Assembly: GCF_947496075.1 (NCBI RefSeq)
Contig: NZ_CANMBJ010000002.1
Coordinates: 744,001 to 808,000, forward strand
Direction: 5' to 3'
Length of the DNA: 64,000 nt
Origin: an uncultured Tateyamaria sp.
GTDB lineage: Bacteria; Pseudomonadota; Alphaproteobacteria; Rhodobacterales; Rhodobacteraceae
This document shows positions 1-64,000 of this stretch, piece after piece. Within the stretch, counting starts at the first letter, position 1; the number at the start of each line of letters is the position of its first letter. The position numbers were made by a program, and so were the translations under genes. The notes beneath the pieces were generated by a model. That model was not told the DNA's origin. It saw nothing but the letters and a program-made list of their open reading frames with translations, and did not search any database.

Positions 1-413
1 TCTCGCCTGAGTGACGCAGACGGGTAATCGAAATCGAATGGCACGGTGGTCAGGTCGCCTGTAACGAGCGTGTCGCTGTCGAAGAATACAAACGGCTCGC
101 CTTCTGGCAAAGCCGTCAGCATCTCGATCTTGTTGCCATAGGGGTAGTGTGCGCCGAAATGCTGGTTCTGAAAGCTGACAATTTCTGCGCCGAGCGCTTG
201 CAAAGCCTCGCGCACATCGCCCGTCATACGAGGGTCTTTGGGCCATAGTGGCCCCGGCTGAGGTTCGGCTATCAGCACGCGTCCCGTGAAGTCAGGGCTT
301 TTGGCGCGCAAAGAGGCAACAAACAACAGCGCCTCGTAACCAAGCCGCCCGGATTGGCCTACAAGGGCAATGTTGAACGTGGGCGGTGCCGATGTCTTGG
401 GTTTGCGTGCCAT
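1..413 (-). CDS. Glycosyltransferase-like protein, N-terminal part (runs off the window)
   Basis: An open frame enters from the left edge; its ATG is at 413-411 on the minus strand, giving 137 visible residues with no stop. The visible part has an early hydrophobic beta strand (NIALVGQSGRL), a PYGNKIEML stretch near residue 91 and a FVFFDSDTL segment with an Asp-Ser-Asp at residues 112-114. That resembles the DxD nucleotide-sugar/metal site of GT-A glycosyltransferases. No signal peptide is visible and the Shine-Dalgarno is weak. The C-terminal half lies outside the window, so family and substrate cannot be fixed. Confidence 0.6.
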   Translation of the reverse strand, partial: MARKPKTSAPPTFNIALVGQSGRLGYEALLFVASLRAKSPDFTGRVLIAEPQPGPLWPKDPRMTGDVREALQALGAEIVSFQNQHFGAHYPYGNKIEMLTALPEGEPFVFFDSDTLVTGDLTTVPFDFDYPSASLRR

Positions 414-491
414 GTGCCTGTCGATATGCGTTTTCGCTATTTTGTCAGCACTATACGCGGCAGACGGGAACGGCAAAAGCCCCAGATCCGG

Positions 492-755
492 TCATTCTGG
501 GGGCGGATTCAAAAGATCGTAGAGTTTTTGCAGGCCGGTCAGGATCACAAAGGCGCCGACGGCCCAGATCAGCAGCTCGAACGGGGCGAAATCCGTACCG
601 CGCAGCCATTGACCGACCAGCCCGCCTTGGGGGCGCAGCGCATCCACGCCAAACAGCCCGTCACGCGGCCAAAGGCGCAGGTACCAGAACCGGGAGACAT
701 AGAACAGGATCGCCGCCGTTACTGCCGCGATGATCAGCCAGACGATGCGCTTCAT
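492..755 (-). CDS. Small membrane protein, last gene of the Rieske operon
   Basis: Protein of 87 residues, not recognised. It has an N-terminal hydrophobic helix (about residues 4-22) and a second one (about 60-77), with a short hydrophilic linker rich in Arg, Trp and Leu between them. Its ATG overlaps the stop of the upstream gene by four bases (752-755), implying translational coupling. It is the distal gene of a four-gene minus-strand operon built around a ferric-reductase/Rieske fusion, so a role as a small accessory membrane subunit is a reasonable inference, but nothing in the sequence proves it. Confidence 0.75.
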   Translation of the reverse strand: MKRIVWLIIAAVTAAILFYVSRFWYLRLWPRDGLFGVDALRPQGGLVGQWLRGTDFAPFELLIWAVGAFVILTGLQKLYDLLNPPPE

Positions 756-1507
756 TCTGTCACCTCGATCGTGTCCACGTCGATTTCCCAGATCAGCAGA
801 TCACCGTGCTTGGTGATCTCGCCCTCGGCAGTGATGAATTGGGCCACGTGGTCATAGGCTTCGCGCGGCAGGCGCGTGCCATCGGGGCCGACAACGAGGA
901 GGAACTCTTCGCCCAGCACAGGCTGGGTGGATACGAAAATGGGTGGCACGTCGCCCAGCAGGCACAGGTTGGCACAGGCCTTGTGCGCCAGCCCGCGCCC
1001 CGGGCGCATGGCGCCTGCAAGGCACTTGCCGTCGCAAATCTCGCCCGCCAGTTTCCAGCGGCCCTGCGGTTCGGGCGTGATGTCCGGGGCATCGCCCTCG
1101 GCCGCTTGTATTCCGTTTCGACCGCCGCGCAACTGCATCATGTAAAGATCACCGCGTTCCAGCACGATGCCGGACACCTGCGCAAGTTGGCCGTTGAGGG
1201 GCATGGCGCGGCCGTCGACACCGGATTTGCCGCCCGCTGTCATCATGAAACTGTCGCCGGGCTTGATCCGATCATTGCCCTCGGTCACGTGGATGACGGG
1301 ATAGGGCGTCATCTCGACCACGCCGGTGACGGTCTGGCGACCATAGTCGAAGCGGAAGGCACCGGGGCCGGGGTCGTCCTGTGCGGCACCCATCAGGAAA
1401 CCCGCACCTGCGAGGCCCGAAATCAACAGGATGCAGGCCGTCAGCAGGAATGTCCTCAAGGGGCCGGGGGCGGGCAGGTAGCCGACGAAAAATGGCTTCT
1501 CGCTCAT
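752..1507 (-). CDS. Membrane-anchored protein with cysteine-rich C-terminal segment, Rieske operon
   Basis: Protein of 251 residues starting at the ATG at 1507-1505, which overlaps the stop of the Rieske fusion gene by four bases. The same frame is open further upstream, but only inside that gene. It has one N-terminal transmembrane helix (about residues 18-37) followed by a long extracytoplasmic part. A clustered motif of the form CxxxC, then RPGRGLAHxACAxxC, then PPIFV lies in the second half; its Cys and His residues could bind metal or form disulfides. Function is not recognised. Placement between the electron-transfer fusion protein and a small membrane protein suggests a periplasmic partner of that redox system. 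Confidence 0.8.
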   Translation of the reverse strand: MSEKPFFVGYLPAPGPLRTFLLTACILLISGLAGAGFLMGAAQDDPGPGAFRFDYGRQTVTGVVEMTPYPVIHVTEGNDRIKPGDSFMMTAGGKSGVDGRAMPLNGQLAQVSGIVLERGDLYMMQLRGGRNGIQAAEGDAPDITPEPQGRWKLAGEICDGKCLAGAMRPGRGLAHKACANLCLLGDVPPIFVSTQPVLGEEFLLVVGPDGTRLPREAYDHVAQFITAEGEITKHGDLLIWEIDVDTIEVTE

Positions 1508-2577
1508 GTCGTGGCTCCTTCCTCGGGCAGGTCCGGCTCGGGTTCGGGCAGGGCAACCGGTTCCACATATGTGCCGGGGGGATTGGCGTCCGGGTGCACC
1601 TCGACCATGTCCCCCATCACGCGGATGCGGTAGGTGGGCACCTTTTCGGTGAACGGTGCGGGCGAGCGTCCATTGCGCACGTCGTATTGGAAGCCATGCC
1701 AGGGGCATGTGACCAGACAATCGATGATCTTGCCCTCGCCCAGCGGCCCGTTCTGGTGGGCACAGGCGTTGGAAATGGCGCTCAGCTTGCCCTCCATCAG
1801 GTAGACGGCAACACGGTCGCCGGTCGCAAGCTTGGCGATCTTGGCATAGCCTTCTTGGAAGTCGCCGACGTGCGCCACCTCGGCCCACGCACCATCCTTG
1901 GCCGCTGCCTCCGACCGTTCCTGCATCCATGCTGCCAGATGCAGGACGATGACAGCCCCTGCACCCAAGAGGAACAGCACCGTGAACACATGGTTCTGCT
2001 GATCCTGCAAAATGCCCAGGGACACATGCGCCGCGACCGAAAAATAGGCCGCATAGATCAGGTAGTGCAGCCGTTTCCACACCGGCGGCGTCAGGAACTT
2101 GAGCCAGAAGTCGTGGGATGTCGCAGCAAGGATCAGCAGGCAGACCAGCGCAAATATGCCAAATATTTCAAAAGGAAAGCCCGCGATCTGGCCAAAGCTG
2201 GAATTGGCATAGAGCAGGCCTACGTATTTGTCGGAACTGGAAAAAGCGAAATACCAGTTCAGGATGTAGCCCGCGTGCGTCAACGCCACGAAGGCTGTCA
2301 TCACCCCGAAATGCCGGCGATTGTAGAGCAGAGGCAGAAACCGCTTGTCCAGCCGCGCGGCAGGCCCGATGCACAGGATCACGGTCAACATGACAAAGGC
2401 GCAAGCGCCAAAGGCGCGGGCATTGTGGATCTGCGGGTTGATCGGCCACTCGTGGCTGAGCGCGCCGGGCGTGAGGTACAGAAACACCCAAAGAAACGCG
2501 GCGACACCCGCCAGCATCACGGCGTCATAGACCCACTTGTTGGGGTTCCACTGAACGGGGATATACTTGACGCTCAT
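1504..2577 (-). CDS. Ferric-reductase-like transmembrane protein fused to a Rieske [2Fe-2S] domain
   Basis: Protein of 357 residues. The first about 220 contain six or so membrane helices resembling the ferric-reductase/MsrQ-type heme-b family, with candidate heme ligands His101, His171 and His184. A soluble Rieske domain follows, with Cys272-x-His274 and Cys291-x-x-His294, the complete [2Fe-2S] ligand set (CAH...CPWH). The C-terminal tail is Pro/Glu-rich. The fusion implies electron flow between a membrane heme and a Rieske cluster; donor and acceptor are unknown. ATG at 2577-2575 overlaps the upstream gene by four bases, and its own stop overlaps the next gene in the same way. Domain call is firm; physiological role is inference. 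Confidence 0.88.
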   Translation of the reverse strand: MSVKYIPVQWNPNKWVYDAVMLAGVAAFLWVFLYLTPGALSHEWPINPQIHNARAFGACAFVMLTVILCIGPAARLDKRFLPLLYNRRHFGVMTAFVALTHAGYILNWYFAFSSSDKYVGLLYANSSFGQIAGFPFEIFGIFALVCLLILAATSHDFWLKFLTPPVWKRLHYLIYAAYFSVAAHVSLGILQDQQNHVFTVLFLLGAGAVIVLHLAAWMQERSEAAAKDGAWAEVAHVGDFQEGYAKIAKLATGDRVAVYLMEGKLSAISNACAHQNGPLGEGKIIDCLVTCPWHGFQYDVRNGRSPAPFTEKVPTYRIRVMGDMVEVHPDANPPGTYVEPVALPEPEPDLPEEGATT

Positions 2578-2945
2578 TGGCTTGCCCCTTCGGTCAATTG
2601 CACTGGGGCAATGTCAGCGGGCCAGGTCTGGCGCACGCTCAGGCCAGCAATGACAATGACCAAGATGCCGATGCTCATGGCGATGATCGCCAGACCATAG
2701 GAGGCACGCACCGGGCGATAGCGGTTGGCCCATGCGGCACGTTCGGTTTCAATCTGCCACCAACGCCACAGGACAATGGGCCAGATCAGCAGCACACCGG
2801 GGATCAGGAGCGGGCGGAAAACATAGGCCCCGCGCGCATCTTCATCAATTCGGTCGATCCCGATGGTCAGGAACACGGCGGCAACAAGTGCGCCGATCAT
2901 CCCCCATGTTTGCATCGCCATCACGAGGGCCTGTGCCACGTCCAT
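2574..2945 (-). CDS. Three-helix membrane protein, first gene of the Rieske operon
   Basis: Protein of 123 residues with hydrophobic helices at about residues 14-29, 43-61 and 85-105. Between the second and third lies a WRWWQIETERAAW stretch, a charged and aromatic cytoplasmic loop. No family is recognised. It is the promoter-proximal gene of the 2945-492 operon and its stop overlaps the ATG of the Rieske fusion by four bases. The 237-base gap to the divergent transporter gene at 3183 must hold the promoters of both units; no clear -35/-10 pair was identified there. Confidence 0.78.
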   Translation of the reverse strand: MDVAQALVMAMQTWGMIGALVAAVFLTIGIDRIDEDARGAYVFRPLLIPGVLLIWPIVLWRWWQIETERAAWANRYRPVRASYGLAIIAMSIGILVIVIAGLSVRQTWPADIAPVQLTEGASQ

Positions 2946-3017
2946 GGGGTGTCGTCCTTGCGTCAGTTCTGTCGTTCCGCACTGACCCTAACAAGCTGAT
3001 CCCGTTTGCCCCAAGCG

Positions 3018-3033
3018 CAAACTGCCGCTTTTG
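3018..3033. promoter_or_regulatory. Single AAACTGC-N3-TTTTG-type motif in divergent promoter region
   Basis: AAACTGC, three bases (CGC), then TTTTG lies between the Rieske operon and the ABC importer. The same motif is clustered four times at 25149-25258. One copy in a divergent intergenic region could be an operator or chance. Confidence 0.25.
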
Positions 3034-3182
3034 CCGGACAGAGCGAAATTGTGATCATAGTGCGCGGACCACCGCGCCCAAATTCATCGCGTAGGCGGGT
3101 TTGGACTGTAAGTCCGTGCCGGTTTGGGTCTATCACTTGGCCCATCTTCTGCGAAAATACCGCCAGAACAGGGAGCAAACTT

Positions 3183-4148
3183 ATGAAAAAACTCGCATTT
3201 GCCGCAACTTTGATGTTGGGCACCTCTGCCGCATCCATCGCCGCCGCCGAGTGTGGCGAAGTGTCGATCACGGAAATGGACTGGGCCTCGGCTGCTGTGG
3301 TCACCAATGTCGCCAAGTTCCTGCTTGAGCAGGGCTATGGCTGTTCCGTCACCGTAGTGCCCACGACCACCGTGCCTGCCATGGCATCCGTGGCAGAAAC
3401 GGGTGAACCCGACATCCTGACCGAGCTGTGGACCAGCTATACCGAGGTCTACGAAGACTTGCGCGGCGAGGGGAAACTGGTCGAGCTGTCCAAGGTCCTG
3501 TCCGATGGCGGCGTCGAGGCGTGGTGGATCCCGGACTACCTGGCCGAAGCGCATCCCGAGCTGAAAACGCTGGACGGCATCAAGGCCAACCCGCAGCTGG
3601 TCGGTGGCCGTTTCCACGATTGTCCGTCGGGCTGGGGTTGCGACGTCACCAACCACAACAACTTCAAGGCCGCCGGGCTGGCGGACTCGGGCGTCGAACG
3701 CTTCCAGCACGGCTCGGGCGAAACGCTCGCCACCGCAATTGCGGCAGCCTACGAAGCCAAAGAACCTTGGTTCGGCTACTACTGGGCACCCACATCCGTG
3801 CTTGGCAAATATCCGATGGTGCAGGTGGAAATGCCCGCCTATGACGCTGAAACACACACTTGCAACGGTCTGGAAGACTGCGCCACACCCGGCCTGTCCG
3901 CCTATCCGGTGTCCAACGTGGTGACGGCCGCGACGCAAGCCTTTGTTGACCGTGAACCCGACGCTGCGGCGCTGATGGGCAATGTCACCTTCACGAACGC
4001 CCAGATGGGCGAGGTGCTGGCGTGGCAGGAAGCCAACGAAGCCTCGAACGAAGAGGCCGCCGTGTACTTCTTGACGACCTACAAGGATGTCTGGGGTGGT
4101 TGGCTGAACGACGAGGCGCGCGGCAACCTGTCGGCTTTGCTGCAATAA
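3183..4148 (+). CDS. Glycine betaine/proline-type ABC transporter substrate-binding protein
   Basis: Protein of 321 residues from the ATG at 3183, with a clear Sec signal peptide (MKKLAFAATLMLG...ASIAAA) and a mature periplasmic part. The beginning of the mature protein (ITEMDWASAAV), the TELWTSY segment and the WWIPDYL / GYYWAPTSVLGKY segments resemble the OpuAC/ProX family, where Trp and Tyr side chains cage a quaternary ammonium group. Four cysteines in the middle region (DCPSGWGCD and TCNGLEDC) may form disulfides. It is followed by permease and ATPase genes, completing an importer for a compatible solute or related amine. The exact substrate cannot be read from sequence. Confidence 0.88.
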   Translation: MKKLAFAATLMLGTSAASIAAAECGEVSITEMDWASAAVVTNVAKFLLEQGYGCSVTVVPTTTVPAMASVAETGEPDILTELWTSYTEVYEDLRGEGKLVELSKVLSDGGVEAWWIPDYLAEAHPELKTLDGIKANPQLVGGRFHDCPSGWGCDVTNHNNFKAAGLADSGVERFQHGSGETLATAIAAAYEAKEPWFGYYWAPTSVLGKYPMVQVEMPAYDAETHTCNGLEDCATPGLSAYPVSNVVTAATQAFVDREPDAAALMGNVTFTNAQMGEVLAWQEANEASNEEAAVYFLTTYKDVWGGWLNDEARGNLSALLQ

Positions 4149-4153
4149 GCTAA

Positions 4154-4199
4154 GGCGCCGGGGTTCGCCTCGGCGCAACCTTCGCCCCCTTTTGGGCGC
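4154..4199 (+). terminator. Intercistronic hairpins between binding protein and permease genes
   Basis: Two GC-rich inverted repeats lie here: GGCGCCG with CGGCGC (4154-4176) and CGCCC with GGGCG (4184-4199). Neither is followed by a T-run. Such structures after a binding-protein gene commonly protect its mRNA and lower readthrough, keeping the binding protein in excess over the membrane subunits. Confidence 0.5.
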
Positions 4200-4223
4200 A
4201 AGATCAAGAAACTGGGGAACGAC

Positions 4224-5258
4224 ATGGCAGCCTATGATGGCATCTTCGACGGCCTTGGCCTGCGGGATTGGTGCGACGTGGGCAAGGAAGATGCGCCCAT
4301 GTCCATGGCGCAACTTCTGGCCCAGAGTGGCGGCGGCGGCGCAGTGGCAGAGGAGGGTGGTTTGCCGTTTCCATCCCTCGACGTGCTGCACGAGGCCTGC
4401 GGGCGCATCGGCCAGACCCGCGACTTGACGGCCGGTATCGAGCGGGGGTTCCTGTCGATCCGGTCCGAGCTGAAATTCGTCCTCGACCCCATCACGCAGC
4501 CGCTGAGCTGGATGCTCGACGGCACGCTTTGGGTGTTCCAATCCGCACCCTGGTGGGTGATGATTCCCGCGCTGTTGCTGATCACATGGCTGGTCAGCCG
4601 CTCGAAATCCGTGACCGCTTTCGTGGCCCTCGTCCTGCTGTTTTTCGGCTTCATCGACCACTACGAGGTCGCGATGCAGACCCTCGCCATCGTGTTCGTC
4701 TGTACCGGGCTTTCTGTCCTGCTTGGCGTGCCCATCGGCATCGGCATGTCCAAATCGGACACGGCGCAGCGCACCATCGTGCCCATCCTCGACCTGCTGC
4801 AAACACTGCCCACCTTCGTCTACCTGATCCCGCTAATCTTCCTGTTTTCCGTCACGGAATCAAAGCTCTACGGCATCGCCATCATACTCTACGCCATCGT
4901 GCCGGTCATCCGCCTGACTGATCTTGGCATCCGCTTGGTGGACCGCGACGTGATCGAGGCTGCCAACGCCTTTGGCCTGACCGCATGGCAAAAACTCAGC
5001 CGGGTTGAGCTGCCATTGGCGCTGCCCAACATCATGGCGGGCGTGAACCAGACGATCATGATGAGCCTTGCGATGGTGGTGATTGCCTCGCTTGTCTCGG
5101 CCCCTGGCCTCGGTGTGCTGGTCCTGCGGGGCATCCGCAACCTCGAACTGGGCGTGGGTATTGTCGCGGGCTTGGGCATCGTGCTGCTGGCCGTGATCCT
5201 TGATCGCGTGTCCAAGGCCGCGCTCGCCCGTGTCGACACCGGACGCAAGGAACGCTGA
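4224..5258 (+). CDS. Glycine betaine/proline-type ABC transporter permease
   Basis: Protein of 344 residues from ATG 4224. After a roughly 110-residue N-terminal extension it has a core of membrane helices and the inner-membrane-component signature EAANAFGLTAWQKLSRVELPLALPNI near residues 237-264, which contacts the ATPase. This matches ProW/OpuAB permeases. It lies between the binding-protein and ATPase genes; its stop is one base before the ATPase ATG, so they should be co-translated. The extension is longer than in short OpuAB proteins but within the range of ProW. Confidence 0.88.
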   Translation: MAAYDGIFDGLGLRDWCDVGKEDAPMSMAQLLAQSGGGGAVAEEGGLPFPSLDVLHEACGRIGQTRDLTAGIERGFLSIRSELKFVLDPITQPLSWMLDGTLWVFQSAPWWVMIPALLLITWLVSRSKSVTAFVALVLLFFGFIDHYEVAMQTLAIVFVCTGLSVLLGVPIGIGMSKSDTAQRTIVPILDLLQTLPTFVYLIPLIFLFSVTESKLYGIAIILYAIVPVIRLTDLGIRLVDRDVIEAANAFGLTAWQKLSRVELPLALPNIMAGVNQTIMMSLAMVVIASLVSAPGLGVLVLRGIRNLELGVGIVAGLGIVLLAVILDRVSKAALARVDTGRKER

Positions 5259-5259
5259 C

Positions 5260-6285
5260 ATGACTGCAAAAGTGTCCCTGCGCGGACTGTACAAGATCTT
5301 TGGGCCCGATGACACGGCGATGGTGCCCCATGTCCAAGCGGGTATGGACAAGACAACCTTGCTGGAAAAGCACAAACATGTGCTGGGTCTGCGGGACATC
5401 AACGTGGATATGCAGCCGGGTGAGATCACGGTCATCATGGGCTTGTCTGGCTCTGGCAAGTCCACCCTGATCCGGCACCTCAATCGTCTGATTGACCCAT
5501 CGGCGGGCGAAATCCTCGTCGATGGGCAGGACGTGATGAAGATGGGGCAGGCGGCCCTGCGGACCCTGCGGCAGAAACAGATGTCGATGGTGTTTCAGAA
5601 ATTCGCGCTGCTGCCGCACAAGACCGTGCTGGAAAACGCGCAACTGCCGCTGAGTGTGCAGGGGGCGGACAAGGCGACCTGCGATGCCGAAGGGCGCAAA
5701 TGGCTGGCACGCGTGGGGCTTGAAGGGTTCGAAGATCGCTATCCCGCGCAACTGTCGGGTGGGATGCAGCAACGGGTTGGCATCGCCCGTGCGCTCACCG
5801 CCAACACCGATATCATGCTGATGGACGAGGCGTTCTCGGCCCTTGACCCGCTGATCCGCACCGACATGCAGAACCTGCTGCTTGAACTGCAAAAGGAACT
5901 GCACAAGACCATCGTCTTCATCACCCACGATCTGGATGAGGCGCTGAAACTGGCCGACCACCTCGTGATCCTCAAGGACGGCGCGGTGGTGCAACAGGGC
6001 GAACCGCAGGGCATTTTGCTTGCGCCCTCAGACCCTTACATCGAAGACTTCGTCAGCGACATCAACCGCGCCCGCGTGCTGCGTGTCCGGTCGGTGATGA
6101 AACCCATCCAAAGCGACAACTTCGACGGAGAGGTCGAGGCCTCCCGCAACCTCGAAGATATGATCGCGCTGACGGGTGGGGATACCAACCACGTCTACAA
6201 AGTGACGGATGGAGGCGAGGTTGTCGGTCAGCTCGACATGAAGGACCTGGTCAAGGCGCTCGTGCCGCGCGTGTCTGGGTCATAG
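5260..6285 (+). CDS. Glycine betaine/proline-type ABC transporter ATP-binding protein
   Basis: Protein of 341 residues. The ATG at 5260, directly after the permease stop, is preferred over an in-frame upstream start inside the permease gene. It has Walker A (GLSGSGKST), Q-loop (FQKFALLPH), signature (LSGGMQQR), Walker B (IMLMDEA) and H-loop (ITHD) motifs in the correct order, followed by a C-terminal regulatory region of the CBS-like kind found in ProV/OpuAA. An insert of about 20 residues before the Walker A region (TAMVPHVQAGMDKTTLLEK) is also typical of ProV. It energises uptake by the preceding permease. Confidence 0.9.
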   Translation: MTAKVSLRGLYKIFGPDDTAMVPHVQAGMDKTTLLEKHKHVLGLRDINVDMQPGEITVIMGLSGSGKSTLIRHLNRLIDPSAGEILVDGQDVMKMGQAALRTLRQKQMSMVFQKFALLPHKTVLENAQLPLSVQGADKATCDAEGRKWLARVGLEGFEDRYPAQLSGGMQQRVGIARALTANTDIMLMDEAFSALDPLIRTDMQNLLLELQKELHKTIVFITHDLDEALKLADHLVILKDGAVVQQGEPQGILLAPSDPYIEDFVSDINRARVLRVRSVMKPIQSDNFDGEVEASRNLEDMIALTGGDTNHVYKVTDGGEVVGQLDMKDLVKALVPRVSGS

Positions 6286-6305
6286 CGGGCGGCTTAGGGT
6301 TTGAA

Positions 6306-6345
6306 TGGTGGGCGACCTTGGAATCGAACCAGGCGTGCGTCTCCG
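6306..6345 (-). repeat. Duplicated 3' half of tRNA-Tyr (candidate attachment-site scar)
   Basis: These 40 bases match 8069-8108, the 3' part of the intact tRNA-Tyr gene (CCA end, acceptor strand, T-arm and part of the variable arm), with one mismatch (T at 6318, C at 8081). Both copies have the same orientation, as expected for attL/attR after site-specific integration into a tRNA 3' end. The remainder of a tRNA is absent here. Confidence 0.85.
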
Positions 6346-6519
6346 GCAGGTGAGGCACCCGAAATGCTTTTGAAACTGCAAGCGCACAAACAGCGCCAGT
6401 CTATATCAAAAGTATAGAGATGAATTTGTGTTGGCACATTTGAATGCAACTCTTGTTCAGTTTGGGTGGATTTTACTAAGGATACTGTTATGCAAAACAG
6501 CTAATTCGAGGGCGGGGAT
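6346..6519. other. AT-rich spacer between tRNA scar and pentapeptide gene
   Basis: No gene is seen. Base composition becomes clearly more AT-rich than in the flanking chromosome just after the tRNA scar, marking the edge of the inserted segment. The promoter of the pentapeptide gene presumably lies here; no convincing hexamer pair was picked out. Confidence 0.5.
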
Positions 6520-7833
6520 TTGGATAAGAAAGAGACATCAGATTTGTTTCTAAAGGGCAGGGAGGCTTGGATTCGTTGGGCTGGCGATATGACACACTCT
6601 CGCCCTGCGACATCAAACACATCGTACCAAAAGTGGAAGCGGGATGCTCGAGTGGAATTTGAAAATTTTTCATTCGCTGCGGACTTTGTTCTTGGTGCAT
6701 ACGGTTTCCCTGGTGACGTAACATTCAGAAATTGCCGTTTTGCAGGAGAAATAGAGTTGCCGTCGCTGGAATCTCGTCACCACTGGACTTTCCAACAATG
6801 TGGGTTCCAAAGTGGGATAAAAACACAGCAAGGTACAGTGAACCAGGCGCTCACTTTCAGTCATTGTACCTTTTCGACGCCAAAGAAAATGAGTCCATTA
6901 GTTTTGGATGACACCTCATTTTCGAATTCGGTTGTGATCAACTATTCAAATGTTGCGTCAATTAGCTTAAAAAAGGCAATTTTTAGCCAGGGGATAGATA
7001 TCTCCTATTTAAGCTGCGGCCGTGCAGACTTTTCGGGTTCACACATCAATCACAGATCGAGTTTCTTAAGGTTTACAATCCGATCAACATCCAACTTTTG
7101 GGGAGCGAGGCTAGCTGGTGTCAAGTTTGAAGAATCCAAGCTTCATCTCGCAAGATTCCAATCGGCTGACATCTCAGGCGCAAGGTTTCACAAGACGTCA
7201 CTTATCGATGCCAATTTTACAGGTGCGACTTTTGATCAAGGCACGTCTCTGGAAAACTCAAAGGTGCAAGGTTGTGTAATTTCGCGTATCGACTTGGACA
7301 CGATGGACAACTTCGGAGGTTTAACCGTCGGAGCGCGAATGTCGATGAGTATTTCCGACGATACTGCAGATCTAAGGCAAAGCTACTCTGGCTTTTTTGG
7401 AACTTTGCATACTCTGTCACTGTTTGTGTTCTGTTTCCCCTATCTGTGGTTTCTACTGCAACGCTGGTACGAAGCCAATCTGGCAGTGGATATCAAAGTG
7501 ACAAAGGTGCCGCTTTGGCAAGCATTCGTCCGATATGTGTACTCGGGAGGAGAAGCTTGGAGGACCGCGGCTGAGGTGAGCTTGTCGTTCTATGTTTTCT
7601 TAGCAGCGCTGTTGTTAAACGGACTGCGGGTCGCACTGCTTCTAAAGACCAAGCAACTTGAGCGAGTTGAGGAAGTCACCGGCGTTCCAGCTCGTTTCAG
7701 CCTCAATGATAAGACTTGGTTTGGCCTGAGGTGGCGCCATCTTGCAGCAATGATGACTGGCGTCAGCATACTCTTTGTCCTGATCACACTCTACAACACC
7801 TATAACTTTTCTCGAATAGGCGTTCCAGTCTGA
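6520..7833 (+). CDS. Pentapeptide-repeat protein with C-terminal transmembrane helices
   Basis: Protein of 437 residues starting at a TTG (6520) preceded by a GAGGGCGGGG ribosome site. Residues about 45-270 form degenerate A(D/N)LxF-type pentapeptide repeats (for example FRNCRFAG, ADFSGSHIN, ANFTGATFDQGT), expected to fold as a right-handed quadrilateral helix. The last about 150 residues hold three hydrophobic helices (near 300-318, 360-378 and 408-424), so the repeat domain is membrane-anchored. A hand count of bases 6661-6720 gives 45% GC against 62% for 5221-5280, and the gene lies between two copies of a tRNA-Tyr 3' end, so it was probably acquired horizontally. Function is unknown. Confidence 0.82.
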   Translation: MDKKETSDLFLKGREAWIRWAGDMTHSRPATSNTSYQKWKRDARVEFENFSFAADFVLGAYGFPGDVTFRNCRFAGEIELPSLESRHHWTFQQCGFQSGIKTQQGTVNQALTFSHCTFSTPKKMSPLVLDDTSFSNSVVINYSNVASISLKKAIFSQGIDISYLSCGRADFSGSHINHRSSFLRFTIRSTSNFWGARLAGVKFEESKLHLARFQSADISGARFHKTSLIDANFTGATFDQGTSLENSKVQGCVISRIDLDTMDNFGGLTVGARMSMSISDDTADLRQSYSGFFGTLHTLSLFVFCFPYLWFLLQRWYEANLAVDIKVTKVPLWQAFVRYVYSGGEAWRTAAEVSLSFYVFLAALLLNGLRVALLLKTKQLERVEEVTGVPARFSLNDKTWFGLRWRHLAAMMTGVSILFVLITLYNTYNFSRIGVPV

Positions 7834-8068
7834 GGGTTTGTTGCTTAGTCAACGCTTCGAAGACCGGTAGGAAACATGCAGAAACGGTCTGCTGATCTTC
7901 AAAGCGGGGTTCGGCTTGAGCTGCAACAAACGGCTCATCTTTGCTCTGTCTGAGAGCATCTGAGGAGTGAGGGGTTGCGCCTATTCGACCTGTAAACGAT
8001 TTGTAAACCGTCAAGTCAGAGGGCAGCCTTGGGCATGCATAAGGGTGCTTAAGTGTCTGAGTTTATAG
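7834..8068. other. Gene-free AT-rich segment between pentapeptide gene and tRNA-Tyr
   Basis: No convincing coding frame is seen; short minus-strand frames lack ribosome sites and family resemblance. The segment completes the low-GC insert that begins at 6346. No integrase remnant could be recognised. Confidence 0.45.
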
Positions 8069-8108
8069 TGGTGGGCGACCCTGGAATCGAACCAGGCGTG
8101 CGTCTCCG
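8069..8108 (-). repeat. tRNA-Tyr-internal copy of the 40-bp direct repeat
   Basis: This is the second copy of the 40-base repeat found at 6306-6345 (39 of 40 identical). It lies inside the intact tRNA gene, so the inserted DNA sits downstream of the tRNA 3' end, the usual geometry for tyrosine-recombinase islands. Confidence 0.85.
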
Positions 8109-8152
8109 CGAGGGAGTTACAGTCCCCTGCCACACCTTGCGGCCTGTCGCCC
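8069..8152 (-). tRNA. tRNA-Tyr (GTA anticodon)
   Basis: Read on the minus strand the 84 bases form a class II tRNA: acceptor stem GGGCGAC/GTCGCCC, an anticodon loop CTGTAAC containing GTA, a long variable arm, and a T-arm CCTGG-TTCGATT-CCAGG, with the CCA end encoded. The GTA anticodon reads Tyr codons. Its 3' 40 bases are duplicated at 6306-6345. Confidence 0.95.
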
Positions 8153-8258
8153 ACTACGCCATTAGGGCCTGAACCCCGGTGGCGTGAGCGCGTGATTACC
8201 GGGACGTATATCAAGGGTCAAGGCACAAAATCAGACCCCAAGGGCCAAAGGTGCAAAG

Positions 8259-9035
8259 ATGAAAAAACCCAAATGGGTCGTCGAAAAGGAACAGGCGAAA
8301 AAGGCGGACGCGGCAGCAACCGTCTGGCTGTTCGGTTTGCACGCGGTGCGCGACGCGCTGCTGAACTCAAAGCGCGAAAAACTGCGCCTCATGGTGACGC
8401 TGAATGCTCACAACAAACTGGAAGACGCCATTCTGACCGCGGGGATCACCCCGGACATCATTGATCCGCGCAAGTTCAAGCCGCCCATTGATCCCGGCTC
8501 GGTCCACCAAGGCGCAGCGCTTGAGGTCAAGCCGCTCGACTGGGGCAGCCTTGCGGATGTGGCCATCGGGGCCGAAGCACCGCGTCTGATCCTGCTCGAC
8601 CGGGTGACGGACCCGCACAATGTGGGGGCGATTCTGCGCTCGGCCGAGGTGTTGGGGGCGTCCGCCGTCATCGGCACGCGCCATCACGCGGCACCCGAGA
8701 CCGGTGCGCTGGCCAAAACAGCCTCCGGTGCGTTGGAACGCCAACCCTACGTGCGGGTGCGCAATCTGGCGGACGCCATCGTTGAGTTGCAGGGCATGGG
8801 CTACATGGTGCTGGGCCTCGACGGCGAAGCCGAGGCGACGATTGAGACTACCCTGAATGGTCAAAAGGATCGTGCCGTCGCGCTGGTCCTTGGCGCCGAA
8901 GGGCCCGGCCTGCGCCAGAAAACCCGCGAAACCTGTGATGCGCTGGTGAAAATCGACGCGGCAGGTGGGTTTGGCTCGCTCAATGTCTCAAATGCGGCTG
9001 CGATTGCCCTATATGCCTCCAAGGACCACGCATAG
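8259..9035 (+). CDS. rlmB: 23S rRNA (guanosine-2'-O-)-methyltransferase RlmB (TrmH family)
   Basis: Protein of 258 residues from ATG 8259. It has an N-terminal substrate-binding part (VWLFGLHAVRDAL) and a C-terminal SpoU/TrmH knot with the three family motifs: DPHNVGAILRSAEVLGA, LVLGAEGPGL and SLNVSNAAAIALY. Family members methylate the 2'-OH of G2251 in 23S rRNA using S-adenosylmethionine; the knot forms the cofactor pocket. The zinc-ribbon gene follows in the same frame just after the stop. TrmH paralogues acting on tRNA exist, so the target site is inferred from the N-terminal domain and length. Confidence 0.88.
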   Translation: MKKPKWVVEKEQAKKADAAATVWLFGLHAVRDALLNSKREKLRLMVTLNAHNKLEDAILTAGITPDIIDPRKFKPPIDPGSVHQGAALEVKPLDWGSLADVAIGAEAPRLILLDRVTDPHNVGAILRSAEVLGASAVIGTRHHAAPETGALAKTASGALERQPYVRVRNLADAIVELQGMGYMVLGLDGEAEATIETTLNGQKDRAVALVLGAEGPGLRQKTRETCDALVKIDAAGGFGSLNVSNAAAIALYASKDHA

Positions 9036-9039
9036 GAGG
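9034..9039 (+). promoter_or_regulatory. Consensus Shine-Dalgarno that decides an ATC start
   Basis: A full AGGAGG overlaps the rlmB stop and lies five bases before ATC (9045-9047). No ATG, GTG or TTG exists in this frame between the rlmB stop and the zinc-binding cysteines, so this site supports initiation at the ATC. Confidence 0.7.
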
Positions 9040-9044
9040 CGACC

Positions 9045-9335
9045 ATCGCCCACCCCACGAAGATCGCCACCTGCTGCTATTGCGGCACCCGTGCCGCCCT
9101 TGTTCTGACAGGGCGCGAGCGCCACGAACTGGCATGTTCCAATTGCGGTGCCCCGCTGCACGACCTGAAGATGTTGCCCAGAAAGCGATCAGGTGACCGC
9201 GAAACCGTGCGACCCTCGGCCATTCGCCAAAAAAACAGGCCGAAACCCAGCAAGAAAAAGTACAAGAAGCGCAAGTCGCGTTGGGCGGATATTTTCGACG
9301 ATGCGTTTGATATCATTGAAGACATTTTTGACTGA
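9045..9335 (+). CDS. Small zinc-ribbon protein with apparent ATC start codon
   Basis: The frame following the rlmB stop encodes 96 residues. Near the N-terminus it has a CCYCG motif and, about 20 residues later, CSNCG, making a CxxC...CxxC zinc ribbon of the TFIIB/rubredoxin type. Next comes a very basic Lys/Arg-rich stretch (KPSKKKYKKRKSR) and an acidic C-terminus (DIFDDAFDIIEDIFD). The only plausible start is ATC at 9045, five bases after a perfect AGGAGG; ordinary starts occur only after the zinc site. It is not in any standard list of start-codon ORFs and is easily missed. Nucleic-acid or protein binding is likely; exact function unknown. Confidence 0.72.
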   Translation: MAHPTKIATCCYCGTRAALVLTGRERHELACSNCGAPLHDLKMLPRKRSGDRETVRPSAIRQKNRPKPSKKKYKKRKSRWADIFDDAFDIIEDIFD

Positions 9336-9436
9336 GCGCTGCGCTGCGGCTGGCCGGCCAAATCCGATCTTTAAGTTTTCGTTCACAGATTTGCGAGAGG
9401 GTCTTTTGCAAGACGTGAGCGATCATATCTTTAAAG

Positions 9437-9474
9437 GTGAACCACAGGTTTGGAACTCCTGTAGGTTATTTCAC
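9437..9474 (+). ncRNA. Hairpin of unknown role upstream of the CoA-binding gene
   Basis: GTGAACC with GGT..TCAC and an inner ACAGG/CCTGT stem form an extended hairpin with a nine-base loop. With the terminator at 9497-9530 it could be the body of a small RNA or a leader of the next gene. The loop resembles a tRNA anticodon loop, but no complete cloverleaf can be drawn. Confidence 0.3.
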
Positions 9475-9496
9475 TGTCCCTCGTTCCGCACCTCCG

Positions 9497-9530
9497 CGCC
9501 CCTTTCGCTTTGCGATCGGGGCGTTTTTTT
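9497..9530 (+). terminator. Intrinsic terminator
   Basis: CGCCCC and GGGGCG enclose a 15-base loop and are followed by seven T residues. It lies between the zinc-ribbon stop and the CoA-binding gene, so it ends the rlmB transcript or a small RNA made from 9336-9496. Confidence 0.8.
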
Positions 9531-9557
9531 GGGAACGTGACCGGACAGGGGGAAATC

Positions 9558-10031
9558 ATGTCCGAAACCTATACCGATGCGCATCTGAAACAGGTCCTGA
9601 CGGCAACCAAGGTTGTCGCAGTCGTGGGCGTGTCCACCAACCCGGTGCGGCCCAGCTACTATGTGGCGCGGTATCTCGCGCTCAAAGGGTTCACCGTGAT
9701 CCCCGTGAACCCCGTCTACGCGGGTGAAACGCTGTTTGGACGCCAGATCGTCCCTGATTTCGATTCGTTCGATGACCCCGTCGACATGGTCGATATCTTC
9801 CGCCGATCCGAAGCGGTGCCCGAGATCGTGGATACGGCCATGGCCCGCATTCCAACCCTGAAAACGATCTGGATGCAGATTGGCGTGGAGCATGCCGAAG
9901 CCACGGCCAAGGCGCGTGCGGCGGACCTGACGGTCATTCAGAACCGTTGCCCCAAGATTGAGTATCAGCGTCTGTTCGGTGAGTTGCGGATGGGCGGGTT
10001 CAACACCGGCATCATCTCATCCCGGCTCTAG
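9558..10031 (+). CDS. CoA-binding domain protein (YccU-like)
   Basis: Protein of 157 residues from ATG 9558, preceded by a GGGGGAAA ribosome site. It is a single Rossmann-like CoA_binding domain: the VVAVVGVSTNPVRPSYYVARYL nucleotide loop at residues about 16-38, the VIPVNP turn, and DMVDIFRRSE and WMQIGVEHAEA segments. It corresponds to the nucleotide-binding N-terminal domain of succinyl-CoA synthetase alpha chains without the catalytic His domain. Homologues are widespread single-domain proteins of uncertain function that bind CoA. It follows a terminator, so it probably has its own promoter. Confidence 0.85.
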   Translation: MSETYTDAHLKQVLTATKVVAVVGVSTNPVRPSYYVARYLALKGFTVIPVNPVYAGETLFGRQIVPDFDSFDDPVDMVDIFRRSEAVPEIVDTAMARIPTLKTIWMQIGVEHAEATAKARAADLTVIQNRCPKIEYQRLFGELRMGGFNTGIISSRL

Positions 10032-10139
10032 CCGCTTTTCTGTTTTCATCAGTTCCCGCTGGGCGGACACCACATTCGCGAAAAGCGGGCGCAATACATC
10101 ACGTCGTGTGCAGGCGAAGCCTTTAGAGAGAATTGCCGT

Positions 10140-10538
10140 TCAGCGCACACGCAGCCAGATCTGACTCTGGCAAACGAGGCCCAGACAACCCGACACCGTC
10201 ATCCGATTGCCATTGACCCGCATCCTGGCGTTGTAGTTGCGATTGTGCGCTGGCACGAAAGCGCGGCCCTCATAGACGTTGCTGGACCCGATCATGTCCC
10301 AGAACACGCGCTGACCGATTGTGGCCGCACTGATGGGTTCGCCAGACGGGGCAAAGACTGTAACGATTGTCCCGCAATAGGCGACGCCGCATTTCTTGGC
10401 ATCCACATGCGCAGTCTGGCCCTTGCGGTCGGGCGGGGTCAGCCACACGCCCTCCGGTCCCGATGCCACCGGAGCGGGAAGAATGCCCAGCCACAGGGCT
10501 GCGGCGGGCATGACAAATTTAGCCAACAGACGTGTCAT
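10140..10538 (-). CDS. Secreted DUF2147 protein (paralogue 1)
   Basis: Protein of 132 residues. Of several in-frame starts, ATG 10538 is chosen because it is followed at once by a signal peptide (MTRLLAKFVMPAAALWLGILPAPVAS). The mature part has the DUF2147 pattern: GVWLTPPDRKG, a KCGVAYCGTIV cysteine pair, and a C-terminal SGCLGLVCQSQIWLRV with another Cys pair. DUF2147 is a small lipocalin-like periplasmic fold of unknown function. A paralogue follows at 10695-11078 on the same strand, separated by a terminator, so this copy is probably transcribed separately. Confidence 0.8.
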   Translation of the reverse strand: MTRLLAKFVMPAAALWLGILPAPVASGPEGVWLTPPDRKGQTAHVDAKKCGVAYCGTIVTVFAPSGEPISAATIGQRVFWDMIGSSNVYEGRAFVPAHNRNYNARMRVNGNRMTVSGCLGLVCQSQIWLRVR

Positions 10539-10642
10539 GATACACGGCATTGTACCACAGAACGCGATGAACCCCGATGGGCGTCTTGGTCGGTCCGGGT
10601 TCCGCGCGTACGGACTAGGACCAAACCGGGGGATCGGGTATG

Positions 10643-10669
10643 AAAAACCCCGTGCCAAAGGGCACGGGG
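10643..10669 (-). terminator. Intrinsic terminator of the upstream DUF2147 gene
   Basis: CCCCGTGCC-AAA-GGGCACGGGG forms a hairpin; on the minus strand it is followed by five T residues (complement of 10643-10647). It lies just after the stop of the 10695-11078 gene. Confidence 0.82.
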
Positions 10670-10694
10670 CATGGGCCAAAAGACGCCTATGGTA

Positions 10695-11078
10695 TCAGTT
10701 CACGCGCGACCATGTCTGCTTTTTACAGAACGGACCGACACAGCCCGACACGTTCAGGCTGTTGCCGCTCAAAGCCATCTTTGACTTGAAGACCTTTCCG
10801 GTCGACGGCTGCCAGATCTTGCCCGAAGCATAGCTCCCGCCGCCCTGCGGCTCCATATCCCAAACAAGCTGCTTACCGACATTCTCGGACGCAATGGGGC
10901 CACTGGCGTCAAAGGCCTTGGCAATTGTGCCGCAAATCTTTGCGCCGCACTTGCTCATCGCGATATGCGCATAAGCCCCATCGTCAACTTCAGTTTTCCA
11001 AGTGCCCAGCACAGGATCGGCCATTGCGGCTCCCGCGCTGGCGATCGCCACACATGCGGCTGCAATCAGGTGTTTCAT
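10695..11078 (-). CDS. Secreted DUF2147 protein (paralogue 2)
   Basis: Protein of 127 residues from ATG 11078, with a strong GAGGAG ribosome site. Signal peptide MKHLIAAACVAIASAGAAMA is followed by DPVLGTWKTEVDDG, a KCGAKICGTI cysteine pair and the C-terminal SGCVGPFCKKQTWSRV pair, the same architecture as the neighbour at 10140-10538. The two genes look like a tandem duplication. Family role unknown; an envelope location is expected from the signal peptide and paired cysteines. Divergent from hisA, with about 130 bases between. Confidence 0.82.
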   Translation of the reverse strand: MKHLIAAACVAIASAGAAMADPVLGTWKTEVDDGAYAHIAMSKCGAKICGTIAKAFDASGPIASENVGKQLVWDMEPQGGGSYASGKIWQPSTGKVFKSKMALSGNSLNVSGCVGPFCKKQTWSRVN

Positions 11079-11208
11079 GAGTGTCTCCTCCGTAATGGCC
11101 GGAACTCTGATCCATCGGGAAGCGATATGGCAAGAATGACCTTGGGTCGCGTTGCGAATCTTGACGATAGGTGCAAGGACGCGAACAGACAGTGAAAGGC
11201 CTGACAAC

Positions 11209-11928
11209 ATGATCCTGTACCCCGCCATCGACCTTAAGGACGGCCAGGCCGTGCGCCTCGTACATGGGGACATGGACAAGGCCACCGTGTTCAACGACGA
11301 CCCGGCGGCACAGGCGCGCGCCTTTGTAGAGGCTGGATGCGAATGGCTGCACCTTGTCGATCTCAACGGCGCCTTTGCAGGTGAGCCGGTCAACGCGGCC
11401 CCGGTCGCGGCGATCCTGAAATCCTGTGACGTGCCTGCACAGCTTGGCGGCGGCATCCGGGACATGGCGACAATCGAAATGTGGCTGTCCAAGGGCCTGC
11501 AGCGGGTCATCCTTGGCACCGTGGCGGTCGAAAACCCCGATCTCGTGCGCGAGGCGGCCAAAGCCTTTCCCGGTCATGTCGCCGTGGGCATCGACGCGCG
11601 GAACGGCAGGGTCGCGACCAAAGGCTGGGCGACCGAAACAGATGTGGATGCCACTGACCTCGCCAAATCCTTCGAGGATGCAGGCGTGGCCGCGATCATC
11701 TACACCGACATCAACCGCGATGGAGCCATGGGGGGGCCAAACATCCCCGCCACGCAGGCCTTGGCCGAAGCAGTAGACATTCCCGTCATCGCAAGTGGCG
11801 GGGTGTCGTCACTGGATGATCTGACGGCGCTCAAGGCGACAGGCGTGATCTCAGGCGCCATCTCGGGCCGCGCGCTCTACGATGGGGCCATTGACCTCGC
11901 CTCAGCGCTCGCGGCCCTCAAGGGCTAG
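11209..11928 (+). CDS. hisA: HisA, phosphoribosylformimino-5-aminoimidazole carboxamide ribotide isomerase
   Basis: Protein of 239 residues from ATG 11209, the usual HisA length. It is a (beta/alpha)8 barrel with Asp in [12 protein letters not shown] (residue 8) and the second catalytic Asp in VGIDARNG, phosphate-binding LGGGIRD and IASGGVSS loops. It catalyses the fourth step of histidine synthesis, the Amadori isomerisation of ProFAR to PRFAR. It lies with hisF-hisE downstream and hisH-hisB on the opposite strand, so the his pathway is clustered but not in one operon here; a DUF302 gene on the other strand separates it from hisF. Confidence 0.95.
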
Positions 11929-11931
11929 CGC

Positions 11932-12384
11932 TTATTGCGCAGCGCCATCGGTAAACTTGCCCAACGCGCCGGTCATGGTCTGGACGTAAGCGGCATCGTC
12001 AGCCACCCCACCCAGCTTGCCCAACATCGCCGCCGGGTCTTCGTAGGCGATCATGGTCTTGCCGGTCTCGTCTTCGAACACCGCGATTTTCATCGGCAGG
12101 AACAATGCAGATGTCCGGTCATCCAGCATCGCCTGTGTGCCCAGTTTGGGATTGCCAAAGATCAACAACTCCGAGGCGCCGATGTCTTCGCCCACACCTT
12201 GCGCACCAGCCCCGTGATCAACACGGGCAAAGATGGTCAGCCCAGCCCCTTCAAGGGCTGCCTGGAGCGCATCCATTGTCTCGCCCACACTCTTCGCGGA
12301 TTCCTTGCGAACAATCCCGTTGTCACCAGCCATTGCCGTACCTGCCAAAAAAACGCTCATCACCAGAGCCATAAAAATCCGCAT
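11932..12384 (-). CDS. Secreted DUF302 protein
   Basis: Protein of 150 residues. ATG 12384 is chosen because a signal peptide (MRIFMALVMSVFLAGTAMA) follows directly; upstream in-frame starts would bury it. The mature part shows the DUF302 pattern: GLTIFARVDHGAGA, LLIFGNPKLGTQAM, ALFLPMKIAVFED and TMIAYEDPAAM. DUF302 proteins are small periplasmic or cytoplasmic domains of unknown biochemical role. It is convergent with hisA (three bases between stops) and divergent from hisF, so it interrupts the plus-strand histidine genes. Confidence 0.82.
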   Translation of the reverse strand: MRIFMALVMSVFLAGTAMAGDNGIVRKESAKSVGETMDALQAALEGAGLTIFARVDHGAGAQGVGEDIGASELLIFGNPKLGTQAMLDDRTSALFLPMKIAVFEDETGKTMIAYEDPAAMLGKLGGVADDAAYVQTMTGALGKFTDGAAQ

Positions 12385-12483
12385 CACGCGTCTCCTCGCT
12401 TGCAATAGCCTGAACCTGTCATATGAGCGAGCGAAGGCCATGCACCTTTCCGTGAAGGGGCGCAGATGGGCGGAAATACTCCA

Positions 12484-12538
12484 TCATCTTGCGGAATAAA
12501 CTCCGGGGGAGGCCGCAGGCTCGGGGCAGAGCCCCTTT
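12484..12538 (+). repeat. Intergenic palindromic repeat, copy 1
   Basis: The core is ATAAACTCCGGGGGAGGCC, then GCAGGCTC, then GGGGCAGAGCCCC. Related copies lie at 13673-13720 and 38932-38990. The GGGGC-AGA-GCCCC part forms a hairpin. It lies upstream of hisF. Confidence 0.75.
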
Positions 12539-12570
12539 CCCCGCTGTCAAATCCACGCTACCAGACGCGC

Positions 12571-13332
12571 ATGTTGAAAACGCGCATCATACCATGTCTC
12601 GATGTTGCCGACGGCCGCGTGGTCAAGGGCGTGAACTTTGTCGACCTGATCGACGCCGGTGATCCGGTCGCGGCCGCACGCGCCTACGACGCCGCAGGCG
12701 CGGACGAGCTGTGTTTTCTGGACATCCACGCAACTCATGAAAACCGCGGAACGATGTTCGACCTGGTGCAACGCACGGCAGAACAGTGCTTTATCCCGCT
12801 GACCGTGGGCGGTGGTGTCCGGACGGTGGCGGATGTGCGGGCGCTGCTGCTGGCAGGGGCCGACAAGGTGTCGTTCAACTCCGCCGCCGTGGCGGACCCG
12901 GATGTACTCGCGCGCGCCGCCGACCAGTTCGGCAGCCAATGCATCGTCTGCGCCATCGACGCCAAGACGGTTGCACCGGGGCGCTGGGAAATCTTCACGC
13001 ACGGCGGCCGTAAACCCACAGGCATCGACGCCGTCGACTTTGCCCGCACCGCCGCCGAAAAGGGGGCAGGGGAAATCCTGCTGACTTCCATGGATCGCGA
13101 CGGGACACGCGCAGGGTTCAACCTGCCTCTGACACGCGCCATCTCTGACGCCGTACCGATCCCCGTGATCGCAAGCGGCGGCGTCGGCACGCTCGATCAC
13201 CTTGTTGATGGTGTCACCGAAGGGGGCGCATCCGCCGTTCTGGCCGCCTCCATCTTCCACTTCGGTGATTACACAATCGCCCAGGCCAAGGCGCACATGG
13301 CGGCCGCCGGTATCCCAATGAGGCTGACATGA
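12571..13332 (+). CDS. hisF: HisF, imidazole glycerol phosphate synthase cyclase subunit
   Basis: Protein of 253 residues from ATG 12571, full HisF length. It starts with the family N-terminus [23 protein letters not shown] carrying the catalytic Asp11; the second catalytic Asp is in VCAIDAK. Phosphate loops VGGGVRT and IASGGVGT are intact. It pairs with the HisH glutaminase encoded at 13914-14552 on the other strand: HisH supplies ammonia through the barrel and HisF makes IGP and AICAR. Its stop overlaps the hisE start (ATGA), so hisF-hisE are translationally coupled. Confidence 0.96.
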
Positions 13333-13640
13333 CGCTGGACGACCTCTTCGCAACAATCGAAGCCCGCAAAGGGGCCGATCCCGACAGTTCCTGGACCGCC
13401 AAATTGTTGGCCAAGGGGCCCGAGAAATGTGCCGAGAAGTTTGGCGAGGAAGCGGTCGAAGCCATCATCGAAGCGATAAAAGACGACAAATCCGCCCTGA
13501 CATCCGAAGCAGCAGACGTGCTCTACCACCTGCTGGTCATGCTGGCATCGCGTGACGTCGCCCTGTCGGATGTGATGGATGAACTGGCTCGCCGCCAGGG
13601 TGTTTCCGGGCTTGCTGAAAAGGCATCCCGACCTGGCTGA
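13329..13640 (+). CDS. hisE: HisE, phosphoribosyl-ATP pyrophosphatase
   Basis: Protein of 103 residues whose ATG overlaps the hisF stop by four bases. It is an all-alpha MazG-like fold with the [15 protein letters not shown] helix containing the metal-binding Glu residues and the [14 protein letters not shown] helix with Glu and Asp ligands. It hydrolyses phosphoribosyl-ATP to phosphoribosyl-AMP, step 2 of histidine synthesis. Stand-alone HisE (not fused to HisI) is usual in alphaproteobacteria; hisI is not in this window. Confidence 0.94.
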
Positions 13641-13672
13641 GTTCAATAGTTATATTGCATAACTACCTGTCT

Positions 13673-13720
13673 TCATCTTGCCAGATAAACTTCGGGGGTT
13701 TGGGGGCAGAGCCCCCTTTT
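13673..13720 (+). repeat. Intergenic palindromic repeat, copy 2 (short form)
   Basis: CATCTTGCCAGATAAAC, then TTCGGGGG, then TTTGGGGGCAGAGCCCCC plus TTTT. It lacks the internal AGGCCGCAGGC of the other copies. Located after hisE; the hairpin plus T-run may act as a terminator for hisF-hisE. Confidence 0.7.
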
Positions 13721-13793
13721 CAAACATTAATCGCGTCGCGCAGCGCCCTTGACATCACCGTACGTTGCGTTAACCGTCAAACGTCCGCCCGTT

Positions 13794-13814
13794 GGGGGTG
13801 TACAGGGGGTGTAC
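13794..13814 (+). repeat. Tandem GGGGGTGTAC pair
   Basis: Two identical 10-base units separated by one base lie in the 273-base gap between the convergent hisE and hisH genes. No other feature is seen in that gap except repeat copy 2. Confidence 0.5.
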
Positions 13815-13913
13815 GGATGCTGCACGGGGGGTGACACCCGTTTGGGGCGTCAATCTCCATGAAAACAAGGTAAATGCAGCCCAGCGACTCACCCGCCCGA
13901 AACAGTTTGTATG

Positions 13914-14552
13914 TCAGGGCGCCCAGGTCAGAAAATTGTGGATCATGCGCAGGCCGATATCCTGGCTCTTCTCCGGATGGAACTGCATCCCCAGCATCGT
14001 GTCCCGCCCGACAACGGCGGTGACATCTCCGCCATATTCCACATGGGCGAGCCGCATGGCGGGGTCCGCCACCTCGAAGTGATAGGAGTGCACGAAATAG
14101 GTATGATCGCCCGTCGCCACCCCTTCAAACACAGGGTGTTGCGCCTCCAGAACAAGGTCGTTCCACCCCATATGCGGCACCTTCAAAGCCGTGTCTGACG
14201 GTTTGATCGGCACAACTTCACCGTCGACCCAGCCCAATCCGGGCGTGTCGCTGTATTCCCGCCCCCATGCGGCCATCAACTGCATGCCAACGCAGATGCC
14301 CAGAAAAGGTCTGCCTTTGTTTTCAACGGCTTCGACAAGTGCTTCATACACGCCCGAGCCACGCAAAGCCGCTGCACATGCGGGAAAGGCCCCGTCGCCG
14401 GGCAGCACGATCCGGTCGGCCTTGGCCACCACATCCGCGTCCGAAGTGACAACGACCATGCCCGCATCCGCCTCGCGCGCCATGCGCTCAAACGCCTTTT
14501 CGGCCGAGTGCAGGTTACCGCTCTCGTAGTCGATCAGGACCGTCAGGCTCAT
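13914..14552 (-). CDS. hisH: HisH, imidazole glycerol phosphate synthase glutaminase subunit
   Basis: Protein of 212 residues from ATG 14552. It is a class I glutamine amidotransferase: nucleophile Cys in LGICVGMQL (oxyanion loop PGDGAF upstream) and the His/Glu pair in [10 protein letters not shown] near the C-terminus; HSYHF also matches HisH. It hydrolyses glutamine and passes ammonia to HisF. Its ATG overlaps the hisB stop by four bases, so hisB-hisH form a coupled minus-strand pair, convergent with hisF-hisE. Complete and normal length. Confidence 0.95.
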
Positions 14553-15136
14553 AGGCTGCCCTTGGTCGACGGGATGGCGTCCGCCATACGCGGATCGACC
14601 TCAAGGGCCACGCGCAAGGCACGGGCCACGGCTTTGAAGGCCGCCTCGGCGATGTGGTGGCTGTTGATCCCGTGCAGCATGTCCACATGCAGCGTGATGC
14701 CGCCATGGGTGCTGAGCGCCTGGAAGAATTCGCGCACCAATTCGGTGTCGAACGTGCCGATCTTGGGCGTCGGCAGGTCCACGTTCCACACAAGGAAAGG
14801 CCGTCCCGACAGGTCCAGTGCTGCCCGGACAAGGGCGTCATCCATGGGCAACAGGCAGGACCCGTAGCGCTGGATTCCCTTCTTGTTTCCAACGGCTTGA
14901 CCGAGCGCCTGTCCAATGGCGATGCCCACATCCTCGACCGTGTGATGGTCGTCGATATGCAGGTCCCCCTTGCAACGCACGGTCATGTCGATCAGCGCGT
15001 GGCGCGCCAGCTGATCCAGCATGTGGTCGAAGAACCCGACGCCCGTGTCATTGTCATATTGACCGGTGCCATCCAGGTTGAGCGAGACCGAGATATCGGT
15101 TTCGGCGGTGGTGCGGGTAAGGGTGGTGCTGCGCAT
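14549..15136 (-). CDS. hisB: HisB, imidazoleglycerol-phosphate dehydratase
   Basis: Protein of 195 residues. ATG 15136 is chosen: it lies seven bases after a perfect AGGAGG, while the adjacent in-frame GTG (15139) is four bases away. It has the duplicated half-domain motifs of monofunctional [36 protein letters not shown] and [15 protein letters not shown], whose His and Glu residues bind two manganese ions. Catalyses dehydration of IGP to imidazole acetol phosphate. First gene of the hisB-hisH pair, divergent from an AsnC-domain gene. Confidence 0.95.
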
Positions 15137-15280
15137 CACGCGGCCTCCTGCCTAGGGTGTTCGCGTGCCTCTATAGGCGGGCAGGACAGCGCCGCCAAGG
15201 GGCGGACCATCACGCTTGCAGGCACCTGTGCAGACGTGCCACTACAGGGATATGCACCGCAGTTGCCCAAGGCCATGCCC

Positions 15281-15520
15281 ATGACCACTTGTGTCTTCAT
15301 CCAGATCCGCTGCCGCCCCGGTTCCACCTACAAGGTCGCCGAAGAGATTGCGCTGCGCGAAATCCATTCCGAGCTTTATTCGACCTCGGGTGATTATGAC
15401 CTGTTGATGAAGGTCTACATTCCCGAAGGGCAGGATGTCGGAAAATACATCAATGATGAGTTGCTGGATATCGATGGCATCGAACGATCGCTGACAACGA
15501 TGACTTTCAAGGTGTTCTGA
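15281..15520 (+). CDS. Stand-alone AsnC/Lrp ligand-binding (RAM) domain protein
   Basis: Protein of 79 residues from ATG 15281, eight bases after AAGG; an in-frame ATG at 15275 is too close to that site. The whole protein is one alpha/beta RAM domain: CVFIQIRCRPGSTYKVAEEI, SGDYDLLMKVYI, IDGIERSLTTMTFKVF. There is no DNA-binding helix-turn-helix. Stand-alone RAM proteins form oligomers and bind amino acids or modulate other Lrp/AsnC proteins. Divergent from hisB, so a link with amino-acid sensing is conceivable but unproven. Confidence 0.82.
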   Translation: MTTCVFIQIRCRPGSTYKVAEEIALREIHSELYSTSGDYDLLMKVYIPEGQDVGKYINDELLDIDGIERSLTTMTFKVF

Positions 15521-15661
15521 AAAACGGGTCCGATTGTCAGATGGCATCAAGCATTTAGGGCGCTCCTGCCACATCGCCAGAGGGCAAGCGATCAGTTGTA
15601 TTTGGTCGCTATCACTGAGTGTTGCTTGGCCAGATGCCGTTTCGACCATCACCTAAGAAAC

Positions 15662-15690
15662 AAAAAAGACCGCCAAGCGGCGGCCTTTTT
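15662..15690 (-). terminator. Terminator downstream of tRNA-Gly
   Basis: GACCGCC-AAGC-GGCGGCC hairpin is flanked by A-run and T-run on either side, so it can work in both directions. On the minus strand it follows the tRNA-Gly 3' end by 24 bases. Confidence 0.8.
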
Positions 15691-15713
15691 GACACTCCCA
15701 TCTGGGAGGATAT

Positions 15714-15788
15714 TGGAGCGGGCGAGGCGATTCGAACGCCCGACCCTAACCTTGGCAAGGTTATGCTCTACCCCTGAGCTACGCCCGC
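15714..15788 (-). tRNA. tRNA-Gly (GCC anticodon)
   Basis: On the minus strand 75 bases fold as a cloverleaf: acceptor GCGGGCG/CGCCCGC, D-arm GCTCAGGGGTAGAGC, anticodon stem-loop AACCTTGCCAAGGTT with GCC, T-arm CGGGCGTTCGAATCGCCTG-like, and an encoded CCA end. GCC reads Gly GGC/GGT codons. Confidence 0.95.
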
Positions 15789-15886
15789 TTCCTTGGGTGA
15801 GGCGTGGAATACTTTTACCCGCCTCGCGCTGCAAGAGGAAAATGGACAAGATTGCAAAAAATTTGCGAACAGGCGACGGAAGGCCG

Positions 15887-16312
15887 ATGACCTTGCGTTC
15901 AAGCCATATGATCTGCCACTCACGCGTCATAATAGCGGTCCTTGCTCTGCTTTCGGTCTGTGGTTTTCCTTTGGCGACCGAAGCACATGATGGGCCGCAT
16001 AGTCCCGCGATGATGGCTCGGGTCGAGCGGGCAGTCATGGCGGGGGCCCAAGTGGACATACGCCTGACCCTCACGGGGTTGGGTGGTCCATTGGTCCTTG
16101 AGGCGATAGCCGTGCCGGGGGCATCCGCGCAGTTTGATGAGCCAGTTACCGTCAGCTTTGCACAGGACGTTACGGTGAATGCGATCCTGACATTCGCCGC
16201 GCCGCCTCAAGGTTCAATCACCCTGATCCTCGATTTTGGCGTTGCAGGGCAGGGTGCGGTCACCGTCATTCCTTCACTTGTTCAGAACACGCTCAGCAGA
16301 AAGGATCTCTGA
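15887..16312 (+). CDS. Exported protein of unknown function
   Basis: Protein of 141 residues from ATG 15887, four bases after GGAAGG. It has an N-terminal hydrophobic signal (about residues 8-30, ending FPLATEA) and then a beta-rich domain with VDIRLTLTGLGGPLVLEAIAVPGA and SITLILDFGVAGQGAV. The fold vaguely recalls copper-chaperone-type periplasmic beta sandwiches, but no metal motif is present. Its stop overlaps the next gene's ATG (TGATG), so the two are translated together. Not recognised. Confidence 0.65.
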   Translation: MTLRSSHMICHSRVIIAVLALLSVCGFPLATEAHDGPHSPAMMARVERAVMAGAQVDIRLTLTGLGGPLVLEAIAVPGASAQFDEPVTVSFAQDVTVNAILTFAAPPQGSITLILDFGVAGQGAVTVIPSLVQNTLSRKDL

Positions 16313-16497
16313 TGAACTTCAGCCTGTCCGCCGCGAAATCAATGACGCTTGCCTTTGCAATTGTCCTCGGGTGTGCTGTCTCTGGCGATGCAGAGCCGCG
16401 ATTGAGACATCATGTGAACGTTGGGATCGAGCTGGTTGGTTCCGCGCTTTTCTCAGCCGCTGCTATCGTCGAAACGCAGGTCGAGACACTGCTTTAG
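16312..16497 (+). CDS. Small exported peptide coupled to the preceding gene
   Basis: Protein of 61 residues whose ATG overlaps the upstream stop by one base. Residues 1-27 look like a signal peptide (SAAKSMTLAFAIVLGCAVSGDA), leaving about 34 mature residues with a weakly hydrophobic GIELVGSALFSAAAIV helix. It is convergent with, and overlaps by four bases, the VOC gene on the other strand. Support comes from the coupling and signal peptide; there is no recognisable family. Confidence 0.5.
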   Translation: MNFSLSAAKSMTLAFAIVLGCAVSGDAEPRLRHHVNVGIELVGSALFSAAAIVETQVETLL

Positions 16498-16871
16498 GCG
16501 CGTTGGATCAGGTCCCAGCGGTTGCCAAAGGGGTCACGAAAGACCGCCACGCTTCCGTATGCCTCGTGCCGCGGTTCTTCTTCGAAGATGATCCCGCGTG
16601 CCATCAGCCGCGCATGGTCTTGCGCAAAATCATCCGAGTGCAGAAACAACCAGACCCGTCCGCCACCTTGGGCGCCGATGCTGGCGATTTGCTCTGCTCC
16701 GTCCGCCCGGGCTATGATGATGGAGGTCTGCGCACCGGGTGCGCGCACTTCGACCCAGCGTTTGCGCCTTTGGTCGATGTCGGCCACCAGTTCGAAGCCC
16801 AGCGTACCACAGAAAAAGTCCAGGCCTGCTTCGTAATCCGGGACGAGGATGGAGAAGGATTGGATGTGCAT
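16494..16871 (-). CDS. VOC (glyoxalase/bleomycin-resistance) family protein
   Basis: Protein of 125 residues from ATG 16871. The two-module VOC pattern is clear: MHIQSFSILVPDYEAGLDFFCGTLGFELV, then RVWLFLHSDDFAQDHARLMARGIIFEEEP and AVFRDPFGNRWDLIQ. The C-terminal FRDPFGNRWDL is the signature of small VOC proteins. Metal ligands are not fully obvious: a His near the N-terminus (residue 2) and Glu residues are candidates. Substrate unknown; such proteins act as lyases, dioxygenases or resistance proteins. Confidence 0.83.
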   Translation of the reverse strand: MHIQSFSILVPDYEAGLDFFCGTLGFELVADIDQRRKRWVEVRAPGAQTSIIIARADGAEQIASIGAQGGGRVWLFLHSDDFAQDHARLMARGIIFEEEPRHEAYGSVAVFRDPFGNRWDLIQRA

Positions 16872-16967
16872 GTGTGTACCGGGTTTGTCTGTCGCGCGCA
16901 GGCGGGGTGAGCCTCATCTAAGCCTGATCCGGGGAAGCTGCAATTGTGGGTTCAAACTCACCAGACT

Positions 16968-17657
16968 TCATGGCGACGTGAAAGAAGAAGCGAGCATTCT
17001 TGCATGTGCGGGTTCGAGCAGCCATGAGCACGCGATTTCCCATGCAAGTGCTGCCCGTTTGATGATGGGGGTCTGTGCTTCTGACCAGGTGGCCGTGTCA
17101 AAGAGAGGATGATCGCGACGTGCTTCATCCCAATCAATCAACGTGACCGTGCCGTCGGTGTCCGTCAGGATGTTGTTCGGGTTGAGGTCGCCATGCACAT
17201 GGGTGGTTTCGAGGCTGATTGCCGACCAGGCTGCCCTGAGTTGGACAACCAGATCCGGTGGCATTTCGGCCAGGTCGATGTCACCCCCGGACTGTGCGGT
17301 TAGAAGATCGCGTGCGGATGCAAACCCGTCACGTTGGGGCAGGTCAGCGGCAGTGCTGTGAAGGTGTGTGATCTTGTCGGCAATTGCCTTTGGAGGTGTG
17401 GGGCCTCCCGCGCAGAACGGTTCGCATATCCAGCCATCAACCACGAAGGTGTTGAGGCTTGACCGAAGAGGCGCGGGCACTTTCAGTCCGCAAACTTCGG
17501 CATGGCGTGCCACAGGCAGGAGCCACCCAATGGCTGCCTCTGACCGCCGCGTTGATTTGAGCACGTGCTGCCCGACCCGCAGCACTGCGTTGCGATGCCC
17601 GCCCGGCAGGGGCACAGGTTGCCCTGTCAGCCCCCATGCGCCGAGCGGTGGGGTCAC
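16968..17657 (-). CDS. Aminoglycoside-phosphotransferase-fold kinase-like protein
   Basis: Protein of 229 residues from ATG 17657, which overlaps the pyruvate carboxylase stop by four bases. The catalytic-loop motif HGDLNPNNIL and the metal-binding LIDWDEA motif of the APH/choline-kinase family are both present, followed by FDTATW. The N-lobe is short, with a candidate ATP-lysine in HVLKSTRR, so the protein is smaller than typical APH enzymes (about 260-300). It may phosphorylate a small molecule; there is no reason to assume antibiotic resistance. It should be translated from the pyc mRNA. Confidence 0.78.
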   Translation of the reverse strand: MTPPLGAWGLTGQPVPLPGGHRNAVLRVGQHVLKSTRRSEAAIGWLLPVARHAEVCGLKVPAPLRSSLNTFVVDGWICEPFCAGGPTPPKAIADKITHLHSTAADLPQRDGFASARDLLTAQSGGDIDLAEMPPDLVVQLRAAWSAISLETTHVHGDLNPNNILTDTDGTVTLIDWDEARRDHPLFDTATWSEAQTPIIKRAALAWEIACSWLLEPAHARMLASSFTSP

Positions 17658-20600
17658 TCCAACTCGACCAGCAGATCCTTGGCGTCGATCTGGCCCCCGG
17701 CCGAGATGTGTACGGCTTTGACAACCGCGTCGCGCTCAGCATGGATGCCGGTTTCCATTTTCATGGCTTCAATGGTCAGAAGCAGGTCGCCTTCGCACAC
17801 TTCCTGGCCTGCCGTAACACCAACGCTGGCGACGACACCGGGCATCGGGGCACCCACGTGACCTGCATTGCCATCTTCCGCCTTGGGACGGGACACGGTT
17901 TGGGACTTTACCAGACGGTTTGGTACGCGGATCGTGCGCGGTTGGCCGTTGAGTTCGAAGAACACGCGCACTTCGCCGTCTTCGTTGGTTTCCCCAACAG
18001 CCTGCAAGCGGATTTCGAGCGTCTTGCCCGGATCGATTTCCGCCGTGATCTCGTCGCCGGGCTGCATGCCGTAGAAGAAAGTCTTGGTTGGCAGGGTTCG
18101 AACGGGACCGTATGTGCGGTGACGGCCCATGTAGTCTAGAAACACCTTGGGATACATCAGGTAGCCCGACAGATCCTCATCATCGATGACCTTGCCTTCA
18201 AGTTGGCCGGACAGGTCGGTACGCGTGTCTTCAAGGTCGACGGGGGGCACATCCGCGCCGGGGCGTGCCGTGTTGGGTTCCTCGCCCTTGAGCACCTTTT
18301 GCTGGATGCCATGCGGGAAACCGCCCGGAGGTTGGCCCAGGTTGCCGCGCATCATGTCCACGACGCTGTCGGGAAAGGCGACCTCTTTGTCTGGATCCTC
18401 GACCTCGTCGCGGGTCAGCCCTTGGGACACCATCATCAGGGCCATGTCGCCGACCACTTTGGACGACGGCGTGACCTTGACGATGTCGCCGAACATTTGG
18501 TTCACATCCGCATAGGTGCGGGCGACCTCGTGCCAGCGCTCCTCCAGCCCGAGGCTGCGGGCCTGTGCCTTGAGGTTGGTGAATTGACCGCCCGGCATCT
18601 CGTGCAGATACACCTCGGACGAGGGTGCCTGCATACCGCTTTCAAACGCCGTGTAGTGCGCGCGGACAGCTTCCCAGTAATCCGAGATGTCACGGACCGC
18701 GTCGATGTCAAGGCCAGTGTCGCGGTCGGTGTGTTGCAGCGCTTCGACGACCGTGCCGAGCGTGGCCTGAGATGTGTTGCCCGACAGCGCATCCATGGCA
18801 CAATCGACAGCGTCCACGCCGGCCTCGGCTGCGGCGAGGATCGTCGCAACGGCCACGCCAGCCGTGTCATGTGTGTGGAAGTGGATCGGCAGACCAACCT
18901 CTTGTTTCAGAGCGCGGATCAGTTGCGTGGCGGCGGTTGGTTTCAAGAGGCCCGCCATGTCCTTCAGCCCCAGCACGTGGGCACCTGCGTCTTTCAACTG
19001 GTTGCCCATATCCACGTAGTACTTGAGGTCATACTTGGCCCGATCCGGGTCCATGATGTCGCCGGTGTAGCAGATCGTGCCTTCGCAGATCTTGTTCTGC
19101 TCTTGCACTGCATCCATGGCGACGCGCATGTTTTCGACCCAGTTGAGACTGTCGAAGACGCGGAAAACGTCGATGCCCGTGTCGGCTGCAACGCGCACAA
19201 ACTCCTGCACCACATTGTCGGGGTAGTTGGTGTAGCCCACACCGTTGGCCCCGCGCAGCAGCATCTGTGTCATCAGGTTGGGCATACGCTCGCGCAAGTC
19301 GCGCAGGCGTTGCCACGGGCATTCCTGCAGGAAACGGTAGGCCACGTCGAAGGTCGCACCACCCCAGCATTCCATGGAGAACAGCTGTGGCAGGTTGGCG
19401 GCATAGGCGGGTGCCACTTTGATCATGTCGTAGCTGCGCATGCGGGTGGCGAGCAGAGACTGGTGCCCGTCGCGCATCGTGGTGTCGGTGATCAGCAGTT
19501 GCTGTTGCGATTTCATCCAGTCCGCGACGGCCTGCGGGCCCTTTTGTTCGAGCAGGTTGCGCGAGCCCATCTGGTGAGACGGGTCGGCCTGCAGCGATGG
19601 CGGCTTGGGGTCCCTAATGTCCGTGCGAGGGCGAGGGCGGTCTTTGACCTCTGGGTGTCCGTTCACAGTAATGTCGGCGATATAGGTCAGCACCTTGGTG
19701 CCGCGGTCGCGACGGCGCGGGAATTGGAACAGTTCGGGTGTCTCGTCGATGAACTTGGTTGTGTATTCATTCGACAGGAAGGTCGGGTGTTTCAGCAGGT
19801 TTTCGACAAAGGCGATGTTGGTGGACACCCCCCGGATGCGGAATTCGCGCAGGGCGCGGTCCATGCGGGCGATGGCGATCTCGGGCGTTGGGCCTTTGGA
19901 CGTCACCTTGGTCAGTAGACTATCGTAGTAGCGGGTGATGACGCCGCCCGCATAGGCCGTGCCGCCATCCAAACGGATGCCCATGCCCGTGGCCGAGCGG
20001 TAGGCAGTGATGCGGCCATAGTCGGGGATGAAGTTGTTTTGCGGGTCCTCAGTGGTCACACGGGTCTGTAACGCGTGCCCGGTCAGGACGATGTCCTTCT
20101 GGCTGGCCTTACCGGTCGCCTCGTCAATCGGCTTGCCCTCGGCGATCAGGATCTGGGCGCGGACAATGTCGATGCCGGTAACCTCCTCGGTCACGGTGTG
20201 TTCGACCTGCACGCGGGGGTTCACTTCGATGAAGTAGAACTTGCTGGTTTCCATATCCATCAGGAACTCAACAGTGCCTGCGCATTCGTAGTTCACGTGT
20301 TTGCAGATCTTGTAGCCAAGCTGGCAAATCTCATCGCGCTGCGCGTCAGTCAGGTAGGGTGCGGGCGCGCGTTCTACGACTTTCTGGTTGCGGCGCTGGA
20401 CAGAACAATCGCGTTCAAAGAGGTGGTACATGCCACCATGCTTGTCGCCGAGAATCTGCACCTCGACGTGCCGGGCGCGGGTGATCATTTTTTCCAGGTA
20501 GCCTTCGCCGTTGCCAAAGGCAGCCTCGGCTTCGCGACGGCCTTCGAGGACCTTTTCCTCGACCTCATCCTCGCCAAAGATCGGGCGCATGCCGCGGCCG

Positions 20601-21100
20601 CCACCGCCCCACGATGCCTTGAGCATCAGGGGGTAGCCGACCTCTTTGGCCTCTTTGCGGATCGCATCCATATCGTCGCCAAGTACTTCCGTGGCAGGGA
20701 TGACGGGCACACCAGCCTCAACTGCAACGCGGCGGGCGCTGGCCTTGTCGCCCAAGGCGCGCATGGTTTCGGATTTGGGGCCGATGAAAGTGATGCCGTT
20801 TTTCTCGCAGGCGTCTACGAAATCGGGGTTTTCCGACAAAAGGCCGTAGCCGGGGTGAATCGCGTCCGCCCCACTTTCGCGGGCGACGCGGATCATTTCG
20901 TCAATGCTGAGATAGGCGGCGACGGGGCCGAGGCCTTCGCCGATGCGGTAGGCTTCGTCCGCCTTGAAGCGGTGCAGGCCCAACTTGTCCTCTTCGGCAA
21001 AGACGGCGACCGTCTTTTTGCCCATCTCGTTCGCGGCCCGCATGATGCGGATGGCGATCTCACCCCGGTTTGCGATGAGGATTTTCTTGAAGTCGGGCAT
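17654..21100 (-). CDS. pyc: Pyruvate carboxylase
   Basis: Protein of 1148 residues, full length for the single-chain enzyme. ATG 21100 is chosen because MPDFKKILIANRGEIAIRI is the family N-terminus; an upstream in-frame start adds 13 unrelated residues. Order: biotin carboxylase (about 1-455, with GGGGRGM ATP loop and FIEVNPRVQVEHTVTEE), carboxyltransferase (about 535-810, TTMRDGHQSLLATRMR and the metal-site HFHTHDTAG), and C-terminal biotin carrier with EAMKMET lysine. It makes oxaloacetate from pyruvate and bicarbonate with ATP (anaplerosis). The stop overlaps the start of the kinase-like gene. Confidence 0.97.
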   Translation of the reverse strand: MPDFKKILIANRGEIAIRIMRAANEMGKKTVAVFAEEDKLGLHRFKADEAYRIGEGLGPVAAYLSIDEMIRVARESGADAIHPGYGLLSENPDFVDACEKNGITFIGPKSETMRALGDKASARRVAVEAGVPVIPATEVLGDDMDAIRKEAKEVGYPLMLKASWGGGGRGMRPIFGEDEVEEKVLEGRREAEAAFGNGEGYLEKMITRARHVEVQILGDKHGGMYHLFERDCSVQRRNQKVVERAPAPYLTDAQRDEICQLGYKICKHVNYECAGTVEFLMDMETSKFYFIEVNPRVQVEHTVTEEVTGIDIVRAQILIAEGKPIDEATGKASQKDIVLTGHALQTRVTTEDPQNNFIPDYGRITAYRSATGMGIRLDGGTAYAGGVITRYYDSLLTKVTSKGPTPEIAIARMDRALREFRIRGVSTNIAFVENLLKHPTFLSNEYTTKFIDETPELFQFPRRRDRGTKVLTYIADITVNGHPEVKDRPRPRTDIRDPKPPSLQADPSHQMGSRNLLEQKGPQAVADWMKSQQQLLITDTTMRDGHQSLLATRMRSYDMIKVAPAYAANLPQLFSMECWGGATFDVAYRFLQECPWQRLRDLRERMPNLMTQMLLRGANGVGYTNYPDNVVQEFVRVAADTGIDVFRVFDSLNWVENMRVAMDAVQEQNKICEGTICYTGDIMDPDRAKYDLKYYVDMGNQLKDAGAHVLGLKDMAGLLKPTAATQLIRALKQEVGLPIHFHTHDTAGVAVATILAAAEAGVDAVDCAMDALSGNTSQATLGTVVEALQHTDRDTGLDIDAVRDISDYWEAVRAHYTAFESGMQAPSSEVYLHEMPGGQFTNLKAQARSLGLEERWHEVARTYADVNQMFGDIVKVTPSSKVVGDMALMMVSQGLTRDEVEDPDKEVAFPDSVVDMMRGNLGQPPGGFPHGIQQKVLKGEEPNTARPGADVPPVDLEDTRTDLSGQLEGKVIDDEDLSGYLMYPKVFLDYMGRHRTYGPVRTLPTKTFFYGMQPGDEITAEIDPGKTLEIRLQAVGETNEDGEVRVFFELNGQPRTIRVPNRLVKSQTVSRPKAEDGNAGHVGAPMPGVVASVGVTAGQEVCEGDLLLTIEAMKMETGIHAERDAVVKAVHISAGGQIDAKDLLVELE

Positions 21101-21365
21101 GTAAGTTCCCCCCGGGGCCGTATTTTGCAGTCGCGGCATTCTCTATGACGTTTACGTGACGCAAACAATACGTGGTTGTGGGTAGATGGCCCTGCAGGAG
21201 AAAAGGTGCCCGGCGTGGCCGATGGAGCAGCTGACCTAGTCGCCGGCATTTGTTTGAACAAAAACTGCACTCTCATTGTCACGCAAAAAGAGGCAGGTCA
21301 CTGACCTGGATGTTTGCCAATACGCCATGCGGAGTTTGCCGACGGTCGGCTTGTGCTGGAAGGTT

Positions 21366-22559
21366 CTAGCTGTGCAAAAACGGTTTGGGCAGGTCCTGAA
21401 GCGCGCGCGCTCCAAGCTGCCCCATGTTGGCCTTCAAGTCTTCGGACAGAATGTGGGTCAGATGATCGATCCCGTCGGGTCCAAGGGCGGCCAGTGCATA
21501 GTGCCAACCTCGGCCCAGCATGACGAAATCCGCACCCGATGCCATGGCCCGAAGTATGTCCAATCCACCCTCGATCCCGCTGTCGAAGATGATGGGCAGG
21601 CGTGTCGCGCGTCGGACGGCTGGAAGCACTTCGATTGTGGCAGGGGCGGCATCGAATTGCCGACCGGCATGGTTCGAGACCCAGATGGCATCGACGCCAA
21701 GCCCTTGGAGCCGTTCGGCATCCGTGCCGCGCATCACCCCCTTGACCACGAAAGGCCCATCCCAGGCATCCCGCAGCCATGACACATAGTCCCAGTCTGG
21801 CGACGTGCGCAGCAGGTATCCGACATGTGCCGTGACGGGTAGGTTCTTGGTCGCTGCAGTGGCATAGGCATCCAGCATCCGCATATGCGGCATGCCCTTG
21901 CGCGCCATCGCCATGGCCCATGCTGGCCGCATGGCGACCTGCGCCATAAGGCGCGGGGTCAGGCGGGGTGGGTTGGTAATGCCGGATCGTGTTTGCCGTT
22001 CGCGCCGGGACGCGACGGGTACATCGACCGTCAGCACCAATGTTTTGAACCCGGCGGTACGGGCGCGGTCCAGCATGTCCTTGCGAATGCCTTCGTCACG
22101 TGGGGGGTACATCTGGAACCAGGCGTCCTTGCCCAGAACAGGGGCGACATCCTCCGGAGAAGCGGCGGCGACCGTGGACAGAGTGTAGGGGATGCCCAGA
22201 CGTGCCGCACCTTGCGCCAGATGGCGTTCCGCATCAGGCCACATCAGGCCTGACATGCCGACCGGGGCGATGCCAAAGGGCAGGGGGCGCTGCTGTCCCA
22301 AAAGGGTCGTTGAAAGATCGGCGTCGAATTCGCCATGCAGAATGGATGGAAGCAGTCCCACACGGTCAAGCGCCGTGCGATTGCGGCGGCGCGTGGCCTC
22401 GTCGCCCGTGCCGCTGTCCAGATACTCCCAAACGAATTTCGGGATTCGCTGTTGCGCGCGGGCGCGCAGGTCGCTGAGGGCGGGATAGCGGCTGTTCAGA
22501 TCCATGCGCGCGACTATGGACATGGGGGTGCGGCGCTGCAAGCCGTTGAATTCACGCAT
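21366..22559 (-). CDS. FMN-dependent alpha-hydroxy-acid dehydrogenase (L-lactate dehydrogenase type)
   Basis: Protein of up to 397 residues. It is a TIM barrel with PKFVWEYLDSGTGDE, PFGIAPVGMSGLMWPDAE, the proton-abstracting His in VWVSNHAGRQFDAAPA (usual form SNHGGRQLD), and FDSGIEGGLDILRAMASGADFVMLGR for FMN phosphate. It oxidises a 2-hydroxy acid such as L-lactate or (S)-mandelate to the 2-oxo acid. The start is uncertain: Met at 22559, 22523 (MSIVARM) or 22505 (MDLNSRYPAL) are all in frame and none has a good ribosome site. Divergent from the uvrD-type gene. Confidence 0.88.
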   Translation of the reverse strand: MREFNGLQRRTPMSIVARMDLNSRYPALSDLRARAQQRIPKFVWEYLDSGTGDEATRRRNRTALDRVGLLPSILHGEFDADLSTTLLGQQRPLPFGIAPVGMSGLMWPDAERHLAQGAARLGIPYTLSTVAAASPEDVAPVLGKDAWFQMYPPRDEGIRKDMLDRARTAGFKTLVLTVDVPVASRRERQTRSGITNPPRLTPRLMAQVAMRPAWAMAMARKGMPHMRMLDAYATAATKNLPVTAHVGYLLRTSPDWDYVSWLRDAWDGPFVVKGVMRGTDAERLQGLGVDAIWVSNHAGRQFDAAPATIEVLPAVRRATRLPIIFDSGIEGGLDILRAMASGADFVMLGRGWHYALAALGPDGIDHLTHILSEDLKANMGQLGARALQDLPKPFLHS

Positions 22560-22580
22560 GCTCTGCCTGTTGGAGCCTCC

Positions 22581-22594
22581 GAACTGCGGTTTTG
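22581..22594. promoter_or_regulatory. GAACTGC-N3-TTTG motif before the helicase gene
   Basis: GAACTGC-GGT-TTTG is a one-base variant of the AAACTGC-N3-TTTTG motif repeated after the same gene at 25149-25258. It could be an operator, or chance. Confidence 0.25.
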
Positions 22595-22613
22595 AAAGCG
22601 GTTAAGAGCGATG

Positions 22614-22628
22614 GAACATCGCGTGAAC
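22614..22628 (+). promoter_or_regulatory. LexA/SOS box (GAAC-N7-GAAC) before uvrD-type gene
   Basis: GAAC-ATCGCGT-GAAC matches the alphaproteobacterial LexA operator GTTC-N7-GTTC read from the other strand. It lies 42 bases before the helicase ATG, a fitting operator position, and predicts DNA-damage induction. Confidence 0.72.
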
Positions 22629-22669
22629 ATCGGTCTTTTCCTTTGAGTGCGGGCGCGATACATTGCGGC

Positions 22670-25099
22670 ATGAGCAGTTTTGATGATCTTGACGCCTTTG
22701 AAGGGGCCTCTCTGTCCGCACGCGCCATGGCAGCGCGCCCGCAGCCTTATCTGGACGGCCTCAATCCGGCGCAGCGCGCGGCGGTCGAGAAGCTGGATGG
22801 CCCTGTGCTGATGCTGGCGGGCGCGGGTACAGGCAAAACCCGGGCGCTGACTGCGCGGATCGTGCATCTGTTGAACACCGGGCGGGCGCGTCCGAACGAG
22901 ATCCTGGCCGTCACCTTTACCAACAAGGCAGCGCGCGAAATGAAAAATCGCGTGGGCCAGATGCTTGGGCAGCCGATTGAGGGTATGCCGTGGATGGGCA
23001 CGTTCCACGCAATTTGCGTGAAGCTGCTGCGCCGTCATGCCGAACTTGTGGGCCTCAAATCGAATTTCACAATTCTGGACACAGACGATCAGATCCGCCT
23101 TTTGAAGCAGCTGGTTCAGGCGGCCAATATCGATGACAAGCGCTGGCCTGCGCGCCAGTTGGCCAGCATCATCGACGGGTGGAAAAACCGCGCTCTGACA
23201 CCTGACAAAGTGCCCGCCGCGGATGCGGGGGCCTACAATCACAAGGGCGTTGATCTTTATGCCCAGTATCAGCGCCGTCTGGTCGAGCTGAATGCCTGCG
23301 ACTTCGGCGACCTGCTTTTGCATATGGTCACCATCTTTCAGGCTCACCTGGATATTCTGCAACAATATCAACGCTGGTTCGCGTTTATTCTTGTGGACGA
23401 GTACCAGGATACCAACGTCGCCCAGTACCTGTGGCTGCGGCTGTTGGCGCAGGGGCACAAGAACATCTGTTGTGTTGGTGATGACGACCAGTCGATCTAT
23501 GGCTGGCGTGGGGCCGAGGTGGGCAACATCCTGCGGTTTGAAAAGGATTTTTCCGGCGCGCATGTGGTGCGGCTGGAACAGAACTATCGCTCGACTCCGC
23601 ATATCCTAGCGGCGGCGTCCGGTGTCATTGATGGCAACGAAAACCGTCTGGGCAAGACGCTGTGGACCGACAAGGACGAGGGCGAGAAAGTGCGCCTGAT
23701 CGGTCACTGGGACGGCGAGGAAGAAGCACGCTGGATCGGGGAAGAGATTGAGGCGGCGCAGAACGGCACACGAGGTGTGCGTCCTATGTCATTGGAAGAC
23801 ATGGCTATTCTGGTCCGTGCCTCGCATCAGATGCGGGCGTTTGAGGATCGGTTCCTGACCATCGGTTTGCCCTATCGCGTCATTGGCGGCCCGCGCTTTT
23901 ATGAGCGGATGGAGATCCGGGATGCGATGGCCTATTTCCGGGTTGTCGTCTCGCCCGATGATGATCTGGCCTTTGAGCGGATCGTGAACACGCCCAAACG
24001 CGGTTTGGGGGACAAGGCGCAGCAGACCATTCAGATCACGGCGCGGGCCAATGGTGTGCCATTGGTGGAAGGAGCGCGGTTGGCCGTTGAGCAGGGGTTG
24101 ATCAAGGGCAAGGGCGGCAAGGAATTGGGCGCGCTTGTGGATGGGATTGCCCGCTGGAATTCCAAGCTGCGGGGACCGCGCATTGAAGTGGCGCAGGATG
24201 ATTCAGTGATTGATGAGGGGGTGGCTCCGCTGCGTGTCGAATATGGTCCGCCGCCGGTGAGCCATATCGAGTTGGCCGAGATCATTCTGGATGAAAGCGG
24301 CTACACTGCCCATTGGCAGAATGACAAGACACCCGAAGCGCCCGGCCGATTGGAGAACTTGAAGGAGCTGGTGAAAGCCCTTGAATCCTTTGAGAATTTG
24401 CAAGGCTTTCTTGAGCACGTTTCGCTGGTCATGGACAACGCCAGCGAGGATGCCGAGGCGAAGGTGTCGATCATGACGCTGCACGCCGCCAAGGGTTTGG
24501 AATTCCCGCAAGTGTTCCTACCGGGGTGGGAGGACGGGCTGTTTCCGTCGCAACGGTCGATGGATGAAAGTGGGATCAAGGGCCTCGAAGAAGAACGCCG
24601 CCTGGCCTATGTCGGGATCACCCGTGCGGAAGAGGTTTGCACCATATCCTTTGCGGCCAACCGGAGGGTGTTTGGTCAGTGGCAATCATCCATGCCATCA
24701 CGCTTTGTCGATGAACTGCCCGAGGATCATGTGGATGTGCTGACGCCACCGGGCCTATATGGGGGTGGCTTTGGTGCTGCAGCCCCAAATATGGGGGGTG
24801 AGTCGCGGTTGCATCAGGCGGCGGCGGACGCGAATGTCTACAACTCGCCCGGCTGGAAGCGGCTGCAGGCGCGGGCCGGTGAGCGGCCCATGAGCCAACC
24901 CAAGGAAAGCCGGAACACGGTCATTGATCTGAACGCGGTGTCGGCTTTCACCATGGGGGAGCGGGTGTTTCACCAGAAGTTCGGTTACGGCGTCATCATC
25001 GGGATCGAGGGTGACAAGCTGGAAGTGGAGTTCGAGAAGGCGGGCACGAAGAAGGTTGTTTCGCGCTTTATATCCGGCACGGATGACATTCCGTTTTAG
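22670..25099 (+). CDS. uvrD: UvrD/PcrA-type superfamily 1 DNA helicase
   Basis: Protein of 809 residues. ATG 22670 is preferred to an in-frame upstream start because upstream codons overlap the LexA box. All SF1A motifs are present: LNPAQRAAV (Q motif), GAGTGKTRALTARI (I), VTFTNKAAREMKNRV (Ia), FILVDEYQDTN (II), GDDDQSIYGWRGAEVGN (III), LEQNYRS (IV), TLHAAKGLEFPQVFLPGWEDGLFPS (V), ERRLAYVGITRAEE (VI). The C-terminus has the FGYGVIIGIEGDKLEVEFEKAGTKKV Tudor-like tail of PcrA/UvrD. It unwinds 3'-5' in excision and mismatch repair. Confidence 0.93.
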   Translation: MSSFDDLDAFEGASLSARAMAARPQPYLDGLNPAQRAAVEKLDGPVLMLAGAGTGKTRALTARIVHLLNTGRARPNEILAVTFTNKAAREMKNRVGQMLGQPIEGMPWMGTFHAICVKLLRRHAELVGLKSNFTILDTDDQIRLLKQLVQAANIDDKRWPARQLASIIDGWKNRALTPDKVPAADAGAYNHKGVDLYAQYQRRLVELNACDFGDLLLHMVTIFQAHLDILQQYQRWFAFILVDEYQDTNVAQYLWLRLLAQGHKNICCVGDDDQSIYGWRGAEVGNILRFEKDFSGAHVVRLEQNYRSTPHILAAASGVIDGNENRLGKTLWTDKDEGEKVRLIGHWDGEEEARWIGEEIEAAQNGTRGVRPMSLEDMAILVRASHQMRAFEDRFLTIGLPYRVIGGPRFYERMEIRDAMAYFRVVVSPDDDLAFERIVNTPKRGLGDKAQQTIQITARANGVPLVEGARLAVEQGLIKGKGGKELGALVDGIARWNSKLRGPRIEVAQDDSVIDEGVAPLRVEYGPPPVSHIELAEIILDESGYTAHWQNDKTPEAPGRLENLKELVKALESFENLQGFLEHVSLVMDNASEDAEAKVSIMTLHAAKGLEFPQVFLPGWEDGLFPSQRSMDESGIKGLEEERRLAYVGITRAEEVCTISFAANRRVFGQWQSSMPSRFVDELPEDHVDVLTPPGLYGGGFGAAAPNMGGESRLHQAAADANVYNSPGWKRLQARAGERPMSQPKESRNTVIDLNAVSAFTMGERVFHQKFGYGVIIGIEGDKLEVEFEKAGTKKVVSRFISGTDDIPF

Positions 25100-25148
25100 A
25101 GGTGTGGGGCGGCGCGGTTAACGCGCCGTGCGGTCCTTTCAATCTGGT

Positions 25149-25258
25149 AAACTGCGCGTTTTTCGCTGGAAACTGCACATTTTGATCCCTCTAAAACCCG
25201 GTGTTTTGGTGGCGTTTTTGCCAAACTGCACATTTTGGGGCCGAAACTGCGTGTTTTG
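25149..25258. repeat. Array of AAACTGC-N3-TTTT(G/T) repeats
   Basis: Four copies start at 25149 (GCG), 25170 (ACA), 25223 (ACA) and 25244 (GTG); the three-base core is in brackets. Copies 1-2 and 3-4 are each 21 bases apart (about two helical turns); a degenerate AAAACCCGGTGTTTTGG lies between the pairs. The array sits between two convergent 3' ends (uvrD and the ECF sigma gene), so it is not a simple promoter operator. Confidence 0.75.
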
Positions 25259-25302
25259 CTTGGCCGGACCGCGTTAACGATCCGGTCATTCTTGCACGTT
25301 GT

Positions 25303-26256
25303 TTACGTTTGCGCGGAGGGCTTAACTATTTTGAAAGCCTTGCCGTCGGGCGGCTCTGTTTGCTGGCGCAAAGGCGCCCGCCCGCCGACCCGGTTCGCGA
25401 TCATGTGTGGCAGCTTGTCCGGGTTGCGCATTGTGTACATCCAGCAGATCTGGCCCTGGCTGTTCAATGCCACAGTGAACAGTGTTTCAGCCCGACCGTT
25501 TTCGGTCATCAGCAGCGCGGGGTGGCCATTTGCGGTGACCGGTGTAGGCGCGAGGACACCGGCATGTTTCAGCGTGACCGCGTGCGAGACCAGAACAATA
25601 TCATCCGGGCCGATGAGCGGGCGGCGGGCCGCGCGGGCCTTGGCCCCGCCATCCGAGATCGCGATGGCGTCTTCGGCCAGATATGATTTGGCGGCGTCGA
25701 GATCATTGCTGACGATGGCGGCGAGAAAGCCGCTGATCTGCGCGGCCCGCTTGCCCGCCGGTTGTGTCAGGTCCGGGGAGGATTGTGCGACGCGACGGTG
25801 GGCGCGGCTGACCAGTTGGCGACAGGCGGCTTCGGATTTGCCCAACGTCTGTGCGATGTCGTCATAGGATGCATCGAACGCCTCGCGCAGGACAAATGCG
25901 GCGCGTTCGCTGGTGGGCAGCGTGTCCATCATCCAGAGCAGCGCCAGTTCACAGTCCTGCGCTTGGGCAAAGCTGTCTTCGGGCGTGTTTTCATCCACGA
26001 TCAGGGGTTCGGGCAACCATGGCCCCACATAGGATTCGCGCCGGGTCTTGGCCCGCCGGAGGCTGTCGATGGCAACCCGTGTTGCAGCGGTGCGCAGCCA
26101 TGCGGCGGGCGTCCGAATGGCTGTATGATCCGCCGCCGCCCATTTGAACCACGTGTCCTGAACCGCGTCTTCGGCGGCGGCACGTTCGCCGAGCATGCGG
26201 TAGCACAGGGCCGTGAGCATCGGCCGCTGTGCTTCGAATTGGTCGGTCCACGTCAT
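25303..26256 (-). CDS. ECF41-type RNA polymerase sigma factor
   Basis: Protein of 317 residues; ATG 26256 overlaps the upstream gene stop by four bases. Sigma region 2 (RPMLTALCYRMLGERAAAEDAVQDTWFKWAAA) and region 4 (LPTSERAAFVLREAFDASYDDIAQTLGKSEAACRQLVSRAHRRV) are followed by a SnoaL-like C-terminal domain. That extension carries DGGAK (residues 202-206; family form DGGGK) and NPDKL (278-282), the two motifs that define ECF41. In this group the fused domain controls activity instead of an anti-sigma factor. Third gene of an operon with a peroxidase-fold protein and a membrane protein. Confidence 0.92.
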   Translation of the reverse strand: MTWTDQFEAQRPMLTALCYRMLGERAAAEDAVQDTWFKWAAADHTAIRTPAAWLRTAATRVAIDSLRRAKTRRESYVGPWLPEPLIVDENTPEDSFAQAQDCELALLWMMDTLPTSERAAFVLREAFDASYDDIAQTLGKSEAACRQLVSRAHRRVAQSSPDLTQPAGKRAAQISGFLAAIVSNDLDAAKSYLAEDAIAISDGGAKARAARRPLIGPDDIVLVSHAVTLKHAGVLAPTPVTANGHPALLMTENGRAETLFTVALNSQGQICWMYTMRNPDKLPHMIANRVGGRAPLRQQTEPPDGKAFKIVKPSAQT

Positions 26257-26801
26257 GCAGCAACCGGGTGGGTGAGCGTGATGGACGTGCCGTTCACATC
26301 CAGCCGTTGGCACAGTTTGCCGTGACCCATGCCGCGCTTGAGTACGGGGTAGGCGCGGGTGAACGCAGCGGCAAAGGACGCTGCAACAACGGCGCGCGGG
26401 CCATGCGTCGTTTCGATCCGGGCGCGCAGCGCGTCAAGGGTTTCGTCGCCCCGGATCGCGGCCCAGGCAAACTGGTAGCCGAGGCCGAAGTCACCTGCCG
26501 CATCGGGCGCGCCGTTCAGGCTTGCCTGGATGTCTGCCGCACGTGCGCCATGGGCCAGGGCCATATCGACGGTTAGTTGCGCGCAGGGTCCACAATCGCC
26601 CTCGACAGCGGAGCCGACCATGGCCCCCATCCGAACATGATGTGCGGATTTGGGGCCAGCATAGGCGCTGACCTTTTGAAACAGGGTCAGGCGCAGACCT
26701 GCGCGCGGGTCGGTGTCGATCAAGTCGTGCATGTACTGTGTATTGTAGTTGAACTGCTTGCCAAAGCGGCGGGCGCCGGAATGAAGAAATGCGCGGATCA
26801 T
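26253..26801 (-). CDS. Carboxymuconolactone decarboxylase/AhpD-fold protein, ECF41 partner
   Basis: Protein of 182 residues from ATG 26801. The central EGDCGPCAQLTVDMALAHGA has Cys70-x-x-Cys73, the redox pair of AhpD-like proteins, in an all-alpha fold. ECF41 sigma genes are characteristically next to a carboxymuconolactone-decarboxylase-like gene (the COE group), which is also their main regulatory target; this gene fits exactly. It overlaps both neighbours by four bases. Likely a thiol-dependent peroxidase or reductase; the physiological substrate is not known for the group. Confidence 0.85.
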   Translation of the reverse strand: MIRAFLHSGARRFGKQFNYNTQYMHDLIDTDPRAGLRLTLFQKVSAYAGPKSAHHVRMGAMVGSAVEGDCGPCAQLTVDMALAHGARAADIQASLNGAPDAAGDFGLGYQFAWAAIRGDETLDALRARIETTHGPRAVVAASFAAAFTRAYPVLKRGMGHGKLCQRLDVNGTSITLTHPVAA

Positions 26802-27181
26802 GAGGTTTGCTCCTTGGGTTGCATTGAGAAAGCGATTGCAAGGCTTGTCCAGACCGGAAGCTGGATGCCCAACAGGTTGACGAGGGTGATCATGTCAAAG
26901 GCAAAGTCGCGGTTGGCCCATATCGCGAGGTGATAGAGGGCGTGCAGCGCGGGCCAGCCCAGCCCGACAATCAGGACATCGCGTGACCGTGTGCGTGCGG
27001 CGTGCAAGATGGCGAGCCCACTGACGCCAAACACCAATGCAATGTCGCGGATGAAATGAAGGTTGAACGGACCCATGGCTGCAACACCCGGAGTGTTGGC
27101 GTACCAGAACTGCGGCTGCGTCCACATCAGGACGCCCGAGGCCAAATAATAGATCCCTGCGATCCAGAGAACACGCACCAT
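26798..27181 (-). CDS. Four-helix membrane protein, first gene of the ECF41 operon
   Basis: Protein of 127 residues from ATG 27181, with hydrophobic helices near residues 3-20, 44-62, 70-88 and 97-117 separated by short charged loops. No family is recognised with certainty; it resembles small DoxX-like or DUF-type inner-membrane proteins. Its stop overlaps the AhpD-fold gene by four bases and an ECF41-type promoter lies 32 bases upstream, so it is the first product of the autoregulated operon. Confidence 0.75.
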   Translation of the reverse strand: MVRVLWIAGIYYLASGVLMWTQPQFWYANTPGVAAMGPFNLHFIRDIALVFGVSGLAILHAARTRSRDVLIVGLGWPALHALYHLAIWANRDFAFDMITLVNLLGIQLPVWTSLAIAFSMQPKEQTS

Positions 27182-27212
27182 GCGACTGTATCCTTGCCGT
27201 TGTCATGATGAT

Positions 27213-27239
27213 GACGTGGCAGGTCGGGTGTGTGTGACA
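27213..27239 (-). promoter_or_regulatory. ECF41 promoter
   Basis: On the minus strand TGTCACA (27239-27233), exactly 16 bases, then CGTC (27216-27213) match the published ECF41 consensus TGTCACA-N16-CGTC in every position. It lies 32 bases before the first gene of the operon that encodes the ECF41 factor itself, predicting autoregulation. Confidence 0.88.
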
Positions 27240-27275
27240 TCTCCGAACGAGTTTCTTGAATGTGGAAACAAAAAA

Positions 27276-27307
27276 GCGGCGGTCCCCAGGGAGGAGGGGG
27301 CCGCCGC
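27276..27307 (-). ncRNA. CcsR-type hairpin 6 and array terminator
   Basis: Stem GCGGCGG/CCGCCGC with CCTCCTCCCT in the loop on the minus strand. It is followed by six T residues (complement of 27270-27275), so it also acts as the intrinsic terminator of the array. Confidence 0.82.
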
Positions 27308-27321
27308 CTTCGTCATGCCAT

Positions 27322-27345
27322 CCGGTCAGGGAGGAGGAGGACCGG
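27322..27345 (-). ncRNA. CcsR-type hairpin 5
   Basis: Six-base stem CCGGTC/GACCGG encloses CTCCTCCTCCCT on the minus strand, the conserved anti-Shine-Dalgarno-like loop. Confidence 0.8.
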
Positions 27346-27390
27346 TTTGACAATCTCTGCACCGTTTTTGGTGCGGTATTCGTGCGACGA

Positions 27391-27410
27391 CATTCGGGAG
27401 GAGGTGAATG
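27391..27410 (-). ncRNA. CcsR-type hairpin 4
   Basis: Stem CATTC/GAATG with CCTCCTCCC in the loop (minus strand). This copy lacks the A that precedes GGGAGGAGG in the others and is the shortest. Confidence 0.75.
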
Positions 27411-27432
27411 CCGCCGCTCTTGCAACATCGCG

Positions 27433-27456
27433 TCGGTCAGGGAGGAGGAAGACCGA
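27433..27456 (-). ncRNA. CcsR-type hairpin 3
   Basis: Stem TCGGTC/GACCGA encloses the CCTCCTCCCT loop on the minus strand. Confidence 0.8.
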
Positions 27457-27483
27457 AAGTGCGATGTATTGCGGTGTTAAAGT

Positions 27484-27517
27484 GCGGCGACGCCAGGGAG
27501 GAGGAAGGCGCCGCCGC
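27484..27517 (-). ncRNA. CcsR-type hairpin 2
   Basis: Interrupted stem GCGGCG-CGCC with GGCG-CGCCGC encloses the CCTCCTCCCT loop on the minus strand. Confidence 0.8.
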
Positions 27518-27523
27518 CAATTT

Positions 27524-27555
27524 CAGATGCCCCAGGGAGGAGGAGGGGCGATCTG
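27524..27555 (-). ncRNA. CcsR-type hairpin 1 (nearest the DUF1127 gene)
   Basis: Stem CAGAT-GCCCC with GGGGC-ATCTG encloses the CCTCCTCCCT loop on the minus strand; it begins 18 bases after the DUF1127 stop. Confidence 0.82.
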
Positions 27556-27572
27556 ATCCGTGTATTCCTTGT

Positions 27573-27803
27573 TTAGGCTGCGAGGTCGTTCGCAGATTCC
27601 CAAGCCACGCGCTTCAGTTCCGACCGGTGCAGGCCCAAATCGGCCAGTTCGCGGTTGGACAGTGCGTTCAGCTCGGTGAACGTGGTGCGGAAGATGCGCT
27701 GTTTAGCGCGACGCTCTGCAGCAGCTTCAAACACGCGGGCAACCGTGCCGAGGGTACGTTCGACCAGGTCGCTGCGACGTGCTACATCATTGTAATAGGC
27801 CAT
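27573..27803 (-). CDS. DUF1127 protein (CcaF1-like), leader gene of the CcsR array
   Basis: Protein of 76 residues; ATG 27803 is chosen because MAYYNDVARR begins the conserved part, while the upstream extension is unlike the family. The C-terminal TELNALSNRELADLGLHRSELKRVAWESA is the DUF1127 (YjiS) motif, an Arg-rich small domain that in related proteins binds RNA. In Rhodobacter sphaeroides the homologous gene (ccaF1) is co-transcribed with and lies directly before the CcsR small RNAs, which is the arrangement seen here. Stress-regulated expression is therefore likely, though no sigma-32-type promoter could be confirmed by eye. Confidence 0.9.
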   Translation of the reverse strand: MAYYNDVARRSDLVERTLGTVARVFEAAAERRAKQRIFRTTFTELNALSNRELADLGLHRSELKRVAWESANDLAA

Positions 27804-28026
27804 GTTCTTTGCCTCATGCTCGTTTCGTTGACCTGAATATAAGCCAATGCTGCGGGTGCACAATACACACCAATTCAATGCTGCTATGCAGCAATTGCAT
27901 GGGGTTGAGGTCCAAAGCCTAGGCAATGTGCACAAGGATGCGGCGTTTGCTTCGGGGCGGTTTGCAAGCTCTTGTAAGACGCGAAATTTATGCCATTTCT
28001 TTCACCATAAAGCGGGGAAATCGAGC

Positions 28027-29100
28027 ATGGCTGTCACGAAGCAAATTGTTATGGACGCGCTGACGCGCGTGGGAATGCCGGACGGTGGTGATCTGATCAG
28101 CCGAGATTTGATTCGCGCGGTGCAGTTGCAGGGCAATGCCGTGCAGTTTGTGATCGAGGCACCCACCCCGGAGCTGGCGGCGCAAATGGAACCGGTGCGT
28201 GCCGCCGCCGAGGCGGCGGTGCGGTCGTTGGAGGCCGTGGGTGATGTGCGCGTTGCATTGACGGCACATGGACCTGCGAAAAAGCCTGCGGCCCCGCCCA
28301 GCCTGAAAATCGGGGGACATCCAAAGCCACAGGACGGACCCACCAAGCCCACAGGTGTCAAACGCATCCTTGCCATCGGATCCGGCAAGGGCGGTGTCGG
28401 TAAATCCACCGTGTCGTCGAACCTGGCCGTGGCGCTTGCCAAGCAGGGACGCAAGGTCGGGCTGCTGGATGCAGATATATATGGTCCGTCTCAGCCCCGG
28501 ATGATGGGGGTAAACAAGCGGCCGGCGTCGCCCGATGGCAAGACCATCATTCCATTGCATGCCCATGGCGTAACGCTGATGTCCATCGGGTTCATGATGG
28601 AAGAAGGCAAGGCCGTGGTTTGGCGTGGCCCCATGCTGATGGGCGCGCTGCAGCAGATGCTGGGGCAGGTGGAATGGGGCGAGTTGGACATTTTGCTTGT
28701 CGACCTGCCGCCGGGCACCGGCGACGTACAGCTGACGTTGTGCACCAAGTCCGAACTGTCCGGGGCCATTGTTGTCAGCACGCCGCAGGATGTCGCGTTG
28801 ATTGATGCGCGCAAGGCGCTGGACATGTTCGCCACGCTCAAGACGCCTGTTCTGGGGCTGATCGAGAACATGTCGATGTTTGTGTGTCCGGACTGCGGAT
28901 CAGAGCATCAGATTTTCGGCCAAGGTGGTGTGACCGCCGAGGCAGAAAAGATGGGCGTTCCGCTTTTGGGCGCATTGCCCATTGATCTTGAGACACGTCT
29001 GGCCGGGGACGGGGGCACGCCCGTGGCCGTGGGGGATGGGCCGATGGCCCAAGCCTACGCCCGTATTGCAGAAGGGTTGATCAAGGGTGGGATGGCCTGA
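28027..29100 (+). CDS. apbC: Mrp/ApbC family iron-sulfur cluster carrier ATPase
   Basis: Protein of 357 residues from ATG 28027. An N-terminal DUF59 (MIP18) domain (about 1-85) is joined by a Pro/Lys-rich linker to a deviant Walker ATPase domain: [47 protein letters not shown]. The CPDC motif near the C-terminus ([12 protein letters not shown]) holds the bridging [4Fe-4S] cluster in the dimer. It transfers iron-sulfur clusters to apo-proteins. Divergent from the DUF1127 gene and convergent with a membrane-protein gene. Confidence 0.92.
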
Positions 29101-29110
29101 GCCGGGTGGC

Positions 29111-29875
29111 TCAGACCTCGCGCCCTTCGACGGCAATGCCATATAGAGTTGTCAGGATGCTTGCGCTGACCAGCGCGAACAGAACCGAGGTGATCACGCT
29201 GACCACACCAAGTATGTAAGGCGCAGGCAAGGCGCTGATCACGAGGTTCAGGACAAAGTCCACGACGCCCAGAATGATGGTCAGCCCGATGATTGCACCC
29301 GACAGTGGGCGGGATGTGGCCCAGCTTTCAGTCAGCTTCATGTCTTTGCCGATCGTGCAGGCCGGCAGGATCAGGCTGAGCCGCAACAACACCCAGCCGA
29401 GAATGGCAAACAGTGGGATCGCAACCAGATTTGTCAGAACATCGTTGCCCGCGGATGCAATGATGCCCAAAGGCACAAAGAGCGGGATGGCAGCGATGCC
29501 GACGATGATGCCCAACAGAAGGCTGCGCCCGAAATAGCCCAGCACGATACCCGCGCCCGGCGTGAAGCCACCGTCGCGCTGCCCCTCGGGCAGAAGCACA
29601 TAGCGGTGCCAGGCGGCGACCATCATGATGTAGCCAACAGCCATAACAAGGATTGCCACAACTGCGGCGCCTGCGTTGCCAAATGCGTCAGGGTTGAACG
29701 CGTCTGTTTCGGTCGCAAGCATCATCGAGCCGAACATGTTTGGTGCCAGGGTCAGGAACAGGACAACCGACAGCGCGACAAGGCTGACGCCCACATAGGT
29801 GGCACGCAGCGTGGCGCCGAGATCATGGAAGACCATTGTGAAGGCGTGTGTGAAGATGCGAACGGCGTTGGACAT
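29111..29875 (-). CDS. Polytopic membrane protein of unknown function
   Basis: Protein of 254 residues. ATG 29875 follows AGGAG by six bases, so the in-frame start at 29932 is not used. Six or so hydrophobic helices are visible (for example ATYVGVSLVALSVVLFLTL, AAVVAILVMAVGYIMMVAAW, SLLLGIIVGIAAIPLFVPLGIIASA, SVITSVLFALVSASILTTLYG). No cofactor or catalytic motif is seen and the family is not recognised; it resembles uncharacterised alphaproteobacterial integral membrane proteins. Convergent with apbC (10 bases between stops). A sequence resembling an FNR box lies 132 bases upstream. Confidence 0.8.
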   Translation of the reverse strand: MSNAVRIFTHAFTMVFHDLGATLRATYVGVSLVALSVVLFLTLAPNMFGSMMLATETDAFNPDAFGNAGAAVVAILVMAVGYIMMVAAWHRYVLLPEGQRDGGFTPGAGIVLGYFGRSLLLGIIVGIAAIPLFVPLGIIASAGNDVLTNLVAIPLFAILGWVLLRLSLILPACTIGKDMKLTESWATSRPLSGAIIGLTIILGVVDFVLNLVISALPAPYILGVVSVITSVLFALVSASILTTLYGIAVEGREV

Positions 29876-30258
29876 GTCTGCTCCTGTGTCGGATACCCGC
29901 TGCGTGTTGCCGTGTTGCGCGAGGGTGCGCAAGGGATTTCATGGGTGGCGGGAGAATATGGCGCCACGATCATGGGAATTCATGGTCAAACGGTATCAAA
30001 CTTGATCTGATTCGAATCAATTCTGTGTTTATTGCTTGCATTGCATGAGAACAAAATAAAAACATCCGCAGGTGTTGCGGTTATGGTGAAATTTTTTTGG
30101 GAATTTATGGGTTATGCCGCATCAGGTGGGTGAGGTCTACATGTTGTGCCTGATTTCCAGTGAGCAACATGATAGGCGGTATTTTGATCGGTTTTAGGCT
30201 TAAATATGGGATTTTAGGCGTACATATAGATGCGCAGCTATCCTCAAGGGGCGCAAAA
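29876..30258. other. Gene-free AT-rich intergenic stretch upstream of the dcw cluster
   Basis: No coding frame is convincing. It holds an FNR-like palindrome (30007-30020), a CCGCA/TGCGG hairpin near 30066-30082, and several A/T-runs. It must contain the promoter of the minus-strand membrane gene; its use by the dcw operon is unclear. Confidence 0.5.
30007..30020. promoter_or_regulatory. FNR/FnrL-like box
   Basis: CTGAT-TCGA-ATCAA matches the FNR consensus TTGAT-N4-ATCAA at nine of ten positions. It lies 132 bases upstream of the membrane gene at 29875 and 607 bases before mraZ. Confidence 0.4.
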
Positions 30259-30268
30259 AACCATTGCT

Positions 30269-30283
30269 TCCCATGTTTTCCCA
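30269..30283 (-). promoter_or_regulatory. MraZ boxes (two TGGGA repeats)
   Basis: On the minus strand TGGGA occurs twice with a five-base spacer, the TGGG(A/G)-N5 pattern reported for MraZ operators. Degenerate half-copies flank them in phase at about 30259-30263 and 30289-30293. Autorepression of the dcw operon by its first gene product would follow. Confidence 0.6.
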
Positions 30284-30359
30284 CGTCATACCTAATGACA
30301 TCAGATGAGAACGAGCACGGGGCAACAAACGACCCCAAGCAAAAAACAAAACTCTAGCA

Positions 30360-30600
30360 GGTTTCATACAGGCACCTCGCTTTCATCAGACCAGAGATCC
30401 GGCGCGCGAGCGAGCAGACATCCCCCCAGGTGGCGCGCGCAGCTGGACATCCCGCGAGACGGGACGAGGGCGGCGGGTTGATCAGTGGCAGCAGATCAAC
30501 CCGCCGTTTCCATTTCTCGCCCCCGAAGGGTGGCGGGAAACACAAGCCCCGGCAAGAGGGCGCAGGTGACTGGGGAACGAATTTGAAGCGCTGGGGCGCG
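30360..30600 (+). ncRNA. Structured mraZ leader, candidate UpsM-type small RNA
   Basis: About 240 bases with successive GC-rich hairpins precede mraZ. They include TCCCG/CGGGA near 30450-30464 and a perfect 12-base stem GGCGGGTTGATC/GATCAACCCGCC with a 10-base loop (30472-30505). In Rhodobacter sphaeroides the same position yields UpsM, an abundant RNA made from the dcw 5' leader. Limits given here are approximate; homology rests on position and structure, not on recognised sequence. Confidence 0.5.
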
Positions 30601-30626
30601 GAAACGAAATAGGGACGGGCCAAACA

Positions 30627-31118
30627 GTGGCACGCAGGTTCAGAGGCGAAAGCGACCACAAGGTGGACGCAAAGGGGCGGGTGTCTATCCCGGCCTCGTT
30701 TCGTCGTGTGATCGAAGCCTGCGACCCCGACTGGACTGACGGCCTGCCACCCCGCGTGATCATCGTCTATGGTGGCGCGACCCGCGGTTACCTTGAGGGC
30801 TTCACAATTGAAGCCATGGACGAGGTGGACGCCAAGATTTCCAAATTCCCACGAGGGTCCGCCAAGCGGAAGGCGATGGAGCGGCTGTACAGCGCGCAGG
30901 CCATCGAAACCGTCGTGGATGACACGGGTCGCATCGTGCTGCCCGCCAAGCTGCGCGAGAAAATCGGTCTTGATGGCATGGCGCGCTTTATATCGTCGGG
31001 CGATACGTTCGAGATCTGGCAGCCCGACGCCTATGACGAGAGTATAGCGGCGCTGGACGATGATGGGTTCGATCCGGACCTGGACCCGTCAGCCTACCTT
31101 GACGGGGACATGGACTAG
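30627..31118 (+). CDS. mraZ: Transcriptional regulator MraZ
   Basis: Protein of 163 residues from a GTG (30627) starting [26 protein letters not shown]. It contains two AbrB-like SpoVT half-domains, each with the DxxGR motif (DAKGRVSIP at about 13-21 and [14 protein letters not shown] at about 92-106). MraZ forms ring-shaped oligomers and binds repeats before its own gene; matching repeats are at 30269-30283. It is the first gene of the dcw cluster, two bases before rsmH. Confidence 0.95.
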
Positions 31119-31120
31119 GA

Positions 31121-32083
31121 ATGGCTGGGGGGCCACATATTCCGGTTCTGATCGACGCGATCCTGCAGCACTGTGCGCCGATTGAAGGCACGTGGCTTGA
31201 TGGCACATTTGGTGCGGGTGGGTACACGCGCGCTTTGCTGGAGGCCGGGGCTGAGAGGGTTATTGCGGTGGACCGTGACCCCGTGGCTTTCGAGATGGCT
31301 GCTGGCTGGGCGGATGCCTATGGCGACCGTATCACGATGCAACCCGGTGTGTTTTCCAAGCTCGATCAATATGGCGCGGGTTTGGACGGCGTTGTGCTGG
31401 ACCTTGGTGTAAGTTCAATGCAGCTGGATCAGGCTGAGCGCGGCTTTTCCTTCATGAAAGACGGGCCTCTGGACATGCGCATGTCGCAGGATGGGCCATC
31501 CGCTGCGGATATCGTGAACGAAGCCGATGAAGGCGTGCTGGCTGATATTCTGTTTCAGTATGGAGAAGAGCGGGCGAGCCGCCGTATTGCGCGGGCGATC
31601 ATCACGGCGCGTCCAATCACCACGACAATGGCGCTGGTGGGCGTGATCGAGAAATGCCTGCCGCGTCCCAAGCCCGGTCAATCGCATCCTGCCACACGCA
31701 GCTTTCAGGCGCTGCGCATTGCGGTGAACAACGAATATGATGAGCTGTATCAGGGGCTTATGGCCGCAGAGCGGGCATTGAAACCCGGCGGCAAGCTGGC
31801 TGTTGTGACCTTCCATTCGGTCGAGGACCGGATGGTCAAACGTTTCATGACGGCGCGGGGTGGGCGGCAAGCCAACCCCAATCGTTACGCGCCCGAGGTC
31901 GAGGCCGCACCGGCCCAATTCGAATTGAAGACCCGCAAGGCCATCGGGCCCGACAGGGATGAGCTGGACATGAACCCGCGCAGCCGGTCGGCCAAGCTGC
32001 GGGTGGCGGTGCGCACCGATGCGCCCGCCGGAGAGATTGACGCGAAGAGTATTGGTATGCCGCAGGTCAGGGGGGCCATCTGA
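31121..32083 (+). CDS. rsmH: 16S rRNA (cytosine1402-N4)-methyltransferase RsmH
   Basis: Protein of 320 residues. It has the HIPVL and [19 protein letters not shown] AdoMet loop, then [30 protein letters not shown] and the C-terminal [20 protein letters not shown] and [16 protein letters not shown], all family hallmarks. It methylates C1402 of 16S rRNA in the decoding centre. Its stop overlaps the ftsL ATG (TGATG). Confidence 0.96.
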
Positions 32084-32439
32084 TGCGCACGGTTTTGTAT
32101 ATTTTGACCACGTTGGCCGTGATTGGCCTGGCTTTCTGGGCCTATCGCGAGAATTACGCGACGCAAGAGGTGCTATCCAAGACGGACAGGTTGCATCGCG
32201 ACATTCGCATGGCGCATTCGCGGCTGGCCGTTCTCAAGGCCGAATGGGCCTATCTGAACCGTCCGGACCGGTTGCGTGATCTGGCCGACATCAACTTTGA
32301 TCGGCTTGGCCTGATGCCCTTCCGCCCTGACCAGTTTGGTCACGTGGATGAGGTTGCGTATCCTGCGCCCCCGCTGCTGGTCATCGACAATGCGGTCGAA
32401 GTGTTCGGTGAATTGCCCGAAGATGGAGAGCAGCCATGA
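32083..32439 (+). CDS. ftsL: Cell division protein FtsL
   Basis: Protein of 118 residues with one N-terminal transmembrane helix (about 3-21) and a following leucine-zipper-like coiled coil (EVLSKTDRLHRDIRMAHSRLAVLKAEWAYLNRPDRL). Sequence conservation in FtsL is low, but the bitopic topology, size and place between rsmH and ftsI are diagnostic. It works with FtsB and FtsQ to activate FtsWI. It overlaps both neighbours (one and four bases). Confidence 0.88.
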   Translation: MRTVLYILTTLAVIGLAFWAYRENYATQEVLSKTDRLHRDIRMAHSRLAVLKAEWAYLNRPDRLRDLADINFDRLGLMPFRPDQFGHVDEVAYPAPPLLVIDNAVEVFGELPEDGEQP

Positions 32440-34223
32440 CCCGCACGCCCCTGCGCCCATTGGCCCGCATTCTGCCTGCACGCGCTGCCGGTGAAAGCAC
32501 CGAGGCAATCGAACGTGAAAACCTGCGTGCCCGTCACGAGGAAATGCGCGACCGGTCGCGTCAGCGCGCCGAAGGGCGTTTGCTGGTTTTGGGGCTGTTC
32601 TTTTTCTGCGCCTTTATAACGGTCGCCGTGCGCATGGGTGTGCTGGCGACGTCCGAACCGGTTGAACCGCGTGCGAGCGCACAGGGTGCGGCCATTTCAG
32701 CGGCCCGCGCGGACATCGTGGACCGGAACGGGCGCTTGTTGGCCACGAATTTTGAAACCCATGCGCTGTATGCCCAGCCACCGCAAATGGTGGACCCCGC
32801 GGCATCGGCCAAGGGATTGGCCGCGATCTTCCCCGATCTGAAGGAAGAGGAGCTGCTGAAGGACTTCACCGGCAAGCGCAAGTTCCTTTGGATTCGTAAG
32901 AAAATCAGCCCCGAACAGATGCAGGCCGTGCACGAGATCGGCGATCCCGGGCTGCTGTTTGGTCCGCGTGACATGCGGCTTTACCCCAACGGAACGCTTG
33001 CCGCCCATGTTCTGGGCGGGGCGAGTTTCGGCAAGGAAGGTGTGAGTGCGGCAGAGGTGATCGGCGTTGCCGGTGTCGAAAAGCAATTCGATGACTATCT
33101 GCGCGACCCCGCCAACGGGCAGAAGCCGCTGGAATTGGCGCTGGACCTGACGGTGCAGGCGGCGGCGGAACGTGTGCTTTATGGCGGCATGAGGCTGATG
33201 AATGCCAAGGGCGCGTCGTCGGTTCTGATGGATGTGCACACCGGTGAGGTAATCTCGGTCGTGTCGTTGCCGCATTTCGACCCCAACAATCGTCCGCGAC
33301 CGGCCACGAAAGGTGATCAGAGCGACAGCCCGCTTTTTAACCGGTCGGTGCAGGGGGTGTATGAGCTGGGTTCGGCGTTCAAGATTTTTACGGCCGCACA
33401 AGCCGTGGATCTGGGTATTGTATCACCGTCGACTATCATCAACACCGCGGGTCCCATGCGAGTGGGTGGCTTCCGCATCGGGGAGTTCCGCAACAAGAAT
33501 TACGGCAAGCTGAGCGTCGCCGACATCGTCGTGAAGTCGTCGAACCGCGGCACGGGCCGCCTGGTGTTGCAGATCGGCAAGGAGCGGCAACAGGAGTTCC
33601 TGAAGAAGATGGGCTTTTTCGAGCCCACGGATTTCGAGATCGTGGAGGCGCGCACCGGCAAGCCGCTGCTGCCGAAACGCTGGACCGACCTGAGCGCTGT
33701 GACGGTGAGCTATGGTCATGGTCTGTCGTCTTCGCCCATGCACCTTGCGGCAGGCTATGCGGCCATTGCCAATGGTGGCCGCATGGTCAAGCCCACGATC
33801 CTCAAGCAGGATGGCCCCCGTTTCGGCGAACGAGTGATGAGCGAGGGCACTGCCCGCGCTGCGCGTGCAATGCTGCGTAAGGTGGTGACAGATGGTACAG
33901 CCAGCATGGCCGAAGTGCCGGGATATGCCGTGGGTGGCAAGACGGGCACCGCCGACAAGCCCAAGCCGCGCGGTGGGTACTACGACGACAAGGTGATCGC
34001 GACCTTTGCCACGATGTTCCCCGCGCATGATCCCAAATACGTGCTGGTCGTGACGTTGGATGAGCCGGTGGAGACGAGCGGAGACAAACCGCGCCGCAGC
34101 GCCGGGTGGACGGCGGTGCCTGTTGCTGCCGAGATGATTGGCCGGATCGCGCCGCTTCTGGGCCTGCGCCCAAGCGTTGAACCTGTCACTCTCGCTGATA
34201 TAACGCTGACCAGCAGCAACTGA
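32436..34223 (+). CDS. ftsI: Peptidoglycan transpeptidase FtsI (PBP3)
   Basis: Protein of 595 residues. A cytoplasmic N-terminus with Arg-rich stretch and one membrane anchor (about 50-68) is followed by the class B PBP dimerisation domain (DIVDRNGRLLATN) and a transpeptidase domain with the nucleophile in SAFK (Ser313), SSN, and KTGTA motifs. It cross-links septal peptidoglycan together with FtsW. ATG overlaps ftsL stop by four bases. Normal length. Confidence 0.95.
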   Translation: MTRTPLRPLARILPARAAGESTEAIERENLRARHEEMRDRSRQRAEGRLLVLGLFFFCAFITVAVRMGVLATSEPVEPRASAQGAAISAARADIVDRNGRLLATNFETHALYAQPPQMVDPAASAKGLAAIFPDLKEEELLKDFTGKRKFLWIRKKISPEQMQAVHEIGDPGLLFGPRDMRLYPNGTLAAHVLGGASFGKEGVSAAEVIGVAGVEKQFDDYLRDPANGQKPLELALDLTVQAAAERVLYGGMRLMNAKGASSVLMDVHTGEVISVVSLPHFDPNNRPRPATKGDQSDSPLFNRSVQGVYELGSAFKIFTAAQAVDLGIVSPSTIINTAGPMRVGGFRIGEFRNKNYGKLSVADIVVKSSNRGTGRLVLQIGKERQQEFLKKMGFFEPTDFEIVEARTGKPLLPKRWTDLSAVTVSYGHGLSSSPMHLAAGYAAIANGGRMVKPTILKQDGPRFGERVMSEGTARAARAMLRKVVTDGTASMAEVPGYAVGGKTGTADKPKPRGGYYDDKVIATFATMFPAHDPKYVLVVTLDEPVETSGDKPRRSAGWTAVPVAAEMIGRIAPLLGLRPSVEPVTLADITLTSSN

Positions 34224-34258
34224 GGTGCATTTCGCATCCGAACCATAGGGCCAGCAAT

Positions 34259-35734
34259 ATGGGCGCGCAGGCACGATCACTTTCATCGCTGGGCCTGACC
34301 GCCCGGGGTGGGGCCAATCCCGATATCACCGGCATTGCCGTGGACAGCCGCGAGGTGAAGGACGGGTTCCTATTCGCTGCCATGCCGGGCAGTCGCGTGC
34401 ATGGGGCGGAGTTCATTCAATACGCAGTGCGCATGGGCGCGGCGGCGGTTCTGACCGATTCCGAAGGCGCCGCGCTGGCCGCTGACTGGCTGGAGGGTGT
34501 CGTGGTTGTCGTCACCGATGCCCCGCGCGAGGTGCTGAGCCGAACCGCCGCCCTGTGGTTTGGTGGTCAGCCCGATGTGATGGTCGCCGTCACCGGGACC
34601 AATGGAAAGACATCGGTATCGACCTTTGTGCGCCAGATCTGGATCGAGATGGGGTTGCCCGCCGTGAACCTTGGCACAACGGGTGTTGAGGGGGCGTGGA
34701 CCGCTCCGCTTGCTCACACCACGCCAGAGCCGATCACGCTGCACCGCACCTTGGCAGAAGCGAAGGTCAATGGGATCACCCATGCGGCGATGGAAGCCTC
34801 ATCTCACGGCCTTGATCAGCGCAGGCTGGATGGCGTGACGCTGAAAGCAGCTGGGTTCACGAACTTTACCCAGGATCACCTGGACTACCATCACACGTTC
34901 GAAGCGTATTTTGATGCCAAGGCCGGCCTGTTTGCGCGCGTGCTGCCTGAGGATGGCGTGGCTGTGATCAACATGGATGATGCGCGTGGCGTGGACATGG
35001 CCGCCATTGCACGCGCACGCGGTCAAAAGGTTTTGGCCGTTGGCCGCGACGGCGGTGACCTTTGCCTGACAGCACAGCGTTTCGACGCCACGGGGCAGGA
35101 TGTGCGATTTGAATACGAGGGCAGGGCCTATACTGCGCGCTTGCCCCTGATAGGAGGCTTTCAAGCCGACAATGTGATGCTGGCCTGCGGGTTGGTGATT
35201 GCCTGTGGCGCCGAACCTGCCGAGGTCTTTGAGACATTGCCGCATTTGGGAACTGTCCGGGGGCGTATGCAGCTGGCCGCAACACGCGAGAATGGTGCTG
35301 CCGTTTTCGTGGACTACTCTCACACGCCCGATGCGGTTGAGACGGCGCTCAAGGCGATGCGCCCCCATGTCATGGGCCGCCTGATCGCCGTTGTTGGCGC
35401 GGGCGGTGATCGGGATGCAGGCAAGCGCCCATTGATGGGGCAGGCCGCGGCCGAGAATGCGGATATCGTTTTTGTCACTGACGACAACCCGCGCAGCGAG
35501 GATCCCGCGTTGATCCGTACCGCCGTGATGGAAGGGTGTCCGGACGCGACCGAAGTTGGCGACCGGGCCGAGGCGATCCTGCGCGCTGTGGATGCGCTTG
35601 GCCCCGGTGACGCGCTTTTGATTGCGGGCAAGGGGCACGAGACGGGCCAGGTGGTTGGCGATGATGTGTTGCCCTTTGACGATGTGGAACAGGCCAGCGT
35701 GGCAGTGGCTGCCTTGGAAGGACGATTGACATGA
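34259..35734 (+). CDS. murE: UDP-MurNAc-tripeptide synthetase MurE (meso-DAP adding)
   Basis: Protein of 491 residues from ATG 34259. ATP site VTGTNGKTSVSTF, the carbamylated-Lys region and C-terminal DDNPRSEDP are present; the DNPR motif selects meso-diaminopimelate over lysine, so the cell wall is the usual Gram-negative type. It adds the third residue to UDP-MurNAc-L-Ala-D-Glu in the cytoplasm. Stop overlaps murF start by four bases. Confidence 0.95.
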   Translation: MGAQARSLSSLGLTARGGANPDITGIAVDSREVKDGFLFAAMPGSRVHGAEFIQYAVRMGAAAVLTDSEGAALAADWLEGVVVVVTDAPREVLSRTAALWFGGQPDVMVAVTGTNGKTSVSTFVRQIWIEMGLPAVNLGTTGVEGAWTAPLAHTTPEPITLHRTLAEAKVNGITHAAMEASSHGLDQRRLDGVTLKAAGFTNFTQDHLDYHHTFEAYFDAKAGLFARVLPEDGVAVINMDDARGVDMAAIARARGQKVLAVGRDGGDLCLTAQRFDATGQDVRFEYEGRAYTARLPLIGGFQADNVMLACGLVIACGAEPAEVFETLPHLGTVRGRMQLAATRENGAAVFVDYSHTPDAVETALKAMRPHVMGRLIAVVGAGGDRDAGKRPLMGQAAAENADIVFVTDDNPRSEDPALIRTAVMEGCPDATEVGDRAEAILRAVDALGPGDALLIAGKGHETGQVVGDDVLPFDDVEQASVAVAALEGRLT

Positions 35735-37179
35735 CGCTTTGGACCTCAGCCGAGGCTGTTGCCGCAACGGGCGGTCGGTCCACGACGGATTGGACGGCCA
35801 CGGGTGTCTCGATCGATACGCGGACCTTGCAGCCCGGTGATGTGTTTGTGGCGCTCAAGGCAGCGCGGGACGGGCATGATTTTGTCGCTCAGGCGCTTGA
35901 GAAAGGGGCCGCGGCGGCCCTTGTGACCCATGTTCCGGACGGTGTGGCCGAAGACGCGCCTTTGCTGATCGTCGAGGATGTTCTGGAGGGCTTGGAGGCG
36001 CTGGGTGTTGCGGCGCGTGCCCGCACGGAGGCCCGTGTGGTCGCTATTACCGGATCGGTCGGCAAAACCTCGACCAAGGAAATGCTGCGCGCGATCCTGT
36101 CCGATCAGGGGCGCACCCACGCCTCTGTCGCCAGTTACAACAATCACTGGGGGGTGCCGCTGACCTTGGCGCGGATGCCCAAGGATACGGAATATGCCGT
36201 GATCGAGATCGGGATGAACCATCCCGGAGAGATCGCTCCGCTGGCCAAGATGGCCCGCCCGCATGTTGCGATGATCACCACCGTGGCGGCGGCGCATCTG
36301 GAAGCCTTTGAGAATATCGAAGGCATCGCGGTTGAAAAGGCATCAATCATCGACGGGTTGGAATATGGTGGCGCAGCGGTGCTGAACAATGATTGTTCGA
36401 CAGCCGCGATCCTGCAGGCCAAGGCGCATGATGCCAAGCGCCGCGACATTGGCTTTGGCGAACACGGCTTTGATTTCAAATTGAAATCTGTTGATCTAAA
36501 GCGCGATACCACCGTGGTTCAAGCCGAAGCGCATGACGTTCCGCTGTTGTTCAAGATTGGTGCGGTGGGCAGGCACTATGCCATGAACGGTTTGGGTGCG
36601 TTGGCCGCAGCCGAGGCGCTGGGCGCGGATCTGGCGCTTGCCGCGCAGTCGCTGGGCCGCTGGTCGCCGTACCAGGGGCGCGGTGCGAGAGAGGTTGTCG
36701 TGCTGGATCCGGTTGAAACGCATATGACGCTTGAACTGATCGATGACAGCTACAACGCCAATCCGACATCGATGGGCGCGGCACTTGAGGTGTTGGCGGC
36801 AGCGGAAGTGACCCATGACATCGGGCGCGTCAGCAAGGGGCGGCGGATCGCCTTTGTCGGTGACATGAAAGAACTGGGCGATGAAGGCCCCGCGATGCAT
36901 GCCGAGATCGCCGAGTTGCAGTCGGTGTCAGCCATTGACGTGATCCATTGCGTTGGCCCGTTGATGAAGCATCTGCACGAGGCGTTGCCTGCGGACAAAC
37001 AGGGGCAGTGGACCGAAACGTCAGATGAGATGGCAGAACAGGTGCGGCGCCGGCTGGACAGCGGGGACGTGGTGCTGGTCAAGGGATCGCTCAGCATGAA
37101 ACTGGCGCTGGTCGTTGACGCGATCCGCAAAATGGGCCATCCGATGGTTAAGGGCGAAGACCCACAAAATAATGCGTAG
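35731..37179 (+). CDS. murF: UDP-MurNAc-tripeptide D-Ala-D-Ala ligase MurF
   Basis: Protein of 482 residues whose ATG overlaps the murE stop. The Mur ligase ATP loop ITGSVGKTSTKEML, NNHWGVPLTLARMP and EIGMNHPGEI are clear, and DDSYNANPTSMGAAL is the MurF C-terminal signature. It adds D-Ala-D-Ala, completing the UDP-MurNAc-pentapeptide. Followed by mraY after 12 bases. Confidence 0.95.
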   Translation: MTLWTSAEAVAATGGRSTTDWTATGVSIDTRTLQPGDVFVALKAARDGHDFVAQALEKGAAAALVTHVPDGVAEDAPLLIVEDVLEGLEALGVAARARTEARVVAITGSVGKTSTKEMLRAILSDQGRTHASVASYNNHWGVPLTLARMPKDTEYAVIEIGMNHPGEIAPLAKMARPHVAMITTVAAAHLEAFENIEGIAVEKASIIDGLEYGGAAVLNNDCSTAAILQAKAHDAKRRDIGFGEHGFDFKLKSVDLKRDTTVVQAEAHDVPLLFKIGAVGRHYAMNGLGALAAAEALGADLALAAQSLGRWSPYQGRGAREVVVLDPVETHMTLELIDDSYNANPTSMGAALEVLAAAEVTHDIGRVSKGRRIAFVGDMKELGDEGPAMHAEIAELQSVSAIDVIHCVGPLMKHLHEALPADKQGQWTETSDEMAEQVRRRLDSGDVVLVKGSLSMKLALVVDAIRKMGHPMVKGEDPQNNA

Positions 37180-37191
37180 GGACAGGCAGGC

Positions 37192-38274
37192 ATGCTCTAT
37201 TGGTTGACGGCACTTTCGGATGGCGGGGACTTTTTCAACCTGTTCCGCTATATCACTTTTCGGGCCGGGGGCGCGTTTCTGACGGCTCTGGTCTTTGGAT
37301 TTCTGTTTGGCCGTCCGCTGATTGCGGTGTTGCGGCGTAAACAGGGCAAGGGCCAGCCGATCCGCGATGACGGTCCCGAAGGGCACTTTTCGAAGGCCGG
37401 GACGCCAACGATGGGTGGGTTGTTGATTGTTGGCGCCCTGGCGACGTCAACGCTGTTATGGGCGCGCTGGGACAACCCGTTCATGTGGATTGTGCTGGGG
37501 GTCACGCTTGCGTTCGCCCTGATCGGTTTTGCCGATGATTATGCCAAGGTGTCCAAGCAAACCACGGCAGGTGTGCCCGGTAAGGTGCGGCTTTTGCTTG
37601 GGTTTTTGATTGCCGGCATTGCTGCCTATTTCGCAACGATCAGTCATCCGGACGATCTGCAGAACCAATTGGCTGTGCCTGTGCTCAAGGATGCGCTGAT
37701 CAATCTGGGCATACTGTTCATTCCGTTTGCCATCATCGTCATCGTCGGTGCTGCCAATGCCGTGAACCTGACGGACGGGCTGGATGGGCTGGCCATCATG
37801 CCGGTGATGATCGCGGGTGGGACGCTGGGTATCATTGCGTACGCCGTTGGGCGGGTTGATTTCACCGAGTATCTGGATGTGCACTATGTGCCCGGCACGG
37901 GCGAGCTTTTGATCTTTACCTCGGCCTTGTTCGGCGGAGGATTGGGGTTCTTGTGGTACAATGCGCCGCCTGCGGCCGTTTTCATGGGCGACACCGGGTC
38001 TTTGGCACTGGGTGGTGCTTTGGGCGCGATCGCCGTGGCAACGAAACACGAATTGGTTCTGGCCATCGTAGGTGGCTTGTTCGTGGTCGAAGCGCTGAGC
38101 GTCATCATCCAGGTCCTCTACTTCAAACGGACCGGCAAGCGGGTGTTCCTTATGGCCCCGATCCATCACCATTATGAGAAAAAGGGATGGGCCGAGCCGC
38201 AGATCGTGATCCGGTTCTGGATCATCTCCCTGATCCTCGCGATGATCGGCCTTGCCACGTTGAAGGTGCGGTAG
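37192..38274 (+). CDS. mraY: Phospho-MurNAc-pentapeptide translocase MraY
   Basis: Protein of 360 residues with about ten membrane helices. Catalytic and Mg-binding motifs are intact: [35 protein letters not shown], and [13 protein letters not shown]. It transfers phospho-MurNAc-pentapeptide to undecaprenyl phosphate (lipid I). Its stop shares one base with the GTG start of an SDR gene, an unusual insertion before murD. Confidence 0.96.
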
Positions 38275-38930
38275 TGCCCCGTGCGCTGATCACCGGCGGC
38301 AACCGAGGGATCGGATATGCCATGGCGCAGGGCCTGCTGGCGCGGGGATGCGACGTTGTGATCGGGGCAAGAGATGCGCAGGCCGGGGCAAAGGCCGCGA
38401 CCGAATTGGGCTGCGATTGGGTGCATCTTGATCTTGAGGACGCCGCCAGTTTTGCACCGGCCATTGAGGCTTCTGGTGGTGTAGACATCCTGATCAACAA
38501 TGCAGGTATTCTGATCGAGGACAGCATGGTGCGCCATCCCGAAGGTCTGCGGCGGTCTATGCAGGTGATGTTCCATGCACCGTTCGAGCTGATCCTGCTA
38601 TGCCTGCAGCATATGGAGCAGGCTGGGCAGGGGCGGATCATCAATGTGAGCTCGGGCTGGGGTGCTTATGACGAAGGTATGGAAGGCCCCGGCGGATATG
38701 GTGTGGCCAAAGCCGCGCTGAATGCACTGAGTTTTGCACTGCCGCGCGATCTGCCGCCGGGAGTGACCGTCAACGCGATGTGCCCCGGTTGGGTGCATAC
38801 GCGCATGGGAGGTGCTGCTGCACCGGGGACGCCTGAGCAGGGCGCCGATACAGGCATCTGGCTTGCCTTGGACGCGCCTGCTGATGTTACCGGGAAGTTC
38901 TTTCGCAACCGTCAGGAAAAGGCGTGGTGA
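38274..38930 (+). CDS. Short-chain dehydrogenase/reductase inserted in the dcw cluster
   Basis: Protein of 218 residues from GTG 38274, which overlaps the mraY stop by one base; an upstream in-frame start inside mraY is ignored. It has the classical SDR features: ALITGGNRGIGYAMAQGL (TGxxxGIG nucleotide loop), DILINNAG, INVSSGWGAY (Ser) and YGVAKAALNAL (YxxxK). The chain is slightly shorter than the 250-residue norm. Substrate unknown. It is co-translated with mraY and separated from murD by a repeat element; its place among peptidoglycan genes may be accidental or lineage-specific. Confidence 0.88.
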   Translation: MPRALITGGNRGIGYAMAQGLLARGCDVVIGARDAQAGAKAATELGCDWVHLDLEDAASFAPAIEASGGVDILINNAGILIEDSMVRHPEGLRRSMQVMFHAPFELILLCLQHMEQAGQGRIINVSSGWGAYDEGMEGPGGYGVAKAALNALSFALPRDLPPGVTVNAMCPGWVHTRMGGAAAPGTPEQGADTGIWLALDAPADVTGKFFRNRQEKAW

Positions 38931-38931
38931 T

Positions 38932-38990
38932 GATCCTTCTTCTGGCTGAAAATACCTCGGGGGAGGCCGCAGGCCGGGGGCAGAGCCCCC
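38932..38990 (+). repeat. Intergenic palindromic repeat, copy 3, upstream of murD
   Basis: AATACCTCGGGGGAGGCCGC, then AGGCCGGGGGCAGAGCCCCC, the same family as 12484-12538 and 13673-13720. Here it lies inside the dcw cluster, and the murD ribosome site (AAGGAG) begins right after its hairpin. Confidence 0.75.
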
Positions 38991-39003
38991 AAGGAGCACC
39001 GCA

Positions 39004-40398
39004 ATGATCCCGGTGCAGGGTCTGAACGGTGCGCGTGTGGCGGTTCTTGGGCTTGGACGCTCAGGCCTTGTTGCGGCGCGCGCGCTGAAGGCGGGTGGGG
39101 CGACACCGATCTGCTGGGACGACAATCCGGACGCCCGCGCCAAGGCTGAAACCGAAGGGTTTACATGCCTCGACCTCAAGAAAGGCGGTGCTTTTGACAA
39201 TGTTGCGCGCCTGATCGTAAGCCCCGGCATTCCGCATCTTTATCCGTCGCCAAACCCGGTGATTGCGGCGGCTTGGGCGGCCGGTGTGCCGGTCGACAAT
39301 GACATTGGTCTGTTCTTCCAATCCTTTGCCACATCCGAGTGGAACCGCTTTGACACCGTGCCGCGTGTGATTGCGGTGACCGGATCCAACGGCAAATCGA
39401 CGACCTGTGCCCTGATCCATCATGTCATGGAAGTCGCGGGCCGTCCCAGCCAGCTTGCGGGCAATATCGGTCGTGGTGTGTTGGACATCGACCCGCCCCA
39501 TGACGGAGAGATCGTGGTGCTGGAGCTGTCGAGCTACCAAACCGATCTGGCGCGCAGCCTGACACCGGACGTGGCCGTGTTCACCAACCTGTCGCCCGAT
39601 CATCTGGACCGGCATGCGGGTACGGGTGGATATTTTGCCGCCAAGCGCCGGCTCTTTGCCGAAGGTGGCCCGGACAGGGCCGTCATTGGCGTTGACGAGC
39701 ACGAAGGGCGATCCCTTGCAGGGCAGCTCAGCGAGGGGCCAAGCGATGATCGCGTGATCCGCGTGTCTGGTGCCGAAAAGCTGACCGGCCCGGGATGGCA
39801 GGTCTTTGCCAAGAAGGGGTTTCTGGCCGAGTATCGCAAAGGACGGCAGGTGGCGTCGATTGATTTGCGCGACGTTGCAGGCTTGCCCGGTGCACATAAT
39901 CATCAGAACGCCTGTGCGGCCTATGCCGCTGCGCGCGCTGTTGGTGTGGCCCCCAAGGTGATCGAGCAGGCGTTCCACAGTTTTGCAGGCTTGCCGCATC
40001 GCAGCCAGACCATCGCCGAGGCGGATGGTGTCAGGTATGTGAACGACAGCAAGGCCACCAATGTGGACAGCGCGGCCAAGGCGCTTGCGGCGTTCAAGAA
40101 CATTCGTTGGATTTGCGGCGGATTGCAGAAAGAGGGCGGGCTTGACCCGCTCAATGATGCGCTGTCCGGCGTGCGTAAGGCCTATGTGATTGGCCGTGAA
40201 GCGGCACAGTTCGCAATGCAACTGAATGTCGAGACGCAGGTTTGTGGCAGCATGTCGGCCGCTGTTGCGGCTGCCATGGAGGATGCCGAGGCCGGGGACG
40301 TGGTCCTGCTGGCCCCGGCGGCGGCCAGTTTCGATCAGTATGACAGTTTTGAACGCCGCGGCGAGGACTTTGCCGCCGAAGTCACGAAACGACTGTAA
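39004..40398 (+). CDS. murD: UDP-MurNAc-L-alanine D-glutamate ligase MurD
   Basis: Protein of 464 residues from ATG 39004, with AAGGAG eight bases before. N-terminal Rossmann loop ([15 protein letters not shown]), ATP loop [15 protein letters not shown]-type ([10 protein letters not shown]), ELSSYQTDL, and [15 protein letters not shown] are all MurD hallmarks. It adds D-glutamate to UDP-MurNAc-L-Ala. The next gene is on the opposite strand, so the plus-strand cluster is interrupted here. Confidence 0.95.
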
Positions 40399-40468
40399 TC
40401 CAAAGGCGCGCCTGCGGCGCATTCCATTTTGATTTTGGGCGCGCCTTGCGGCTTCTTTCGGGCTTGGA

Positions 40469-41635
40469 TTAATTCTCGATGGCGCGTGCCGCGGCCATGG
40501 CCGATGACCAGGCCCATTGGAAATTGTACCCGCCCAGCCAGCCGGTGACATCCAATGCTTCCCCGATGAAGAACAGACCGGGGGTGGTTTGCGACTCCAT
40601 GGTTTTGGAGCTGATCTGGTCGGTGTCGATCCCACCTCGGGTCACTTCCGCTGTGCGGTAGCCTTCTGTGCCGCCCGGCGTCAAAAGCCAGTTTTGCAGG
40701 TCGTGGGTCAGTGCCTTGATCCGCGCGTCCGACATGTCACCCAGACGCCCCGACATATCCATTTGAGTGCTGAGATGGTCGACAAGCCGTGCGGGCAGGT
40801 GGCGTGCCAGTTCGGTTGTCAGTGCTTTTTTTCCGTCTGTTTGCCGTTTGTCGCGGAGAATTGTGGTCAGGTCCGTCTCGGGTGCCAGATGCACGGTGAT
40901 GTCCTGACCTGCATGCCAGTAGCTGGAGGCCTGCAGAATGGCCGGACCAGACAGACCGCGATGCGTGAACAGCATGGCTTCGTCAAAGCTGGTGCCATTT
41001 GCCGTGACCCGCGCGGGGCATGCGACGCCCGAAATGTCGGCAAAGCGGCGGTCGGGGAAGGTGAAGGGGACAAGGCCAGGTTCGGTTTCGGTCACCCGGT
41101 GCCCGAACTGGCGTGCGATATCATAGGCAAAGCCGGTAGCCCCCATCTTGGGGATGGATTTGCCGCCTGTCGCCATGACGATGTGCCGGGCCTTGATGTT
41201 CCGCCCGTCATGCAAGGTTGCGGCAAAGCCGCCGTCGCGCTTGGCCAGTTTGGTGACCGACGTTTGCAGGTGCAGTTCGGCACCTGCCTGCTGCAACAGA
41301 CCGCGCAGCATGGCGATGATGTCCTTGGCCGAGGTGTCGCAGAACAGTTGGCCCAGTGTCTTTTCGTGCCACGAGATGCCGTGCCGGTCGATCAGGTCGA
41401 TAAAGTCCCATTGCGTGTAGCGGGCCAGCGCGGACTTGGCGAAATGCGGGTTCTGGCCGATGAACGCATGTGCGTCGCAATAGAGGTTTGTGAAGTTGCA
41501 GCGTCCGCCGCCCGAGATGCGGATCTTTTCGCCGGGGGCCTTGGCGTGATCGATCAACAGCACACGCCCCCCTGCATGTGCTGCGCACATCATGCCCGCA
41601 GCTCCGGCCCCTATGACAAGCGTGTCGTATTCCAT
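40469..41635 (-). CDS. BaiN/RdsA-type NAD(P)/FAD-dependent oxidoreductase (HI0933 family)
   Basis: Protein of 388 residues; ATG 41635 is chosen because MEYDTLVIGAGAAGMMCA is the expected N-terminal FAD loop, and the upstream 21 codons are unrelated. KIRISGGGRCNFTN, HIVMATGGKSIPKMGATGFAYDIARQFGH and the C-terminal GLFFIGEALDVTGWLGGYNFQWAWSSA are signatures of the HI0933/YhiN flavoprotein family. Reaction is not known with certainty. It lies on the minus strand inside the dcw region, splitting murD from ftsW. Confidence 0.88.
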   Translation of the reverse strand: MEYDTLVIGAGAAGMMCAAHAGGRVLLIDHAKAPGEKIRISGGGRCNFTNLYCDAHAFIGQNPHFAKSALARYTQWDFIDLIDRHGISWHEKTLGQLFCDTSAKDIIAMLRGLLQQAGAELHLQTSVTKLAKRDGGFAATLHDGRNIKARHIVMATGGKSIPKMGATGFAYDIARQFGHRVTETEPGLVPFTFPDRRFADISGVACPARVTANGTSFDEAMLFTHRGLSGPAILQASSYWHAGQDITVHLAPETDLTTILRDKRQTDGKKALTTELARHLPARLVDHLSTQMDMSGRLGDMSDARIKALTHDLQNWLLTPGGTEGYRTAEVTRGGIDTDQISSKTMESQTTPGLFFIGEALDVTGWLGGYNFQWAWSSAMAAARAIEN

Positions 41636-41743
41636 GACGTCCCCGTGCAGCATCGCACATAAAGGGTCAAGCTCTTGGGGTTGTGTGGGCCTTTGCATTT
41701 CCTAGGTCGAGAAGAATGTTGCAAAAAGAAAAGGATATGCAGA

Positions 41744-42271
41744 ATGACAGCTTTGGCCGCAGGGAGTGCTTTCCCCAAACTTGATGTCGCCAGATTGGGT
41801 GGCGGTACGTTGTCCCTTGGAACGCCGAGGGGCGGGCACGACTGGCAGTTGGTTGTTGTTTATCGCGGTCTGCACTGTCCACTTTGCAAGAAATACCTCG
41901 CCCAATTGCAAGAGCTTGAGAGTGATTTCAACGCCTTGGGCGTGGATGTTGTGACTGTATCCGGTGATCCGGAGAATAAGGCGCAAGCGATGGTCGATGA
42001 GAAGGAATTGAGCCTGGCCATGGGCTATGGGCTGAGTGTGACGCAGATGGACGCGCTGGGCATTTACATATCCGATCCACGCAGCCCGCAGGAAACCGAT
42101 CAGCCGTTTCCAGAGCCGGGCCTGTTTGTCGTGAACGGTGATGGCGCCATTCAGATGGTCGATGTGTCGAACGCCCCGTTCTTGCGCCCCGATCTGCAAA
42201 GCGTGCTGAACGGTGTCAAATTCGTGCGTTCGAATGACTACCCGATCCGCGGGACACACAAGGCGGCATAA
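41744..42271 (+). CDS. Peroxiredoxin-like (AhpC/TSA) thiol protein
   Basis: Protein of 175 residues from ATG 41744, nine bases after AAGGA. It has a thioredoxin-like fold with a CPLCKK active site (VVYRGLHCPLCKKYLAQLQELE), VDVVTVSGDPENKA, and GLFVVNGDGAIQMVDVSNAPFLRPDL. The motif matches AhpC/TSA-type peroxiredoxin-like proteins, where the first Cys attacks peroxide; the CxxC suggests disulfide-exchange ability. Divergent from the flavoprotein gene across a 108-base gap. The pair interrupts the dcw cluster. Confidence 0.8.
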   Translation: MTALAAGSAFPKLDVARLGGGTLSLGTPRGGHDWQLVVVYRGLHCPLCKKYLAQLQELESDFNALGVDVVTVSGDPENKAQAMVDEKELSLAMGYGLSVTQMDALGIYISDPRSPQETDQPFPEPGLFVVNGDGAIQMVDVSNAPFLRPDLQSVLNGVKFVRSNDYPIRGTHKAA

Positions 42272-42390
42272 CCCCGCTGGCGGGCCAGTAAACAAAGGCT
42301 GGCCCGCGTGATCATTTGCCGCTATGGTATCGCGCAGCACCTTGGATCAACCAAGGGCGTGAGGCAGTACAGGCAGCAAGGCGGCAGATC

Positions 42391-43554
42391 ATGACTGAGA
42401 TGGTCTATGGCGCGGTCCCGGTGCGGGACGGCGAACCGATTCTTCCAAAATGGTGGCGCACCGTTGACAAGTGGTCACTGAGTTGTGTCCTTTTTCTGTT
42501 CGCCATTGGCCTGCTTTTGGCGCTGGCGGCGTCGGTTCCATTGGCCGAGAAAAACGGCTTTCCTCCTTTTCACTATGTGGCGCGGCAAGCGTTTTTTGGA
42601 TCGGTTGCGCTGATCCTGATGATCATCACGTCGATGATGTCACCGGTCGTGGTGCGCCGTTTGGCGGTGTTGGGTTTCTTGGTGTCCTTTGTGGCGCTCG
42701 CCCTGTTGCCGTTTTTTGGGACGGATTTTGGAAAAGGGGCGGTCCGTTGGTATTCGATGGGCTTTGCCAGTATTCAGCCGTCCGAGTTTCTGAAGCCGGG
42801 CTTTGTCGTGGCCGCTGCGTGGATGCTAGCCGCCAGCCAAGAGCTGAACGGCCCGCCGGGGCGCACGTGGTCCTTTGCGCTGTGTGTCTCGATCGTTTTG
42901 ATGCTGGCCCTGCAACCTGACTTTGGGCAGGCCTGCCTTGTCCTGTTTGGCTGGGGTGTCATGTATTTCGTGGCCGGTGCGCCGATGATCCTGTTGGTCG
43001 GCATGGCCGGGCTGGTCGTTTTTGGTGGCACCATTGCCTATTCCAATTCGGAGCACTTTGCCCGTCGTATTGATGGCTTTCTAAGCCCTGATGTCGATCC
43101 GCGGACTCAGCTTGGATATGCAACAAATGCGATCCAGGAGGGCGGGCTTTTTGGTGTTGGTGTTGGTGAGGGGCAGGTGAAATGGTCACTTCCCGACGCA
43201 CATACAGATTTCATCATTGCCGTGGCGGCCGAGGAATACGGTCTGATCCTCGTGTTGTGCATCATCGCGCTTTACACCGGTATTGTCGTGCGGTCGCTGA
43301 TGCGGTTGGTGCGCGAACGCGATCCGTTTATCCGCCTTGCGGGTACGGGGCTGGCTTGCATGTTTGGTGTTCAGGCGATGATCAACATGGGTGTCGCCGT
43401 GCGCCTGTTGCCTGCCAAAGGCATGACACTGCCCTTTGTCAGTTATGGTGGTTCGTCCGTGATCGCGTCGGGTATTGCCGTCGGCATGCTGCTGGCCTTC
43501 ACCCGAAGCCGTCCGCAGGGTGAGATTTCGGATCTTTTGGGGCGCCGTCGATGA
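42391..43554 (+). CDS. ftsW: Peptidoglycan glycosyltransferase FtsW
   Basis: Protein of 387 residues from ATG 42391. Ten membrane helices of the SEDS family are visible. [56 protein letters not shown] and [18 protein letters not shown] are FtsW/RodA signatures. It polymerises lipid II with FtsI at the septum. Its stop overlaps murG by four bases. It is separated from the mraZ-murD part by the flavoprotein and peroxiredoxin genes, so it probably has its own promoter within 42272-42390. Confidence 0.95.
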
Positions 43555-44648
43555 CGAAACAGCCGCTTCTTCTGATCGCAGCCGGTGGCACCGGTGGTCA
43601 CATGTTCCCGGCCCAGGCTTTGGCCGAGGCAATGCTGGCGCGCGGTTGGCGGGTGAAGCTGAGTACGGATGCGCGCGGCGCCCGCTATACGGGCGGGTTC
43701 CCGCACACGACCGAGATTGAACAGGTGTCCTCGGCCACCTTTGCGCGTGGCGGGGTGCTGGCCAAGATTGCTGTTCCGTTTCGTATTGCTGCGGGCATAG
43801 CGGCAGCCAAGATCAAGATGCTGCGGGACAGGCCGGCTGTTGTCGTGGGGTTTGGTGGGTATCCGACCATTCCGGCGCTTGCCGCCGCCGCGATCCTGCG
43901 TGTTCCACGTATGATACATGAGCAGAACGGTGTGCTGGGCCGCGTGAACCAACTGTTTGCAAAGCGCATGGACGCCGTTGCGTGCGGAACCTGGCCCACG
44001 GAACTGCCCGAAGGTGTCGAAGGCACCTATGTGGGCAACCCCGTGCGCAACGCGGTGCTGGAGCGGGCAGGGGCCGGATACATCGCCCCGGGTGACTACC
44101 CGATGGAGATTTTGGTGATCGGCGGCAGTCAGGGTGCGCGCATCCTGTCGGATGTCATCCCGCCTGCCATTGCAAGCCTGTCCATGGACCGTTTGCGTAA
44201 CATCCGGGTCAGCCATCAGGCGCGCGGCGAAGATGAAGACCGCGTGCGCACCTTCTATGCAGAAAACGGCATCAATGCCGATGTGCAGCCTTTCTTCCAC
44301 GACGTGCCGCGCCGGATGTCCGAGGCGCAGCTCTTAATCTCGCGCTCGGGCGCATCATCGGTGGCAGATATTGCGATTATTGGTCGTCCGTCGATCCTGG
44401 TTCCGTATGCGGCCGCCACAGCGGATCATCAAACCGCAAATGCGCGCGGTCTGGTGGATGCAGGTGCTGCAATTCTAATCCCGGAAAGCCAGTTGAGCGT
44501 CGAAAACGTGGCGGAACAGATCAACGCCGTGCTGGACAATCCCCACGGCGCGTTGCAGATGGCCAACGCCGCGCTGACCGTGGGCAAACCGGATGCCACC
44601 GAACAGCTTGTCTACATGGTCGAAACCCTCGCCCAGAAAGGGACCTGA
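43551..44648 (+). CDS. murG: MurG, UDP-GlcNAc transferase (lipid II synthesis)
   Basis: Protein of 365 residues overlapping the ftsW stop by four bases. Glycine-rich [43 protein letters not shown], and the C-lobe [12 protein letters not shown] and [25 protein letters not shown] are full MurG signatures. It adds GlcNAc to lipid I at the inner face of the membrane. Followed two bases later by murC. Confidence 0.96.
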
Positions 44649-44650
44649 CA

Positions 44651-46057
44651 ATGAATGCCGCAACCAAACTGCCCGGAGATGTGGGACCAATTCACTTCGT
44701 CGGTATCGGCGGGATTGGGATGTCAGGCATCGCCGAGGTGCTGTTGAACCATGGATATGTCGTGCAGGGGTCGGACCTCAAACGCACGCCGATCACGGAT
44801 CGGTTGCAGGAACTGGGCGCGCATATCTTCGTCGGTCAGAATGCCAAGAATGTCGAACAGGCCGAGGTGGTTGTGATTTCGTCCGCCATCAAGCCGGGAA
44901 ACGCGGAACTTGACGCCGCCCGCGCACGCGGATTGCCCATTGTGCGGCGGGCCGAGATGCTGGCGGAGCTGATGCGTTTGCGGTCCAACATTGCCGTGGC
45001 CGGAACCCACGGTAAGACGACAACCACAACCATGGTTGCGGCCCTGCTGGATGAGGGCAAGTTTGACCCCACCGTCGTCAATGGCGGCATCATCCACGCC
45101 TATGGCTCGAACGCCCGGAAGGGTGATGGCGAGTGGATGGTGGTTGAAGCGGATGAGAGCGACGGCACCTTCAATCGCTTGCCGGCGACGATTGCCATCG
45201 TGACCAATATCGACCCCGAGCATATGGAGCATTGGGGCACCGAAGAGGCGCTGCACAAGGGTTTCTATGACTTCGTGTCGAACATCCCGTTCTACGGTCT
45301 GGCGGTGTGCTGCACCGATGATCCGGATGTGCAGGCCCTTGTTGGCAAGATCACCGACCGCCGCGTGACGACCTATGGCTTCAACGCGCAAGCCGATGTG
45401 CGGGCCATGAACCTGACCTATGAGAATGGTGTGGCGCATTTCGACATTGCCTTGCAGGCTGAGGATCAGGTGATCGAAGGTTGCAGCCTGCCGATGCCCG
45501 GCGATCATAACGTGTCGAACGCTTTGAGCGCTGTGGCCGTGGCCCGCCATCTGGGCATGAAGGCGAATGAGATCCGCACGGCTCTTGCCAATTTCGGCGG
45601 CGTTAACCGTCGGTTTACCCGCGTGGGCGAGGTTGAAGGCATTACGATCATCGACGACTACGGCCATCATCCAACGGAGATTGCTGCCGTGTTGAAAGCT
45701 GCGCGCCAAGCGACAACCGGCCGCGTGATCGCGGTTCACCAGCCGCACCGCTACACGCGGCTGCATCATCATTTCGATGATTTCTGTTCCTGTTTCAATG
45801 ATGCCGATGTCGTGGGGATCGCGGACATCTTTGCCGCGGGCGAGGATCCGATCGAAGGGGCCAGCCGCGATGATCTGGTTGCGGGCCTGATCCGTCATGG
45901 CCACCGCCATGCTCGTGCTGTGGTCGATGAAAACGACCTGGAACGGTTGGTGCGCGAACAGGCGCGCCCCGGTGATATGGTCGTGTGCCTTGGGGCCGGG
46001 TCGATCAGCGCATGGGCCAATGGTTTGCCTGCGCGGTTGCACAAGGGGGCGGCGTGA
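44651..46057 (+). CDS. murC: UDP-MurNAc L-alanine ligase MurC
   Basis: Protein of 468 residues. [20 protein letters not shown] loop [45 protein letters not shown] and [15 protein letters not shown] are typical of MurC. It adds L-alanine to UDP-MurNAc, the first committed ligase step. The GTG of the next small gene overlaps its stop by four bases. Confidence 0.96.
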
Positions 46058-46284
46058 GTACCCTCGCGATTATCTTTGGCTTGTTGATGATGCCTGTCGG
46101 TATCCTGCTGCGCATGCGCAACCTGCCCATGGTTTTGGGTGCACTGATTGTGCTGTGCGTGATCCTCAGCTTGTACAACCTGTTTGCAGGTGCTCCGGGG
46201 TCACCGTTGTTCTTTGCTGGTCCGGCAGCGCTGGCGTTGATGTTGGGCTGGACGCTCGGCACACGCTTTGGAGGGGACAGCTGA
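46054..46284 (+). CDS. Small membrane protein after murC
   Basis: Protein of 76 residues from GTG 46054, overlapping the murC stop by four bases; its stop overlaps the next ATG by one base. Three hydrophobic stretches (about 2-16, 24-42 and 50-68). No family recognised. First of four short membrane-protein genes packed between murC and murB, all coupled by overlaps. Confidence 0.72.
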
Positions 46285-46544
46285 TGTTGATCTGGGCGTG
46301 TATCGGTTGGGTTTTTGCCGCGACAATTGTCGCGATGCTGCCCATGCGCCATCAATACATTCCTGGTGTCACTCTCTTGATCGTAGCGCCTGCGTTGATC
46401 CTGTGGGTTGGCATCAGCGTTGCCTGGTGGGCGGGTGCCCTCGCTCTTGCCGCGTTTGTGTCGATGTTTCGCAACCCGCTGCGCTATTTCCTGGCCAAGG
46501 CCCGTGGCCAAAATCCTCAACTTCCGCCGGAGCTCCGTTCATGA
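46284..46544 (+). CDS. DUF2484 membrane protein (copy 1)
   Basis: Protein of 86 residues from ATG 46284 with an AGGGGACAG site. WACIGWVFAATIVAMLPMRHQYIPG followed by two more helices and a basic, Pro-rich tail matches the DUF2484 pattern seen between murC and murB in Rhodobacteraceae. A shorter paralogue follows. Function unknown; the fixed location suggests a role in envelope growth. Confidence 0.78.
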   Translation: MLIWACIGWVFAATIVAMLPMRHQYIPGVTLLIVAPALILWVGISVAWWAGALALAAFVSMFRNPLRYFLAKARGQNPQLPPELRS

Positions 46545-46789
46545 GCCTTTCTCTGATCCTTGCGTGCCTTTGGGGCGTCGCGGCAAACGTGCTTGCCATG
46601 ATGCCAAGCCGGGACAACCATTGGACCAATGCGTATGCGCTGATTGCCATTGGTATTCCGATTATCGGTTACGTCACGTGGCAGCACGGCCCCTGGCTGG
46701 GTCTTGTCGTCATGGTCGCGGGGATGAGCATTCTGCGGTGGCCGGTCATCTACCTGAGCCGCTGGATCAAAGGGAGGGTGATCCGATGA
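46541..46789 (+). CDS. DUF2484 membrane protein (copy 2)
   Basis: Protein of 82 residues overlapping copy 1 by four bases. LACLWGVAANVLAMMPSRDNHW mirrors the WACIGWVFAATIVAMLPMRHQY start of copy 1, indicating an old tandem duplication. Two further helices follow, then a basic tail. Overlaps the next gene by four bases (ATGATG context at 46786). Confidence 0.77.
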   Translation: MSLSLILACLWGVAANVLAMMPSRDNHWTNAYALIAIGIPIIGYVTWQHGPWLGLVVMVAGMSILRWPVIYLSRWIKGRVIR

Positions 46790-47055
46790 TGTATGCAATT
46801 GCGCTTACGGCGCTTGGTTTGGGTATTGTAGCTGGATGGTCGATGGCCTCGCGTTTCATGTTGCGCAGTTTGGCGGGCGTATTCATTCTGCTGGCCTCGG
46901 CGGTCTTGTGGGTCAGTCTGGCGCCCACCACGCTTCCGGGTGATGGTTTTGCTGTCGTGGTTGCTACCTTTTTGGTGGCATTGCCCATGGCCTCCGGGTT
47001 GCTGGGCGGCGCTGTGTTTTGCGGCTTGATCCGCCGTCACGCCAAGGCGACTTGA
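46786..47055 (+). CDS. Small membrane protein before murB
   Basis: Protein of 89 residues from ATG 46786 (a second ATG follows immediately). Three hydrophobic helices (about 3-20, 28-46 and 57-80) and no charged loop of note. Not recognised. It is the last of the four-gene run and ends 31 bases before murB. Confidence 0.7.
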
Positions 47056-47086
47056 CCTCTTCCACCCATGGCGGCATTGCAGCGGC

Positions 47087-48010
47087 ATGAGTTATGACCT
47101 GCCAGCCGTACGCGGCACACTGACCCCGAACAAGGACTTGTCCGGCCTGACCTGGTTGCGTGTTGGCGGCCCGGCGGATTGGTTTTTCCAACCTGCTGAC
47201 ATCGAGGATCTGAGCGCGTTTCTCTCTGCCCTTGATCCCTCTGCACCGGTCTTTCCCATGGGGGTTGGCAGCAACCTGATCGTGCGCGATGGCGGCCTGC
47301 GGGCCGTGGTGATCCGTCTGGGACGCGGCTTTAACGGCATCGAAGTGGAGGGTGATACGGTCACGGCAGGGGCGGCGGCACTTGATGCACATGTCGCCCG
47401 CAAAGCAGCGGATGCAGGCATTGATCTGACGTTTTTGCGCACCATTCCGGGTGCCATCGGTGGTGCCGTGCGCATGAATGCGGGCTGCTATGGCAGCTAC
47501 ACGGCAGATGTTTTTGTGAAGGCGCACATCGTGCTGAGGGATGGCACGATCACTACCTTGGACGCCAGCGACCTTAACTTCCAATACCGCCAAACCGACC
47601 TGCCCGAGGGCGCGGTCCTGACCCATGTGACGCTGCGCGGGCCCAAGGGCGACCCGCAAGAGTTGCATGCGCGCATGACGGACCAATTGGCCAAACGCGA
47701 TGCGACCCAGCCCACCAAGGACCGTAGCGCAGGGTCCACGTTCCGTAACCCGGCAGGGTTCTCGTCCACCGGGAAGGACGACGATGTGCACGATCTGAAG
47801 GCTTGGAAGGTCATTGATGACGCGGGCCTGCGTGGCGCGCGGCGCGGTGGGGCGCAGATGAGCGAGAAGCATTCCAACTTCATGATCAACACTGGGCAGG
47901 CGACCGCCGCTGATCTCGAAGGATTGGGCGAAGAAGTGCGAAAAAAGGTTTACGATTCCAGTGGCATCACGCTAGAATGGGAAATCATGCGTATTGGTGA
48001 TCCGGCATAG
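47087..48010 (+). CDS. murB: UDP-N-acetylenolpyruvoylglucosamine reductase MurB
   Basis: Protein of 307 residues. FAD-binding [42 protein letters not shown] and the proton-donor region GSTFRNP (Ser) with a C-terminal KHSNFMIN and Glu are present; this is the type with a shorter lid (type II). It reduces the enolpyruvyl group with NADPH to make UDP-MurNAc. Confidence 0.95.
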
Positions 48011-48087
48011 GGTTCCACGCGCAAGGCAGGCCGAAAATCGGCGTATAAATCGAGGGTTCGCAAAAGGACCCCGGGACTTAGAGGCAC

Positions 48088-49008
48088 ATGTTGGGGCAGT
48101 CGAGCAGACGTTCCAAAGTGGCGGTGTTAAAGGGTGGCCCCTCGGCTGAGCGCGAGGTGTCGTTGTCAACGGGACAGGCCTGCGCAGCCGCGCTGAGGGA
48201 CATGGGATATGATGTGGTTGAGGTCGATGCCGGCCCCGATCTTGTTTCCGTTTTGCAATCAATATCGCCTGATGCCGTCCTGAACTGCCTGCATGGCCGT
48301 TGGGGCGAAGATGGCTGTGTCCAAGGTATTCTTGAATGGTTGGGTATCCCGTATTCGCACTCCGGGGTGCTTGCCTCGGCCCTTGCCATGGACAAACAAC
48401 GTACCAAGGACGTCTTTCGGACCGTTGGCTTGCCAGTTGTCGATAGCGTGATCCGTTCGAAAGAAGACGTGATGGCCGATCACGTTCTGCCGGTGCCCTA
48501 TGTCGTGAAGCCCAACAATGAAGGGTCGAGCGTTGGTGTTTACCTCGTCAACGAGGGGGCCAACAGCCCGCCGCGCCTGAGTGACGACATGCCCGAAGAG
48601 GTCATGGTTGAAGCCTTCGCGCATGGGCGCGAGCTGACCACCACCGTGATGGGGGATCGCGCGTTGGGTGTGACCGACATTATCACTGACGGTTGGTATG
48701 ACTACGACGCCAAGTACAAACCCGGTGGATCGCGCCATGTGATCCCGGCGGATGTGCCTTCTGAAATTGCCGACATGTGTCAGGATTATGCGTTGCGGGC
48801 GCACCAGGCGCTTGGGTGCCGAGGTGTCACGCGCACCGATTTCCGTTGGGATGAAAGCAAGGGCGCCGCAGGTTTGATCCTGCTTGAAATCAACACGCAG
48901 CCCGGCATGACCCCAACATCGCTGACGCCCGAGCAGGCGCAGGCGGCGGGCATGTCCTTTGGCGAGTTCTGCGCCTGGATGGTGGAGGATGCGTCATGCA
49001 ACAGGTAA
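48088..49008 (+). CDS. ddl: D-alanine-D-alanine ligase
   Basis: Protein of 306 residues from ATG 48088. [58 protein letters not shown] (ATP-grasp) and [20 protein letters not shown] are DdlB signatures. It supplies the D-Ala-D-Ala that MurF uses. The ftsQ ATG lies inside its last codons (13-base overlap). Confidence 0.95.
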
Positions 49009-49862
49009 AGCGTGCCGATCCTGCACCTTCGCGCTGGTCATGGCGGATGCAGCGGTTGATGCTGACGCCCGGTATCCGGCTGATGCTGCGCGCGGGCGTG
49101 CCGTTTGTCCTGTCATTTGGTGCCGCGACATGGTGGCTGTCAAATCCTGACACCCAGGCCGCCATTCATGCCACGGTTGCCGAGGCCCGTGCGAGCATCG
49201 AACAACGCCCGGAATTCATGGTGAACCTCATGGCCATTGATGGCGCGGACACTGAATTGTCCGAAGCCATCCGCACGGCTGTTCCGCTCGATTTCCCGAT
49301 TTCCTCCTTTGACCTTGATCCGGCAACCATCCGCGCGACGGTGCGCGAGATGCCCCCGGTCAAGGAAGCCTCTGTGCGGATCCGCCCGGGCGGCGTCTTG
49401 CAGGTGGACATCACGCCCCGGGTTCCCATTGCCATCTGGCGCAAGCCCGAGGGTTTGACCCTGATTGATGACGCCGGAGCACTGGTTCGACCGATTGCAC
49501 GGCGTGGGCTGCGTCCCGATCTGCCCGTGATCGCGGGGGAGGGGGCCGCGAGCCACGTGGATGAGGCCATGAAGCTGATCGCAGCGGGCGCACCGCTTGG
49601 TGATCGGATGCGCGGGCTTGTCCGCCTGGGTGACCGGCGTTGGGACGTCGTTTTGGACCGCAACCAACGCATCATGCTGCCCGCAGACGGTGCGGTGCAG
49701 GCGCTGGAGCGGGTGATTGCCCTTGATGGTGTGGACGAGGTGTTGAAGCGCGACATCGCCCGCATCGACCTGCGTTTGGAGGATCGCCCGACCGTGCGCA
49801 TGACAGACAATTCCACCGCCGAATGGCGGCGTATCAGACAGTTGACCCCGGGGACCGAGTAG
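48996..49862 (+). CDS. ftsQ: Cell division protein FtsQ
   Basis: Protein of 288 residues. A basic cytoplasmic N-terminus and one membrane anchor (about 28-48) are followed by a POTRA domain ([50 protein letters not shown]) and the FtsQ beta domain. It bridges the FtsL/FtsB subcomplex in the divisome. Overlaps ddl by 13 bases and ends six bases before ftsA. Confidence 0.92.
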
Positions 49863-49867
49863 TAGTG

Positions 49868-51202
49868 ATGACCGACCTTTATGCCAGCCAGCGCAGCATG
49901 CGTAACATGCGCAAGATCGCGATGCAGCGGGGTGTCGTGGCAATCCTTGATGTCGGCAGTTCGAAAATTGCCTGTCTGGTTCTGCGTTTTGACGGCACGA
50001 ACCAACTGGGCGAAGAGGGTGAGATCGGCTCGCTGGCCGGGCAATCCGGCTTTCGGGTCATCGGGGCCGCGACAACCCGGTCGCGTGGGGTTCGTTTTGG
50101 CGAGATATGTGCCATGCAGGAAACCGAACGTGCCATTCGCACCGCGTTGCAGGCCGCACAAAAGATGGCCGGTATCCGCGTGGATCACGTGATCGCATGT
50201 TTTGCGGGGGCTGAGCCACGTAGCTATGGCCTTGATGCGCGGCTTGATCTTGAGGGGGGCATCGTCTCTGAACAGGATGTGGCGCGCGTGCTGTCGCGCT
50301 GCGATGTGCCGGACTATGGGGAAGGACGCGAGGTGCTGCATGCGCAGCCTGTGAACTTCGCGCTTGATCACCGCTCGGGCCTGTCTGATCCGCGCGGCCA
50401 GTTGGGCAATGAATTGGCTGTTGATCTGCATATGCTGACTGTCGATGCTTCTGCCGTGCAGCACTTGGCGCATTGCATCAAGCGCTGTGATCTGGAACTG
50501 GCGGGTATTGCCTCATCGTCCTACGCGTCCGGGATCGCCGCACTCGTGGAGGATGAGCAAGAACTTGGCTCCGCCTGTATCGATCTGGGTGGTGGGTCGA
50601 CTGGCGTGTCGATCTTTATCAAGAAACATATGATCTACGGTGATGCGGTGCGCATGGGCGGGGACCATGTGACCAGCGACATTTCCATGGGTTTGCAAGT
50701 GCCTATGGCCAATGCCGAACGGATCAAGACGTTCTATGGCGGCGTGCATGCCACCGGTATGGATGACCGCGAAATGATCGAAATCGGTGGTGATACAGGC
50801 GACTACGAACATGACCGCCGCACGGCGTCTCGGGCTGAATTGATTGGAATCATGCGCCCCCGTGTGGAAGAAATATTGGAAGAGGTACGCGCCCGTCTGG
50901 ATGCTGCGGGCTTCGATCACCTTCCCAGCCAACAGATTGTTTTGACCGGTGGCGGCAGCCAGATCCCCGGCCTTGACGGTCTCGCCTCTAAAATCCTGGG
51001 CCAGCAGGTGCGTCTGGGCCGGCCTCTGCGTGTTCACGGTTTGCCGCAGGCGGCGACCGGGCCCGGCTTTGCGTCGGCTGTCGGTCTGGCCCTGTTTGCG
51101 GCCCATCCGCAGGACGAATGGTGGGATTTCGATATCCCCGCGGATCGCTATCCTGCGCGCAGTCTGCGGCGCGCGGTCAAATGGTTCCGCGACAATTGGT
51201 AG
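49868..51202 (+). CDS. ftsA: Cell division actin-like protein FtsA
   Basis: Protein of 444 residues. ATG 49868, shortly after ftsQ, is chosen over an in-frame start inside ftsQ. Actin-fold motifs VVAILDVGSSKIACLV (phosphate 1), CIDLGGGSTGVSIF (phosphate 2), and LTGGGSQIPGLDGLA (adenosine) are clear. A long C-terminal region ends in the amphipathic membrane-targeting RSLRRAVKWFRDNW. It tethers FtsZ to the membrane. The next gene starts within its last 22 bases. Confidence 0.95.
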   Translation: MTDLYASQRSMRNMRKIAMQRGVVAILDVGSSKIACLVLRFDGTNQLGEEGEIGSLAGQSGFRVIGAATTRSRGVRFGEICAMQETERAIRTALQAAQKMAGIRVDHVIACFAGAEPRSYGLDARLDLEGGIVSEQDVARVLSRCDVPDYGEGREVLHAQPVNFALDHRSGLSDPRGQLGNELAVDLHMLTVDASAVQHLAHCIKRCDLELAGIASSSYASGIAALVEDEQELGSACIDLGGGSTGVSIFIKKHMIYGDAVRMGGDHVTSDISMGLQVPMANAERIKTFYGGVHATGMDDREMIEIGGDTGDYEHDRRTASRAELIGIMRPRVEEILEEVRARLDAAGFDHLPSQQIVLTGGGSQIPGLDGLASKILGQQVRLGRPLRVHGLPQAATGPGFASAVGLALFAAHPQDEWWDFDIPADRYPARSLRRAVKWFRDNW

Positions 51203-51606
51203 GCGACCGCCTATTCGCGATTGTGCTGGCGGTGCTGTTTGGGCAACCGGGCACGGCCCAACAGCGGATCGCCCCCGAAGAGTTTCTGGCAAGGGTCACG
51301 GGTAAAACAGTTTCGTTCTATGATCGCAGCCGAGGCAATCTGGTTGGCGTCGAGCAGTTCCTATCCCCAAGGCTTTCCGTTTGGCGCGGTCGCGAAAACA
51401 GATGCGTATACGGTGAAATCACGACGCCCGACGGGCAGGTCTGCTTCCTTTACCGTGATCTAGATCAGACCGAGCCGGTGTGCTGGGTGCCTTACGACAC
51501 GGAGGGGACTCTTATGGTCTTTGGTCTGGGGCGTGGCTTTGGGCAAAGCCAATTGGCGCGGCTCAACGATCAGGATCTGGGGTGTCCGGAGGTGCCGCTG
51601 AGCTAG
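51181..51606 (+). CDS. Small exported protein overlapping the end of ftsA
   Basis: Protein of 141 residues. ATG 51181 precedes a signal peptide (RLFAIVLAVLFGQPGTAQ); earlier in-frame starts lie within ftsA. The mature part (EEFLARVTGKTVSFYDRSRGNLVGVEQFLSPRLSVWRGREN, then CVYGE, QVCFLYRD and PVCWVPY) has three cysteines and a predicted beta structure. No known family. It overlaps ftsA by 22 bases, so it should be made with FtsA, and precedes ftsZ by 351 bases. Confidence 0.75.
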   Translation: MVPRQLVGDRLFAIVLAVLFGQPGTAQQRIAPEEFLARVTGKTVSFYDRSRGNLVGVEQFLSPRLSVWRGRENRCVYGEITTPDGQVCFLYRDLDQTEPVCWVPYDTEGTLMVFGLGRGFGQSQLARLNDQDLGCPEVPLS

Positions 51607-51957
51607 GGAATCGCTTGATTGTCAGGGCGTTATGGACCACCCTGCGTCCAACGCCCGAAAGAGGCGCGCGGCACATGGCAGGCCGCAACACATGGCAGAC
51701 CGAGCAGTTTGCACCCAAACCCGTTCTTTGCACGCCTTCGCGGCGCGCACTGTTGTGTTGCTTGTGTCATTGCCGCTTTGAGACCCAAGATGTGCATGTT
51801 TCGGCGAAATTTTGCGGATCATCATTCGAATATGGCCATATTTTGCGGTGAAACTGCGATTTGTGGGTGACGTTGGGGCGTTGAATCGCTAAGATTGCGG
51901 GGATTTAGGCACAAAAACACCCGCGAATGCGGCAAACCAGACAGGCGGAACTGATCT
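51607..51957. other. ftsZ upstream region
   Basis: No supported gene lies in these 351 bases; small frames at 51619-51870 have neither ribosome sites nor family resemblance. It should hold ftsZ promoters. A 14-base perfect palindrome and a repeated ATTTTGCGG (listed separately) are the main structure, with an AAACTGC at 51851. Confidence 0.55.
51809..51848. promoter_or_regulatory. Palindrome and direct repeat upstream of ftsZ
   Basis: AATATGGCCATATT (51829-51842) is a perfect 14-base palindrome. ATTTTGCGG occurs at 51809-51817 and again at 51840-51848, 31 bases apart (about three helical turns). They lie 110-150 bases before ftsZ and look like regulator sites. Confidence 0.5.
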
Positions 51958-53601
51958 ATGACCCTCAACCTCTCCATGCCCGGACATGACGAGCTGAAAC
52001 CCCGCATCACCGTGTTTGGTGTTGGCGGTGCTGGTGGCAACGCCGTCAATAACATGATTGAAAAACAACTGGATGGCGTCGAATTCGTCGTTGCCAACAC
52101 CGATGCGCAGGCGCTGCAACAGTCCGCCGCGACCAACCGGGTCCAGTTGGGGATCAAGGTGACCGAGGGTCTTGGCGCAGGGGCGCGCGCATCCGTGGGG
52201 GCCGCAGCAGCCGAAGAATCGATTGAGCAGATCGTGGACCACCTTGCGGGTGCCCACATGTGCTTTATCACTGCCGGTATGGGCGGCGGCACCGGTACCG
52301 GTGCTGCGCCGATCATCGCGCAAGCGGCCCGCGAGCTGGGTGTTCTGACCGTTGGTGTTGTGACCAAGCCCTTCCAATTCGAGGGCGCCAAGCGGATGCG
52401 TCAGGCCGAGGACGGCGTTGAATCGCTGCAAAAGATGGTCGACACGCTGATCATCATCCCCAACCAGAACCTGTTCCGTCTGGCGAACGAGAAAACGACC
52501 TTTACCGAAGCATTCAGCATGGCTGATGACGTGCTTTATCAAGGTGTTAAGGGTGTGACTGACCTGATGGTGCGTCCGGGCCTGATCAACCTCGACTTTG
52601 CAGACGTGCGCGCCGTGATGGACGAGATGGGCAAAGCCATGATGGGCACGGGCGAGGCAGACGGTGAAGATCGCGCGATCCAGGCCGCCGAAAAGGCCAT
52701 TGCGAACCCGCTGCTGGACGAAATCTCGCTCCGTGGCGCGAAGGGTGTTCTGATCAACATCACCGGCGCACACGACCTGACCCTGTTCGAACTGGACGAA
52801 GCGGCCAACCGCATCCGCGAAGAGGTCGATCCAGATGCGAACATCATCGTGGGTTCGACCCTCGACACAGCGATGGAAGGCAACATGCGCGTAAGCGTGG
52901 TTGCGACAGGCATTGACGCATCCGACGTAAACAGCGAAATCCCTGTGCCGCGCCGCTCGATGGCGGCACCGCTCAGCCAACCGGTCATGTCGGAAGAGCC
53001 TGCGCCTGCTCCGGCAGCAGAGCATATTCCAGAACCCGCGCCAGCGCCGGTTGCCGCAGCAGCAGAAGAGCCATCGCTGTTCCAGGAGATGGACGTTCAA
53101 CAGGTGGCGGCACAGGACATGGCCGAGGACATCTTTGCGGATGAAACGCCTGCCGCGGCAGGGGATGATCTGCCTCCGCCAGCCTACCAGCCGCAGGTGG
53201 CGGCGTTCGAACCGAAGCCGGATCCGGAAATCACTCCTGCAGAAGAATTCGTCGCGCCTCGCGCCCCGGCACCCGGCACCCCATCGCCCGAGGCGCTGGC
53301 TCGGTTGCGCGCCGCCACGCAAAAGGCAGCACCTGCCGCGGCACCTGCACCGCAGCCTGCACAACCTGCCGCGTCGGGCGCAGAGAAGCCGCGCTTTGGT
53401 ATCAACTCGTTGATCAATCGCATGACCGGCACCGCCGAAGGCGCGCCGACAGCGCCTGAACGCCCTGCGCGTCAGCAGCCTCCGGTTCAGGGACATGGCG
53501 CAGCTCCGGCACCCGCACCGGCGCCACGGCCCGCCGAAGCAGTTGACCCAGATCAGGAACGGATTGAAATTCCGGCCTTCCTGCGGCGCCAAGCAAACTA
53601 A
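51958..53601 (+). CDS. ftsZ: Cell division GTPase FtsZ
   Basis: Protein of 547 residues. Tubulin-fold GTPase domain (about 1-320) with [25 protein letters not shown] (GTP signature), NPLLDE and the C-terminal T7-loop region [14 protein letters not shown] long Pro/Ala/Glu-rich disordered linker (about 330-530) follows, typical of alphaproteobacteria, and the C-terminal conserved peptide [14 protein letters not shown] binds FtsA. It polymerises into the Z-ring. Terminated at 53625-53648. Confidence 0.97.
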
Positions 53602-53624
53602 AAACCGGTCACAAACCGGCATGA

Positions 53625-53648
53625 GGGCTGCCTTGAGGCAGCCCTTTT
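53625..53648 (+). terminator. Intrinsic terminator of ftsZ
   Basis: GGGCTGCC-TTGA-GGCAGCCC is an eight-base perfect stem followed by TTTT. It ends the ftsQ-ftsA-ftsZ segment 24 bases after the ftsZ stop, so lpxC should have its own promoter. Confidence 0.92.
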
Positions 53649-53799
53649 AATTTATATTTTCCAAATACTTACTGACGCATGCGCGCATTGCTGCGCAGTC
53701 GTTACATCCATGTTTCATACCGTTGCAAAGAGTGAGTTGAGTGTTTGCCCGTGCCACCTTAGCTCTGGCGATGTCATGAAACTGTAATGGGTGGGCCCC

Positions 53800-54723
53800 G
53801 TGCAAACGACCGTCAAAGGACCAGTTGTTTTTACCGGATGCGGATTGCATTCCGGGAAACCTGCGCGTTTGACTGTGCGTCCGGCCATGGCGGAACATGG
53901 CATCTGGTTCCGACGTACTGACATCTCGGATCGCGATGCGCTGATCCCGGCGCGCTACGACGTGGTTCGCCAATCCCCTTTGTGCACGACACTCGTGAAC
54001 GAGGCGGGTGTGTCTGTTGGGACCGTGGAACATATCATGGCCGCCATTGCAGGCTGCGGTGTCCACAACGCCCTGATCGAAATTGACGGACCGGAAGTGC
54101 CAATCGTCGATGGATCGGCTCTGCCGTTTGTACGTGGCATCATGCGGCGCGGCCTGCGTCGTCTGCCGGCTCGTGTGCGCGCGTTCGAAGTGCTGAAGCC
54201 GGTCACTGTCACCCAAGGGGATGCGACAGCCACCATTGCGCCTTCGGATGTTGTGCGGATCGACTTCCATATTGATTTCGCGGATGCAGCCATCGGGCGC
54301 CAGTCGAAGTCTCTGAACATGTCCAATGGCAGCTTTGCACGCGAACTGAGTGACAGCCGCACCTTCTGCCGCAAGGATGACGTAAAGCAGATGCAGGCCA
54401 ACGGCTTGGCCCTGGGCGGTACGCCCGGTGTCAATGCGGTTGTCTTTGACGGGGACCGGGTATCGAGCCCGGGCGGCTTGCGCCATTCGGACGAGCCCGT
54501 ACGTCACAAGATGCTGGATGCACTTGGTGATCTGGCGTTGGCCGGAGCGCCGATTATTGGCCACTATACGGGCATGCGTGCAGGCCATACGCTGACCAAT
54601 CAGTTGCTGCGTGAACTGTTCGCAACACCTGACGCTGTGCGCATGGTGACCTGCGACGCTGAGATGACGGCGCGCCTGCCCGGATCGGGCTTGGTATGGG
54701 ATGAAATCCCTGAAGTCGCCTGA
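53800..54723 (+). CDS. lpxC: UDP-3-O-acyl-N-acetylglucosamine deacetylase LpxC
   Basis: Protein of 307 residues. The GTG at 53800 is chosen since MQTTVKGPVVFTGCGLHSG matches the family N-terminus, and GGGTGGG lies just before; a GTG nine bases earlier is in frame but has a worse ribosome site. VEHIMAAIAGCGVHNALIEIDGPEVPIVDGSALPF, SRTFCRKDD, RHKMLDALGDL and AGHTLTN carry the Zn-binding and catalytic residues (His-containing VEH, HK..D and AGH motifs). It deacetylates UDP-3-O-acyl-GlcNAc, the committed step of lipid A. Confidence 0.93.
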   Translation: MQTTVKGPVVFTGCGLHSGKPARLTVRPAMAEHGIWFRRTDISDRDALIPARYDVVRQSPLCTTLVNEAGVSVGTVEHIMAAIAGCGVHNALIEIDGPEVPIVDGSALPFVRGIMRRGLRRLPARVRAFEVLKPVTVTQGDATATIAPSDVVRIDFHIDFADAAIGRQSKSLNMSNGSFARELSDSRTFCRKDDVKQMQANGLALGGTPGVNAVVFDGDRVSSPGGLRHSDEPVRHKMLDALGDLALAGAPIIGHYTGMRAGHTLTNQLLRELFATPDAVRMVTCDAEMTARLPGSGLVWDEIPEVA

Positions 54724-54830
54724 TCCGCGCCATCCGGACAAATCGTCATTTCATCCTCCCGAAACTTTGTGCTAGAGACGGGCAAACAGCCTGAAATGGG
54801 CGGTGCTGAGCATCTTGGGGGTGGCAAGGA

Positions 54831-55700
54831 ATGACCCGCGTAAAATCCATGACGCGTCTCGCGGCTGTCGTCACGATAACCGCTCTTGTTGCGGCTTGCG
54901 GCAACAGCAGCGGGCGACCAACCACAGGCGGCTTTTTCAACCGTCAGGAAGTACCGCTCGAAAACTTCACCGCACAGCAGATATTCGAGCGGGGCGAGTT
55001 CGAACTGGAGCAGGGAGAGCTGCCGGAAGCAGCCTTCTACTTCTCGGAAATTGAACGGCTTTACCCATACTCTGACTGGGCGCGACGGGCGCTGATCATG
55101 CAGGCCTTTGCCCATCACCGGGACAAGGATTATCCGAACAGCAGGTCCGCCGCGCAACGTTTCATCGATTTCTACCCGGATGATGATGATGCGGCCTATG
55201 CCCAGTACCTGCTTGCGCTCAGCTACTATGACCAGATCGACGAAGTTGGCCGGGACCAGGGCCTGACATTCCAGGCGCTGCAATCGCTGCGTGAGGTCAT
55301 CGAACGCTACCCGGACAGTGAATATGCCAGATCTTCGATCCTGAAATTTGATCTCGCATTCGACCACTTGGCCGGGAAAGAGATGGAGATCGGTCGCTAT
55401 TACCTGCGCCGCGACAACTTCTCGGCTGCCATCAATCGCTTCCGTGTTGTGGTCGAGGATTTCCAAACCACGAGCCATACGCCCGAAGCGTTGCACCGTC
55501 TGGTCGAAGCCTATCTGTCGCTCGGCCTCACGGATGAGGCACAGACCGCTGGCGCCATCCTTGGATACAACTTCCAAGCCACGGAATGGTATCAGGACAG
55601 CTTCAACCTGCTGACGGGTCAAGGTCTTGAACCGAACGCGCGCGGAAACAATTGGCTGTCGCAGATCTATCGACAGATGATCCGGGGACGGTGGCTCTGA
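54831..55700 (+). CDS. bamD: Outer membrane assembly lipoprotein BamD
   Basis: Protein of 289 residues from ATG 54831. Lipoprotein signal ends LVAAC (lipobox, Cys at about 23), then a TPR-like domain of five repeats (LPEAAFYFSEIERLYPYSDWARRALIMQAFAHHRDKDYPNSRSAAQRFIDFYP...). This is the YfiO/ComL family: BamD works with BamA in beta-barrel protein insertion. Downstream of lpxC, so outer-membrane functions are clustered. Confidence 0.92.
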   Translation: MTRVKSMTRLAAVVTITALVAACGNSSGRPTTGGFFNRQEVPLENFTAQQIFERGEFELEQGELPEAAFYFSEIERLYPYSDWARRALIMQAFAHHRDKDYPNSRSAAQRFIDFYPDDDDAAYAQYLLALSYYDQIDEVGRDQGLTFQALQSLREVIERYPDSEYARSSILKFDLAFDHLAGKEMEIGRYYLRRDNFSAAINRFRVVVEDFQTTSHTPEALHRLVEAYLSLGLTDEAQTAGAILGYNFQATEWYQDSFNLLTGQGLEPNARGNNWLSQIYRQMIRGRWL

Positions 55701-55740
55701 TCTTAGGGCGGGGCCTGTCGACCTTCATGAGGGTCTGTTA

Positions 55741-57390
55741 ATGCTGCGCGGGCTGGATATTTCCGACATGCTGATTATCGACCGGCTGGAATTGCAGTTC
55801 CAGCCCGGCCTCAACGTGTTGACCGGAGAAACCGGCGCGGGCAAATCCATCTTGCTGGACAGTCTTGGTTTCGTTTTGGGGTGGCGGGGCCGTGCTGATC
55901 TGGTGCGCCAGGGGGCTGCCCAGGGCGAGGTGACAGCATGGTTTGACCTGCCCGATGATCATCCCGCGCGGGCCGTGTTGGATGAGGCGGGATTGCCAGC
56001 CGAAGACGAGTTGATTCTGCGGCGTATAAATACTGTGGATGGGCGCAAAACGGCTTGGGTGAACGACCGGCGTTGTTCGGGTGAAGTGCTGCGTGCGCTC
56101 TCTGACACTTTGATCGAATTGCACGGCCAGCATGATGACCGTGGATTGCTGAACCCGCGCGGCCACCGTGTCATCCTGGATGAATTTGCGGGGCTTGATG
56201 CTGCACGCAGCAAGACGCGCAAGGCGTGGCGGGCAATGGGCCAAGCACGTAAGGCCATGGCCGCAGCCGAAGCGGCGATGGCGGCCATCCGTGATGAAGA
56301 GGATTTCCTGCGGCACGCAGTTGCTGAGCTGGATGCTCTTGATCCACAACCCGGGGAAGAGGCCGAGCTCGACACCCGCCGCCGGTTGATGCAAGGGGCC
56401 GAGCGCATTCGCGAAGATGTGCAGCGCGCGCACCAGATACTGGGCCATGACGGGGCCGAAGGGGCCATGAGTGATGCCATCCGCTGGCTTGATGGTGTTG
56501 CTGAAAAGGCCGAGGGCCAACTTGATGCGCCCCTTGCCGCATTGGCGCGTGCGATGGTCGAGTTGGACGAGGCAACGGACGGTATCGTATCCGCACTGGA
56601 TCATCTGACTTTTGACCCGACCGAGCTGGAGGATACCGAAGAACGGTTGTTCGCCATTCGCGGGTTGGCGCGCAAGCACGATGTGTCCCCGGATGACCTG
56701 GCCACATTTGCGGATGGGTTGCGCGCAAAACTGTCTGCGCTGGACGCAGGGGATGCCGATCTGGGCCGCCTGCAATCGGCTTTGGCAGAGGCCGAAGCGG
56801 CCTATGACACAGCAGCAGAAAAACTTGGTGCAGCGCGTCGGAAGTCGGCCAAGGCGCTGGACAAGGCCGTGATGGCGGAGCTGGCCCCGCTCAAGATGGA
56901 GCGGGCGGTTTTTGAAACCCAGATCACCGCGGATGAACCTGGGCCCGATGGCCGCGATGCCGTGGCGTTTACAGTTGCCACGAACCCTGGTGCACCGTCT
57001 GGCCCCCTGAACAAGATTGCATCGGGTGGTGAACTCAGCCGTTTTCTGCTGGCCCTCAAGGTGTGCCTGACGCGCGAACAATCTGGCCTCACCATGATTT
57101 TTGACGAGATTGACCGCGGGGTTGGCGGCGCGACGGCAGATGCCGTGGGCCGCAGGCTGAGCCAGATTGCCCAAACGGGGCAGGTGCTGGTGGTGACCCA
57201 CTCACCGCAGGTGGCGGCTTTGGGCGCGCACCACTGGCGCGTGGAAAAGCAGGTGTCGCGCGGCATGACCACCTCGCAAGTTGTGCCGCTTGCGGCGCCT
57301 GAGCGTGTGGATGAGATTGCGCGCATGCTTGCGGGCGACACGATTACGGATGAAGCCCGTGGCGCAGCACGCGCGCTGCTGAGCGGTTAA
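55741..57390 (+). CDS. recN: DNA repair protein RecN
   Basis: Protein of 549 residues from ATG 55741. N-terminal Walker A (GETGAGKSILLDSLGFVLG), LRGLDISDMLIIDRLELQF, a long central coiled coil with heptad charged stretches, and C-terminal GGELSRFLLALKV (signature) with FDEIDRGVGGATADAVG (Walker B) and VTHSPQVAA. It is an SMC-like ATPase in double-strand-break repair. No LexA box was seen just upstream, although recN is SOS-regulated in many bacteria. Confidence 0.95.
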   Translation: MLRGLDISDMLIIDRLELQFQPGLNVLTGETGAGKSILLDSLGFVLGWRGRADLVRQGAAQGEVTAWFDLPDDHPARAVLDEAGLPAEDELILRRINTVDGRKTAWVNDRRCSGEVLRALSDTLIELHGQHDDRGLLNPRGHRVILDEFAGLDAARSKTRKAWRAMGQARKAMAAAEAAMAAIRDEEDFLRHAVAELDALDPQPGEEAELDTRRRLMQGAERIREDVQRAHQILGHDGAEGAMSDAIRWLDGVAEKAEGQLDAPLAALARAMVELDEATDGIVSALDHLTFDPTELEDTEERLFAIRGLARKHDVSPDDLATFADGLRAKLSALDAGDADLGRLQSALAEAEAAYDTAAEKLGAARRKSAKALDKAVMAELAPLKMERAVFETQITADEPGPDGRDAVAFTVATNPGAPSGPLNKIASGGELSRFLLALKVCLTREQSGLTMIFDEIDRGVGGATADAVGRRLSQIAQTGQVLVVTHSPQVAALGAHHWRVEKQVSRGMTTSQVVPLAAPERVDEIARMLAGDTITDEARGAARALLSG

Positions 57391-57486
57391 GGTCACAGTC
57401 GCCGCACTGTGATGGTGCGAGGGCTTTCGCAGGCGCAGCAAAGGGCGTAACCGTTGAGCAGCCACGTATCTATGTAGCCCGGCCTC

Positions 57487-59175
57487 ATGTCCGCCCCCGA
57501 CCGATCTGTTCTGTCCCAGCAACTCGACCTTGCAGTCACCGCCTGCAAGGATGGTTGGCATGTGTTGCGCCGCCGCGGTCCCAGTCAAATCCAGTTCTGG
57601 TTCATCGCGCTTGCCATCGGGATTGCTGCCGGATTTGCGGCCCTGTTTTTCCGCAAGGGGATCGAGGCGCTGCAGGCATTTCTGTACGGGACCGAGGATG
57701 TGCAATACCTGCACACATTCGCGTCGTCCCTGCCGTGGTACTGGATTCTGGTCATTCCGATTGTCGGTGGATTGATCACCGGTTTGATCCTGCACAATTT
57801 CACCAAGGATGCCGTTGCCCGCAGCGTTGCGGACGTGATCGAAGGGGCTGCCCTGCGCGATGGGCGTGTCAGCACGCGGGCAGGGGTGGCCTCCGCTTTC
57901 GCCAGCTTCATCACACTCTCTACAGGTGGTTCGACAGGACGAGAGGGTCCAGTGGTGCACATCGCCGCTGTGATCTCGACCAAGGTGTGTCGCTGGATCA
58001 AGGCGGATGGCGTCACGGGGCGCGACTTGCTTGGTTGCGCTGTGGCCGCCGCCGTTTCTGCCAGCTTCAATGCGCCTATCGCCGGGGCGCTCTTTGCCCT
58101 CGAGGTAGTGTTGCGTCATTTCGCGGTGCACGCCTTTGCGCCCATCGTCATCGCGTCGGTCGCCGGAACCGTCATCAACCGGCTTGAGTTTGGCGATGTG
58201 ACAGAGTTCAGGCTGCCCGAAGCAAACGAACTTGTGTTTTACCAAGAGCTGCCTGCATTCCTTATTCTTGGTCTTTTGTGCGGCTTGGTGTCGGTGGTTC
58301 TGATGCGCTCCATCTTCTGGACGGACGATTTCGCATCGCAATTTCAGCGTCGGACCAGGATGCCCCGCTGGTTGCGGCCTGCGGTGGCTGGCGCACTCTT
58401 GGGGGGAATGGCGATCTTTTATCCGCACATCATCGGGGTGGGGTATGAAACCACATCGATGGCTCTGACCGGGCAACTTGCCCTGAACGAGGTGATGGTG
58501 TTCATCGTGATGAAAACCGCAGCGGTCGCCATCACCATGGCGGGGCGTATGGGGGGCGGTGTGTTTTCCCCATCGCTGATGATTGGGGCGTTGACCGGGC
58601 TCGGCTTTGGCCTCGTGGCAACGGGGATTTTCCCGGATGTGTCAGGGTCCGTAACGCTCTATGCATTGGCGGGCATGGGGGCTGTGGCTGCCGCCGTTTT
58701 GGGCGCGCCGATTTCCACAACGCTGATCGTGTTCGAATTGACAGGCGACTGGCAAACGGGGCTGGCCGTGATGGTGGCTGTATCCATGTCGACAGCGCTG
58801 TCGTCGCGGCTGGTGGATCGATCTTTCTTCCTGACCCAATTGGAACGGCGCGGTGTGCACCTTGCCGCCGGCCCGCAGGCCTACCTTTTGGCAATGTTCC
58901 GGGTCGGGTCCGTCATGCGCAAACCGGGCGATGCCCGCATGGCTGACGAAGCACGCTGCTGGGAAATGATCTCAGACGGTATTTATGTCGATGAAAGCGC
59001 GACGCTGGAAGCCGCGTTGCCGATTTTTGACAGCACAATGGTACCCTTCATTCCGGTGGTCACGCTGACCGGCGAAAACGCGGCCCCGGAATTACAGGGC
59101 GCGTTGTTCCACGTCGATGCGCTCAAGGCTTACAATCGCGCACTCGCTGCCACCGCGGCAGAAGAGCATAGCTAG
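57487..59175 (+). CDS. ClC family chloride channel/antiporter with C-terminal CBS-like domain
   Basis: Protein of 562 residues from ATG 57487. About ten or more membrane helices; the gating-Glu segment is STGGSTGREGPVVHI and the pore region later shows GGGVFSPSL and GAPISTTLIVFELTG. The classical GSGIP sequence is replaced by TGGST, seen in the eukaryotic-like/bacterial clade of ClC proteins. After residue about 460 a soluble domain with VDESATLEAALPIFDSTMVPFIPVV resembles a CBS module. It moves chloride or exchanges it for protons. Confidence 0.9.
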   Translation: MSAPDRSVLSQQLDLAVTACKDGWHVLRRRGPSQIQFWFIALAIGIAAGFAALFFRKGIEALQAFLYGTEDVQYLHTFASSLPWYWILVIPIVGGLITGLILHNFTKDAVARSVADVIEGAALRDGRVSTRAGVASAFASFITLSTGGSTGREGPVVHIAAVISTKVCRWIKADGVTGRDLLGCAVAAAVSASFNAPIAGALFALEVVLRHFAVHAFAPIVIASVAGTVINRLEFGDVTEFRLPEANELVFYQELPAFLILGLLCGLVSVVLMRSIFWTDDFASQFQRRTRMPRWLRPAVAGALLGGMAIFYPHIIGVGYETTSMALTGQLALNEVMVFIVMKTAAVAITMAGRMGGGVFSPSLMIGALTGLGFGLVATGIFPDVSGSVTLYALAGMGAVAAAVLGAPISTTLIVFELTGDWQTGLAVMVAVSMSTALSSRLVDRSFFLTQLERRGVHLAAGPQAYLLAMFRVGSVMRKPGDARMADEARCWEMISDGIYVDESATLEAALPIFDSTMVPFIPVVTLTGENAAPELQGALFHVDALKAYNRALAATAAEEHS

Positions 59176-59520
59176 TCAGATTTCCTCGACCGTGACGCCG
59201 TTGCCGCCATAGAAGGCAAGGTGGTCCTTGATCCGCGCGACGTCGCCTTTGGGGTCCTCATAGGTCCAGACAGCGTTCGCCAGCGTCTGAGATTTTGTGA
59301 CGACGGAAAAATAGTTGGCGTCGCCCTTGTGCGGGCAATGGGTGGTCTTGTCTGTGCGATCAAGGAACGCCATCGCAATGTCACCACGCGGGAAATAGAT
59401 GACGGCGGGATAGTCACCTTCACTCAGCTCAAGCGCATTGCTGCTTTCACCCAGAACGGCCCCTCCTGCACGTACTGTCCATGTGCCGGGTGCCTTGCGG
59501 ATCTTGATGTGATCAGCCAT
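59176..59520 (-). CDS. DUF427 protein
   Basis: Protein of 114 residues; ATG 59520 is chosen because MADHIKIRKAPGTWTVRAGG is the family start and the frame upstream is unlike it. TVRAGGAVLGESSNALELSEGDYPAVIYFPRGDIAM, THCPHKGDANYFS (Cys/His) and WTYEDPKGDVARIKDHLAFYGGNGVTVEEI are characteristic of DUF427. Function unknown. Downstream of the aminopeptidase P gene on the minus strand. Confidence 0.88.
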   Translation of the reverse strand: MADHIKIRKAPGTWTVRAGGAVLGESSNALELSEGDYPAVIYFPRGDIAMAFLDRTDKTTHCPHKGDANYFSVVTKSQTLANAVWTYEDPKGDVARIKDHLAFYGGNGVTVEEI

Positions 59521-59596
59521 GCCTGCGCCTCCTGTCGTCAGTGTTCTTGCTGTGATGAAGGGCAGGTGTAACAGATCAATGAAACCGCGGCCAGAC

Positions 59597-61387
59597 TTAC
59601 AGGGGCGCGCAAGCCTGCGTGAGCCATTCTCGCGCATCATCCGATACGCGCGGGCCAATTTTCTCAAGAGTTTCAGCGTGGTAGGCGTTCAGCCACGTAC
59701 GTGACGTTGCGTCCAGCATGTCCGGCACGATCAGGCGGCGGTCAATGGGCGCGAAGGTCAGTGTCCGCCAGCTGAGCATCTCTCGATGGGCATCGCCGCC
59801 GGGTGGACACTCCGCCTTTTCGACCACGATCAGGTTCTCGATCCGAATACCGAACCCACCTTCCCGGTAATATCCTGGCTCGTTCGACAGGATCATGCCG
59901 GGCTTAAAAGGCACGGTGCTGAGGCGGCTGAGGCGCTGCGGTCCCTCATGCACCGAAAGATACGTACCGACACCATGACCAAGCCCATGATCAAAATCCT
60001 GGTGCGCATACCACAACGGGGCCCTGCCAATCGCCTCGATATCCCGTCCGGCCAGCCCAACCGGCCAGATCAGGCGCGACATGCCGATCATCCCAAGCAA
60101 CACGCGGGTAAATGCGGTGCGCGCCTCGTCGGGGGGGGCGCCAATGGCAATTGTCCGCGTAATGTCCGTGGTGCCGTCCAGATACTGGCCGCCGCTGTCC
60201 AGAACGATCAGATGACCATCCTCCAGCGTGCTGTCTGTCTCTTCCGTCACGCGGTAGTGCATGATGGCACCATTCGGCCCGGTCCCCGCGATTGTCTCGA
60301 AACTGATGTCCTGCAGGGCGTTGTCGCGCCGGCGATACTGTTCCAACTGCGTGACGACCTGCGTTTCGCGCAAGCTGCCGGGGGCCTGTCGGTCCAGCCA
60401 CGCCAGCAACTCGACCACTGCAGCACCATCGCGCAAATGCGCTTCGGCAGTGCCCGCAATCTCCGCGGCATTCTTGCAGGCCTTGGGAAGGGCACAGGGG
60501 TCGTCCCCCCATTGCACGCGATCCGCGATGGCATCCGCAATGATCACGGGGACCGACGATTTTTCAAGGCGCACGGGCCCCTCCAAATCGGCGAGCGCAC
60601 TCAGAAAGCTGTCTGGCGCATGGCAGGTCACGTCATCCCCAAGATGATCGCGCACCTCGACAAGCTTGATCGCATCCATGAACAGATCGACCGCCCCTGA
60701 GGCGTGCAGGATGGCGAAGCCCTGCGCAATTGGATTGCGGGGAATGTCAGAACCACGGATGTTCAACAGCCAGCACAGGCTGTCGGGCAGGGTGATGACG
60801 GCCGACTTTGCACCTGCGTCCGAAAGCGTCCGGGCCAGCCGTGTGCGCTTGTCCTTTTGGGACTCGCCCGCAAAGTCCAGCGGATGCACCTTGGCGGGTT
60901 CTGTTGCCGGTGCGGGTTGATCATCCCAGATGCGGTCCACAAGGTTCTCGCACTGCACAAGTTCAATGTCAGTTCCTTTCAGCTCGTCCTCTGCCTGCGC
61001 GATCTGTCCCGGCGTGTGCAACCAGGGGTCAAAACCGACCTTGCCGCCCTCGGGCAACTGGTCCTTCAGCCAACTTGCCAGGGACACCTCCGGCCATGGA
61101 ACAGGGGTGTAGTCCGAAGCCACCTGTGCCTTCACCTGGGTGCGATACCGCCCGTCAATGAATACGCCTGCCACGTCACGCAAGGCGGCACAAAACCCGG
61201 CAGAGCCTGTGAACCCGGTCAACCATGCCAACCGTTCATCGCGGGCAGAGACATACTCGCCTTGGTGCGCGTCAGCGCGGGGGATCAGAAATCCGTCCAG
61301 ACCATCCTTGCCCAGTTCAGCGCGCAGTGCAGCCAGCCGAGGCGGCCCTTGTTCCGGACGTGCAGTGACTTCAAAGCTCTGGAACAT
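59597..61387 (-). CDS. pepP: Aminopeptidase P (Xaa-Pro aminopeptidase, M24B)
   Basis: Protein of 596 residues from ATG 61387, seven bases after an AGAGG. Two non-catalytic N-terminal creatinase-like domains (about 1-310) are followed by the pita-bread catalytic domain with metal ligands in DSGGQYLDGTTDITRT (two Asp), GHGVGTYLSVHEGP (His), SNEPGYYREGGFGIRIEN (Glu, Glu). It removes the first residue from peptides with Pro in position two. Three-domain long form, typical of alphaproteobacteria. 48 bases after cobT on the same strand. Confidence 0.9.
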   Translation of the reverse strand: MFQSFEVTARPEQGPPRLAALRAELGKDGLDGFLIPRADAHQGEYVSARDERLAWLTGFTGSAGFCAALRDVAGVFIDGRYRTQVKAQVASDYTPVPWPEVSLASWLKDQLPEGGKVGFDPWLHTPGQIAQAEDELKGTDIELVQCENLVDRIWDDQPAPATEPAKVHPLDFAGESQKDKRTRLARTLSDAGAKSAVITLPDSLCWLLNIRGSDIPRNPIAQGFAILHASGAVDLFMDAIKLVEVRDHLGDDVTCHAPDSFLSALADLEGPVRLEKSSVPVIIADAIADRVQWGDDPCALPKACKNAAEIAGTAEAHLRDGAAVVELLAWLDRQAPGSLRETQVVTQLEQYRRRDNALQDISFETIAGTGPNGAIMHYRVTEETDSTLEDGHLIVLDSGGQYLDGTTDITRTIAIGAPPDEARTAFTRVLLGMIGMSRLIWPVGLAGRDIEAIGRAPLWYAHQDFDHGLGHGVGTYLSVHEGPQRLSRLSTVPFKPGMILSNEPGYYREGGFGIRIENLIVVEKAECPPGGDAHREMLSWRTLTFAPIDRRLIVPDMLDATSRTWLNAYHAETLEKIGPRVSDDAREWLTQACAPL

Positions 61388-61435
61388 CGCTCGGCCTCTT
61401 CCCTGTTTCAAAAAATCCTCCCCGAAGGGTCGATC

Positions 61436-63313
61436 TCAACTGGCCTTCCGCATCCCCATGACACGCGCCCGCGCACGTGGATCACTGTCAAACAGCGCAG
61501 CCAATTGTTCAGTCATTGCACCGGCCAATTGTTCGACATCGGTAATGGTCACCGCGCGGTCATAATAGCGGGTCACGTCATGCCCGATCCCGATGGCCAA
61601 CAATTCAACGGCCTTCTTCCGTTCGACCATAGCAATCACATCTCGCAGATGTTTCTCGAGGTAATTGGCAGGGTTCACGGACAGGGTGCTGTCATCGACG
61701 GGCGCGCCATCCGAAATCACCATGAGGATCTTGCGCGCTTCGGGACGCCCCGCCATCCGGCGGTGCGCCCATTCCAGCGCCTCACCGTCGATGTTTTCCT
61801 TCAGCAGGCCTTCTTTCATCATCAGCCCCAGATTGGGCCGTGTCCGGCGCCAGGGCGCATCGGCCGACTTGTAGATGATGTGGCGCAGGTCGTTCAGACG
61901 CCCGGGCTGGCTGGGGCGTCCATCGTTCAGCCATGCCTCGCGGGCAAGGCCGCCTTTCCAGGCGCGGGTGGTGAAGCCGAGGATCTCAACCTTCACATTG
62001 CACCGCTCAAGCGTGCGGGCCAGAACGTCGGCACAGATAGCCGCAATTGAAATCGGACGCCCACGCATGGACCCAGAATTGTCGAGCAGCAGCGTGACGA
62101 CCGTATCGCGGAATTCAGTATCCTTTTCGACCTTGAAGGACAGCGGCGTCGTCGGGTTCGCTACCACGCGCGCCAGACGCCCGGCGTCCAGAATTCCTTC
62201 CTCGCGGTCGAACTCCCAGCTACGGTTCTGTTGCGCTTGCAAACGGCGCTGCAATTTGTTGGCCAATCGTGAAACAGCACCCTTTAATGGCTCCAATTGC
62301 TGATCCAGATAGGCCCGCAGGCGTTCCAACTCGACCGGCTCGGCCAGGTCCTCGGCGCCGATCTCTTCGTCATGGGTGTCGAGGTAGACTTTGTAGTCCG
62401 GATCAGCCTCGGACACCGGCTGCGGGGCAGGGGGCTCCAGCGGCGCCTCGCCTTCGGGCATCTCCGCCTCTTCGCCCATCTCCTGATCGGCCATGTCATC
62501 CATGGACACCTGGGCCTCTGAGGCATCTTGCGTCTCGTCCTGCGAGCTTTCAGGTGTGCCTTCGGCGTTCTCTTCGTCCTGATCGTCCTGACCAGTGCTG
62601 TCGGGTTCCTGCTCTTCTTCCTGGCCTTCCTCGGCCTGGTCTTCCTGATCCTCGTCCAGCTGATCAGGATCGTCACCCAACTGGTCACCATAACCGAGGT
62701 CCGTGATCACCTGCCGCGCAAAACGAGCAAAGGCGGCCTGGTCGTCCAGAATGTCACCAAGGTTTTCAAGCGTCCCACCCGCCTGATCCTCGATAAACCC
62801 GCGCCACAGCTCCATGGCGTTCTCGGCCCCTGCGGGCAGAGGGCGACCGGTCGCCAGATGGCGCACCAGATACCCGGCAGCTGCGGCCAACGGCACGTCA
62901 GACGCCTGTTTGCACTGATCATAGCCCTTGCGCAGAGCCTCGTTGGCAATCTTGGCATCAATATTACCAGCCGTGCCCGGCATATCCCGCGCACCCATCG
63001 CCTCACAGCGCGCCGTTTCCATGGCTTCATAAAGATCCCGCGCCATCTCGCCCTGGGGAGAGTAGCGCGCATGGGTCTGCCCGTTGTGATAGCGGCGGTG
63101 CAAGGCCAAAGCGTCAGCCGTCCCGCGGGCCAAAAGCACCTCTTCGCGGGTCATGCGACGGGAAACCTGTGGCAACCGCATGGAATCGCCGGACACACCC
63201 GCCGGATCGACGGAGTAAGAGACGTTCAACTCGGGATCGTTCGCCATGACCTTGGTGGCTTCGGCGAGGGCCTTCTTGAACGGATCGGCGGGGTTGTCGT
63301 TTTGGGTGCTCAT
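61436..63313 (-). CDS. cobT: Cobaltochelatase subunit CobT
   Basis: Protein of 625 residues from ATG 63313, which overlaps the upstream gene's stop by four bases. An N-terminal domain ([14 protein letters not shown]...) is followed by a long acidic Asp/Glu/Gln-rich stretch (about 205-290) and a C-terminal VWA domain with the MIDAS motif DNSGSMRG near residue 413 and TTRAWKGG. CobN, CobS and CobT form the ATP-driven cobalt chelatase of aerobic cobalamin synthesis; cobS and cobN are not in this window. Confidence 0.93.
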
Positions 63314-64000
63314 GCAGAACCGCCTACGGAATGGACAGATAGGGTGGCGCGCCCGGTTGCGAGGGCAACCAGCACATCCACATGGATATCAAGCGCATCG
63401 ATGACTTCATAGCCCACGTCGCGCCCGTCAAAGGCCAGATTCAGATCGGTCCCCGCCAGAACGACGGCCTGTGCGCCTGCGTCAACCAGCTTGCGGCCCT
63501 CTTCAATGAAGAAAGCGCGCTGAGTGTCTGTACAGCGGCCAGCAAGGGCCATGTCGGTATAGGCCGATCCGACACCGTCGATATCTTGAGGTGCAACCGC
63601 CTTGGTCTGCGCAAGTTGACCATACAGTTGCGTCCGCATCACGACACCCGTTCCAAGCAAACCGACGGTTTCAAAGCCTTGTGCAACGAAAAAGGCGTCA
63701 AGCGGGCTGACCGCGCTGACCAGTGGCAACGCAGACAGTGCAACAGTTTCCTCAAAGCAAAAGTGTCCGCCGAGCGAGGTGATAGCAGCACAGTCCGCAC
63801 CCGCCGCCTTCAACCGTTCAATGAGCACGGCGTAAATCTCTGCCTGCGCCTCCGTATTCCCTGCCAAATTGTTGGCCAGCAGCGTAGACGCCTCAGTATT
63901 TACAATCGTCAGGTCCAAAGGTGCATTCAGCGCCCGCATCGCGTCGGTCAGGCGTTGGTAATATACAACGGTTGCCGCGGGACCAATGCCGCCGATCAGG
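63310..64000 (-). CDS. Aspartate/glutamate-racemase-fold protein lacking the usual catalytic cysteines (partial)
   Basis: Frame runs from the right edge to 63310; about 229 residues are visible, and the start lies outside. [21 protein letters not shown] and [25 protein letters not shown] match the Asp/Glu racemase (aspartate racemase) fold. Where the first catalytic Cys (CNTAH) is expected there is ITSLGGHF, and where the second (GCTE) is expected there is LAGTDL, so both nucleophiles are replaced. A single nearby Cys (HFCFEE) may or may not compensate. Its stop overlaps the cobT ATG, so they are coupled. Confidence 0.7.

Follow-up and report, generated by a model that had tools for sequence, protein, structure and literature searches.

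In Rhodobacter sphaeroides, ccaF1, a gene encoding a DUF1127 protein, is followed by the tandem two-hairpin RNAs CcsR1-4 (Rfam RF02791), which carry CCUCCUCCC in their loops, and by a final terminator. Each of these RNAs is described as having two stem loops with an anti-Shine-Dalgarno (anti-SD) motif in each (PMC3927594), and the literature reports co-transcription of the operon, maturation by RNase E and CcaF1, and control by RpoHI/RpoHII. In S. meliloti, NfeR1 (alpha-r14, RF02344) shows three hairpins with the same loop and is encoded by a gene of its own with a sigma-70 promoter; it is activated by LsrB, a VtlR homologue, via a TGCA-N6-GCAT box, and its loops silence target mRNAs in trans by anti-SD action (PMC10746234). 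VtlR of Brucella activates three DUF1127 genes and AbcR2, and CAATGCAGCCATGCA is given as its binding motif (PMC12595884). LsrB was stated in 2025 to be unique to Rhizobiales (PMC11975290). The action of DUF1127 proteins on RNA is debated, and other members of this family have protein partners, as described in PMC12501420.

Here we compare with these systems a locus found in 64,000 nucleotides of a marine bacterium, an uncultured Tateyamaria sp. (contig NZ_CANMBJ010000002.1, positions 744,001 to 808,000), the whole of which is referred to as the window. The array itself is known in kind, and what the sequence analysis adds is the organization of its units and a probable link to an LsrB-like regulator, the second of which we do not claim to be unpublished.

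Organization of the locus

The minus strand of the window carries a DUF1127 gene, then six hairpins with CCTCCTCCC in the loop and a T-run at the end, as follows (types A and B are explained below):

27573..27803, minus strand: DUF1127 small protein, CcaF1-like, 76 aa (PF06568, E 4.7e-10)
27523..27556, minus strand: hairpin 1, type A, loop CCTCCTCCC (folding, orthologue alignment)
27484..27517, minus strand: hairpin 2, type B, GCGGCG stem, loop CCTCCTCCC (folding, orthologue alignment)
27422..27472, minus strand: hairpin 3, type A, loop CCTCCTCCC (folding)
27384..27417, minus strand: hairpin 4, type B, 12 bp, loop CCTCCTCCC (folding; -19.2 kcal/mol, z -4.21)
27316..27352, minus strand: hairpin 5, type A, two stacked stems, loop CCTCCTCCC (whole-region fold)
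27272..27311, minus strand: hairpin 6, type B, with the T-run 27275-27270; probable intrinsic terminator

A preliminary description of this DNA had reported six loop-motif hairpins behind the DUF1127 stop codon and a T-run after the last of them, and both observations were confirmed by motif count, folding and the PF06568 match. The exact motif occurs six times on the minus strand (27543-27535, 27504-27496, 27448-27440, 27404-27396, 27337-27329 and 27297-27289), a number reached by none of 100 shuffled windows (mean 0.42, largest 3). When the 314 nt from the DUF1127 stop codon were folded as a whole, a free energy of -140.5 kcal/mol was obtained (z -9.55; 0 of 100 shuffles as stable), with every one of the six motifs placed in a hairpin loop. 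Folded singly, hairpins 1, 2, 3, 4 and 6 were matched in stability by 0 or 1 of 200 shuffles, and the excerpt of hairpin 5, whose outer stem (GTCA/TGAC) had been cut off, by 76 of 200 (z -0.18). The stems had also been described as unrelated in sequence and pairing internally; the internal pairing holds, but hairpins 2, 4 and 6 have the stem sequence GCGGCGGC in common. Likewise, the supposed minimal copy at 27391-27410 is rejected, being only the inner part of hairpin 4 (27417-27384).

The loop-to-loop gaps of the array are 30, 47, 35, 58 and 31 nt, and an additional hairpin lacking the CCTCCTCCC motif is present at about 27374-27359. Of the 22 exact motif sites in the whole genome, six are clustered here; each of the remaining 16 is the only one in its 609-base stretch. 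No second array of this kind was found by an RF02791 search of the genome, which returned only its three matches in the window. Between 25303 and 27181, downstream of the array, the minus strand encodes a sigma-70-like protein of 336 aa along with proteins of 127 and 182 aa, for neither of which Pfam gave a match at E 0.001.

Relationship to the CcsR and alpha-r14 RNAs

At the Rfam gathering cut-offs, which are curated thresholds of the library and not properties of the RNAs (65.3 bits for RF02791, CcsR1; 58.8 bits for RF02344, ar14), the window yields a tRNA only. Nevertheless, under its cut-off RF02791 matches the window three times, each match spanning two hairpins:

27479..27558, minus strand: CcsR-type unit 1 (hairpins 1 and 2), RF02791 52.6 bits, E 6.9e-12, under the cut-off of 65.3
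27379..27467, minus strand: CcsR-type unit 2 (hairpins 3 and 4), RF02791 29.8 bits, E 3.6e-5, under the cut-off
27271..27355, minus strand: CcsR-type unit 3 (hairpins 5 and 6), RF02791 40.1 bits, E 3.4e-8, under the cut-off

Two ar14 matches (43.4 and 41.3 bits) are likewise under the cut-off of 58.8. The gathering score of RF02791, not reached in the window, is attained by only 10 of the 295 family genomes; a match at E 0.001 is found in 243 of the 295. Of 14 control genomes, one (Thermus composti) also gives a match, under the cut-off. The assignment is based on anatomy. Adjacent hairpins with CCUCCUCCC in each loop and variable stems, the features of the cuckoo RNAs, are all present, a short DUF1127 gene directly precedes the array, and the three RF02791 matches together with the alternating gaps indicate two hairpins per unit. 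In 29 of 31 loci inspected by eye, no more than 400 nt separate the end of a DUF1127-like reading frame from the first loop. On sequence grounds, the array is a member of the known CcsR/cuckoo (alpha-r14) RNA family, and of ordinary size within it. The earlier placement in this family behind a DUF1127 gene is thus supported by Rfam, the conserved arrangement and the papers on relatives, and the same three lines of support favor its reading of the products as processed small RNAs that would act as anti-SD RNAs.

Like the R. sphaeroides operon, the locus has a DUF1127 gene followed by tandem two-hairpin units and a final terminator, and it shares with the RF02791 consensus the GCGGCG stem in the second hairpin. 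It differs in scoring under the Rfam cut-off and in the stems of the first hairpin, which are unlike those of CcsR1, and it has three units, against the four of R. sphaeroides given in the papers. With NfeR1 it shares the loop and an upstream LysR box, but its RNAs lie behind the DUF1127 gene instead of being encoded by a separate three-hairpin gene.

Unit organization and stem conservation

Among the loci listed, 65 arrays with at least three loops, the window included, were compared, comprising 424 hairpins. In the 64 arrays with at least four loops, short (at most 40 nt) and long (41-80 nt) gaps take turns: 241 alternations were counted, and 2000 permutations gave 151 on average and never more than 180. 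The hairpin types alternate as well, a variable type A with a GCGGCG-like type B. The gaps allowed 368 of the 424 hairpins to be assigned a place in a pair, 184 as first (A) and 184 as second (B); GCGGCG was found in the 5' arm of none of the A and 93 of the B hairpins, and any of eight GCGGCG-like hexamers, a set chosen after the sequences had been seen, in 1 of 184 A and 154 of 184 B hairpins, these counts not being independent because the loci and their tandem copies are related. This alternation of A and B hairpins allows arrays to be counted properly.

The stems pair in spite of their changing sequence. Uninterrupted pairing of at least 5 bp is formed by 95% of the 424 hairpins with their own arms, by 33.5% of 2832 combinations of arms swapped within a locus and by 20% with shuffled 3' arms; arm swapping was used instead of a shuffled-flank control, which was uninformative (333 of 424 also gave at least five enclosing pairs). 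The uninterrupted run of hairpin 6 of the window is 3 with its own arms and up to 8 with those of hairpins 2 and 4, a possible cross-pairing. Compensatory changes, the absence of which in related genomes the preliminary description had regarded as contrary to its reading, are present, though few, in the two hairpins counted, 1 and 2, when 13 orthologous loci are aligned (11 distinct rows for hairpin 1, 10 for hairpin 2). In hairpin 1, three pairs are changed on both sides, a number reached by 2 of 500 shuffles, and two of its pairs are not formed in 4 and 5 rows out of 11, respectively, which take a bulged form instead. In hairpin 2, two pairs (90 of 500 shuffles) and five cells (0 of 500) are changed on both sides.

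TTTT follows the last hairpin in 51 of the 65 arrays and an internal hairpin in 18 of 359 cases; its location mainly behind the last hairpin fits a single transcript with a single end. A mainly structural role could be envisaged, with the array serving above all as a structured 3' UTR for ending transcription and protecting the DUF1127 mRNA, and with loops that do not act in trans. The proximity of a DUF1127-like frame in the 29 of 31 loci mentioned above and the resemblance of hairpin 6 to a terminator would agree with such a role, but one hairpin suffices for a terminator, the loop stays exact while the stems change, and the same loops silence mRNAs in trans in S. meliloti (PMC10746234), and we consider this explanation highly improbable. 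Loops that act in trans remain the preferred reading.

One candidate processing signal was rejected. AATAC before the A hairpins was considered as an RNase E site; ATAC precedes 87 of 184 A hairpins and 8 of 184 B hairpins, but a simple AU-rich cut site in the long linkers is disfavored by their A+T content (0.41, vs 0.57 in the short linkers).

Number of loops in related loci

Related loci were collected by a DUF1127 protein search, in which at least 205 were confirmed and from which the best 80, all named, were taken; the closest DUF1127 relative among the loci listed is that of Tateyamaria omphalii (96%). In these best 80 of at least 205, exact loops range from 0 to 16 per locus, six being the commonest number (17 of 80) and more than six being present in 20; the 11 Tateyamaria loci among them have 4-6. 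Exact counts miss loops with one changed base, two of which were found, and at L075 and L112 the sequence stops soon after the array or gene. A strict three-loop pattern was detected in 85 of the 295 family genomes, although arrays with wider gaps escape it and the window is scored just once; the 30 loci retained from this search, a set chosen for long arrays, have 3 to 26 loops.

Because CcsR1 is a two-hairpin RNA, the six hairpins of the window correspond to three CcsR-type units, and the previous comparison of "six here" with CcsR1-4 set hairpins against two-hairpin RNAs. With two loops per CcsR RNA, R. sphaeroides should have eight loops. In L142, a family genome with a strong CcsR1 score, there are eight loops, with gaps of 30, 56, 29, 57, 29, 55 and 28 nt. 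Given that six is the commonest number among the best 80 of at least 205 loci and that arrays extend up to 26 loops, no expansion is shown, and the proposed increase in copy number in this lineage was rejected; the ordinary size of the locus settles this point.

The longest array found, L028 (family genome G165:C1, about 334949-336100), has 26 exact loops behind a DUF1127-like gene and consists mostly of near-identical tandem units of about 140 bp, with three hairpins each rather than two. In L124 (Mesobaculum littorinae), with 16 loops, several later units are almost identical in tandem, which suggests a recent duplication of units. At the other extreme, DUF1127 relatives with 0-1 exact loop downstream (L067, L068, L085, L095, L104 and Sulfitobacter L070-L074), several of which keep the upstream box described below, may reflect loss or decay of the array. 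L112 has no loops either, but its contig stops shortly after the gene.

Such variation could indicate a sponge or dosage device, with the length of the array tuning the amount of anti-SD sequence and not its specificity. The identical loops on variable stems and the near-identical tandem units of L028 and L124 would be in line with it, and sequence cannot separate dosage from a set of silencing RNAs, with which it is compatible. However, the difference between A and B hairpins is conserved, which points to something more than dosage, and we regard dosage as a rather unlikely account of the array.

Upstream region

Two elements were identified upstream of the DUF1127 gene:

27876..27890, minus strand: putative VtlR/LsrB-like box TGCATAGCAGCATTG, 13 of 15 positions as in the Brucella motif CAATGCAGCCATGCA, on the other strand
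27837..27863, minus strand: TTG-N17-CTTATAT, possible -35/-10, deduced from a 13-sequence upstream alignment

The spacer of the second element contains a second half-site, GTGCA-N3-GCAGCA. In the upstream alignment the 13 loci keep ATGCANNTGCTGCATRGCAGCATTG, followed by ATTGTGCA-N3-GCAGCAT, before the DUF1127 gene, and TAT lies at about the -10 position in 12 of the 13. For RSP_0557, a CcaF1 homologue, a -35 TTG and a -12 TAT are given for RpoHI/HII (PMC10673084).

The 400 nt preceding each DUF1127 match were searched for the reverse complement of CAATGCAGCCATGCA, with at most three mismatches allowed. It was found in 75 of the best 80 of at least 205 loci, never exact and in 12 of them with one mismatch; none of the 76 control stretches gave a match, the control being empty for four short loci. 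Among the same 80 loci, 61 of the 64 with at least three loops have it, as do 28 of the 29 named genera. In the pattern loci, each from another genus and overlapping the 80-locus set by 3 of 30, it was found in 28 of 30 (control 0 of 30), and in the far windows (n=400) of the loci listed the sole match with at most three mismatches is the true box of L069. A conserved switch site in the promoter was not expected in Rhodobacterales.

Neither of the two other DUF1127 genes of the genome has an array. One of them is preceded, about 125 nt before its first ATG, by a site with three mismatches and without the second half-site, and the other by a site with four; neither was taken as a box, but the first would pass the threshold, which consequently does not single out array operons. 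In the rest of the genome TGCATRGCWGCATTG occurs exactly at one site, at the start of a permease-like frame behind an ABC ATPase (by eye), and this site was also set aside; nothing clear was seen near a one-mismatch TGCATRGCWGCATTG site on C7. On the plus strand, a divergent gene for an Mrp/NUBPL-type iron-sulfur ATPase is located at 27847-29100, its real start being probably near 28026; the conserved box is in the intergenic region common to both genes and could thus control this gene as well.

A candidate LsrB-like regulator

A LysR regulator beside trxB, as in Brucella, was not seen in the genome of the window; by eye, trxB is flanked on one side by an Lrp-type regulator and on the other by a short frame and a cyclase-like frame. 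The regulator was therefore sought among the 47 LysR-type matches of the genome. The LysR L182 (G000:C2:950627-951529, outside the window) is the best of the 47 for A. tumefaciens LsrB (238 bits vs 135 for the next), and is 41% identical to the LsrB of PDB 9HH1, its best solved relative (E 8.9e-70 vs 4.5e-27). The two proteins are each other's best match within the sets compared, 48 of 64 residues of the N-terminal stretch are identical, and the gene is single-copy in 96 of 100 family genomes (E 1e-60). Judged by these comparisons, it is likely an orthologue of LsrB. Unlike A. tumefaciens LsrB, which uses C144-C273, it has one cysteine only, and the disulfide switch described for LsrB is thus not kept.

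The box and this protein make an LsrB-like switch of the operon probable. The locus resembles the Rhizobiales VtlR/LsrB regulon in having a box like the LysR-activator box CAATGCAGCCATGCA at a DUF1127 promoter, as at DUF1127 and sRNA promoters there (PMC12595884), and differs from that regulon of AbcR sRNAs and DUF1127 genes in that the DUF1127 gene and the anti-SD RNAs lie in one run. No report of an LsrB box or LsrB-like protein at a CcsR locus of Rhodobacterales was found in a search that covered other sources than the main papers on these RNAs.

Alternatively, RpoHI/RpoHII alone might switch the operon, the box being a relic or belonging to another LysR; just those factors are named in the available R. 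sphaeroides literature on the operon, and TTG...TAT is present in the window. Compatible as it is with the proposed function of the RNAs, we find this possibility somewhat doubtful in view of the 15-bp box kept in 75 of the best 80 of at least 205 loci and of the N-terminal identity to LsrB. We lean slightly towards the hypothesis that the LsrB/VtlR-like LysR, the DUF1127 protein and the CCUCCUCCC-loop RNAs belong to one ancient alphaproteobacterial stress module, in which the LysR of Rhodobacterales would switch a single operon. If so, one operon would make both an RNA-binding protein and an anti-SD array of variable length, with up to 26 loops, and LsrB would be no speciality of Rhizobiales. 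The link between an LsrB-like regulator and the CcsR RNAs in Rhodobacterales is testable.

Proposed function of the locus

Taken with the described relatives, these observations make it very probable that a Tateyamaria-like roseobacter has its CcsR/cuckoo locus here, with one transcript giving a CcaF1-like protein and three two-hairpin RNAs that silence via their loops. The maturation, targets and control of the array in this organism we infer by analogy. Transcription would begin at a single start upstream of the DUF1127 gene, probably at a promoter read by a stress-type sigma factor and with the help of the LsrB/VtlR-like LysR activator, and would stop at hairpin 6. The CcaF1-like protein would be made from the same transcript as the array, and together with RNase E it may cut between the units, freeing the two-hairpin RNAs. 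Each of these is predicted to expose two CCUCCUCCC loops for pairing with GGAGG-type ribosome binding sites, which would lower the translation or stability of many mRNAs. As candidate direct targets, sites with the full 9-nt complement 3-14 nt before an ATG were considered and, being weak, were not retained; there are six, one of which is the array itself, and three of them precede frames of 200, 470 and 501 aa with putative starts.
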